The translations under genes and the position numbers were made by a program. Below the pieces are notes generated by a model, which was not told the origin of the DNA, did not search any database, and saw only the letters and a program-made list of their open reading frames with translations. Source: Vicinamibacteria bacterium (GTDB lineage Bacteria > Acidobacteriota > Vicinamibacteria > Fen-336). From it: a stretch of 35,633 bases of DNA. The stretch lies in contig DATMML010000080.1 of assembly GCA_035570235.1 (NCBI GenBank), forward strand, positions 1 through 35,633, given 5' to 3'. Positions 1-35,633 of this stretch are shown here, piece by piece; the first letter of the stretch is position 1, and each line of letters opens with the position of its first letter.

Positions 1-119
1 GCGAGGCGTCGTGGCTCCCAATAGCGCAGAGCATCCGTGACGGCATCACGGATGCGTTGGCCAAAGCTGGTGCGCTCGGCTCCTGGGGCCGGGCTGTCCG
101 GCGAGGCAGCGTCCGCCAT
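1..119 (-). CDS. N-terminal fragment of a conserved protein with an LRYWEPRRL motif
   Basis: The first 39 codons of a minus-strand gene run off the left edge of the window. The ATG is at 117-119 and is preceded on the minus strand by AGAGG with a 4-nt gap, a good ribosome binding site. The visible peptide has a short Pro/Ala-rich start and then a basic stretch ending in ALRYWEPRRL. From memory, this motif directly precedes the first membrane helix in a family of small uncharacterised bacterial membrane proteins, but the helix would lie outside the window. Function unknown. The call rests on the RBS and the motif only. Confidence 0.5.
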   Translation of the reverse strand, partial: MADAASPDSPAPGAERTSFGQRIRDAVTDALRYWEPRRL

Positions 120-241
120 CGCGCCTCTATCGCTGGACCAAGCGGCGAGGCCCTATTCGAGCCGGGCCCCCTTTGCAACGCATTTAGGCAGCTCATCCAA
201 GGCCTCATTCCTGGCACCCCGTTGCACGTTCAGAGGGCATC

Positions 242-1219
242 TCACGTGGAGAACACGATCGTGTCGCGGCCACTCGTGCCCATTCCGATCTTCCGTTTTC
301 TTGCCAGACGCTGCACACCCGCTTCGATCTCCTCCGACGAGAGGAGAGCCTTGAAGAGGGTTGCGAGCATGCGCACTCGAGCAAAGACGGCTCCCTTGAG
401 GTAGGCCGCCAGAAACTCTTCTGCTGCTGTACTGACCGAGTAGCGGCTGGAGGCTTCGGTTAGGTCGGGGTGGGCTTCATGAAAGAAGTGGTAGGGATAT
501 CCTTCTTTGCTTAAGTAGGGGATCCCCGATTCGGGGATCTGGAACGGCCCGCGATCCACAAGGAGAAGGCGCTGGAGCTCCCCAAGTGCGGCATAGGCTG
601 GGTCTCGCCGGGCGTCGAAGGGTAGGCCCAAGTGTTGGCGCAGGTCGCCCGCCGTTATCTCCTTTCTCTCACGGAGGAGAGAGAAAGCGGTCCGCGCGCC
701 GACGCTGAGACCGGTTAGATCATTCAACGCGCGCCCGCGGCGAAGCAGTGCGTAAAGTGACGGCATCACGGAACGGTGAATCAGTGTCACTCGGTCGGCG
801 ACCACCTGCACTTCGATGGCGCAAGCCTCGCCCAACAGTCGATTGGTGAGGGCGATGCCACGAGTGAGGGCCGCCTTGTCCGGCTCGTGGCCTGCGAAAG
901 CGCGATACAGGCTAGCAAGAGGCAGACCCTTGGTCGGGCCGTACCGAAGCGCGAGTCCTACATGTGAAAGAAAGCGCTCAGCGTCTCGAGGTTCACGGAT
1001 CGCCTGGCCTTTAAGCCCAAGTGATTCGTCCTGCTTCTGCTGGAATCCACCGAGGTCGATTCCTTTTCGCGCGAGCTTCTCGCGCATCTCAGTGGCGCTT
1101 AGCCGAGCGTCTGTCGAACCCTTGGATGAGCTGCGGCGCCGGTGCGCGAATGCAGCTGCCGTGGCCTCGCCTCGGCCGCCAACGAACGGAGCGGATGGAG
1201 GCGGCCGCCGCGATCTCAT
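242..1219 (-). CDS. AlkZ-related winged-helix DNA-binding protein (tentative)
   Basis: A soluble protein of up to 325 aa without signal peptide or membrane segments. The pattern RDAERFLSHVGLAL, then GLPLASLYRAFAG, then a predicted winged-helix segment (LSVGARTAFSLL, ITAGDLRQHLGL, YAALGELQRLLLVDRG) and a C-terminal helical part (AAEEFLAAYLKGAVFARVRM) resembles proteins annotated as AlkZ-related, distant relatives of the YcaQ/AlkZ DNA glycosylases. I do not see an intact AlkZ QxQ catalytic motif, so glycosylase activity should not be assumed. The first 44 residues are low-complexity; the internal ATG at 1085-1087 is an alternative start giving 281 aa. Neither start has a convincing ribosome binding site. 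It lies 25 nt downstream of the SRPBCC gene on the same strand, probably in one operon. Confidence 0.5.
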   Translation of the reverse strand: MRSRRPPPSAPFVGGRGEATAAAFAHRRRSSSKGSTDARLSATEMREKLARKGIDLGGFQQKQDESLGLKGQAIREPRDAERFLSHVGLALRYGPTKGLPLASLYRAFAGHEPDKAALTRGIALTNRLLGEACAIEVQVVADRVTLIHRSVMPSLYALLRRGRALNDLTGLSVGARTAFSLLRERKEITAGDLRQHLGLPFDARRDPAYAALGELQRLLLVDRGPFQIPESGIPYLSKEGYPYHFFHEAHPDLTEASSRYSVSTAAEEFLAAYLKGAVFARVRMLATLFKALLSSEEIEAGVQRLARKRKIGMGTSGRDTIVFST

Positions 1220-1244
1220 CGAGTTCTTCGGCGGCGGCGGTAGC

Positions 1245-1676
1245 TCACGGCTTCTGCAGCTCCGCCACGAGGAGCGGGATCGCCCGGTCCAGATTCAGCG
1301 CATACGCATAGATGACAGCAAACAGCCGACCAAAAACGCCCACTCCCCATCCTTCGCCGTCGACCAGAAACTCTAGTTCAACTCGTTCAGGGCCTATCCC
1401 GTGGAAACGATGATCGTAATGCACAGTCAACCAAAGGAACGGGCCGACCCATTTCCAGTTGATACCCGGGTTCAGCTCCTCCATGCGAAAAGTGGAACGC
1501 ACACCATTGGTTAGCTTGATGACGCCTTCCGAGTGCGACGTGAGGGCGCCAAGAGGCGTGACGTCGACTCTGCGAATGTGCCTGGCCCAACTAGGCCAGT
1601 CTGAGACTCGAGCCAGGTGTGCCCATGCCTTCTCGGGTGATGCGCGAACTGTGAAACGACGCTGCAGTAGTCTCAT
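1245..1676 (-). CDS. SRPBCC family (START/Bet v1-like) protein
   Basis: A 143-aa cytoplasmic protein of typical length for the polyketide cyclase/dehydrase-type SRPBCC fold. The N-terminus has the family signature: a beta strand (RRFTVRAS), PEKAWAHLARVSDWPSW, then a strand ending in GVIKLTNG. A long C-terminal helix (IYAYALNLDRAIPLLVAELQ) would close the hydrophobic pocket. Such proteins bind lipophilic ligands; the ligand cannot be told from the sequence. It is the upstream gene of a likely two-gene unit with the AlkZ-related gene. The ATG at 1674-1676 has only a weak G-rich sequence upstream. Confidence 0.8.
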   Translation of the reverse strand: MRLLQRRFTVRASPEKAWAHLARVSDWPSWARHIRRVDVTPLGALTSHSEGVIKLTNGVRSTFRMEELNPGINWKWVGPFLWLTVHYDHRFHGIGPERVELEFLVDGEGWGVGVFGRLFAVIYAYALNLDRAIPLLVAELQKP

Positions 1677-1851
1677 CGAGCTACCCGTCCCGCGTCCGCC
1701 GAAGGCCCGAGATCAGCCGGGACGGCCGCGTTCAGCTTGACCATTCGCGGGCCCTCGTCGGCGGCATGTCACCGTTCTACGGCGGCCACAGCATTCTACG
1801 GCTCTTCGACTCGACACGCGGCGAACCGTAGTGGCTTGCGGGCGCCGGCAT

Positions 1852-3636
1852 TCACGGCTTCAGGTCCTCGGGGGTGCGCAGCTCGCCGCCGCGGACAACG
1901 TAGCGCAGCTTCCGGAAATTGCGGACATCTTGCGAGGGGTCCCCGCTCACCGCGATCAAGTCCGCGGCCTTCCCCTTCTCAATGGTGCCGATCTCGGCTT
2001 CGAGACCCAGGGCGCGGCTGGCCACGGCCGTCGATGCGGCGATCACTTGCATTGGCGTCATCCCCGCGGATTGCATCGCCTCCATCTCCGCATAGATGGC
2101 GGGGCCGTGGAGAGTGAGGGGGTTGCCGGCATCGGTGCCGGTGGCAATCGGGATTCCGGCGGCCACCAGCTTGGGCAGGTTAGAGGCCGCCACCCTCTCA
2201 TCCTGGACCACGCGGTGCTCGCGAGCCTCAACGTTTGCCGCGTCGACGAGAGAGGCTTCGAGTGCAGCGGTGGAGGCTACCTTGACCAGGGTCGCCTCGT
2301 CCACGCAGTGGTTCGGGTCGTCCACGCTGGGAGCCTTCCGGTCGATCAGGGCACGGAACATCCGAACATATCCGCGACCCACGGTCAGAGTGGGGCTCAG
2401 GATCGTGCCCTGCTGACGGGCCAGGTCTAGAAACTCCTGATCGACGGGTACGTCCCAAACGCTGTGGACCAGGAGCTTTGCCCCCGCCCGCAGGGCCACC
2501 TTCGCCTCCGCGAGGCCCGTGGCGTGGACGATCAACGGGAGGCCCATATGGCGTGCCTCGTCACCCGCGGCCATAACCGCTTTCTCCGATGCCTCGACGG
2601 TCAGGGTCGGCGGCCGGACGATGTACCAGAGTTTCACCGCGTGCGCCCCTTGCGCACTCAAGTAGCGCACGGCCTCGCGGGCGGCGGTCTCGCTGGTCAG
2701 GGGCAGGAACTGGCGCTCTCCGGGCAGGGTCAGCCAATGATCGAGGGTGGAGAGGAGGGGACCGGCCGCGACCACGTGGGGCATCAGCGTGTCCTGCGCG
2801 TATCGGTCTTGGAGCTGCAATGTCCAGGGGTAGCCCCCGACGTCGAACACCGCGGTGACGCCGGAGCAGAGATACGACCGGCCGAAGCGATCGGGATGCT
2901 TGCGGAGGTCCGCTTCAACCGTCTCATAGGGATGAGCGGCGCGTAGATCAAGGGCATCGGGGCGCCCATCCGCCCATCCGGTCTGTGAAAAGTGGACGTG
3001 AGCGTCGATCAGGCCCGGCGTGAGCCACAGCCCTTTGAGGTCGGTGACGCCGACGTTCTCGGGGAGGGGGCACTGGGCCGCGCTGCCCGCACAATCGATC
3101 TTGCCGCCGCGCAGCACGACCGTCGCGGTGGGCACCGGCGGGCCCCCGCGCCCGTCGATGAGGGTCGCGCCCACCAGGGCCCGCGGCGGTGGGGGGGTGC
3201 CGGGCGGCGCGTCTATCGCTCCCGTGACCGCCACCCTCCAGCCCTCCGGGGTCTTCGTGAACAAGCGCTCCGAGATCCCTGTGTGTTCTTCTCTGCCGTA
3301 GCGGACTCGGTAGCGGTAGGTGCCGTAGACGACACCCGCCTGAACCGGCACGAGGTGTAGGTCGCTGGCTTCGATCACATCCGGCCAACGCTCCCCGGCC
3401 GCCTTCACGAACTCTTCGAAGCCGGTGACAAACCCCGTGGGCCCACCGCGAGCGAGGCGGTCGCTGCGGTGGTAGCAGGCCAAGTAGGCCTCGCGGTCTC
3501 GCCGGCGAATGGCGTCGATATTCTTTTCGAACAGGCTGCGGGCGGCCCCGAGATCCACGGCGGCATCGTCTGCGGAGCCCAGCCACGGCGCTACGCCTAG
3601 AAACGCGAGGGTGAGAGCGAGGCACGAATGTCCCAT
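1852..3636 (-). CDS. Exported amidohydrolase with N-terminal SnoaL-like domain
   Basis: A 594-aa protein. I chose the ATG at 3634-3636 because AGGAGG lies 4 nt upstream and the resulting N-terminus (MGHSCLALTLAFLGVAPWLG) is a signal peptide; the frame stays open 18 codons further upstream. Residues about 25-145 look like a SnoaL/DUF4440 (NTF2-like) domain with the usual helix (FEKNIDAIRRRDREAYLACY) and closing strands. Residues about 150-590 are a metal-dependent amidohydrolase of the imidazolonepropionase/prolidase-like branch: DAHVHF (HVH 213-215), K335 in AVKLWY, H371 in IVHATG, H391 in LLVHS and D502 in TGTDAGNP supply the expected metal ligands and catalytic Asp. Likely a periplasmic hydrolase of a cyclic amide or peptide-like substrate; the substrate is unknown. 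It is divergent from the selenoprotein gene, with 80 nt between starts. Confidence 0.88.
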   Translation of the reverse strand: MGHSCLALTLAFLGVAPWLGSADDAAVDLGAARSLFEKNIDAIRRRDREAYLACYHRSDRLARGGPTGFVTGFEEFVKAAGERWPDVIEASDLHLVPVQAGVVYGTYRYRVRYGREEHTGISERLFTKTPEGWRVAVTGAIDAPPGTPPPPRALVGATLIDGRGGPPVPTATVVLRGGKIDCAGSAAQCPLPENVGVTDLKGLWLTPGLIDAHVHFSQTGWADGRPDALDLRAAHPYETVEADLRKHPDRFGRSYLCSGVTAVFDVGGYPWTLQLQDRYAQDTLMPHVVAAGPLLSTLDHWLTLPGERQFLPLTSETAAREAVRYLSAQGAHAVKLWYIVRPPTLTVEASEKAVMAAGDEARHMGLPLIVHATGLAEAKVALRAGAKLLVHSVWDVPVDQEFLDLARQQGTILSPTLTVGRGYVRMFRALIDRKAPSVDDPNHCVDEATLVKVASTAALEASLVDAANVEAREHRVVQDERVAASNLPKLVAAGIPIATGTDAGNPLTLHGPAIYAEMEAMQSAGMTPMQVIAASTAVASRALGLEAEIGTIEKGKAADLIAVSGDPSQDVRNFRKLRYVVRGGELRTPEDLKP

Positions 3637-3661
3637 GGAGCCTCCTTGTTGGACGAGATGA

Positions 3662-3687
3662 GCCGGGAGCCTTTGGCTCCTCCCGGC
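3662..3687. other. GC-rich inverted repeat in the divergent promoter region
   Basis: GCCGGGAG (3662-3669) pairs perfectly with CTCCCGGC (3680-3687), and CC/GG can extend the stem across a TTT loop. It lies between the amidohydrolase start and the selenoprotein start, ending 29 nt before the latter. It could be a leader hairpin or an operator; there is no T-tract on either strand, so a terminator is less likely. Confidence 0.5.
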
Positions 3688-3716
3688 CAACCCCGGACCA
3701 TGATAGGGTTCAGCTT

Positions 3717-4208
3717 ATGGAAATCCTACTCCTGCTGGTCGCGCTTGCTACCGCCGGCGAGAGGCCCCAAGTCGGCGACACGGCCCCCAACTTCAGCTTG
3801 CCCGGTCCGGGCGGGCAGGCGGTGTCTCTGGCCGCCTTCAAGGGCAAGACGATGGTGGTGCTCGCCTTCTTCCCTAAGGCCTTCACCGCCGGCTGAACGA
3901 AGGAAATGTCGGCGTATCGGGATCGTTATTCCGAGTTCGCCGGCACCGCCCAGGTACTGGGCGTCTCGATGGACAATCAGGAGACCCAAGTGAAGTTCTC
4001 GGAGTCCCTGAAGGCGCCATTTCCGCTCTTGGCCGACGCTGACGGCACCGTCTCGAAAGCCTACGGCGTTTGGAACGAGGGGGGGTACGCAAGCCGCGTC
4101 ACATTCGTGATTGACCGCGACGGGAAGGTGAAGGCCGTGTTTGAGGGGAAAGACGCCCTCGATCCCGCCGGTGCCCTCGGCGCCTGCGCCAAGCCCCATG
4201 CCCCTTAG
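3717..4208 (+). CDS. Selenocysteine-containing peroxiredoxin (AhpC/TSA-BCP type), TGA read as Sec60
   Basis: A 163-aa thiol-peroxidase-fold protein when TGA at 3894-3896 is decoded as selenocysteine. Residues 1-14 are a short hydrophobic leader, suggesting export. VGDTAPNFSLPGPGG (19-33) is the peroxiredoxin entry strand. VVLAFFPKAFTAG-U-TKEM (47-64) is the active-site loop, with Sec60 exactly where the peroxidatic Cys sits in the TxxC motif (Thr57). GVSMDNQETQVKF, FPLLADADGTVSKAYGV and the Arg127 region (SRVTFVIDRDG) follow in normal order. There is no Cys five residues after Sec; Cys157 near the C-terminus is the only possible resolving residue. The start is ATG 3717, with AGGG at 3705-3708. 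Without recoding, the gene splits into 59 codons plus an internal ATG ORF (3906-4208). A nonsense mutation of a Cys codon is the alternative, but homology continues unbroken and a SECIS-like hairpin follows. Expected role: peroxide reduction. Confidence 0.87.
3908..3944 (+). promoter_or_regulatory. Bacterial SECIS-like element downstream of the Sec UGA
   Basis: An in-frame stem-loop within the peroxiredoxin coding sequence. The lower stem GUCGGCG (3908-3914) pairs with CGCCGGC (3938-3944), 7 bp with one G-U. After a 2x3 internal loop (UA/GUU), the upper stem UCGGGA (3917-3922) pairs with UUCCGA (3929-3934), 6 bp. The 6-nt apical loop UCGUUA (3923-3928) contains the G and U expected for SelB recognition. 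The base starts 11 nt after the UGA and the apical loop 26 nt after it, inside the normal bacterial spacing. Pairing was found by eye. Confidence 0.75.
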
Positions 4209-4230
4209 GTAGCAGAGCCGGAGCCGGGCG

Positions 4231-4253
4231 GTCCGATTGGCTCCAAATCGGAC
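4231..4253 (+). terminator. Probable terminator hairpin after the selenoprotein gene
   Basis: GTCCGATT (4231-4238) and AATCGGAC (4246-4253) form a perfect 8-bp stem with a 7-nt loop, 22 nt after the stop codon. The following AATCTTGG is only weakly T-rich, so termination may be inefficient or Rho-assisted. The rest of the gap up to 4398 shows no gene. Confidence 0.5.
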
Positions 4254-4397
4254 AATCTTGGGTCCCGCCCCCGCAGCGACCCGACCGGGCGGTTCTCGCT
4301 GCCTTGGGAAAAGACCTTAGATGAGTGCCGGTGTGACGGTGCTCACTGAAGGAAGGGTGTACCGGCACCAGGATGAGCCGGGCCCGGCGGTCCAGAA

Positions 4398-6650
4398 ATG
4401 CTTCAGCGGTACAAGCTTCGCCTTAGCGACGGCACCCTCCTGGTGGTAGACCACGACGCTCTCAGCAGTTGGGTGGTCGACGGCAAGGCGATGGTGCAGC
4501 CCGTCGGCTCCGACCGCTGGTTGTCGCTGAAGAAGTTCCTCCTAGAAGAGCGAAGGGCCAACTCACCCTGGTGGAGCTCGAAACCCTCCGGGGAGATCGC
4601 CAGCGTCCACCGTACGCTGCTGGAGGACGACGGGATCCTCCCGCCTGCTCGCCCGTCCCGCGAACTGCCCCTCATCCCACCCCCGCCCCGGCGCGTCCCC
4701 ACGGATGAGATCGTTGCCCCCGTCCTCGAATCTAGCTCCGGCTCCCCGACGCTGGACGCCGAGCCGCCCGCCCCCGTAGAGCCGCTCCCGAGCGAACCCG
4801 AAGCCTCCCAAGAAGTCGAAGTCTCACTCGAGAGCGCTCAGGCGGAGCCGCTGCGCTCCATCCCCGAGCCGCCGAGCATTTGGGTGTCCGAGGAGCCGGC
4901 GGCCCTTGACTCCCTGTCCCCCCCCTCGGTGCCCGTGGAAGAGGACCCGATCACCCTATCTGAGCCGTTCGTAGACGCGGAGACGCCGGGCTTCAGCGCT
5001 GCCCCGGGGTTGGCCAGTGCGCTTCCGGAATCGTTGCCGGCCGAAGTCCTGAACCTGCACGCGTTGGCGGAGGAGGCGGCGGCCCCGCCCCCTGGATCTG
5101 TAGGACGCCCTGGGTGGCGTGAGACCAATGCCCCGGTCATCTCGTTGGAGCCCTTGGGAGAGGAGGAGCCGCCCCGGACAACGGTTGGCCGGAGGCGGAG
5201 GGGGCCTTGGGAGACCCCTCTACGCCGGGTGGCGCAGGTACAGGTCCTGGCGGATGACACAGATACCCCGCCCGACGGATCAGCGCTTTCGGAATCGACG
5301 CCCGAGGTGGACGCCTCCGTCATCGGCCTGAAGCCCCTCGATGACAACAAGCCCTTCCCCGCGGCCGCGCCTCTAGTGACGGCTGAGGTCGAGCGGGTCG
5401 AGCCGAGGCCACGCTCGGAAACCTTCTTTCTGGGTCTAGCGCCCCCCTGGGGCCCTCGCGTCAATAGGTGGCTCGATCGCTTCAGCCGCCTGCTCGCTCA
5501 CTTCGGGCGAACCCTTGATGATTTCGCGTCTCGGAAAGACCTCTCCTCCCGTTGGGCCAGGCTTCTGGCCGGCGGGCGGAGTCTGGCTACACGGCCGGTG
5601 CTGACGCGGGGCGCCTCTGCGCGGCCGCCGTCGGACAGCGAGCTCCCGATCATCCCGCTAAAGCTGCTTGATGACGAAGTCCCTGCGCGTGAGCGGCTCG
5701 TCGCCCGGCTCCGCGCCGGCTTGGCCCATGCAGCGGGCAAAGCCGTCTCGATGGTGACGGAACTCCTAGCGACGCTTCGCCAGGCGGCTCCGGGCTGGAG
5801 CGATCGCGTCCGTGGGTGGGCGCCCCGCCTCAACCGGCCGAGACCCGTCCCCCAACCGCCCTCCTCCGACGAGAGTGCGATGCCTGATCCGTTCGGCCGG
5901 GCTCTGCGCACCCCCTTGAAGCCACCGGCCACCCTCAACGAGCTCCCCGCGCTCCGCTTGGCCAAGATCGAGGAGGAGGAAGTCGAGCCCGTCTACGACG
6001 ACGTCTTTGAGGGTCCCGGCTTCTTCGACGTTGCCTGGCTTTGGACGAAGCGCGCCACGCTGCTCGCCGGTTTGGTGGCCGGGGGGATCGTCGCCGCCAA
6101 CACCTGGGAGATCTGGCTCCCGAGGGCAGCCCAGCTCTCTCGAATGATGTTCCTCGAAATCGACGAACGCGTGCGCCCGACGGTCCCGAGCCGGGCGGAG
6201 GAGCCGTCGGCCGCGATCCGCGCGGCGCTCCAGGCCGCCAATGAGCAGCTGCCCCACCTCGCCCCCGAGACCATAGAGCTCGTGATGTCCAAGAGCCTAG
6301 CCGGCCTCCTTGACCCTCCCGAGGTGTTCGCACGCGCCCACGATGCGCTGGACCGTGGGAGGGCGGCGCTGACGGCGGAGGAAGCCCAGGAGCTGAAGGC
6401 CCTGCGCACCGGGATGCTCGCCCCGCTCCATCCCGACGAGAGGGACCGTCTCTACGAATACGACCTTCTGCGGCGCCACCGTGTCACGCTCCCGTTCGAG
6501 GACCGTGAGGCGCTCGGACTGGTGGCGCGAGGAATGCGCGCGTTGCCCCCCGAGGCCCGTGAACGCTTCCAATGGTTGGCCGGCAAGGCCATCACGGCCG
6601 GGCTCTCGGTCCCCGACACCTCGCCGCCCCGAGCGGCCACCGCATCCTGA
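4398..6650 (+). CDS. Large proline-rich single-TM protein of unknown function
   Basis: A 750-aa protein that I do not recognise. Residues 1-50 (KLRLSDGTLLVVDHDAL, then SDRWLSLKKFLLEE) look like a small folded domain. Residues about 70-520 are mostly disordered, Pro/Glu/Ser-rich and acidic, interrupted by two basic-helical blocks. A short motif recurs four times: VISLEPLGEEEPP (247-259), VIGLKPLDDNKPF (308-320), IIPLKLLDDEVPA (418-430) and ALRLAKIEEEEVEP (518-531). One membrane helix follows (about 553-572, LLAGLVAGGIVAANTW), then a helical C-terminal domain of about 170 residues. Lacking a signal peptide, it is probably anchored with the long disordered part in the cytoplasm. No ribosome binding site is visible at the ATG. 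The coding bias and the length support a real gene. It is convergent with the permease. Confidence 0.75.
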   Translation: MLQRYKLRLSDGTLLVVDHDALSSWVVDGKAMVQPVGSDRWLSLKKFLLEERRANSPWWSSKPSGEIASVHRTLLEDDGILPPARPSRELPLIPPPPRRVPTDEIVAPVLESSSGSPTLDAEPPAPVEPLPSEPEASQEVEVSLESAQAEPLRSIPEPPSIWVSEEPAALDSLSPPSVPVEEDPITLSEPFVDAETPGFSAAPGLASALPESLPAEVLNLHALAEEAAAPPPGSVGRPGWRETNAPVISLEPLGEEEPPRTTVGRRRRGPWETPLRRVAQVQVLADDTDTPPDGSALSESTPEVDASVIGLKPLDDNKPFPAAAPLVTAEVERVEPRPRSETFFLGLAPPWGPRVNRWLDRFSRLLAHFGRTLDDFASRKDLSSRWARLLAGGRSLATRPVLTRGASARPPSDSELPIIPLKLLDDEVPARERLVARLRAGLAHAAGKAVSMVTELLATLRQAAPGWSDRVRGWAPRLNRPRPVPQPPSSDESAMPDPFGRALRTPLKPPATLNELPALRLAKIEEEEVEPVYDDVFEGPGFFDVAWLWTKRATLLAGLVAGGIVAANTWEIWLPRAAQLSRMMFLEIDERVRPTVPSRAEEPSAAIRAALQAANEQLPHLAPETIELVMSKSLAGLLDPPEVFARAHDALDRGRAALTAEEAQELKALRTGMLAPLHPDERDRLYEYDLLRRHRVTLPFEDREALGLVARGMRALPPEARERFQWLAGKAITAGLSVPDTSPPRAATAS

Positions 6651-6684
6651 GCACGGGTCAGGGGTTCCTCCCCGCGGCAACGGG

Positions 6685-8055
6685 CTAGTTGCGCGAGGTC
6701 GGGGCGGCTTTGATCCGCCTCGACACCCAGAGCCTCGCAAGCAGGCCCACCACGAGCAGGCCGACCGCGACGAGTGCCGTCTGGGTGTCACCCACGATCA
6801 CACCCGCGAGGAAGAGCGTGGCGCCGGCCAGCACAATTCCCGCCGACCACGGATACCCCCACGCCCGGAACGGCCGGTCCAGGAGTGGCTCCCGCCGCCG
6901 CAGGACGATGAGGGCGAGACAGCACACGCAGTAGTTCGCGGCGAGGAAGAAGGATGCCACCGCGACCAGCTTCTGGAAGGTCCCGCTCAAGATCAGAGCG
7001 ACCGCCACCCCCGTCGTCACGAGTGCGGCCCGCGTCGGCGTGCCCCGGTCAGAGACCGCCGCGGAGCCTCGCCACAAGAGGCCGTCCCTGCCAAGGGCAA
7101 AGAGAATACGGGTGCCAATCATCATGATGGCGTTGATGAGCGGCAGCAAGGAAACGAGGGACAGCAGGGTGATGATTTGGTTGCCCCGTCCGCCGAAGAC
7201 GACTTGGGCGGCCACGGCCGCGGGCAGCGTGGACTGGGAGAGGACCGGGAGGGGGAGAACCGAGAGGAGGGCGACGTTGACGAGCAGATAGACCACGATT
7301 ACAGAGAGGACTCCGCCGATCATCGACATTGGTAAGGTGCGCCGCGGGTCGCGGTCCTCCTCCGCAAAATACAGAGCGCTCTGCCACCCGGCATAGGTGA
7401 TGACCACAGACTGGAGAGCCACCACCATGCCGAAAAGGGCCGGCCGATTCAGCGTCAACGGACTGGCACCCGTGACGAGGGCGGGCGACCGCGCGGCATG
7501 GATGAAGCAGGCCACCACGAGAGCGAGGAATGCCAGGGACTTGAGCGCGGTGGTCACCTGCTGGAACTGACTCCCCACCCGCACCCCCGCCCACTGAAGG
7601 GCCGTGAAGGACAGGAGGGCCGCGACGGCGATGCCCTTGGCGGCCGGGTCGGGCAGGTGAAGAAGCACGGTCGAGAACTCGCCGATCCCGATGGACACAT
7701 ATCCGAGAACGGCGCAATAGGTGAGCCAGTCCGTCCAGCCCACCGCGAAGCCGACGGTGTCGCCGAAAGTCCGGCGCGCGTAGACATAGTAGCCGCCGGC
7801 CTGGGGGAGAGCGGTGCCGAGTTCGGCCAGACACACGGAGCCGAGCAGGGTGTAGACGCCACCCACTAGCCAGACGAGGAGAATGTTCCCCCGCGACCCA
7901 AGCTCGCGGGCAACGAGACCGGGCGTGCGGAGGATCCCGATGCCGAGGGTGCTGCCGATGATGACGGCCAGGCCGAAGCCGATCCCCAGGACGCGCATCA
8001 AGCCGCCCGCGGAGGCGGCGCGCGTGCGGACCTGGTTGGGGGAGGTCCCCGTCAT
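6685..8055 (-). CDS. APC-family amino acid permease
   Basis: A 456-aa integral membrane protein with about 12 hydrophobic segments, the normal size for the amino acid-polyamine-organocation superfamily. The first helix carries the broken-helix signature VIIGSTLGIGILRTPG (31-46), and the second and third helices contain LAELGTALPQAGGYYVYARRTFG, a conserved APC region described here in pieces: LAELG, ALPQAGG and YYVYARRTFG. Expected role: uptake or exchange of an amino acid across the inner membrane; the substrate is not predictable. It starts 3 nt after the stop of the cupin gene (stop 8059-8061, start 8053-8055), so the two genes are almost certainly cotranscribed. GAGAG just upstream of the ATG can serve as ribosome binding site. 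Confidence 0.9.
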   Translation of the reverse strand: MTGTSPNQVRTRAASAGGLMRVLGIGFGLAVIIGSTLGIGILRTPGLVARELGSRGNILLVWLVGGVYTLLGSVCLAELGTALPQAGGYYVYARRTFGDTVGFAVGWTDWLTYCAVLGYVSIGIGEFSTVLLHLPDPAAKGIAVAALLSFTALQWAGVRVGSQFQQVTTALKSLAFLALVVACFIHAARSPALVTGASPLTLNRPALFGMVVALQSVVITYAGWQSALYFAEEDRDPRRTLPMSMIGGVLSVIVVYLLVNVALLSVLPLPVLSQSTLPAAVAAQVVFGGRGNQIITLLSLVSLLPLINAIMMIGTRILFALGRDGLLWRGSAAVSDRGTPTRAALVTTGVAVALILSGTFQKLVAVASFFLAANYCVCCLALIVLRRREPLLDRPFRAWGYPWSAGIVLAGATLFLAGVIVGDTQTALVAVGLLVVGLLARLWVSRRIKAAPTSRN

Positions 8056-8058
8056 CTC

Positions 8059-8694
8059 TCAGGGCTTGAGGGTGACGAGCACGGCTAGGACCGCGGGACC
8101 GCGGTTGCGGGCCGAATGGCTCGACCCCCGGGCCTCGAATTCCACGTCTCCCGGCTTCCAGCGGTTGATCTTCGTCTTGCCCTCCGCCGTATCCTCGATG
8201 GTGCCACCGGACAGGTGAACCAGGACGATGTCGGAGGCGTGGGTGTGGGGGCCTTCCTGTGCATTCGCCTCCATGCGACCACGGATGACCCGCACGCGAT
8301 CGTTCTCGAACAGCGGATCGAAGCTGAAGCCGGGGGGCGGCGCGCCCAGAGGGCCCAGGGCGCCCGGTCCGGCGGGACTGGTCCGCGAGCCGGACGGACC
8401 CTTGGGTTCCACGATGATGAACGGACGCTTCTCACCGACCCCCGGCGGCAGGTCCTCCGACCAGCGGGCCTCGCCGTTGTCGAGGAATACCACCACCGCC
8501 GCCGGGTGGGAGGAAAGGCCGAGCCCCGTGCCAGCCCTGATGACCTTGACTCTTTCGTTCTCGAAGACGACAGTCGGGGTCGTCGAAGCGCCTGCATCGG
8601 CTTCGTGGATGCTCCAGGGCCTGGCGGGGGTCAAGGAGACTAGGAGACATCCCATTCCCAACAGGGAGGAGCGGATCGGGCTCCACGAGAGCAT
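8059..8694 (-). CDS. Exported two-lobe cupin-like protein
   Basis: A 211-aa protein with a signal peptide (residues 1 to about 25) and two half-repeats that begin alike: FENERVKV (44-51) and FENDRVRV (129-136). The second half has cupin metal-site features, HTH at 150-152 and a downstream His193 in SSHSARN, and the characteristic KPGDVEF turn. The first half lacks an equivalent His pair, so it is probably structural. The function is unknown; cupins of this type often bind a metal or small ligand. The start is supported by GGAGG 5 nt upstream. It is the first gene of a unit with the APC permease, so the ligand may be related to the transported compound (inference). Confidence 0.75.
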   Translation of the reverse strand: MLSWSPIRSSLLGMGCLLVSLTPARPWSIHEADAGASTTPTVVFENERVKVIRAGTGLGLSSHPAAVVVFLDNGEARWSEDLPPGVGEKRPFIIVEPKGPSGSRTSPAGPGALGPLGAPPPGFSFDPLFENDRVRVIRGRMEANAQEGPHTHASDIVLVHLSGGTIEDTAEGKTKINRWKPGDVEFEARGSSHSARNRGPAVLAVLVTLKP

Positions 8695-8738
8695 AAAGGC
8701 CTCCGGGCAGGACGGGGGCAGTACCCAAACGGCGCCAC

Positions 8739-8744
8739 ATTATA
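8739..8744 (-). promoter_or_regulatory. -10 element (TATAAT) for the cupin-permease operon
   Basis: A perfect TATAAT on the minus strand, 44 nt upstream of the cupin ATG. No good -35 box lies at 16-18 nt. It is in the 177-nt divergent gap to the AKR gene. Confidence 0.5.
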
Positions 8745-8871
8745 CCGGCGGCCGTACCGGAGTCGGGGTCCTGAGCGGCTGGCAGGGCTGTCCGACTTTC
8801 GAGTACGCTCTCAGAAAAGCACCTCATCCCGGTCCCGGGGGAAAACCCGGCGGTGAGCGCGAGGAAACGGC

Positions 8872-9858
8872 ATGGAATATCGGCGACTGGGAACGACGGG
8901 GTTGAAGGTCTCGCGACTCGGCCTCGGCTGCGGCAACTTCGGGGGCGTGGGGTCGGCGCCCGAGTTTTACGGAATGGGCGAGAGCGAGCCGGAAGCGTTT
9001 GCGCTGATGGATCTGGCCTTCGATGCGGGCATTAACTTCTTCGACACCGCCGACGCCTATGGGGGCGGTCGAAGCGAGACTTTCATCGGGCGCTGGTTGG
9101 ATGGAAAAGGATCCCACGTGCGGGATCAGCTTCTCCTGAGTTCGAAGGTGTTCAACGCCGTTGGGCCAGGTCCAAACGATCGCGGCCTCTCCCGCCGCCA
9201 CATTGCGCGGCAGATCGACGCCACCCTGTCCCGGCTGCGGACGGATCGGTTGGATTTGTACCTGATCCACGAGCCCGACCCGGAGACCCGGCTCGATGAG
9301 ACCTGCCGCGCCCTCGACGACCTGATCCGCTCGGGCAAGGTCCTCTACATCGGCGCCAGCAACATTGAAGCCTGGCGCCTGGCTCGGGCCTTGTGGATCA
9401 GCGATCGGGAGAGCCTGAACCGGTTCGAGTGGGTCCAGAACTCCTACAGCCTACTGGACCGGTCGCCCGAGCGCGAAGTCTTCCCGCTCTGTGCGGACCA
9501 GGGATTGGGCTTCACGGCCTTCAGCCCGCTGGCGGGCGGCTGGCTCACGGGGAAGTACCAGGCCGAGGGTTCCTATCCGCCCGGATCCCGTATGACGCTT
9601 CGGCCCGAGCCATATCGGCACCTGGAGAAAGACGCCGTCTTTCGGGGTCTCTCCGCGCTGGCGGACGAAGCCCGGTCGCGAGGCATTGACCTCTCAACCC
9701 TGGCCATGGCCTGGATGCTCCAGCATCCCGTCGTGACCGCGGCCATCATCGGACCGCGACGTCCGGCCCATCTGGAGCCCGCATTGGCGGCGCTCAAGGT
9801 GGGGCTCTCGACCGAGGATGCGGAGCGGATCGCGGGATTCTTCACCCTGCCGAGTTGA
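8872..9858 (+). CDS. Aldo/keto reductase
   Basis: A 328-aa NAD(P)H-dependent oxidoreductase with an (alpha/beta)8 barrel, full family length. The catalytic tetrad is present: D58 in NFFDTADAY, Y63, K92 in LLSSKV and H133 in LYLIHEPD. The cofactor-binding C-terminal part (SPLAGGWLTGKY, and later VTAAIIGPRRPAHLEPAL) is intact. It most resembles the AKR groups with one-residue-variant names such as YajO/Tas or the beta-subunit-like AKRs; the substrate is an unknown aldehyde or ketone. GAGGA lies upstream of the ATG with about 8 nt spacing. It appears monocistronic. Confidence 0.9.
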   Translation: MEYRRLGTTGLKVSRLGLGCGNFGGVGSAPEFYGMGESEPEAFALMDLAFDAGINFFDTADAYGGGRSETFIGRWLDGKGSHVRDQLLLSSKVFNAVGPGPNDRGLSRRHIARQIDATLSRLRTDRLDLYLIHEPDPETRLDETCRALDDLIRSGKVLYIGASNIEAWRLARALWISDRESLNRFEWVQNSYSLLDRSPEREVFPLCADQGLGFTAFSPLAGGWLTGKYQAEGSYPPGSRMTLRPEPYRHLEKDAVFRGLSALADEARSRGIDLSTLAMAWMLQHPVVTAAIIGPRRPAHLEPALAALKVGLSTEDAERIAGFFTLPS

Positions 9859-9926
9859 TCTTCAGGCGGCGCGGCCAGCCGGGCAGCGCAGCGGCGCCGA
9901 TCTTTCCGCCAGACCTCCCCATCGGG

Positions 9927-9947
9927 CTCTCCGGCCGCCGCGGAGAG
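9927..9947 (+). other. Stem-loop downstream of the aldo/keto reductase gene
   Basis: CTCTCCG (9927-9933) pairs with CGGAGAG (9941-9947) across a 7-nt loop. It lies in the 155-nt gap before the Ada-AlkA gene and has no T-tract. It may contribute to termination. Confidence 0.3.
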
Positions 9948-9998
9948 GGGTTCAGCAATGATGTCCGAAAACGGCCAGTCCGTCGCAGGGAGCTGGGG

Positions 9999-10004
9999 TA
10001 GGAT
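9999..10004 (+). promoter_or_regulatory. -10-like hexamer TAGGAT, 9 nt before the Ada-AlkA start
   Basis: TAGGAT is followed by 9 nt and then ATG, and no Shine-Dalgarno sequence is present. The same arrangement occurs at several other starts in this window and predicts a leaderless transcript. No clear -35 box is visible. Confidence 0.4.
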
Positions 10005-10013
10005 GGCCCTGTC

Positions 10014-11585
10014 ATGCCGGATCTCGAGGGTGAGGCCGCGGTCTTGGACGAGCTCGTCTGCGAGCGCGCGCGCCTCGCGAGGGACCCTCGCTATGACGGT
10101 CGGTTCTTCATCGGCGTCTTGTCCACGGGCATCTATTGTCGGCCTATCTGCCCGGCCCCGACGGCCAAGCGCAAGAACGTGCGGTATTTTTCATCTGCCG
10201 CGGGGGCGGCTCAGGCTGGCTTTAGGCCCTGCCTGCGGTGCCGTCCCGAGATCGCTCCCGGAACGCCGGCTTGGAATGGCACCGCGGCCACGGTCAGCCG
10301 GGCCTTACGACTGATCGGGCAGGGGGCGCTCGATGAGGGGAGCGTAGAGGACCTGGCCGGGCGGCTGGGGGTGAGCGCCCGCCATCTCCACCGGCTGTTC
10401 CTCGGTCACCTCGGGGCGCCGCCCGTCGCCGTGGCCCAGACGCGGCGGCTGGAGTTCGCAAAGCAGCTCGTCAGCGACACCGACCTTCCCATGAACCAAG
10501 TTGCCCGCGCGTCCGGTTTCCAGAGCATCCGCCGGTTCAACGACACGTTCCAGCGGCAGTACCGCCGCGCGCCATCGAAGCTGCGCCGGATCCGAACCGC
10601 TTGGCCGAGGGCGGCAGAGGGGCAGTATGTATTCCGGCTAGGATATCGGCCCCCTTTTGACTGGGACTCGCTTCTCGCGTTCTTGGCCGCGCGGTCGATT
10701 CTCGGCGTGGAAGAGGTGCGCGCAGGGACGTATCGCCGAACGTTCGCGATCCAGGGGTCGCAGGGCACTCTGGAGGTGCGGCCCCTGCCCCGCGCCCATG
10801 CCGTGGAGGCGCGAATTTGCTTTTCGGCACCGTCGCTTCTGCTCCGGATTGTAACCAGAGTGCGCGCCATGTTCGATCTGGGAGCCGATCCCGCCGCCGT
10901 GGCCCGGCACTTCCGTCGGGACCGGCTGCTGGCGCCGCTCGTGAGGAAGTACCCCGGGCTGAGGTTGCCGGGCGCCTGGGACGGCTTTGAGCTGGCCGTG
11001 CGCGCCATTCTCGGCCAGCAGGTCACCGTCAGTGGGGCCTCGACGTTGGCGGGACGCTTGGCGCGCCAATATGGCGAGCCGCTCACCCTGCCCGATCGGG
11101 GAGGCCTCAGCCACGTCTTTCCGGGCGCGGAGGTGTTGGCGGAAGCGAACATTACCGGTCTACCCGCCGCGCGGGCGGCCGCCATTCGAGGGCTCTCCCG
11201 GGCCGTATTGAGGGGCGAGGTCGACCTCGCTACTTCGGTTCTGACCGATCACATCACGGAAGCCCTCCTGCGCGTGAAAGGCATCGGAGAGTGGACCGCA
11301 CAGTACGTCGCCATGCGGGCGTTCGGGGAGCCCGATGCCTTTCCCGCCGATGATCTCGTCCTGCGCCAGACGGCGGGGAATGGGGTCGCCCTCCCGCGGG
11401 CCCGATTGTGGGAGCGGGCCGATGCTTGGCGGCCCTGGCGGGCGTACGCGGCCATGTACCTCTGGCGCGAGGCCGCCGATATGTCGACCCGGGGGGCCAA
11501 GCGGACGATGAGAAAACCGGACGCGCCTTTCCCGGCTTCGCAGGGGGTCCCCCAAAGAGCGAAGCCACGATACATGGAGGCATGA
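10014..11585 (+). CDS. Ada-AlkA fusion: methyl-phosphotriester sensor/AraC regulator and 3-methyladenine DNA glycosylase II
   Basis: A 523-aa three-part protein. Residues 10-85 are an Ada zinc domain with the four ligand cysteines C42, C46, C73 and C76 (YCRPIC, LRCRP); it accepts methyl groups from DNA phosphotriesters. Residues about 90-200 are an AraC-type double helix-turn-helix (VEDLAGRLGVSARHLHRLF, MNQVARASGFQSIRRFNDTF). Residues about 215-495 are an AlkA-type glycosylase with the helix-hairpin-helix VKGIGEWTAQYVAMRAFG and the catalytic Asp pair D446/D447 in AFPADDLVLR, ending in WRPWRAYAAMYLW. It removes alkylated bases and probably activates the alkylation response. The Ada C-terminal methyltransferase domain is missing, but the next gene supplies it and overlaps the stop codon. 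Confidence 0.93.
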   Translation: MPDLEGEAAVLDELVCERARLARDPRYDGRFFIGVLSTGIYCRPICPAPTAKRKNVRYFSSAAGAAQAGFRPCLRCRPEIAPGTPAWNGTAATVSRALRLIGQGALDEGSVEDLAGRLGVSARHLHRLFLGHLGAPPVAVAQTRRLEFAKQLVSDTDLPMNQVARASGFQSIRRFNDTFQRQYRRAPSKLRRIRTAWPRAAEGQYVFRLGYRPPFDWDSLLAFLAARSILGVEEVRAGTYRRTFAIQGSQGTLEVRPLPRAHAVEARICFSAPSLLLRIVTRVRAMFDLGADPAAVARHFRRDRLLAPLVRKYPGLRLPGAWDGFELAVRAILGQQVTVSGASTLAGRLARQYGEPLTLPDRGGLSHVFPGAEVLAEANITGLPAARAAAIRGLSRAVLRGEVDLATSVLTDHITEALLRVKGIGEWTAQYVAMRAFGEPDAFPADDLVLRQTAGNGVALPRARLWERADAWRPWRAYAAMYLWREAADMSTRGAKRTMRKPDAPFPASQGVPQRAKPRYMEA

Positions 11586-12118
11586 TGTTTTACTGCCACG
11601 TCTCGACTCCGGTGGGCGAGCTGCTGCTCGCCGGTGATGGGACCTCCTTGCGTCTCGTTGCCTTCCCCAAAGGCCCCCGTCCCCAGAAGCCGGAGGCTGG
11701 CTGGGAACGGAGCGAGACGCCCTTTCGGGACGCCCTTAGTCAACTGAAGGGCTACTTCGCGGGCACGTTGCGCCGCTTCGATCTGCCCCTAGCGCCGGAG
11801 GGAACGGCGTTCCAGAAGCTGGTCTGGCAAGCGCTCCTGACCATTCCCTACGGGGAGACCCTCTCCTACGGCGGGCTGGCGCAGCGCATCGGGAAGCCGA
11901 CGGCCTCGCGGGCGGTGGGCGCGGCGAACGGCCGAAACCCCATCCCCATCATCATCCCTTGCCATCGCGTAATTGGGGCGGCGGGGTCCCTGACCGGATT
12001 TGGGGGTGGCCTGTCGACCAAGCGCAAACTCCTGGAGCTCGAGGGTGCCCTTGCCGAGAGCCTCTGGTCGGCCGCGTCTCGAGTCGATGACGGGAGTGCG
12101 GGCAGAAAGCGGGCCTGA
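11585..12118 (+). CDS. ogt: Methylated-DNA--[protein]-cysteine S-methyltransferase (Ogt/MGMT)
   Basis: A 177-aa suicide repair enzyme that moves the methyl group from O6-methylguanine to its own cysteine. The active site IIIPCHRVIG contains Cys126. The DNA-binding helix and Arg finger are in TASRAVGAANGRNP (Arg109), and the GETLSYGGLAQRIG helix-turn-helix is present. GGAGG (11576-11580) favours the ATG at 11585-11587; the ATG at 11582 is an alternative. Either way, the start overlaps the stop of the Ada-AlkA gene, so the two are translationally coupled. The frame is open further upstream, but that part lies inside the glycosylase gene and is not family-like. Confidence 0.95.
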   Translation: MFYCHVSTPVGELLLAGDGTSLRLVAFPKGPRPQKPEAGWERSETPFRDALSQLKGYFAGTLRRFDLPLAPEGTAFQKLVWQALLTIPYGETLSYGGLAQRIGKPTASRAVGAANGRNPIPIIIPCHRVIGAAGSLTGFGGGLSTKRKLLELEGALAESLWSAASRVDDGSAGRKRA

Positions 12119-12140
12119 TTTCCACGGGAGCCTTGAGCGC

Positions 12141-12166
12141 GCAGCGAGGCTTGCGTTCCTCGCTGC
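12141..12166. terminator. Stem-loop between convergent genes
   Basis: GCAGCGAGG (12141-12149) pairs perfectly with CCTCGCTGC (12158-12166) across an 8-nt loop, and GCGC repeats outside can extend it. It sits in the 92-nt gap between the MGMT gene and the convergent DUF6895-like gene. No T-tract follows, so bidirectional termination is only probable. Confidence 0.45.
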
Positions 12167-12210
12167 CGGAGCGCGCCGCCGCACGGCATCAGGAGCAAGC
12201 AGGCGCATCC

Positions 12211-13185
12211 TTAGGGTCGCCTGCCGACCAGCCCCACCGTGGCCGCGAACGACGCCAGGATCCCCGCCAGGGTCGTGTGATAGTTCTCGAGGAAGAGCCG
12301 CCGATCCGGATCCGCCGTGGCATCGAGGCGGCGTTGCGAGCGGAAGCCGGGGCCCGGCAGCATTCCGTCGTCCGCCTGGGCGTCGCGGAGCAGCGTTTCC
12401 ACCTCTGGCGGGAGGGTCTCCCCGATGCAGGCCAGGACCGTGGCCAGCTCCGAGTACAGGTCGAGGTTTACCCCGCGCCGTAGGGCTTCCATCCAGACCG
12501 GACAGCGCTCGCGCAGGTACTGCCGGCATTCGCGATCCAGCCCTTCCGGCCGATCCCCGAAGTCCGTCATGAAGAAGACCACGTGGGTGAGGCTGTAGGC
12601 CTCAGCGTCGGAGAGGGTCGCCACCGGGGGCCGATGGCTGAGCCAGGTGAGGGGGAGCAGCTTCTCCTCTGACCAGGGGGAGGGGAGACCCATCTGGCGC
12701 CAGGCCAGGGCGAGGCCGAGGGCGAGCACCGCCGCCCCGTCCTTCCCGAACGGCGCGGGTGCACTCATCCCGGGCGCGCCGCGCGGCGGGAACTGCCGGA
12801 CCGAGACACCACCCGGTCCTGACAGCTGCGCGAGGAGGGCTCGCGTCTCGGCGTGGACAAACCCAAGGCGCTCAAAGATCGAGTACATGGTCCCGAGGAC
12901 AACATAGGGTCGAGCGGACAAGAGCGTCGTGAAGAGGCGGCCCTCCCCGAACTGTTCCCAGGCAAACCGTGACAGGGCGGTCACTCTCTCCCGCACGTCG
13001 GCGGAAAGCCGGGGGCTCCGGGCGAGCACCTCCGTGATTCGGGCTAGCTCGGCAAGCACCTTGAGGGGGAACAGGTCGTCGAGATCGGGAGGGCCTGGGG
13101 GAAGAGCGAAGCACCCGCGGTGGGTCTCGATCCAGGAAAGGCCGCGTCCCCAGACGGGAGGTAGCTCCGGCTCGACTACCCGCAA
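12211..13185 (-). CDS. DUF6895-like helical protein
   Basis: A 324-aa, largely helical soluble protein with no signal peptide. The segment YSLTHVVFFMTDFG (about 193-206) is the feature I associate with the DUF6895 family, proteins of unknown function; the assignment is from memory and tentative. The helical repeats before and after it (LKVLAELARITEVLA, LYSELATVLACIGETLPPE) suggest an alpha/alpha fold. The start is a TTG at 13183-13185, chosen because GGAGGT lies upstream with 8 nt spacing. It is convergent with the alkylation-repair operon and 106 nt downstream of the DUF6600-like gene. Confidence 0.7.
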   Translation of the reverse strand: MRVVEPELPPVWGRGLSWIETHRGCFALPPGPPDLDDLFPLKVLAELARITEVLARSPRLSADVRERVTALSRFAWEQFGEGRLFTTLLSARPYVVLGTMYSIFERLGFVHAETRALLAQLSGPGGVSVRQFPPRGAPGMSAPAPFGKDGAAVLALGLALAWRQMGLPSPWSEEKLLPLTWLSHRPPVATLSDAEAYSLTHVVFFMTDFGDRPEGLDRECRQYLRERCPVWMEALRRGVNLDLYSELATVLACIGETLPPEVETLLRDAQADDGMLPGPGFRSQRRLDATADPDRRLFLENYHTTLAGILASFAATVGLVGRRP

Positions 13186-13291
13186 ACGAGTCTACCTCCA
13201 CGCCCAGGCAACGCTGCCACCCGCGATGCTTCCGCGACCAGCACCGGTCCCAGCGCCCGTCGAGAGCCGGCTTTTCGTGCCTAGGTGGTCC

Positions 13292-15223
13292 TTACTTCTC
13301 CTTCTCCTTCTCTTTATCCTTCTTTTCCTCGTGCTTCTTCTCCTCGCGCTTCTTCTCCTCCTTGCGCGCCGCGGGGGTAGCGGCCGGCTTTGGGGGTGGG
13401 CCCCCTCCATGGGGGGCGGCCTCCGCCTTGGGCGGCCTTCCGGCATCCGGGTGGGCGGTGCCCTCATGTTGAGGGGACGCTTCCTCTCTGCCCGTCGCGC
13501 GCGTGCGCGGGGGTGGAGGGGGGGCATCCGGCGCAGTGGGGTGGGCGCCAGGCCGGGCGGAGGAGGAGGGCTCCGCGGTGCGGGAGCGGGGAGGAGCGGA
13601 GACCTCCTCCTCCGCGTCACGCGCGTGGGGCCTTCCCGACGTGGCCGGCGCCTCCGAATGACCGGGAGCTGCGGCCGGGCTCAAGGGGCGCGCTACCGGC
13701 TGCGGGGGACGGACACCCGCTCGTGCCGGTCGCAGGCCGGGAGAACCGCCCTCCGCAGCGCGGGGGCCGACAGTGCGGACGAGAGGGTGGGTAGCGGACG
13801 CCGCCGTTCCCCCCGTCGCTGAGAACGGTGCCGGCGGTGGGGGTGGCGTTCGGTGCGCGGCCACGGGACGGTTCGCGACCCTGGCCGGGGGTTGGGCCAC
13901 CGCCGAAGCCACCACGGGCCGCGCAAGCACGCTCTCCCTCTGCGGTTGAGCGTTCACGGGGCGAGCCAAGACGGGGGCCGCCGCCAGGGCCTGGGGCGGT
14001 ACGGCCACCGCCGAGACGGCCACCGGGCGAGAGGTGACGAAGGTCTCGCGCGACACCGCGGTGACCCCGCCCGGTACGCCCTGATTCACATATCGGGTGT
14101 TGACGGTGTTGATGTTGGTGATGTTGATGTTCGTGACGTTGACGTGGGTGACATTGACTTGGCGCACGTAGGTTTGGCTCACCGGGTAGGGCGGCACGTA
14201 GACCTCCCGGGGGCCGAGGGGGAACCAAGCTACGCCACCCCCGCCGAGCGAGAGCGACGCGTGCCAGCTGCTGCCGCCCACCCAGGCAACGAGCGCAGGG
14301 GCGTAGACCGGCCGCGCCGCGATCGTCCCTGGCACCCACCCCCAATACCCGCCCACATGGGCCCAGCGGCCGTAGTGGAAGGGCGCGAAGCCCCAGGGGG
14401 CGTCGTCGATCCAGGTCCAGCCCCACGGCGCTACAAAGGCCCAATGGCCGTAGTGGTAGGGCGCCCACCCGACCGCCACCCCCGTCGGCACCCACACCGG
14501 TCCATACCCGGCCTCCTCGCGCCACTGGCCGTAGGCGTCGAGGTCCTCATAACCAATGGTGGCGGGCGACAAGTAGCGAGTCGAGACCGAGCGTTCCAAG
14601 GCCCGGTCCCGCCGGTCGCACCAATCCTCCCAGGAGTCCCGGGGGCTGGCCTCGAGCACATCATAGTTTGACTCATCGAGGCCGGAGACGATCATGGACT
14701 CCTGCGAGCGTACCGGGACCGCGGAGCCCGCGGCCGTGAACTCGGCCTCACCCCGGCGCACGGTCACCGTGGTCTCCTCGCCGTCGGGGTTCACGTCAAC
14801 CCTGTACTCGCCGGGCCGCATCAGGGTGATGGCGCCATTGGGCGTGGCCACCTCGATCGCCTCGTCCTCGCCGAGGTCCCGAACCCCCACGTTGAGGGAG
14901 CCTTGGGCGAGGCGGATCTGGGTGGTTCGGTCGTCGAGGTTCAGGAAGGAGACTTCGGTCTCCGACCCCAGCCGAAGGGCACCGAAGTCGGTGCGCAGCT
15001 CGGCCCGAGAGCCTCGGTCGGTCCAGAGGTGGTCGCCAGTAGTCAGCGGGTAGTTGTGTGTGGCCGGGACCCATTCCTCGATGCCCGCGGGCTGGAATGA
15101 AACCGAGCCGTCGACGTAGCTGAGACGGGCGACTCGATCGGGCGGGTCGGCGGAGCCCGTCGCGGCCACGCAGATCGAGGCCGCGGTGAGAAGAAGAAGA
15201 AGAGACGGCCATCGAAGTTGCAT
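13292..15223 (-). CDS. Exported FecR/DUF6600-like surface protein
   Basis: A 643-aa protein. The ATG at 15221-15223 gives a signal peptide (MQLRWPSLLLLLTAASICVA); the frame extends 12 codons further upstream. Residues about 30-185 form a FecR-type beta domain (SYVDGSVSFQPAG, LTTGDHLWTDRGSRAEL, LAQGSLNVGVRDLG, VATPNGAITLMRPGEY). Residues about 225-345 hold Trp/Tyr/Gly-rich repeats (DAYGQW, YHYGHWAFVAPWGW, FHYGRWAHVGGYWGW), characteristic of DUF6600. An Asn/Thr/Val-rich beta stretch (NVTHVNVTNINITNIN) follows, then about 220 Pro/Ala-rich disordered residues and a Lys/Glu-only tail. Probably cell-envelope structural; the FecR part does not imply sigma-factor regulation because no membrane helix or sigma gene is next to it. 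Confidence 0.82.
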   Translation of the reverse strand: MQLRWPSLLLLLTAASICVAATGSADPPDRVARLSYVDGSVSFQPAGIEEWVPATHNYPLTTGDHLWTDRGSRAELRTDFGALRLGSETEVSFLNLDDRTTQIRLAQGSLNVGVRDLGEDEAIEVATPNGAITLMRPGEYRVDVNPDGEETTVTVRRGEAEFTAAGSAVPVRSQESMIVSGLDESNYDVLEASPRDSWEDWCDRRDRALERSVSTRYLSPATIGYEDLDAYGQWREEAGYGPVWVPTGVAVGWAPYHYGHWAFVAPWGWTWIDDAPWGFAPFHYGRWAHVGGYWGWVPGTIAARPVYAPALVAWVGGSSWHASLSLGGGGVAWFPLGPREVYVPPYPVSQTYVRQVNVTHVNVTNINITNINTVNTRYVNQGVPGGVTAVSRETFVTSRPVAVSAVAVPPQALAAAPVLARPVNAQPQRESVLARPVVASAVAQPPARVANRPVAAHRTPPPPPAPFSATGGTAASATHPLVRTVGPRAAEGGSPGLRPARAGVRPPQPVARPLSPAAAPGHSEAPATSGRPHARDAEEEVSAPPRSRTAEPSSSARPGAHPTAPDAPPPPPRTRATGREEASPQHEGTAHPDAGRPPKAEAAPHGGGPPPKPAATPAARKEEKKREEKKHEEKKDKEKEKEK

Positions 15224-15481
15224 GAAGCCCCCTATCAGAGTACGAAACGCTCCCCCCACAATAGCAAACAGCGTTCCCTCCCGGAAGCTCGGGGGGCTAC
15301 AGAGCTATCACTAGGCAAACATTGAGGTTAGGCTGTTCCGCGAGTGCAATCGGCCGGCCTCTCCCGAGGACGGCCCCGTCCCCCCGGAGGGCAGGGGCGG
15401 GAGCGGCCGGGGATTCGCCGAGGCGCCTGTGTGCGAGTCCCTGGTTCGAGCTCGTGGAGCCCGCGGCTGCGGGAGCGGGTC

Positions 15482-17650
15482 TCAGGGCGCTCCCGCCTCC
15501 CGCGCAAGCGAGAACGGCTCGTGCCGCTCCAGGCGGGCCCCGCTCACGTCGTCCTGGACTTCCAACAACAAGTCGTAGGGGCCTTCCTGGAGCCCGTCCA
15601 GCGGCAGGCCCACGAAGCGGACCACCCGGCCATCGGGGTCGACCGTGATCGGCGTGGACGGCGCCTGCCGGACGAGCCGACCATCTCCGGTTTTCAGCGC
15701 GAGACCCGCGCTCACCCGGGGCAACGCCGAGCCGCCCGTTCGGGCGGCCCCCAGGACCTCGAACTGGATGTAGAGGGCGCCTTGGGGACGGAAAACGCGG
15801 TGTACGGCCAGCGCGGGCCGGGGGTGGGACGGGGCCTTGCCCGCGGGCTCGATGTGGTCGGTGAGGATCGGGGTGGCCAGCCGCAAAACGCCCGCGGGTG
15901 GTACCTCGAACCGCTGCGAGACGGAGCCGATGGCGCCACTGGTCGGGTCACGGACCACCACCCGAGCCTGGGCGACGCCGGACGGGAGCTCGAACTCGCG
16001 CGCGAGGCCGCGCCAAGCCGGGGCCTCGCCGGCTGCGACCGCCAGAGCCAGCGTCTCGTCGAACCGGAACTCCTTGCCACTGTCGCGGTGCGAGGCCAGG
16101 ATGCTGAGCTCGAGCCGTCCCGCCCGCGTCTTCCCCTTCCCCTCCACCCCGAGCCGGCTCCCGTCGAACTCCGCCCCCACGAGCACGTGCGTGGTGCCGT
16201 TCGGGCGTGGCTCGAACACGTAGGTCATGATGCGCAGCGGGATGCCGGCCGCCTCGTGAGCGGAGTCGAGGGCCTGGATCACCACGGGATCGAGGGTTGG
16301 CTTCTTCCCTTTCTTGCCCGGCTTCGTTTCCCCGGGGGCCGCGGCCACGCGCAGCGTGTACCCGCGGCGGGCACGCACCTTGAGGCCCGACCTCTTCACT
16401 TCCACCCGGAGCTTCCGCCAGGCCCGCGTCGATTTCCCCTCCGGCGGGTAGAACCCGAGGAGGTAGAAGACACGGGACTCCTCCGCGATGCGGTCCGCCC
16501 CCCCGGCCAAATCGTTATTGTTCCGAATTGAGAAGCCACCGGTCTCTTCGGCCAGGGCGACCGCGCCCGCGGACTCGAGGACCGCGTCTTCGAAACCCAT
16601 GTTCAGGCGGTCCCGAATCGGAACCAACGGCTCCGCATCCGCCGCGGAGCCCCCGCCGGGGAGCGCCACCAGGCCCCGCGTGTCGATGAAATAGACAGCG
16701 GTGTTGGCCTCGCGCGAGGCGGCCTCCACCCCGCGCACGTCGGTTTCGGAATCGTCGATGAATCCCTCCGAGAGGAGAAGGAGCGACTTGCGGCCGCGGA
16801 TGGGGGCGAGCGCGTCCAGCCCCCGGCGCACGGCTCGGAGCGTGAGCTCGGTGCGGCTCCGGCGGTTCACGTCGATATCCGTCGCCTGGTCGCGGACCAT
16901 GCCTTCGCAGGAAGTGCCTGAGCAGAGGTTTAAGTCCTTCCAGCGCTGCTTGACGCGCTCCTTGACGCTCGCGCCCAGGGGATTGATCTCCGGAGTGGGC
17001 GCGGCCGCGGGCGCCGAAGCCGGCCGGTCGGGTAGCAGCGGGTGGATGGAGGGGGAGGACTCGTGGGTGTTGATCCAGAAAGCTTCGTAGTCCGTCATGC
17101 GGTAGAGAGACGTCGCTTGGACATATTTGCCCTTGACCCGCCCAAGCACGGCCAGAAGGTCCTCGCGTCCCTCGGGGATGCGGGCACTCCACCAAGCGTC
17201 GCCGCTCGTGGTCCCGAACGTCACTTCGTCGCCGTCACGAACAGAACGCTCGAGGAAGGACGCGGCCGTCCGTCGAGCGTCCAAGTCTTGCACGGGGGGG
17301 ATGCGGAGGTCGTCGATGAGGATGGCGAAGGCGCGGCCGTTGCCCCGCGCTCCGGCTTCGTTGCTGGACAACACGGACGGGGCCGAGAGGGCCGGCTCCG
17401 TGGGCTCCGCCACGAACGCCTCGAAGCGGGCGATCTCCAGAGGCTTGCCGTCCTCGCTGATCACGAAGTCGTCCCGGGTAAGGCCAGGCACGGGCCGTCC
17501 CTCCCGATCCACGACGACGGCGTCGACGGTGACCAGCTCCACCGCGGCGGGAAACGTCGGGGGGGAAGGGGGATTCTCTTGGCCAGGAGTGCGGTCCGCC
17601 CCCAGGAGGGCGAGCGTACCGGCGAGGCCTAATATGCGGGGGCGAAACAC
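15482..17650 (-). CDS. Exported VWA protein with VWFA-related Acidobacterial domain
   Basis: A 722-aa protein with a signal peptide (about 1-23). Residues about 35-100 contain the typical entry of this family: VELVTVDAVVVDREG, then VPGLTRDDFVISEDGKP. The von Willebrand A-like domain (about 105-390) begins FAILIDDLRIPP; the classical DxSxS MIDAS motif is replaced by DDL, which is usual for this group. It continues to GRKSLLLLSEGFID and ends in VFYLLGFYPPEGK and a basic RARRGY segment. The C-terminal 300 residues are beta-rich. Such proteins are abundant in Acidobacteriota, of unknown function. The start is GTG at 17648-17650; no Shine-Dalgarno sequence precedes it and the TonB-receptor terminator ends only about 16 nt upstream. 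Confidence 0.88.
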   Translation of the reverse strand: MFRPRILGLAGTLALLGADRTPGQENPPSPPTFPAAVELVTVDAVVVDREGRPVPGLTRDDFVISEDGKPLEIARFEAFVAEPTEPALSAPSVLSSNEAGARGNGRAFAILIDDLRIPPVQDLDARRTAASFLERSVRDGDEVTFGTTSGDAWWSARIPEGREDLLAVLGRVKGKYVQATSLYRMTDYEAFWINTHESSPSIHPLLPDRPASAPAAAPTPEINPLGASVKERVKQRWKDLNLCSGTSCEGMVRDQATDIDVNRRSRTELTLRAVRRGLDALAPIRGRKSLLLLSEGFIDDSETDVRGVEAASREANTAVYFIDTRGLVALPGGGSAADAEPLVPIRDRLNMGFEDAVLESAGAVALAEETGGFSIRNNNDLAGGADRIAEESRVFYLLGFYPPEGKSTRAWRKLRVEVKRSGLKVRARRGYTLRVAAAPGETKPGKKGKKPTLDPVVIQALDSAHEAAGIPLRIMTYVFEPRPNGTTHVLVGAEFDGSRLGVEGKGKTRAGRLELSILASHRDSGKEFRFDETLALAVAAGEAPAWRGLAREFELPSGVAQARVVVRDPTSGAIGSVSQRFEVPPAGVLRLATPILTDHIEPAGKAPSHPRPALAVHRVFRPQGALYIQFEVLGAARTGGSALPRVSAGLALKTGDGRLVRQAPSTPITVDPDGRVVRFVGLPLDGLQEGPYDLLLEVQDDVSGARLERHEPFSLAREAGAP

Positions 17651-17654
17651 GCGC

Positions 17655-17694
17655 AGAAGAGAAAAAGGGCTGCGAGCCCGAAGGCTCGCAGCCC
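17655..17694 (-). terminator. Intrinsic terminator of the TonB receptor gene
   Basis: A perfect 12-bp stem, GGGCTGCGAGCC (17667-17678) with GGCTCGCAGCCC (17683-17694), and a CGAA-type tetraloop. On the minus strand it is followed by TTTTTCTCTTCT. It lies 20 nt after the receptor stop codon and directly before the VWA start. Confidence 0.88.
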
Positions 17695-17714
17695 GGAGAC
17701 TCTGAGGTCCGATC

Positions 17715-20700
17715 TCAGAACATCAGCCGGATTCCGACTTGGGCCGTTCTCGGATCGCCCGCGGCGGTGAGCTGGCCAAAGTTGCCGGCGGGAGTGGCGC
17801 TGATGATCTTGGTCGCAGTTCTTCCCGACCCGGTGTCAAACACAACATTGCCCGGGTTGTAGTAGGTCCCGTTGCTCTGCGCCTGATTGGTCAAGCTGTT
17901 GCCAAAGAAGTTGGTCGTGTTGAAGACGTTGTAGACCTCAAACCGGAGCTGGAGCTTCACCCTCGCGCCCAGCTTGAAGTTCTTGTAGATGGACGCATCC
18001 GTCTCGAAGCTGCCCGGACCGTTGCAGGTGTTGCGGCCCGTGTTCCCGTTGGTGCCGATCTGGTATCCGTTGAGCGTCCAGGCGGCCGGATTGAGCCACA
18101 GGGTCGGGTCCGACCCATTCAGGGTGCAGGACACGCCCGGCACGACGTTCGGCCGTGTCAGGTTGGCGCCCGATCCCGTGCCCGAAGGCGAGCTTCCGTT
18201 TCCACTGAGCCCCGGGACCCCGCCGGTATTGATCGTGAGCGGGTAGCCCGTGCCCGCTTGGACGATGGTTGTGAATTCCCAGTCCCCGAAGGCGTTCTTG
18301 ACGAAGCTCGACTGGTTCTCCAGCTTGGGAAGGGCCAGGATGAGACTGCCGCTGAAGACGTGCGTGCGGTCGTTACCTCCCCGGGCACGATCGAGGTTCG
18401 GCACGGTGCTGTCGGTGTAGGCGTTGTTGCCGCTCAGACCGGGGCCGTCGGCGTTGGCGACCCCCGTGTCGGCAATTAGCTTTGACCAGGTGTACGCGAG
18501 CGAGAGATTCGAGCCGTGCCCGAACCGGCTGACGAAGGCGACCTGCAGGGAGTGGTAGATCGAGTCGCGGTTGTGCTGCCAGAGGGCCAGGTTGCTGTCC
18601 CCGATGCCAGCGATGCCGTTGAGGGGCCGGAGCGCCGCGTTGCCGGTCTGCGCGTAGGCCAAGCGGTTCTGAGGGAGCACCTCGTTCAAGTTGGTCTGGC
18701 CGAAGAGGTCGAGGCCTTTGCTGCCCACGTAGGCCACCTCAAGCACGTTGTTCCGAACGATCTCGCGCTCGACCGCCACGTTCCACTGCCAGTAGTTGGA
18801 GTTGGCCGCGATCTCGTCCAGCGCGTTCCCCGCCGATCCGTAGGCGGGAGCGGGATTGCCGTTCACGACCTGGTTGGAGTTGAGCGTCCGGGTTATGGAC
18901 GCGGTGCCCGAGAAGGGGGGGTTGGTGCCGACCCCGAGCCCGGGGCTTACCCGGTCGCGCTGGTAGAATCGACCCACACCAGCGCGGATCGCCATTTTGC
19001 CGTCGCCGTTGACGTCCCAGGCGAGGCCCAGACGCGGCGCGACCCACAGGAGCTTAGTAGGCACAAGCTGACGGTTCGGTCCGTCACTTCCCCCCGCCAG
19101 GCCAAGGGCCGGACACGGGTTCGTTCCCGGTGGGTACTCCATGCCATTGCAGGGGGAGTTTCCGAGGGCGGGGTTGACGGCGGAGAGGACGAAATTCCCC
19201 ATCGCGTTGTTGGCCATAAACGGCGGTTGCATGTGGCTGAAGCGCAAGCCAAAGTCTGCTGTCACGCGCGACGTCACCTTGTAGGAGTCAGCCAGGTAGA
19301 ACTCGAGGTCCTTCCACCGCTGCTGGACTTTCGGGTTTGTCTTGAGCTCGGCGGTGCCGTAGGTCGTGCCCTGAAGCAAGAGGTCGGCAAGGGGGTTACC
19401 GGTCCCCAAGCCTGCGACGAAGCCGTTGGGAGTGACGAAGCCGTTGGAACCGCCGAATTGCACCCCCTCATAAGAGGTGTTGTTGACCTCTTCATTCTTG
19501 GCGTTGCTGCTGACGAGGACGCCCGCCTTGAAGAAGTGCTTGCCAAAGACCGCCGAGAAGTCGTCTTTCAAAACGTTGAGGTCCTGGTTGTTCTGCCAAG
19601 GGGACTGGTTCCAGAGGTTTCCGTAGGGCCCGGCTCCCCAGAAGAGCGGGCTGGCCTGGCCCCCACGCTCCTTGATGCTGGCGGGGTAGATGGTGGGGAT
19701 CAGGCTGTCGATCTGGTCGATGAGACCGCTGTTCCCGGTCCGGGCGGCGGTAATGCTGTTGGCAGAGTACGAGTAGGTGAGGGCGTTGGTCATCTTCGAC
19801 CCGATGTTGTTGTTCAGCTGGGCCACGAACGACTTGCCGGGCTGGTCCCAGTTCGAGCCGACCGTCGACGTCGTGGAATCGCCCCACAGGATGGTGTTGT
19901 CGGCCGTCCAGCTGTCCTTGGTGTAGCGGACCATCAAACGGGTGCTGTTCGTGATGGTCCAGTCCATGCGGGCGTTGATCTGATCCCAGTTGACTGGCGC
20001 GGGGACCGCGCTCGTAAAGTTGTTGCAGCCCGAGCTCGGCGTGTTGTTCGGCAGTTGGTAGAGCTTGAGGAACGCCACCCCGGCGGGGTTGAGCCGGTTC
20101 GCCGGGATGACGTTCCCCGGGAAGGGCTGGCCCGTCAGCGGATCGACCGGCCTCTGGGGCGTGCAGCCAGCGAGAGGGGCGCCGCTGAAGTCGCCGGCGC
20201 GCTCGGCCGCGGTGGGGACGAACCCGCTGCGAACGCTGCTCTTGGCGTCCTTGTTCTTCTCCCACGACACGAACACGTGCAGCTTGTCCTTGATAATCGG
20301 GCCGCCCAAGGTCGCGCCGTAGTCGTCGAACTTCAGCGGCGGCGTCGGCTGGTGGGCCTGCTCCGTGAAGTAGTTGTTCGAATTTAGGGAGTCGCGACGG
20401 AGGAAGTAGTACGCGCTGCCGTGGTACTGGTTGGTGCCGCCCCGGGTCACGAGGTTCACCTGGGCCCCTCCGGCCTGCCCGAACTCAGCGCCGTAGTTGT
20501 TGCGCTGGATCTTGAACTCCTCGATGGCGTCGACCGAAGGGTAGACCAGGATGGTGCGGTTGGACCCGTGGTCCACGTTGTCCGCGCCGTCAACCAGCCA
20601 GAGGTTGGACGTGGTGGAGCCGCCGCTCACCGAAATGTCGGAACCACCCGCCAGCCCCTTGTTGATCATGTTCATCCCTTCTTGGGATGTCACACCGGGC

Positions 20701-21173
20701 TGGAGCAGGGTGAGCTGCATGAAGTTGCGGCCGTTCAGCGGGAGCTCCCGAACTTCCTCGCCGTTGATGATGCCGGCGATCTCCGCGCCTACGGTCTTCA
20801 CCGCCACCGCCGCCACCTCCACGTTCACGGTCTCGGTGACCGGGCCCGTGGTGAGCTGGACGTTTACTTCGCGCACATCCGCGGCGCTGACTCCTACCTT
20901 GCTGCGCACGGCAGAGGTGAACCCCGGGGCCTCGATCGCGATCTTGTAGGTGCCCACGGGGAGCTCAGTGAAAGAATAGACTCCCGCCGAGTTCGTGGTG
21001 ACCGATCGGGTGAGGCCGGTCTCCTCGTTGGTCATGGTGACCTTCGCCCCCGAGATCACAGCACTGCTCGGGTCCGTCACCGTCCCACGAATCGACGCCG
21101 AGATCTTCTGGGCGACCGCGGGCACTGCCAAAACGACAAGCGACCCGGCCAACAGCAACCACCGTTTGCGCAT
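17715..21173 (-). CDS. TonB-dependent receptor, Oar-like with carboxypeptidase-regulatory domain
   Basis: A 1152-aa outer-membrane receptor. Residues 1-21 are a signal peptide (WLLLAGSLVVLAVPAVAQ). Residues about 25-110 are a carboxypeptidase-regulatory-like beta-sandwich (SIRGTVTDPSSAVISGAKVT, LPVGTYKIAIEAPGF). The plug follows (ELPLNGRNFMQLTLLQPGV, ITLFR-like strands about 135-250, including IEEFKIQRNNYGAEFGQAGG). The rest is a 22-strand-type barrel rich in Asn and aromatic residues, ending in VGIRLMF with the C-terminal Phe needed for BAM insertion. Expected role: TonB-driven import of a large ligand, perhaps an oligosaccharide. GGAGG lies 9 nt upstream of the ATG. It is followed by a strong terminator and then the VWA gene. 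Confidence 0.93.
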   Translation of the reverse strand: MRKRWLLLAGSLVVLAVPAVAQKISASIRGTVTDPSSAVISGAKVTMTNEETGLTRSVTTNSAGVYSFTELPVGTYKIAIEAPGFTSAVRSKVGVSAADVREVNVQLTTGPVTETVNVEVAAVAVKTVGAEIAGIINGEEVRELPLNGRNFMQLTLLQPGVTSQEGMNMINKGLAGGSDISVSGGSTTSNLWLVDGADNVDHGSNRTILVYPSVDAIEEFKIQRNNYGAEFGQAGGAQVNLVTRGGTNQYHGSAYYFLRRDSLNSNNYFTEQAHQPTPPLKFDDYGATLGGPIIKDKLHVFVSWEKNKDAKSSVRSGFVPTAAERAGDFSGAPLAGCTPQRPVDPLTGQPFPGNVIPANRLNPAGVAFLKLYQLPNNTPSSGCNNFTSAVPAPVNWDQINARMDWTITNSTRLMVRYTKDSWTADNTILWGDSTTSTVGSNWDQPGKSFVAQLNNNIGSKMTNALTYSYSANSITAARTGNSGLIDQIDSLIPTIYPASIKERGGQASPLFWGAGPYGNLWNQSPWQNNQDLNVLKDDFSAVFGKHFFKAGVLVSSNAKNEEVNNTSYEGVQFGGSNGFVTPNGFVAGLGTGNPLADLLLQGTTYGTAELKTNPKVQQRWKDLEFYLADSYKVTSRVTADFGLRFSHMQPPFMANNAMGNFVLSAVNPALGNSPCNGMEYPPGTNPCPALGLAGGSDGPNRQLVPTKLLWVAPRLGLAWDVNGDGKMAIRAGVGRFYQRDRVSPGLGVGTNPPFSGTASITRTLNSNQVVNGNPAPAYGSAGNALDEIAANSNYWQWNVAVEREIVRNNVLEVAYVGSKGLDLFGQTNLNEVLPQNRLAYAQTGNAALRPLNGIAGIGDSNLALWQHNRDSIYHSLQVAFVSRFGHGSNLSLAYTWSKLIADTGVANADGPGLSGNNAYTDSTVPNLDRARGGNDRTHVFSGSLILALPKLENQSSFVKNAFGDWEFTTIVQAGTGYPLTINTGGVPGLSGNGSSPSGTGSGANLTRPNVVPGVSCTLNGSDPTLWLNPAAWTLNGYQIGTNGNTGRNTCNGPGSFETDASIYKNFKLGARVKLQLRFEVYNVFNTTNFFGNSLTNQAQSNGTYYNPGNVVFDTGSGRTATKIISATPAGNFGQLTAAGDPRTAQVGIRLMF

Positions 21174-21204
21174 GGAATTCCGCCTCCGACGTGGTTAGTT
21201 AAAC

Positions 21205-21215
21205 TTCTTTAAGAA
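21205..21215. other. AT-rich palindrome in the TonB receptor leader
   Basis: TTCTT-T-AAGAA is a perfect 5-bp inverted repeat with a 1-nt centre, between the candidate promoter and the receptor Shine-Dalgarno sequence. It could be an operator. AT-rich sequence is rare in this window, which makes it stand out. Confidence 0.3.
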
Positions 21216-21228
21216 CCAAGTTTGAGCG

Positions 21229-21256
21229 AGTTTGCCAGAGGTCCGAGTTTTGTCAA
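21229..21256 (-). promoter_or_regulatory. Candidate promoter of the TonB receptor
   Basis: On the minus strand, a perfect -35 TTGACA (21251-21256), a 16-nt spacer and CAAACT (21229-21234) as a weak -10. The predicted leader is about 50 nt and contains the TTCTTTAAGAA palindrome and the GGAGG site. The rest of the 379-nt gap (21174-21552) holds no gene that I can support. Confidence 0.5.
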
Positions 21257-21537
21257 GCACTTTTTAGGCGCAATTTTTAAGGGCCGGAGCGATGCCGAGA
21301 GAAGGACCCCCATCTCCAAAAAACTGGATTCAATCCAAGGCTCCGAAACCTGCTAACACCCGCTATCCGCAACCACTCAGAGCGAGGGATACGAGAGTAC
21401 GAAGAATCCATACGACCTGTCGGAGTGGGATCGACAAGCGGGGCGTGGGATGACAACCAAAAAAAGAGATGTCGGCTCACCGTGACGACGCCGCGTACGG
21501 ACGAGCGAGCGCCATCTTCCGAGTGGCGCCACTGCGG

Positions 21538-21543
21538 TAATAT
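21538..21543 (+). promoter_or_regulatory. -10-like hexamer TAATAT, 9 nt before the first TPR gene
   Basis: TAATAT is followed by 9 nt and the GTG start, with no Shine-Dalgarno sequence. The paralogous gene at 25622 has TAAAAT at exactly the same distance. This predicts a leaderless transcript. Confidence 0.5.
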
Positions 21544-21552
21544 GAAACTGCG

Positions 21553-23787
21553 GTGCGGAGACGATTGCGCGGGGTGCGCGCTCAACCGTGGATGACTGGC
21601 CTCCTCTTGGGCAGCTTCCTCTGCTGCCGTGCCGCCGCCGAAGGCGGATCGGACCCCGCGACCGCTCTCGAAAGAGCCATCTCCACGGCCGAGCAGAGTC
21701 TGCAGAAGGGTGACCTGCGGACCGCCGAGAGCCACTATCACTCCGCCCTATTCGAAGGCTGGCTGCTGATGGCAACGCTGGAGAGGATCGAGGGCCGGCT
21801 CCCGCAGGCGCGGGAGGCATTCCAGAGCGCTTCGACCTACGCCGTCGAGAACCGGGCCGCGCTCCAGGGCCTGGCCCTCGTACAGCTCCAAATGGGCGAG
21901 GCCGCCCCGGCCGCCGAGGTCTTGACGAGCCTGGCGAGGAAGAATCCCAAGGACGTCCAGACCCGCCGTCTGCTCGCGCAAGCGCTCGTGGCCCAAGGGC
22001 AGCCCGATCAGGCGGTGCGCGAGCTCGAGGAGGCGCGGGCAGCTGCTCCCAACGATCTCGAGCTGGCCTTTGCCGAGGCCGGCGCGTACCTGGGTCTCAA
22101 GAAGCCGGAGCTCGCGGCGCGCCTCTTCACGATGATTGTCGAGGCTAGGCCGCTCCCCCAAACCCACGTCCTCATCGGCCGAACCTACCGCGACTTCGGC
22201 GACTACCGGCGGGCCCGCGCCGCTCTACAGGCGGCCTTGAAGCAGGACCCGAGGGTGCATCGCGCCCACTACTACCTGGGCAACACGCTCGTGAGGGAGA
22301 AGGGGATGGCCGGGCTGGAAGAGGCCATACTCGAGTTCCAAGCGGAGTTGAAGCTTCAACCCCAGGATCCGCTAACAAACCTGGAGTTGGGGATGGCCCT
22401 CGTCGACACCCAGCGGTTCGAAGAAGCCCTGCCTCCCCTGGAGATCGCGGCCCGGTCCGACCCGCCGCAGGCGCGGACCCTCTACTACCTCGGCCGAGCC
22501 CAGCTCGGGGTGAACCTCCGGGCGGAGGCGGTTGGCTCCCTGAAGCGCGCGCTCGAGCTGGTGGAGCGGCAGGGGGCCGGAGGGGACCAGCTCCGGGTGA
22601 TCCATAACCAGCTGGGCCTGGCCCTCCAAAGGCTCGGCCAGGCGCAGGAAGCCGCTACCCATTTCGCGGAGTCCGAACGCCTATCGGCCCAGGGATCGGA
22701 CGCCGCGCGTGAGCAGCTGGCCCGCTACCAGTCGGACGTTCCCGAGCCGGAGGCGGCCCGGGACCCCGTCGCGCCGGTGATCGAGACCTCACCTCTGGCT
22801 GGGCTCCCGTCATTGGAGCGGGCAACGCTGAAGGGCCGCGTGAGGGCCGGGCTTGCCCGCTCGTACCTCAACCTGGGCGTGATGCAGGTGCAGGGCGAGC
22901 ACTTCGCTGAGGCCGCTGCCCTCTTCGAGAAGGCAGCCGCGATAGACCCCGCCTTCCCCCAGGTCCAGTACTCGCTGGGCGTGGCCTACTTCAACGCCGG
23001 CCAGTTCGACAAGGCCACCGCGCCTCTCGCCCGCGCCTTCTCGGTCAGCCCCAAGGACGCCGGCCTCAAGCGAATGCTGGCCATGGCCTGGCTGAACGCC
23101 GAAAAGTTCGACAAGGCCGCGGAGCTGCTGGGGGACGATCCGGAGCTCGCCACGAACCCCTCCCTGCAGTTTGCGTACGGTCTCGCCCTCTCCAGGAGCA
23201 ACCGCACGGCGGAGGCCGAGCGGACCTTCTCGCGCCTCTTCGCGCAGCACGGCGATTCCGCGGAGCTGAGCGTGCTGCTGGGCAAAGCCCACGCCCAGAT
23301 GGGGGACTTCGACTCCGCCATCGAGGCCCTAAAGCGGGCGCTCCGGCTCAAGGCCGATGTGGCGGAGGCGAACGGCAGCCTCGGCGTCATCTACTTGAAG
23401 CAGGGCCGGCTCGCGGAGGCCGAGCAGGCCCTCCGGGCGGAGTTGGCCCGAAACCCCGGGGACCTCCAGTCACAGCAGAATCTCGCGGTCGTGCTCGAAT
23501 CGCTCCAGCAGCCACAGGCGGCGATCTCGATCCTGCGCGGCGCTTTGAAGTCAAAGCAGGACTTTGCCGACGCGCGCTACCTGCTCGGCAAAATCCTGCT
23601 CGCGGAGGGAGCGGCCCCCGAGGCCGCGCAGCACCTGGAGGCTGCGGCCAAGGTCGCCCCCGAGGATGCGAAAATCCACTACCAGCTGGGACGGGCCTAC
23701 CAGACGCTGGGCCGGACCGGGCTCGCGGAACAGGAGTTCGAGATCTTCCGCCAGCTCAAGGACAAGCATCCCCCGAGCGCCCCCTAG
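21553..23787 (+). CDS. Exported TPR-repeat protein, paralog 1
   Basis: A 744-aa protein made almost wholly of tetratricopeptide repeats after a signal peptide (residues 1 to about 30; basic start then MTGLLLGSFLCCRAAA). Canonical repeats include AHYYLGNTLVREKGMAGLEEA, described in part: LRTAESHYHSALFEG, VQYSLGVAYFNAGQFDKA and LGVIYLKQGRLAEAEQAL. I chose the GTG at 21553 because the paralog at 25622 also starts with GTG and its N-terminus aligns residue for residue up to the GLLL core. The ATG at 21592 is an alternative but would leave a poor signal peptide. TPR proteins are protein-binding scaffolds; the partner here is probably the ASPIC/UnbV protein encoded convergently, 43 nt beyond the stop (inference). 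Confidence 0.88.
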   Translation: MRRRLRGVRAQPWMTGLLLGSFLCCRAAAEGGSDPATALERAISTAEQSLQKGDLRTAESHYHSALFEGWLLMATLERIEGRLPQAREAFQSASTYAVENRAALQGLALVQLQMGEAAPAAEVLTSLARKNPKDVQTRRLLAQALVAQGQPDQAVRELEEARAAAPNDLELAFAEAGAYLGLKKPELAARLFTMIVEARPLPQTHVLIGRTYRDFGDYRRARAALQAALKQDPRVHRAHYYLGNTLVREKGMAGLEEAILEFQAELKLQPQDPLTNLELGMALVDTQRFEEALPPLEIAARSDPPQARTLYYLGRAQLGVNLRAEAVGSLKRALELVERQGAGGDQLRVIHNQLGLALQRLGQAQEAATHFAESERLSAQGSDAAREQLARYQSDVPEPEAARDPVAPVIETSPLAGLPSLERATLKGRVRAGLARSYLNLGVMQVQGEHFAEAAALFEKAAAIDPAFPQVQYSLGVAYFNAGQFDKATAPLARAFSVSPKDAGLKRMLAMAWLNAEKFDKAAELLGDDPELATNPSLQFAYGLALSRSNRTAEAERTFSRLFAQHGDSAELSVLLGKAHAQMGDFDSAIEALKRALRLKADVAEANGSLGVIYLKQGRLAEAEQALRAELARNPGDLQSQQNLAVVLESLQQPQAAISILRGALKSKQDFADARYLLGKILLAEGAAPEAAQHLEAAAKVAPEDAKIHYQLGRAYQTLGRTGLAEQEFEIFRQLKDKHPPSAP

Positions 23788-23830
23788 AGGCCGCTCAGGA
23801 AGGCTGACCCCCGGGGCCGGTGGGGAGCGC

Positions 23831-25501
23831 CTACTCGGGCTCGCGCACCGACAGGATCTGGTCGGCCGGCACTTGCTTCAGGGTCTGCACCCTCCCTGAG
23901 GGCCACGTGATGGTCAGCTCGGAGACCACGCGGTCCGGGCCCAGCCCGAAGTGAACACGGCGGTCGGACGCGCCGCCGTACCCCACCGCCGTGTTGACGT
24001 GGTTGTACTGGGCGCCGGACGCGGTGACGACCTTGATCTTCGCGCCCATGCCCTCGCGGTTGCTCTTGGTGCCCACGGTCTTGATGAGCAGCCAGTGGTT
24101 TGGCGTGGGGGAGACGTTGTGCCACAGCTCGAGCGCGCCGTCGAGGGAGGTGACGACGACGTCGATGCGGCCGTCGTTGTCGATGTCGCCGAAGGCCGCA
24201 CCCCGGTGGACCGCTTTGCGCGCGAACTGCTCGCCCGCATCGGCGCTCCCGTCCGCGAAGCGACCATCCTTGAGGTTGACGAAGACGGCGTTGGCCATGG
24301 GCACGCGCTCGCGGAAGTTCCCGCCGGGGTCCATGACATCGGCGCAGGCCACGAACAGGTCCTTCCAGCCGTCGTTGTTGAGGTCCACGATGCCAGCGCC
24401 CCACCCGGAACGCGCGCGCGACAGGGTGGCGATTCCGGAGCGGGCGGTGACCTCCTCGAAGAGCCCCCCCCCAAGGTTCTTGAAGAGAGGGAAGGTCTCG
24501 TTCGCGAGTGCGGTCTGAAAGATGTCGGGCCGGCCGTCGTTGTCGACGTCACGGGCGTCTGCGCCCATGCCCGCGACGGGCTCCGCGCGTTCGGTCAAGG
24601 CCACCCCCCGTTCGAAGGCGGACTCCGTGAAGGTGCCGTTGCGGTTGTTCATGAACAGGAAGGAGGGCAGGGTATCGTTGGCGACGAATAAGTCCATCCA
24701 ACCGTCGTCGTCGAAGTCGGCGACGCCGATGCCCATCCCCTTCCCGATGTGGGCGCGGATGCCGGAGGGGACCGAGACATCGGTGAAGGTCCCGTTGCGG
24801 TTGTTGTGGAAGAGCGAGTTCGGAAGGCCCTGATATTGCTTCGGGTGGCAGTAGTCGGGTGATTCGGGCTTGCCGCACAGAGGCTCGTGGGCCGGGTCCC
24901 AGACGCAGTAGTTAGAGACGAAGAGGTCCAGCCAGCCGTCGTGGTCGTAGTCCACGAAAGCGGCGGCGACCGCCCAGAGCCGGCCGTATTTGGGGTCGGG
25001 TTGGGCCAGGCCCGCCGCCTCGGTGACATCCGTGAACGTCCCGTTTCCGTTGTTGTGGAAGAGGGTGTTCCTCCGCAAGCCGGCCACGAAGATGTCGGTG
25101 TAGCCGTCGTTGTCGTAGTCTCCGGTGGCCACCCCCAGGTCGTAGCCCCGGCCCGCCACCCCCGCGGCCTCGGTAACGTCGGTAAATGTGCCGTCGCCGT
25201 TGTTCCGGTAGAGACGGTTCCACTGCTCCGGGCCCGTCTTCTCCAGGCTGGTCATGTTCGCGCCGTTGACCACGTAGATGTCGAGCCAACCGTCGTTGTT
25301 GTAGTCGAGGAGAGCGACCCCGGAGACCATCGTCTCCGGCTGGTGCTTGCGCTGCGTCCGGCCCGAGTTGGTGACGAAGCGCACGCCGCGCTTGGCCGCG
25401 ACCTCATCGAAGACGATGGGATCGAACTTCAGGGGGGGAGCAGCCCAGGCCGCGACTCCGACCAGGAGAGCGACCAGAAGGATTCGAGTGGCGGACCGCA
25501 C
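23831..25501 (-). CDS. ASPIC/UnbV (CRTAC1-type) FG-GAP beta-propeller protein, paralog 1
   Basis: A 556-aa exported protein. After a signal peptide (RILLVALLVGVAAWA) come seven calcium-binding VCBS/FG-GAP loops, each of the DxDxDGxxD type: DYNNDGWLD, DYDNDGYTD, DYDHDGWLD, DFDDDGWMD, DVDNDGRPD, DLNNDGWKD and DIDNDGRID. This fits a seven-bladed propeller. The C-terminal 80 residues form the ASPIC/UnbV domain (GMGAKIKVVTASG, RRVHFGLGPD, LTITWPSGR). The start is a GTG at 25499-25501. It is supported by the promoter 8 nt upstream and because it makes the protein one residue shorter than its paralog at 27909. The frame stays open much further upstream, but that part is antisense to the second TPR gene. 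Confidence 0.88.
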   Translation of the reverse strand: MRSATRILLVALLVGVAAWAAPPLKFDPIVFDEVAAKRGVRFVTNSGRTQRKHQPETMVSGVALLDYNNDGWLDIYVVNGANMTSLEKTGPEQWNRLYRNNGDGTFTDVTEAAGVAGRGYDLGVATGDYDNDGYTDIFVAGLRRNTLFHNNGNGTFTDVTEAAGLAQPDPKYGRLWAVAAAFVDYDHDGWLDLFVSNYCVWDPAHEPLCGKPESPDYCHPKQYQGLPNSLFHNNRNGTFTDVSVPSGIRAHIGKGMGIGVADFDDDGWMDLFVANDTLPSFLFMNNRNGTFTESAFERGVALTERAEPVAGMGADARDVDNDGRPDIFQTALANETFPLFKNLGGGLFEEVTARSGIATLSRARSGWGAGIVDLNNDGWKDLFVACADVMDPGGNFRERVPMANAVFVNLKDGRFADGSADAGEQFARKAVHRGAAFGDIDNDGRIDVVVTSLDGALELWHNVSPTPNHWLLIKTVGTKSNREGMGAKIKVVTASGAQYNHVNTAVGYGGASDRRVHFGLGPDRVVSELTITWPSGRVQTLKQVPADQILSVREPE

Positions 25502-25509
25502 GTAAGGCG

Positions 25510-25539
25510 AGGCTAGCGCCCGCAAAGGAACCCTGTCAA
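25510..25539 (-). promoter_or_regulatory. Promoter for leaderless ASPIC/UnbV paralog 1
   Basis: On the minus strand, a perfect -35 TTGACA (25534-25539), an 18-nt spacer and -10 TAGCCT (25510-25515), then 8 nt to the GTG start. Transcription would begin at or next to the start codon. It shares a 120-nt divergent region with the second TPR gene. Confidence 0.6.
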
Positions 25540-25606
25540 CCGATGACACCGTTAGGAGCGACACCGTCACCGCCGCCCGCGTTTCTCGGGCACCGTGCAA
25601 ACGGAC

Positions 25607-25612
25607 TAAAAT
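25607..25612 (+). promoter_or_regulatory. -10-like hexamer TAAAAT, 9 nt before the second TPR gene
   Basis: TAAAAT, then 9 nt, then GTG, with no Shine-Dalgarno sequence, matching the first TPR paralog. The -35 region is unclear. Confidence 0.5.
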
Positions 25613-25621
25613 GGGATTCCT

Positions 25622-27835
25622 GTGTCCGGAAGTTGTCGCGGGCCTCACACTCGCCGCCTCCTGGCGGGCCTCCTCCTGAGCGGCCTCTTCGCTTCGGAGG
25701 CGGTGGCCCAGACGGGATCGGACCCAGCCACGGCTCTCGAGTCGGCCATAGCCTCCGCCGAAGAGAGCCTGCGGCAGAGCGACCTTTCCTCCGCGGAGAG
25801 ACACTACCGCGAGGCCCTGTTCGAGGGCTGGTTGTTGACGGGCGAGCTGGAGAGGGTCGAGAGGCGGTCCGGGGTGGCGCGGGAGGCGGTGCGCAACGCC
25901 TCGCTCTTCACGGTCGAGACCCCTCCCGCGCTCCGCTTGCTGGCCACCGCCCACCTCCAGTTGGGGGAGACCGCGCCGGCCGTGCAGATCTTGAGCGAAC
26001 TCGCGGGGAAAGGCACGACGGACGCGGCGACCCTCCGCCTCCTCGCCAAGGCCCTTGCCGCCGACGGGCAGCCCGAGCGAGCCGTGCAGAAGCTGGACGA
26101 GGCCAGTTCGGCGGCCACCGACGACCCGGAAGAGGCATTCCTGCTCGCCACCGAGTACCTGTGGTTGAAGAGAGTGGATGCCGCCGCGCTCCTGTTCGCG
26201 CGCGTCGTCCAGGCGCGGCCGATTCCGCAGACCCGCGTTCTCGTGGGCCGCGCTTACCGCGACGCCGGCGAGTACGAACGCGCGCGATCTGAGCTGCGGG
26301 CGGCCCTCGACCAGGACCCGAGCGTGCATCGCGCCCACTACTACCTGGGCATGGTGATGTTGGCGGATGCGGGAGCCGGGCCCGATCGGCTGGAGAGGGC
26401 AGTAGGTGAGTTTCGAAAGGAGCTCAAGAACAACCCGCACGATGCGCTCACCAACGATCAGCTGGGCACCGCGCTGCTGGAGGCAGGGCGGCCGGCGGAG
26501 GCATTGTCGGCCTTGGAGGCCGCAGTCGGAGAGGAGGCGCGCTCTGCTTTTGTCTACCACCTCGGGCGTTGCCAGCTCGCCCTCGAGCGGCCGGGGGACG
26601 CGTTGTCCTCGTCTCGGCGTGCCTTGGACCTCGCCCGGGAGCAGGGGGCCGGCGAGGCCGAAGTGGCGCAAATTCATTACCAGCTTGGCTTGGCGCTCAG
26701 AAAGCTAGGGTCGGCGCAGGAGGCGGTCGCCCAACTGGCCGAGGCCCGGCGCATGACCAACCAGGGGACAGATGCCTCGGGGGAGGCTGCGGCCAGGGGC
26801 TCGTTTGCCGCCGCCCTTGACTCCCAGAACGAGACCTCCTCCCTCTCCGCGCTGTCCCCCGGACAACGGGCGGCGCTGAGGACGCGGGTGAGGCTGAGCC
26901 TGGCGCGCGCCTATTTCAACCTGGGCGTTCTGCAGGCCCAGGGCCAGCGCTTCGCACCCGCGGCGGAGTTCTTCCGGAGGGCGGCGGAGGCCGAACCCGA
27001 CTTCCCCCAGGTCCAGTCCTCCCTCGGTGTGGCCTACTTCAACGCTCGGCAATTCGACAAGGCCACCGAACCCCTGACCCGCGCCGTGGCCACCAGCCCG
27101 GAGAACCCGGGCTTGAAGCGCATGCTGGCGATGTCCTGGCTCAACACCGAGGCCTGGGCCAAGGCGGCGGCCCTGCTGCAAGACGACCCGGAGCGCAGAA
27201 CGGACGGATCCTTGCAGTTTGCCTACGGCCTCGCCCTGCTGCTCAGCGGCCGCGCAGCCGAGGCGGAGACGGTCTTGGCCATGCTTCTCAAGGAGCAAGG
27301 CGATTCGCCCGAGCTCAGCGTGCTACTGGGCCAAGCGCAGGCGGACCAGAGGAAGTACGACGAGGCCGCTCGGGCGCTCGAGCGAGCGGTCCGGCTCAAG
27401 GCGGAGGTGGCGGGGGGCCGCGCAACCCTGGGCCTTGTCTATTGGAAGCAGAAGCGCCTGGCGGACGCCGAGGCCACCCTGCGCACGGAGCTCATGGCGC
27501 ATCCCACCGACCTGCAGTCGCAGCAGAACCTCGCGCTCGTCCTCGACGCACAGAATCGGCGGGAGGAGGCGATCGTTCTCTTGCGCGACGCCCTCCAAAC
27601 GAAGCCGGACTTCGCCGATGCTCACTACTTGCTGGGTAGGATCCTGCGCACCCAGGGCACCCTCGGGGAAGCGGTGGAACACCTGGAAGCGGCCGCGCGC
27701 CTGGACCCAGGGGACGCCGGCATTCACGATGAGCTGGGGCGGGCCTACCAGGCTCAGGGCCGCAGGGAGCAGGCCCGGCAGGAGTTTGGGGCTTCCCAGA
27801 AGCTCAAGGCCAAGAGGGGAGGAGACAGCCCGTGA
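25622..27835 (+). CDS. Exported TPR-repeat protein, paralog 2
   Basis: A 737-aa protein, collinear with the TPR protein at 21553 from the signal peptide (RRLLAGLLLSGLFASEAVAQ) to the last repeat. Both begin the mature part with GSDPATALE and share long near-identical stretches, for example VHRAHYYLG, FPQVQ, GVAYFNA, QFDKAT and PTDLQSQQNLALVL/GDLQSQQNLAVVL. The DNA encoding VHRAHYYLG is nearly identical in both. It is mostly TPR repeats and expected to act in the periplasm or at the outer membrane as a scaffold. The ASPIC/UnbV gene follows 73 nt downstream on the same strand, so this pair is probably one operon, unlike the convergent first pair. Confidence 0.88.
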   Translation: MSGSCRGPHTRRLLAGLLLSGLFASEAVAQTGSDPATALESAIASAEESLRQSDLSSAERHYREALFEGWLLTGELERVERRSGVAREAVRNASLFTVETPPALRLLATAHLQLGETAPAVQILSELAGKGTTDAATLRLLAKALAADGQPERAVQKLDEASSAATDDPEEAFLLATEYLWLKRVDAAALLFARVVQARPIPQTRVLVGRAYRDAGEYERARSELRAALDQDPSVHRAHYYLGMVMLADAGAGPDRLERAVGEFRKELKNNPHDALTNDQLGTALLEAGRPAEALSALEAAVGEEARSAFVYHLGRCQLALERPGDALSSSRRALDLAREQGAGEAEVAQIHYQLGLALRKLGSAQEAVAQLAEARRMTNQGTDASGEAAARGSFAAALDSQNETSSLSALSPGQRAALRTRVRLSLARAYFNLGVLQAQGQRFAPAAEFFRRAAEAEPDFPQVQSSLGVAYFNARQFDKATEPLTRAVATSPENPGLKRMLAMSWLNTEAWAKAAALLQDDPERRTDGSLQFAYGLALLLSGRAAEAETVLAMLLKEQGDSPELSVLLGQAQADQRKYDEAARALERAVRLKAEVAGGRATLGLVYWKQKRLADAEATLRTELMAHPTDLQSQQNLALVLDAQNRREEAIVLLRDALQTKPDFADAHYLLGRILRTQGTLGEAVEHLEAAARLDPGDAGIHDELGRAYQAQGRREQARQEFGASQKLKAKRGGDSP

Positions 27836-27908
27836 ACCGCTCGTCCAGCGATGCGGCCGCACTGTACGCAGGTATCGCGACCCCGATGTCAAGCCCGGTG
27901 AGGCATCC

Positions 27909-29582
27909 GTGAAGCTCACCCTGGGTCTGGTTCTCTTATGGCTCCTCGCGGCTTCGGGCTTGGCGCAGCTCGCGAGCCCCACGCCGAAGCCGCTTTTCCG
28001 CGACATCGCGCGCGAGGCAGGAATCACCTTCCAACACCACGCCGCACCGGAGAAGAAATTCATCGTGGAGTCCATGAGCGGCGGGGTCGCCCTGCTCGAC
28101 TTCGACAACGACGGGCTCCTCGATATCTACTTAACCGACTCCCTGACCGTGGACACGGCCAAGAACCCGAGAGCGGCTCGCAGCGCGCTCTACCGGAACC
28201 TGGGCAACGGGAAGTTCGAAGACGTGACGGAAAAGGCCGGGGTGGGGCACCCGGGCTGGGCGATGGGGGTGTGCACGGCGGATGTGGACGGAGACGGCTG
28301 GCCGGACATCTACGTCACTGGCCTAGGCCGGAACTATCTCTATCACAACAACCACGACGGCACCTTCACCGACATCGCGGAACAAGCGGGGGTCGCGGGG
28401 GGCGGCTGGTCCGCGGGTTGCGGCTTCGCCGACTACGACCGGGACGGCAACCTCGACCTCTTCGTCAGCCGCTACGTGAAGATCGACCTCGACGACCTGC
28501 CCGCCTTCGGCAGCGGCAAGACCTGCCAATATCGCGGCATCGCGGTGCAGTGTGGGCCCCGGGGTCTCCCCGGAGAGTCGGACCTCCTTTTCCACAACGA
28601 CGGCAACGGGCACTTCACCGAGGTCAGCGAGAAGGCCGGGGTCTCCGATCCGCGCCACTATTTCGGGCTGGGGGTCGCTTGGTTCGACTACAACGGCGAC
28701 GGCTGGCCGGACCTGTACGTGGCCAACGACTCCGGGCCGAGCTATCTCTACGAGAACCAGAAGGACGGGACGTTCAAAGAGGTCGCCTTCCCCATGGGGG
28801 TGGCGGTGAGCGAGGACGGGGGCGAGCAGGGGGGGATGGGCGTGGCCGTGGGTGACTACGACAACAGCGGTCGGTTCAGCATCTACAAGACGAACTTCGT
28901 GGAGGAGTACAACAGCCTCTTCCACAACGAGGGCGACCACTTCGCCGACGTCTCCTTCCGCTCGAAGACCGCCCCCAGCAGCCTGCCCTACGTCAAGTGG
29001 GGCACGGCCTTCTTCGATTACGACAACGACGGGTTCCTGGACATCATCTCCGTCAACGGCCACGTCTACCCCCAGATTGGCCTGTCTCGTCTGGGCCCCT
29101 CCGCGGGCTACCGGCAGCGGAAGCTGCTCTATCACAACCGCGGGGACGGAACATTCGACGAGGTCGCGGAGCAGTTCGGGGCTGCGCTCACGGAGCCGAG
29201 GGTGAGCCGCGGTCTGGCCGTGGGCGACCTCGACAACGACGGGCGGCTGGACGTCGTCGTCAACGACCTCGACGGCAACGCCCAGGTGCTGCACAACGAG
29301 CTGGCCGACGTCGGCAACTGGCTCCGCGTGAAGCTCAAGGGCAAGGGTCGGATGACCGACGCCATCGGGGCCGTGGTCACCGTGAAGGCAGGCAGGCTCC
29401 GTCTGACGCGCCTCGTCCAGAGCGGGACCGGTTATCTCTCCCAGGACGACATGCGGTCGCATTTCGGCCTCGCCCACGAGCCGCAGGCGGACTCGATCGA
29501 GGTCCGGTGGCCGGACGGAACCATCACCCGGCGGGAGAGGGTGAAGGCGAACCAACAGGTGGAGATCGAGCAGCCTCGGTGA
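27909..29582 (+). CDS. ASPIC/UnbV (CRTAC1-type) FG-GAP beta-propeller protein, paralog 2
   Basis: A 557-aa exported protein with a signal peptide (LTLGLVLLWLLAASGLAQ) and seven propeller calcium loops: DFDNDGLLD, DVDGDGWPD, DYDRDGNLD, DYNGDGWPD, DYDNSGRFS, DYDNDGFLD and DLDNDGRLD. The fifth loop (DYDNSGRFS) has lost the Gly-preceding Asp and the final Asp, so that blade probably does not bind calcium. The ASPIC/UnbV domain (AIGAVVTVKAGRL, RSHFGLAHE, IEVRWPDGT) closes the protein. The GTG at 27909 has GTGAGG just upstream. The open frame further upstream overlaps the TPR gene and is not part of the protein. It is most likely cotranscribed with TPR paralog 2. Confidence 0.88.
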   Translation: MKLTLGLVLLWLLAASGLAQLASPTPKPLFRDIAREAGITFQHHAAPEKKFIVESMSGGVALLDFDNDGLLDIYLTDSLTVDTAKNPRAARSALYRNLGNGKFEDVTEKAGVGHPGWAMGVCTADVDGDGWPDIYVTGLGRNYLYHNNHDGTFTDIAEQAGVAGGGWSAGCGFADYDRDGNLDLFVSRYVKIDLDDLPAFGSGKTCQYRGIAVQCGPRGLPGESDLLFHNDGNGHFTEVSEKAGVSDPRHYFGLGVAWFDYNGDGWPDLYVANDSGPSYLYENQKDGTFKEVAFPMGVAVSEDGGEQGGMGVAVGDYDNSGRFSIYKTNFVEEYNSLFHNEGDHFADVSFRSKTAPSSLPYVKWGTAFFDYDNDGFLDIISVNGHVYPQIGLSRLGPSAGYRQRKLLYHNRGDGTFDEVAEQFGAALTEPRVSRGLAVGDLDNDGRLDVVVNDLDGNAQVLHNELADVGNWLRVKLKGKGRMTDAIGAVVTVKAGRLRLTRLVQSGTGYLSQDDMRSHFGLAHEPQADSIEVRWPDGTITRRERVKANQQVEIEQPR

Positions 29583-29628
29583 GGGCGGCCGGAGTCCGAA
29601 GAGAGCTCCCCTTGGTGAGGCGACGGAT

Positions 29629-30708
29629 TCAGGAGCCGACCCACATACGGAGCACGTCCTCGGCTGGCTTTTCTCGCGGCGTGTAGTCTGTGTCCTGCGG
29701 TCCCGGCGCCGGCACCGCCCAGTCCCACCAGAAGACGCCCTTCATCCAGGCCGCCTCGACCGACCAGACCTGGAAGGCCGCCGCGTAGCAATCCGCCTGC
29801 TCGCTGGGGTCGTAGCGGGAGCCGGTGGAGTAGTCGTAGGGGGCGCGGTTGGTCCCGGCGGCGCTCCGGTAGCCGATCTCGGTGAAGACGACCGGCTTTC
29901 CATGGCTCGCCTGCCAGTTCTTGTAAGCGGCGACCATGTTCTGGCCGTAACGGTTGGAGAACCATCCCTGCGCGAGTTCCTGGCGGCTGGGATCGTCCTT
30001 GTCGGTCAGGGGGGTGTAGACGTCCAGGCCCATGAGGTCCAGGGAGTCCCAGAAGGAGACGCTCGTGAACTCATCTCCGGGCGCGTTGGCGTTGGCGGCG
30101 TAGGTGATCGAGCCCCGGTAGGCGCCGCGCACGGCGCCCACGACCCCCGCCCACTGCGCGGCGTATCGCGAATCGGTGAGGGTCGCGAGCTCGGTCCCCA
30201 CGCAAAACATCTCGGCGTGACCGGCCTCAGCCAGCGCGGCATACCGGGCGATGAACGCTCGGTAGCTGGCGAACCAGCGGTCGGTGTCCACGGGGTGGAT
30301 CGTTCCCCGCCAGGTGCCGTCCTGGACGTCCACATGCGGTTTGAGCATGACCTTCAGGCCGAGGCCATGGAGGTCCTGGATGGCTGCGCTGACCGCGTCG
30401 TCCGTGGGTGTGCGGAGGAGGTCGGGGCCGATCTCGTCCGAGTCTCGTCCGTCCATGTACCAGGTGGCGATGACCGCGGCCCAGCTGGACTTTGTGGCGG
30501 CCAGGCCGCGGCGGGAATCTCGGGCGTCCGAACTTAAATATTCGTCGTGCCACCAGGAGACGTGGGTGATGCCGTTGTAGGCGAAGCCGGAGGGGGACGC
30601 CGGGCTCGCGGTCGGCGCGGGGTTGGGAGGCGTTGGCGTTGCCGAAGAACCACAGCCGCCGAAGGGAAGAGCGGCGACCAGGAGAAGGGCGCGGGGGGTG
30701 CCCTTCAC
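29629..30708 (-). CDS. GH113-like glycoside hydrolase lipoprotein
   Basis: A 359-aa lipoprotein: the signal peptide ends in a lipobox LPFGGC (Cys19), followed by a Pro/Thr linker (20-40). Residues 42-359 form a TIM-barrel glycosidase resembling family GH113 (beta-mannanase). The two catalytic glutamates are E173 in CVGTELAT (acid/base, after strand 4) and E277 in VVFTEIGY (nucleophile, after strand 7). Other barrel features are KVMLKPHVDV and a terminal GVFWWDW. It should cleave beta-mannan-type or related glycans at the cell surface or in the periplasm; the exact substrate is inferred. The GTG start overlaps the stop of the ankyrin gene (GTGA at 30705-30708), so the two are translationally coupled. 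Confidence 0.82.
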   Translation of the reverse strand: MKGTPRALLLVAALPFGGCGSSATPTPPNPAPTASPASPSGFAYNGITHVSWWHDEYLSSDARDSRRGLAATKSSWAAVIATWYMDGRDSDEIGPDLLRTPTDDAVSAAIQDLHGLGLKVMLKPHVDVQDGTWRGTIHPVDTDRWFASYRAFIARYAALAEAGHAEMFCVGTELATLTDSRYAAQWAGVVGAVRGAYRGSITYAANANAPGDEFTSVSFWDSLDLMGLDVYTPLTDKDDPSRQELAQGWFSNRYGQNMVAAYKNWQASHGKPVVFTEIGYRSAAGTNRAPYDYSTGSRYDPSEQADCYAAAFQVWSVEAAWMKGVFWWDWAVPAPGPQDTDYTPREKPAEDVLRMWVGS

Positions 30709-31418
30709 GGCTTGACGCCCACGTCATGCTCGAGGCCGGTGTCGGTGAGGCACCAGCTCCGGACCCAAAGCGAGTCCGAGAGCTGGATGTGACCGGGTCC
30801 TCCTCCTAGGGGGCGGCTCGAGGAGCAGTCCGCATCGGGAGCGCAGCCTCCCGCGCAGCCGGGGAGGCTTGTGATCCGCACTTTGAACCCGTTTCTCTCG
30901 ATGGCCTCGACGACGCCGCAGAAGCCGCCGCCATTCCAGCGTCGGACACAAACCCGGTCCCCCACCGACTTCCCGGAGCCGCGGCTGCCCCGGCTGCGCA
31001 GAAGGCGGACCAGCTCCCCGCGGTTCGCGGCCTGGGCGATGTCCAGCGCGGTCCCCGCCTCCCGGTCGCGCGCGTCGGGGTCCGCTCCCGCGTCCAGGAG
31101 GAGTTGGACGACGTTGGCGCGGCCGATCGAGGTGGCCTGCATCAAGGCCGTCCAGCCGCGGGGTGTGGAGGCGTTGACGTCGGCCCCGGCCTGGAGCAAG
31201 ACCTTGGCCGTCTCCGATCGACCGCTCGCCACCGCCACCATGAGGGCGGTGGAGCCGGTCGAGTCCCGGGCTTCCAAGCTAACCCCGCTCCGCACCAGCG
31301 CCCGCAGCCGGCCCAAGTTGCCCTCCCGGGCGGCGATATGGAGCGCGCGCTCGTCGGGGGAGAGCCTCCCCGCGCTGGCGGAGAGGGCGGCCGCGGCCAG
31401 CAGGACGAGGGACGTCAT
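30705..31418 (-). CDS. Exported ankyrin-repeat protein with Cys-rich C-terminal domain
   Basis: A 237-aa protein. The ATG at 31416-31418 gives a signal peptide (LVLLAAAALSASAG); the frame runs 68 codons further upstream, but that part is antisense to the ROK kinase. About four ankyrin repeats follow (22-142), with clear cores ALHIAAREGNLGRLRALV, TALMVAVASGRSETAKVLL, TALMQATSIGRANVVQLLL and TALDIAQAANRGELVRLL. Residues 150-237 are a small domain with six cysteines (157, 167, 188, 192, 198, 223) and an SH3-like feel (GDRVCVRRWNGGGFCGVV), probably disulfide-bonded. I do not recognise this domain. TAGACT lies 8 nt before the ATG. It overlaps the glycosidase gene by 4 nt, implying a joint function. 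Confidence 0.82.
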   Translation of the reverse strand: MTSLVLLAAAALSASAGRLSPDERALHIAAREGNLGRLRALVRSGVSLEARDSTGSTALMVAVASGRSETAKVLLQAGADVNASTPRGWTALMQATSIGRANVVQLLLDAGADPDARDREAGTALDIAQAANRGELVRLLRSRGSRGSGKSVGDRVCVRRWNGGGFCGVVEAIERNGFKVRITSLPGCAGGCAPDADCSSSRPLGGGPGHIQLSDSLWVRSWCLTDTGLEHDVGVKP

Positions 31419-31473
31419 CCCTCGCGAGTCTACCAGAGAGACCTCGGCGGGGAGACGCACCCGCTCCCGGACG

Positions 31474-31503
31474 TTGACTTGAACCCTCGAAGGAGCGTAC
31501 GGT
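31474..31503 (+). promoter_or_regulatory. Promoter for the ROK kinase gene
   Basis: -35 TTGACT (31474-31479), 18-nt spacer, -10 TACGGT (31498-31503), then 9 nt to the ATG. This repeats the spacing seen at the ASPIC/UnbV paralog 1 promoter and predicts a leaderless mRNA. Confidence 0.5.
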
Positions 31504-31512
31504 ACGCCGCCG

Positions 31513-32379
31513 ATGAACAGTGCTCCGTGCTTCTTGGGTGTGGACTTGGGCGGCACCCAAATGCGAATGGCCGTCGTCACGGGCGAGGGGCGCCTGGCGA
31601 CGGAGGTGGTCTCGGTGCCCACCGGCAGGGGCTTCGGGCCCGATCACCTGAGGCACGGCCTCCGGGATCTCCGCCATCGTCTCCGGCCCGTCCTGGACAA
31701 CCGCGCCGACGTCGCGCTCGGCTTCGGAACCGCGGGCATCGTCGATCGCGGCCCCCTCACTCAGTGCAACAACCTTCCCCTCCTCAACGGCACCGACCTC
31801 GGGAAGCTGCTGCGGGAGGCCGCGGACGGTCCGGTCGCCCTCGAGAACGACGCGCGCTGCTTCACGCTGGCGGAGGCGAGATACGGCGCCGGCCGCGGCG
31901 CCCAAGACGTCTGCGGCATCACCCTCGGGACCGGGGTCGGCTGCGGCGTGATGGTCGGGGGACGGCTTCATCGCGGCGCGGGGTCCCAGGCGGGTGAGGT
32001 CTACCGCATTCCGCTTCGGGGGCACTCCCTCGAAGACTTCCTCTCCGGTGCCGGGGTCGTCCGCGGCTACGAAGCGGCCGGGGGGGGGCCCCGTGCCTCC
32101 CTCGATGCTCAGGGCATCGCGGAGTTGGCCCGTACCGGCGACAAGGCGGCGGGAGCGGCTTGGCGGTCCTTCGGGGAGGACCTCGCTTTCCTCTGCGCGT
32201 CCGTGATCGCGCTCCTAGACCCCGCCGTCATCGTCATCGGCGGGTCCCTGTCCCGGGCGCGCGACCTCTACGTGGCCGACCTGGCCTCACGCTTGGAAGG
32301 GTATCCGACCCGCATCGCGGAGGCGGCGCTGGGTCCCGCCGCCGGCGTCATTGGAGCGGCGGCCCTGAACATGGACTAG
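31513..32379 (+). CDS. ROK family sugar kinase, zinc motif missing
   Basis: A 288-aa cytoplasmic kinase of normal ROK length. LGVDLGGTQ (8-16) is the phosphate-binding loop, ALENDARC (109-116) supplies the catalytic base Asp113, and ITLGTGVGCGV (136-146) is the second ATP-binding loop. AGE at 160-162 matches the conserved sugar-binding Glu, but the next part (VYRIPLRGHSLEDFLSG) has neither the usual His nor the CxCGxxGCxE zinc motif. It should phosphorylate a hexose, N-acetylhexosamine or similar sugar released by the neighbouring glycosidases. It is divergent from the ankyrin-glycosidase operon and convergent with the ROK repressor. Confidence 0.88.
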   Translation: MNSAPCFLGVDLGGTQMRMAVVTGEGRLATEVVSVPTGRGFGPDHLRHGLRDLRHRLRPVLDNRADVALGFGTAGIVDRGPLTQCNNLPLLNGTDLGKLLREAADGPVALENDARCFTLAEARYGAGRGAQDVCGITLGTGVGCGVMVGGRLHRGAGSQAGEVYRIPLRGHSLEDFLSGAGVVRGYEAAGGGPRASLDAQGIAELARTGDKAAGAAWRSFGEDLAFLCASVIALLDPAVIVIGGSLSRARDLYVADLASRLEGYPTRIAEAALGPAAGVIGAAALNMD

Positions 32380-32382
32380 CGG

Positions 32383-32403
32383 GCCCGGGGGGAAACCCCG
32401 GGC
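32383..32403 (+). terminator. Stem-loop after the ROK kinase gene
   Basis: GCCCGGGG (32383-32390) pairs with CCCCGGGC (32396-32403) across GGAAA, immediately after the stop codon and facing the convergent ROK repressor gene. No T-tract follows. The remaining gap to 32520 shows no gene. Confidence 0.5.
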
Positions 32404-32520
32404 AGGAAGCCCTGCGGACGAGGACGCCGCGGTTCCTCAAGAAACGCCCAGAACACCGGGTCCGGGCCAGGCAAAGCATAGCGGCGCCCAGGGGGAGGGC
32501 TCAAGGAGACACCCAGATTC

Positions 32521-33753
32521 TCAGGGTGTTGCCCAGGCTTGCCGGAGCCGCCGCCGCAAGAGCTCCTGGGCTTCGTTGGTCGCCACCAGGAGGCTCCCCC
32601 AGAGCGGCGCTTCCTTCCCGAGGGCGGAGACCACGATCTCGGTCGGCTCGAGCAGGATGCGCCCGACGATGCGGCGCACGTCGTGAAGGAAGGGCTTCCC
32701 CTTCGCGACCACGGCTCCTCCCAGGACGATGAGGGAGGGGTCGAGGACGACGCTCAAATTCGCGGTCGCGATGCCGATCAGCGTGGCCACCTCGTCCAGC
32801 GCTCTGCGTGCCTGGCCGTCGCCCACCTCGGCGGCATCGAACAGTTCGGCAACCCAGCGCTCCGGGTCGCTCCCCGCTCCGGGTGGCCAGCGGGAGGCGA
32901 GGGCCTTGAGGCCGGCCAGGCTCTCCAGGGATCCCTGGGTCTTCTCCTCCCCGCCCACAAACTGGGGTCCCATGCACATGAGGCCGATCTCGCCCGCCAG
33001 GGAGTGATGCCCCCGGTGCAATTCGCCATCCATGAGGATGCCGGCGCCGATCCCCGTTCCCACGGAGATGAAAGCGCACGTACTGTGACCGACGGCGGCC
33101 CCCCGCCAGTGCTCCCCCAGGATGGCCAAGTTGACGTCATTCTCGACCACCACGGGAGCGCCGAGAGCCCGCCTCAGAATCTCCCGCATGGGTACCTGGG
33201 ACCAGCCCTGCAGGTTGGAGGCCAGGGTCACGACACCCCGTTCCCGATCCACGGCTCCGGGAGCCCCCGCCCCCACCGCAACGAGGCGCCCCCGGGGAAT
33301 CTGCGCCTCCGCCAGCAGCTCCTTCACGTCCTCCGCGAGCCGTGTGAGGAGGGCGGCGGGGTCGAGACCCACCGGAGTCGGCACCACCCGATGGGCGAGC
33401 CGTGCGCCCCGCAGGTCGGCCACGGCCAGCCGCGTGCGGGTGGGGCCGAGATCGATACCGGCCACGAAGCCGTGGCTGGTGTTGAACTCCATGGATGTGG
33501 GTCGTCGGCCTCCGCGGGAGGCGCTGGTGCCGAGGTCCCGGACCAGGCCGCTCCGGATCAGCTGGGAGGCGAGGCTGCCCACGGTGGGGGCGGAGAGGCC
33601 GGTAGCCTGGATAAGCTCCGCGCGGGTGAAGGGCTCGTGTCGGTCCATGGCGATGGCCAGGACGCGCTCGAGGTTCAGGCGCCGAATGTCGCCGGCGTTG
33701 CCAACGCCCGTCCGTGTGCGGAGCCCGAGCGAACGGACAGCTCTGGGTGCCAT
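32521..33753 (-). CDS. ROK family transcriptional regulator (NagC/XylR type)
   Basis: A 410-aa sugar-responsive repressor. Residues about 25-85 are a winged helix-turn-helix (LERVLAIAMDRH, TRAELIQATGLSAPTVGSL, LIRSGLVRDLG, with a GGRRPT hinge). Residues 96-410 are the ROK effector domain: GIDLGPTRTRLAV (99-111), VENDVNLA with Asp206, SVGTGIGAGI (230-239) and AGEIG (253-257). As in the adjacent kinase, the CxCGxxGCxE zinc motif is absent. The second Gly of the DLGGT phosphate loop is Pro, suggesting it binds sugar without acting as a kinase. I chose the ATG at 33751-33753 because of the promoter 11 nt upstream. It probably controls the GH2 gene, divergently placed 334 nt away, and the kinase. 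Confidence 0.9.
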   Translation of the reverse strand: MAPRAVRSLGLRTRTGVGNAGDIRRLNLERVLAIAMDRHEPFTRAELIQATGLSAPTVGSLASQLIRSGLVRDLGTSASRGGRRPTSMEFNTSHGFVAGIDLGPTRTRLAVADLRGARLAHRVVPTPVGLDPAALLTRLAEDVKELLAEAQIPRGRLVAVGAGAPGAVDRERGVVTLASNLQGWSQVPMREILRRALGAPVVVENDVNLAILGEHWRGAAVGHSTCAFISVGTGIGAGILMDGELHRGHHSLAGEIGLMCMGPQFVGGEEKTQGSLESLAGLKALASRWPPGAGSDPERWVAELFDAAEVGDGQARRALDEVATLIGIATANLSVVLDPSLIVLGGAVVAKGKPFLHDVRRIVGRILLEPTEIVVSALGKEAPLWGSLLVATNEAQELLRRRLRQAWATP

Positions 33754-33764
33754 CTTCGGTAAGG

Positions 33765-33794
33765 AGTTTACGAAAGTCGCGACTGCTTTGGCAA
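33765..33794 (-). promoter_or_regulatory. Promoter for the ROK regulator gene
   Basis: Minus strand: -35 TTGCCA (33789-33794), 18-nt spacer, -10 TAAACT (33765-33770), then 11 nt to the ATG. The transcript would have a leader of only a few nucleotides, and there is no Shine-Dalgarno sequence. Confidence 0.6.
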
Positions 33795-33917
33795 CGGCGG
33801 CCTCACGTCCTTCCCTCCCGAGGATCAAGGGCACCCGTCGATCTCTGAGACTCGCCGGTCCGGGTGGCTGAAAGCCGCCCCCACTCGTGAGCCGAAGTGC
33901 AATTGATACATAAACTT

Positions 33918-33932
33918 AGCGGTGCCACCGCT
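33918..33932. promoter_or_regulatory. Candidate operator palindrome in the ROK regulator-GH2 gap
   Basis: AGCGGTG-C-CACCGCT is a perfect 7-bp inverted repeat with a single central base. It lies just after TTGATA (33903-33908), a possible plus-strand -35 element, in the 334-nt divergent gap 33754-34087. Its size and symmetry suit a dimeric winged-helix regulator such as the ROK protein next to it. Confidence 0.45.
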
Positions 33933-33954
33933 CGGGAGGGACCGATCAAAATCC

Positions 33955-33975
33955 CATCCCGGTCAGCCCGGGATG
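33955..33975 (+). other. Stem-loop in the GH2 upstream region
   Basis: CATCCCGG (33955-33962) pairs with CCGGGATG (33968-33975) across TCAGC. It has no T-tract, and lies between the candidate operator and the GH2 start. It may be a leader structure if transcription begins upstream of it. Confidence 0.35.
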
Positions 33976-34044
33976 AGCGTCTTAACCCGTATCGTTGACT
34001 CGGAGAGGTTCAGCCGGGAAGAGCACGGGAACGACTCTCGATGC

Positions 34045-34050
34045 TATAAG
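34045..34050 (+). promoter_or_regulatory. Possible -10 element (TATAAG) of the GH2 gene
   Basis: TATAAG lies 37 nt before the GH2 ATG and 22 nt before its AGGAGGTG ribosome binding site, a comfortable leader length. No convincing -35 box is at 16-18 nt, so an activator or another promoter could be involved. Confidence 0.35.
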
Positions 34051-34087
34051 GAAGGATCTCGTCAGACCAAACAGGAGGTGCCTCTCC

Positions 34088-35633
34088 ATGATCCGGTCCG
34101 CGTGCCTTCCCTGGCTCCTGGCCGCCGGTGGCCTCACCCTGGCGTCGCCCTCTGGGGCGGCCACGGTTCCGGGCGATCGACGGCCCCTGAAAACGGGCTG
34201 GATGCTCCAGTCGTCAGCGAAGGTTCCCGAGACCGGGGCCGCCCTGTCGATGCCGGGCTACCGGCCGGAGGGCTGGCACCCGGCCCTCGTTCCGGGCACG
34301 GTTCTCGCGACGCTCGTTGAGAACAAGGTCTACCCCGACCCCTACTTCGGATCCAACCTGAGGTCCATTCCCGGTGCCGAGTATCCGATCGGGCAGAACT
34401 TCTCGAACCTCCCGATGCCGGCGGAAAGCCCGTTTCGGCCCTCCTGGTGGTACCGCACAGAATTTGAGGTCCCCGCCGTGGGCCGGACCCTCTGGCTGCA
34501 TTTCGATGGGATCAACTACCGCGCGAACGTGTGGCTGAACGGCCAGCTCGTGGCGGGCGCCAATGAGGTCGCGGGGGCCTACCGGCGTTACGAGTTCGAC
34601 GTGACCCGCTTCGCCAAACCGCGGAGCGCCCTCGCCGTGGAGGTCTTTGCCCCCGAGCCGAGCGACCTGGCCATCACCTGGGTGGATTGGAATCCGGCCC
34701 CTCCCGACAAGGACATGGGAATCTGGGGCGACGTCTATCTGACCGACAGCGGTCCGCTCGCCCTCCGCCACCCGCAGGTCGTCACCCGCTTCGACCTTCC
34801 GTCCTTGGAGACCGCCCACCTGACGATTACCGCCGAGGTGCGGAACACCACCAACCAGCCGATGAAGGGGACGGTGCGGGGTGCGATCGAGGCCATCCAC
34901 TTCTCGCAGCCGGTGGCCCTGGGCCCCCGGGAGAGCACGAGTGTTCGCTTCACGCCCGAGCAGGCGCCCTCCCTAAGCGTCGCCCACCCGCGGGTGTGGT
35001 GGCCGTACCGGCTGGGAACTCCGAATCTCTACACCCTCGCCCTCGAGGTCGAGGCGGGAGGGGCGACCTCCGACCGGCAGGAGGTGCGGTTCGGCATGCA
35101 GCAGATCACTTCCGAGCTGACGGAGGGCGGTCACCGCCTCTTCAAGGTCAACGGAAAGCCCCTCCTCGTCCGCGGGGGGGGATGGGCCTCCGACCTGATG
35201 CTGCGCCCGTCGGCTTCCCGTTGGGAGGCTGAGCTCCGCTACGTGAGGGAGATGGGCCTCAACACCATCCGTCTGGAGGGCAAGCTGGAGAACGACGCCC
35301 TCTTCGATCTCGCGGACCGCCACGGGATTCTGGTCATGGCCGGCTGGTGCTGCTGCGACCACTGGGAGCAGTGGCCGCGCTGGGAGGCCGAAGACGAAGC
35401 CATCGCCGCGGCATCCCTGCGCGATCAACTCCGCCGCCTGGCGCGCCACCCCTCGGTATTCGACTGGATGTACGGCAGCGACAATCCGCCGCCGCCGAAG
35501 ATCGAGCAGATTTATCTGAAGGTGATCAAGGAGGTGGAGTGGCCGAATCCGTTTCACTCATCGGCCACGGCTAAACCGACGCCGGGCGCGGGGCCGACGG
35601 GCGTGAAGATGACGGGGCCTTACGAGTACGTGG
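34088..35633 (+). CDS. Exported GH2 exo-beta-D-glucosaminidase-like glycosidase (5' part)
   Basis: At least 515 residues are present; the gene runs off the right edge. The ATG at 34088 is preceded by AGGAGGTG (34073-34080, 7-nt spacing), and residues 1-24 are a signal peptide. Then come a GH2 sugar-binding jelly-roll (SWWYRTEFEVP, WLHFDGINYRANVWLNG, DMGIWGDVYL), an immunoglobulin-like domain ending in VWWPYRLGTPNLYTL, and the start of the catalytic barrel (FKVNGKPLLVRGGGW, MGLNTIRLEGKLEN). The acid/base region reads YGSDNPPPP, with Asp465 in place of the usual GH2 Asn-Glu pair. This Ser-Asp variant is characteristic of the CsxA chitosan exo-glucosaminidase subgroup, and KMTGPYEYV also fits that subgroup. 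The nucleophile lies beyond the window. Expected role: release of terminal glucosamine or a related sugar outside the cytoplasm. Confidence 0.88.
   Translation, partial: MIRSACLPWLLAAGGLTLASPSGAATVPGDRRPLKTGWMLQSSAKVPETGAALSMPGYRPEGWHPALVPGTVLATLVENKVYPDPYFGSNLRSIPGAEYPIGQNFSNLPMPAESPFRPSWWYRTEFEVPAVGRTLWLHFDGINYRANVWLNGQLVAGANEVAGAYRRYEFDVTRFAKPRSALAVEVFAPEPSDLAITWVDWNPAPPDKDMGIWGDVYLTDSGPLALRHPQVVTRFDLPSLETAHLTITAEVRNTTNQPMKGTVRGAIEAIHFSQPVALGPRESTSVRFTPEQAPSLSVAHPRVWWPYRLGTPNLYTLALEVEAGGATSDRQEVRFGMQQITSELTEGGHRLFKVNGKPLLVRGGGWASDLMLRPSASRWEAELRYVREMGLNTIRLEGKLENDALFDLADRHGILVMAGWCCCDHWEQWPRWEAEDEAIAAASLRDQLRRLARHPSVFDWMYGSDNPPPPKIEQIYLKVIKEVEWPNPFHSSATAKPTPGAGPTGVKMTGPYEYV

Follow-up and report, generated by a model that had tools for sequence, protein, structure and literature searches.

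Background

When an in-frame TGA falls at the catalytic codon of a gene, it may be a mutation or error, a true stop or a codon for selenocysteine (Sec). This question is raised by a peroxiredoxin gene on the forward strand (3717-4208) of the 35,633-nt stretch of DNA analysed here (the window), which is contig C80 of an Acidobacteriota genome. An earlier note on this DNA had read the gene as an unannotated selenoprotein with Sec at the peroxidatic position, and had considered its export-like leader and its lack of a nearby resolving Cys unusual.

That Sec-containing peroxiredoxins occur in some bacteria, as the note stated, is well documented. Those with a TxxU motif, represented by 43 genes, ranked second in size among the known selenoprotein families of the Sargasso Sea set (PMC1088965), and 12 sequences were included in another survey (PMC1794560); the family is also covered in two reviews (PMC9312934, PMC13188914). 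In 2006, the Acidobacteria were credited with 4 selenoproteins from 3 families (PMC1794560). We conclude that the gene almost certainly encodes a Sec-containing peroxiredoxin of the AhpE/PrxQ-like kind, a reading on which TGA-bearing orthologues, a predicted SECIS element and a full set of Sec machinery agree.

Results

The reading frame opens with an ATG at 3717 and closes with a TAG at 4206-4208. When its TGA (3894-3896, forward strand) is read through, the product is a protein of 163 aa, running from MEILLLL through FFPKAFTAG-U60-TKEMSAY to GACAKPHAP, with this single TGA and no further internal stop. By translation and orthologue alignment, the TGA is codon 60, at the position of the peroxidatic Cys. 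One Pfam AhpC-TSA domain (residues 19-140; E 1.1e-37) spans the TGA, as does a Redoxin match, and the motif PKAFTAG-U-T bears out the claim that the TGA replaces the catalytic residue of an otherwise intact peroxiredoxin. As the note had anticipated, table-11 gene finding, which does not recode, yielded solely a truncated ORF of 100 aa at 3906-4208 on the forward strand, which is what a Sec-blind gene finder would report. A shadow ORF (3726-4199) lies on the opposite strand.

Relatives were sought in the taxonomic family, in 396 Acidobacteriota genomes and in named GTDB genomes, and in all three sets the closest relatives each had one TGA aligned to residue 60. A TGA at the same codon with intact flanks was present in 66 orthologous Acidobacteriota loci, a few of which are one genome seen via two collections. 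These orthologues span dozens of species, many genera and many assembly projects, and the named relatives that carry the TGA are all Acidobacteriota (Bryobacterales, Solibacter, Thermoanaerobaculia, Holophagales, Blastocatellia, Pyrinomonadaceae and Terriglobia). U60 aligns with the redox Cys of homologues, and two orthologues, L091 and L092, have Cys in its place; this alignment at position 60 was one of the checks that the note had proposed. The L091 genome has no selA above the cut-off and a marginal tRNA-Sec match (49.6 bits) that is possibly a serine tRNA, while selA and tRNA-Sec are both present in the L092 genome. In plasmid records, all relatives of the gene were below 60% identity.

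Among ten close pairs, dN/dS was 0.013-0.28 upstream of the TGA and 0.028-0.33 downstream, indicating that purifying selection acts on both sides. The peroxiredoxin sequence is continuous in one frame across the TGA, as had been claimed, and the orthologues give no sign of the frame decay that the note had named as grounds for rejection. Judged by the 66 TGA orthologues and the low dN/dS, the placement of the TGA in a peroxiredoxin is more than chance. In a phylogenetic tree, the source gene and its five nearest relatives formed a supported all-U clade within a larger, mostly-U group, and the well-supported branches of the whole set require six or more U/C changes. Such a number is consistent with the repeated Cys/Sec exchange described for the Sec-peroxiredoxin family (PMC1794560).

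Two further groups of peroxiredoxins were observed in the same taxonomic family. One clade (L039, L050, L051, L053 and L058) has four Sec members and one Cys member, likewise with a Cys 98 residues past the catalytic residue. The other clade, which is leader-bearing, sets L037, L038, L047 and L049 against L040, L041, L042 and L045; its Sec and Cys versions are closely related, carry a Cys at +4 and would make useful natural Sec/Cys pairs.

The absence of selB and selC from a complete genome would have spoken against Sec, and the source genome (5.72 Mb, 99.6% complete) was searched for the whole machinery. All four components were found: selA (524 bits; curated cut-off 268), selB (341.9 bits; cut-off 242), selD (352.8 bits; cut-off 125) and tRNA-Sec (selC; 71.4 bits; gathering score 47), the last also called by ARAGORN with anticodon tca. 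The selD gene itself (L018; contig C103:141313-142233) contains an in-frame TGA, within SCAGUASK, and SelD is therefore very probably a selenoprotein too. Two other peroxiredoxins of this genome have TGA at the catalytic position, namely L025 (contig C10:25920-26351), which is Cys-free after the Sec, and L026 (contig C51:15343-15729), in which a vicinal Cys follows at +5. By inspection of the printed folds, each of these two TGAs is followed by a hairpin whose loop is GUU.

Among the 396 sampled Acidobacteriota genomes, 249 had selA above the cut-off and 51 had a strong TGA-containing peroxiredoxin match. The two were associated: selA was found in 46 of those 51 genomes versus 203 of the remaining 345 (Fisher p 4e-6). 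Incomplete MAGs are the most likely explanation for those genomes that have the TGA form but gave no selA match (3 of 18 in one sample and 5 of 51 in another).

A bacterial SECIS hairpin is predicted just 3' of the UGA, at 3907-3945 on the forward strand. According to one of the reviews (PMC13188914), such hairpins have a loop of 3-9 nt, an upper stem of 4-16 bp, a G within the first two loop bases, a distance of 16-37 nt from the UGA and an MFE of -7.5 or lower. The predicted hairpin falls within all four published criteria, with an upper stem of 7 bp, a 4-nt apical loop (CGUU, 3924-3927) in which G is second, a distance of 27 nt and an MFE of -21.9 kcal/mol. Its z was -2.55 against dinucleotide shuffles. 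When synonymous codons were shuffled so that the protein was kept, and the hairpin search was constrained roughly to the published bacterial SECIS model, none of 1000 shuffles reached the stability of the real hairpin.

Across the alignment, mean hairpin z was -1.40 in 69 U rows versus -0.06 in 58 Cys homologues, with a Mann-Whitney p of 3e-12 that serves as a guide only, given that the rows are related. In most orthologues the loop is GGC or GUC and lies 23 nt after the UGA; in the lineage of the source gene, loops are shifted to approximately 24-28 nt and are varied. Because loop positions differ between lineages, RNAalifold found no consensus SECIS structure over 18 orthologues, and per-sequence folds and synonymous shuffles were used after this failure. 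The window contains no Rfam match at gathering score, which says nothing against the predicted SECIS.

The active-site motif, P53-K-A-F-T57-A-G-U60 (PxxxTxxU), is encoded at 3873-3896 on the forward strand. Thr57 is invariant across the clade alignment, as is the active-site Arg127 (codon 4095-4097, forward strand). After U60, the protein has Met at +4 and Ser at +5, and thus no vicinal resolving Cys of the PrxQ type. To that extent the note's statement that no resolving Cys is nearby was correct; as an overall description it fails, since an invariant C-terminal Cys, Cys157 (codon 4185-4187, forward strand), is a candidate for the role. This residue is shared by all 67 Sec loci of the clade, each with its TGA at the same codon, and by both Cys members; a vicinal Cys at +4 or +5 is found in none of them. 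By comparison, a vicinal Cys is present in 52 of the 58 Cys homologues and a C-terminal one in just 3, two of these being the clade's own.

An AlphaFold model of the protein (pLDDT 92.7, pTM 0.87) places Cys157 within a predicted C-terminal helix (151-158). The best structural matches to the model were AhpE, BcpB and archaeal Bcp, with a top Z near 24.8, and the modelled fold is AhpE/PrxQ-like.

The protein begins with a hydrophobic N-terminal leader, MEILLLLVALATAG (3717-3758, forward strand), which is a putative export signal. Hydrophobic leaders occur in most orthologues, many with a basic n-region, which the leader of the source gene does not have. Export is likely in view of the many orthologues with such leaders. 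The neighbourhood is not conserved in the five closest relatives, in which the peroxiredoxin alone is common besides a permease-like gene at varying distances, and the context therefore offers no functional clue. The divergent neighbour in the window (1852-3690, reverse strand) looks by eye like an exported amidohydrolase whose N-terminal part is SnoaL-like, and was not found beside the orthologues. Adjacent ORFs at 10014-12118 on the forward strand resemble, again by eye, an Ada/AlkA-type DNA repair fusion and a methylguanine methyltransferase.

Discussion

Sec insertion at residue 60 is inferred because of the sequence, its conservation and the machinery of the genome, and two readings without Sec have to be weighed against it. 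If the TGA were a nonsense mutation in a Cys peroxiredoxin, or an assembly or sequencing error for TGC or TGT, a Cys would be expected at this codon, and Cys is indeed the usual residue across the wider superfamily; this is the sole point in its favor. However, 66 orthologous loci, drawn from many genera and assembly projects, share the TGA at this codon and have no other stops, dN/dS stays below 1 downstream of the TGA, and both the hairpin and the Sec machinery are in place. Sequencing error, including the misread Cys codon that the note had named as a refutation, is not credible when the same codon is TGA across dozens of species, and we rejected the pseudogene and error readings on these orthologues, leaving them a negligible probability. 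It is also very improbable that translation ends at the TGA and starts anew at ATG 3906 to give the downstream 100 aa as an independent short protein. An ATG 9 nt past the TGA does open this ORF, but its product would be deprived of the peroxidatic residue, along with half the motif of the active site, and in several orthologues the Met is missing (L062, UTLEVQGY; L070, UTRELQAY; L079, UTRELKAY) while the whole domain is kept. The presence of Sec machinery and a SECIS hairpin also argues against it.

For the Sec peroxiredoxin, we propose that the hairpin immediately 3' of the UGA directs SelB and Sec-tRNA-Sec to place Sec at residue 60. Sec60 would be the peroxidatic residue, attacking peroxide with the help of Thr57 and Arg127 to form a selenenic acid. 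Cys157 in the C-terminal helix would probably resolve this acid by forming a selenenylsulfide, either in one chain or between the chains of a dimer, and a thioredoxin-like protein may then reduce that bond. The enzyme presumably acts outside the cytoplasm.

The resolving step is where a rival cycle must be considered, in which the protein is a genuine Sec peroxiredoxin of the 1-Cys type: an external thiol would reduce the selenenic acid directly, as in AhpE of M. tuberculosis, and Cys157 would have another role, e.g. in a dimer contact. AhpE, a peroxiredoxin described as 1-Cys, is among the nearest solved structures, and this cycle is the main rival. Yet the fixation of Cys157 in every Sec locus and both Cys members of a clade devoid of vicinal Cys, set against the rarity of a C-terminal Cys and the prevalence of a vicinal one among the Cys homologues, makes it rather unlikely. 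The conservation pattern suggests that Cys157 is fairly probably the resolving residue, and we favor the two-residue Sec/Cys cycle.

The active form of this gene and its orthologues are invisible to Sec-blind annotation. The Sec trait is common in Acidobacteriota, against the few selenoproteins credited to the group in 2006, and it appears to serve there in defence against peroxide, probably in an extracytoplasmic location. To call the protein unusual, as the note did, was an overstatement: the TxxU family is known, leaders are widespread among clade members, and there is a candidate C-terminal resolving Cys. Sec peroxiredoxins with TxxU are established, and the modestly new part is the Acidobacteriota clade with a leader and C-terminal Cys. 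The portions of two reviews available to us (PMC9312934, PMC13188914) do not give this Sec/C-terminal-Cys arrangement for the described TxxU Sec-peroxiredoxins. Whether this is a phylum-wide clade of exported Sec-peroxiredoxins, with a Sec/Cys pair whose resolving Cys lies in the C-terminal helix, is in our judgement evenly balanced. The Sec/Cys pair and two natural Cys versions offer a tidy system for asking why selenium is kept.

With its PF00578 domain and PxxxTxxU motif, the protein belongs to the TxxU class. A member from Eubacterium acidaminophilum was reportedly studied by Sohling et al. in 2001. That enzyme, PrxU, and the TxxU family (COG1225/PF00578) share with our protein a common superfamily, a peroxidatic Sec in TxxU and a bacterial SECIS just downstream. 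In contrast to the clostridial PrxU, the Acidobacteriota protein has a leader peptide and the invariant C-terminal Cys157; its score against NCBIfam PrxU (NF040737) was 67.4 bits, below the cut-off of 270. The best NCBIfam match by score, PrxQ/BCP (NF006960), likewise fell short (93.6 bits; cut-off 140), and although the PF00578 domain is common to both, our protein is without the +5 vicinal Cys of most PrxQ homologues compared. Prx-like thiol:disulfide oxidoreductases and Prx-SUH are selenoproteins of a like fold class, in which Sec lies in a thioredoxin-like UxxC or CxxU rather than TxxU, according to PMC13188914. AhpE/BcpB of Mycobacterium tuberculosis (1xvw, 4x0x, 5epf) has a like fold (Z 24.8, rmsd 1.5-1.7, 36-38% identity over 147 residues); AhpE is a Cys enzyme described as 1-Cys, whereas the Acidobacteriota protein would pair Sec with a conserved C-terminal Cys.

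Follow-up and report, generated by a model that had tools for sequence, protein, structure and literature searches.

A likely SECIS hairpin after the in-frame UGA of a Vicinamibacteria peroxiredoxin gene, kept among relatives as a shape at its place and not as base pairs

The window analysed here is a stretch of 35,633 nucleotides, the contig labelled G000:C80 in the genome of a Vicinamibacteria bacterium (G000; assembly of 5.72 Mb in 138 contigs). It contains a peroxiredoxin gene (3717-4208, +) with an in-frame UGA that is followed closely by a strong RNA hairpin at 3907-3945. This hairpin is very probably the SECIS element that lets the UGA be read as selenocysteine (Sec). Judging by excerpts of the relevant papers, both Sec-containing peroxiredoxins and SECIS elements of bacteria have been known for a long time (PMC13188914, PMC1794560, PMC12013277, PMC5029168, PMC9312934, PMC10778597). 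The gene and its hairpin are very probably a fresh example of that known system, with the twist that the hairpin of the relatives is built from different pairs.

With the UGA read through, the gene encodes a protein of 163 residues with a short, hydrophobic N-terminus and an AhpC/TSA domain (Pfam PF00578, E 1.1e-37). The PF00578 match found at this gene when its own genome was searched spans one TGA. In an alignment with a peroxiredoxin of solved structure, the UGA (3894-3896, +) falls on the peroxidatic Cys, and the motif around the UGA, PKAFTAGU (P-KAF-T-AG-U), fits the peroxidatic motif PxxxTxxU (PxxxTxxC) as printed in excerpts of PMC13188914. The protein therefore combines the AhpC/TSA domain with a UGA at the PxxxTxxC site, which is what marks a Sec-containing peroxiredoxin (PF00578, TxxU). 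It shares the AhpC/TSA fold with Sec at TxxU with PrxU of Eubacterium acidaminophilum and the PrxU equivalog NF040737, as these are described in excerpts. However, it is not a member of that equivalog, scoring 67.4 bits against a curated cut-off of 270. In our judgement it is practically certain that the UGA encodes Sec at the peroxidatic position. Sec60 would then reduce peroxides and would probably be resolved by Cys157 (codon 4185-4187, +), a candidate for the resolving partner in a Sec/Cys pair. A Cys lies 97-98 residues past the U/C position, near the C-terminus, in all eight proteins of the clade to which the window protein belongs.

This clade, group A (support 99/93 in the tree), came from a homolog search of 198 genomes that gave a match in 197. 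Seven of its eight genes have UGA at the same site (L018, which is the window gene, to L023, and L025), and L024 has TGC. Codon changes 3' of the UGA in three ortholog pairs are mostly synonymous (synonymous:nonsynonymous 14:9, 7:1, and 32:15). SelA is over its cut-off in all seven genomes with group A UGA genes, and was not found in G016, the holder of the Cys gene L024, in an assembly only 75% complete. Since L024 nests inside the Sec clade beside L023 and L025, a change from Sec to Cys is the simplest reading, and a conversion accompanied by loss of excess RNA structure (see below) is likely. Other groups of Sec-peroxiredoxins among the loci taken are B (12), C (5), D (26), and E (2). A scan of genome contigs added 10 distant loci, none of them in group A. 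Distant loci L048, L049, L051, and L052 stand outside the tree and the Cys control, and L053-L057 outside the analysis. Motif patterns missed 14, then 10, of 28 new loci, which were then read from their match coordinates. Two Sec-peroxiredoxin matches, L037 and L082, also have a TAG inside the match, at or near its end, that may be a true stop.

The genome of the window has the full set of a Sec-decoding organism: selA, selB, selD, and tRNA-Sec. SelB (341.9 bits, residues 2-578 of 581), SelA (524 bits), and tRNA-Sec (71.4 bits; ARAGORN tRNA-SeC tca) are all over their cut-offs, and SelD (L074, G000:C103; 352.8 bits) has one in-frame TGA itself. At least six genes in the genome have an in-frame TGA, namely the window gene and five others. 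One TGA is present in 5 of the 16 PF00578 matches (the window gene, L061, L065, L070, and L073). L061 (G000:C51) and L065 (G000:C10) are two further peroxiredoxins. L070 (G000:C103) is thioredoxin/TlpA-like; its TGA lies in FGUINC, and its hairpin has a GGU loop. L073 (G000:C94) is deiodinase-like (PF00837; NF038285 below cut-off), and its TGA at SCTUPPF is soon followed by a perfect 7-bp hairpin with the loop GGU. Inspection by eye gave hairpins with GGU, GUU, or GUC loops in these four genes and in selD. The model search described below also ranked four of the five first; in L065 it favoured a different loop.

The RNA from 3894 to 3950 folds into a single two-stem hairpin with a minimum free energy (MFE) of -23.7 kcal/mol (z -2.83; 3 of 200 dinucleotide shuffles are as stable). 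From 3907 to 3945 the fold reads UGUCGGCG-UA-UCGGGAU-CGUU-AUUCCGA-GUU-CGCCGGCA. A lower stem of 8 bp joins 3907-3914 to 3938-3945, and an upper stem of 7 bp, one of them G-U, joins 3917-3923 to 3928-3934 (all +). When five longer stretches (up to 3660-4300) are folded, the MFE structure retains all 15 pairs, most with a pair probability of about 0.9 or above and the two end pairs with 0.68-0.78. An initial annotation had placed a SECIS-like hairpin here and proposed folding 3894-3950 as a check. The hairpin is indeed the minimum-energy fold, alone and in the longer contexts, and its asymmetric internal loop with U residues (UA/GUU) is as described. The stems had been given as 7 and 6 bp. These pairs are correct, but each stem was one end pair short (U3907-A3945 and U3923-A3928). 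Because U3923 pairs with A3928, the apical loop is not the six-nucleotide UCGUUA of the annotation but the four-nucleotide CGUU (3924-3927, +), 27 nt past the UGA.

The shorter loop matters for the rule behind the SECIS search (bSECIS), which asks for a loop of 3-9 nt with G within the first two positions, an upper stem of 4-16 bp, a spacing of 16-37 nt, and an MFE of -7.5 kcal/mol or lower. The position of the G fails for UCGUUA and holds for the predicted CGUU. With that loop, 7 bp, a spacing of 27 nt, and -21.6 kcal/mol, the window hairpin agrees with the model, and it has the stem-loop directly 3' of an in-frame Sec UGA that belongs to a bacterial SECIS. Its spacing is within the range of its own genome, since the loops of the other five TGA genes lie at 17 to 33 nt. 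In its first form the model search cut any internal loop longer than 4 nt, and the lower stem of the window hairpin escaped it for that reason; the later counts come from a widened form. No Rfam covariance model matches the hairpin. In E. coli fdhF the SECIS is a stem with a G/U-bearing apical loop, its base about 10 nt beyond the UGA. The window hairpin resembles it in having such a stem and loop, but its apical loop is further from the UGA. It resembles the bSECIS consensus (behind bSECISearch; excerpts of PMC13188914) as a stem-loop right after the UGA inside the reading frame. It differs from that consensus in its loop, CGUU and not GGU-type, and in its long two-stem form, and most group A orthologs have not retained a G[G/U] loop.

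Agreement with the published rule is weak evidence, because 73% of 2000 coding positions sampled from neighbouring genes pass it, and 56% pass with the stricter G[G/U] loop. The G/U-bearing loop at SECIS distance to which the annotation pointed is present, but therefore says little by itself. The window's -21.6 kcal/mol is reached by 2.1% of the 2000 positions under the SECIS rule and by 1.1% with the G[G/U] loop.

Are the same pairs found in the relatives? Near-identical rows were dropped before pairs were counted and profiles made, leaving 6 of 7 sequences in group A, 11 of 12 in B, and 14 distinct of 26 in D. In the six distinct group A Sec genes, 68.8% of cells pair in the window's lower helix and 31% in its upper helix. 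RNAalifold gave no supported common fold for the seven Sec orthologs. Its fold is a different one with an unfavourable covariation term (+1.12), and the idea of one consensus structure for all seven was rejected. Folded singly, L020, L023, and L025 share the window's lower helix and have the upper helix in another register; for L025 no hairpin fits the bSECIS model. The register shared by these three was also set aside: 75.8% of its cells pair, but with so few sequences 109 of 500 shuffles reach that figure. L019, L021, and L022 belong to one genus and can adopt a different long hairpin, with a single C-G/G-C swap; over 57 nt, the MFE fold of L019 and L021 is different again. In its exact form the upper helix occurs only in the window gene, and group A offers no convincing covariation. 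Conservation of pairs through compensatory changes, a supporting but not a defining feature of a bacterial SECIS, is thus absent, and shape and position are kept instead. The annotation had named two outcomes that would count against it, a hairpin other than the minimum-energy fold and pairs that are not conserved in Sec-containing relatives. The second is what was found.

The Sec-peroxiredoxin genes of groups B and D, homologs from other genomes in the class and the phylum, also have their hairpins in the 40-nt stretch that follows the UGA. They differ from the window hairpin in their loops (GGUACC in B; GGC or GUC in D), in lying nearer the UGA (spacings of 17 and 23), and in covariation. 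In group B, 98.7% of cells pair and C-G/U-A double changes occur in 4 of 11 sequences. In group D, 92.9% pair and 13 cells have double changes, a result equalled by 0 of 500 shuffles. As covariation is seen in B and D, where the register is kept, the failure to see it in group A is informative, even if that group has few members. These two families of SECIS-like hairpins (L026-L038 and L080-L106) are usable as covariance models. A group D model run against 18 loci returned 13 matches, of which the sole strong one was its own member L102; none was in L018, and none of the weaker matches directly followed its gene's UGA.

The hairpin at 3907-3945 has one main rival. What if the UGA encodes Sec, but the working SECIS is a weaker hairpin at 3909-3934, with the loop GGAU 23 nt past the UGA in the group D register? 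The first form of the model search returned this hairpin. Members of group D have the identical 5' arm, GCGUAUC, with their GG loop in the identical place, and the hairpin of these phylum-wide genes shows covariation. Nevertheless, it is a weak rival. It reaches only -6.6 kcal/mol, its pair probability is about zero with none of its nine pairs in any MFE fold, and the group D covariance model has no match in L018 at E values up to 10. We consider it improbable.

Still less probable is that the UGA encodes Sec and the hairpin at 3907-3945 is a by-product of GC-rich codons that SelB needs little or not at all. This reading can draw on the lack of conserved pairing and on the fact that raw stability is not rare. 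In this GC-rich genome, 1628 of the 9741 codon-start 57-mers in other window genes (17%) fold as stably. What argues against it is the behaviour of synonymous recodings. Only 10 of 5000 recodings of the window peptide reach -23.7 kcal/mol, and 1 of 6000 recodings of the window gene has as stable a SECIS-model hairpin. In other words, the hairpin is more structure than the peptide demands. The same comparison gave p values of 0.003, 0.036, 0.062, 0.050, 0.045, 0.022, and 0.034 for the seven group A Sec genes, and 0.205 for the Cys ortholog L024. The excess is not significant for every Sec gene (e.g., p 0.48 for L026 and 0.61 for L070), and single-gene values for groups B and C and for the other genes of the window's genome are often not significant.

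The place of the excess also speaks against a by-product. In 42-nt segments of the six distinct group A Sec orthologs, it peaks at +4 codons after the UGA (mean z -2.59, the lowest of 60 offsets). There all six genes have z values of -1.7 to -3.7, whereas the single Cys ortholog has +0.9. The strongest dip thus occurs only after the UGA and is absent where the codon is Cys, albeit in one gene. A second run gave mean z values at +4 codons of -2.75 for A, -1.81 for B, -1.11 for C, -1.24 for D, -3.15 for E (two genes), and -0.69 for seven Cys genes; in the other Sec-peroxiredoxin groups, too, a dip falls between 0 and +4 codons. The hairpin is therefore kept as a shape at its place, not as base pairs. 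The annotation had called it independent support for recoding. The synonymous-recoding, positional, and Sec-versus-Cys comparisons bear this out and the rule on loop and distance adds little, but the case for recoding over a nonsense mutation, which stands, rests above all on the Sec machinery and on the UGA common to the orthologs. That the UGA is a true stop (a nonsense mutation, a sequencing error, or a pseudogene) is hardly conceivable: the frame is broken under the standard code, but the same UGA occurs in seven orthologs of two families, substitutions 3' of it are mostly synonymous, and the genome has complete Sec machinery.

If the hairpin at 3907-3945 is the SECIS, SelB with Sec-tRNA(Sec) would bind its apical part while the UGA is in the ribosomal A site, and would deliver Sec before a release factor acts. 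The G and U of the loop have their presumed role from the published model, and we lean slightly towards CGUU being the SelB contact itself, again as a matter of judgement. Some bacterial SECIS elements deviate from the consensus, according to excerpts of two reviews (PMC13188914, PMC12013277). Perhaps the group A elements are a non-canonical, drifting class in which a strong hairpin 13-52 nt past the UGA is under selection but its base pairs, its register, and its loop are free to change from genus to genus. Only in two of the seven Sec orthologs (L018 and L020) does a hairpin with a G[G/U] loop beat synonymous shuffles; in the other five, none stands out from synonymous recodings. We hold this idea tentatively and think it rather unlikely. 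If it were true, SelB would read shape and position over loop sequence, or would have changed its loop preference.

The window gene adds one clean selenoprotein with its probable SECIS, from a genome where six or more genes have an in-frame TGA. Group A is of wider use as a natural experiment: the hairpins after the shared UGA differ, one gene has probably converted from Sec to Cys, and the elements of the sister groups are well supported. This makes the question of whether SelB reads loop sequence or shape directly testable. No description of the clade was found in titles and abstract openings of the literature on SECIS elements, Acidobacteriota selenoproteins, and Sec peroxiredoxins.

Two minor features of the window deserve mention. 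An antisense open frame of 157 codons (3726-4199, -) overlaps the peroxiredoxin gene and is probably a shadow of GC-rich codons. Further along, 21553-25500 and 25622-29582 each encode an adjoining pair of proteins, presumably a tetratricopeptide-like protein and an FG-GAP/VCBS-like repeat protein, and judged from the translations the two pairs resemble a tandem duplication.
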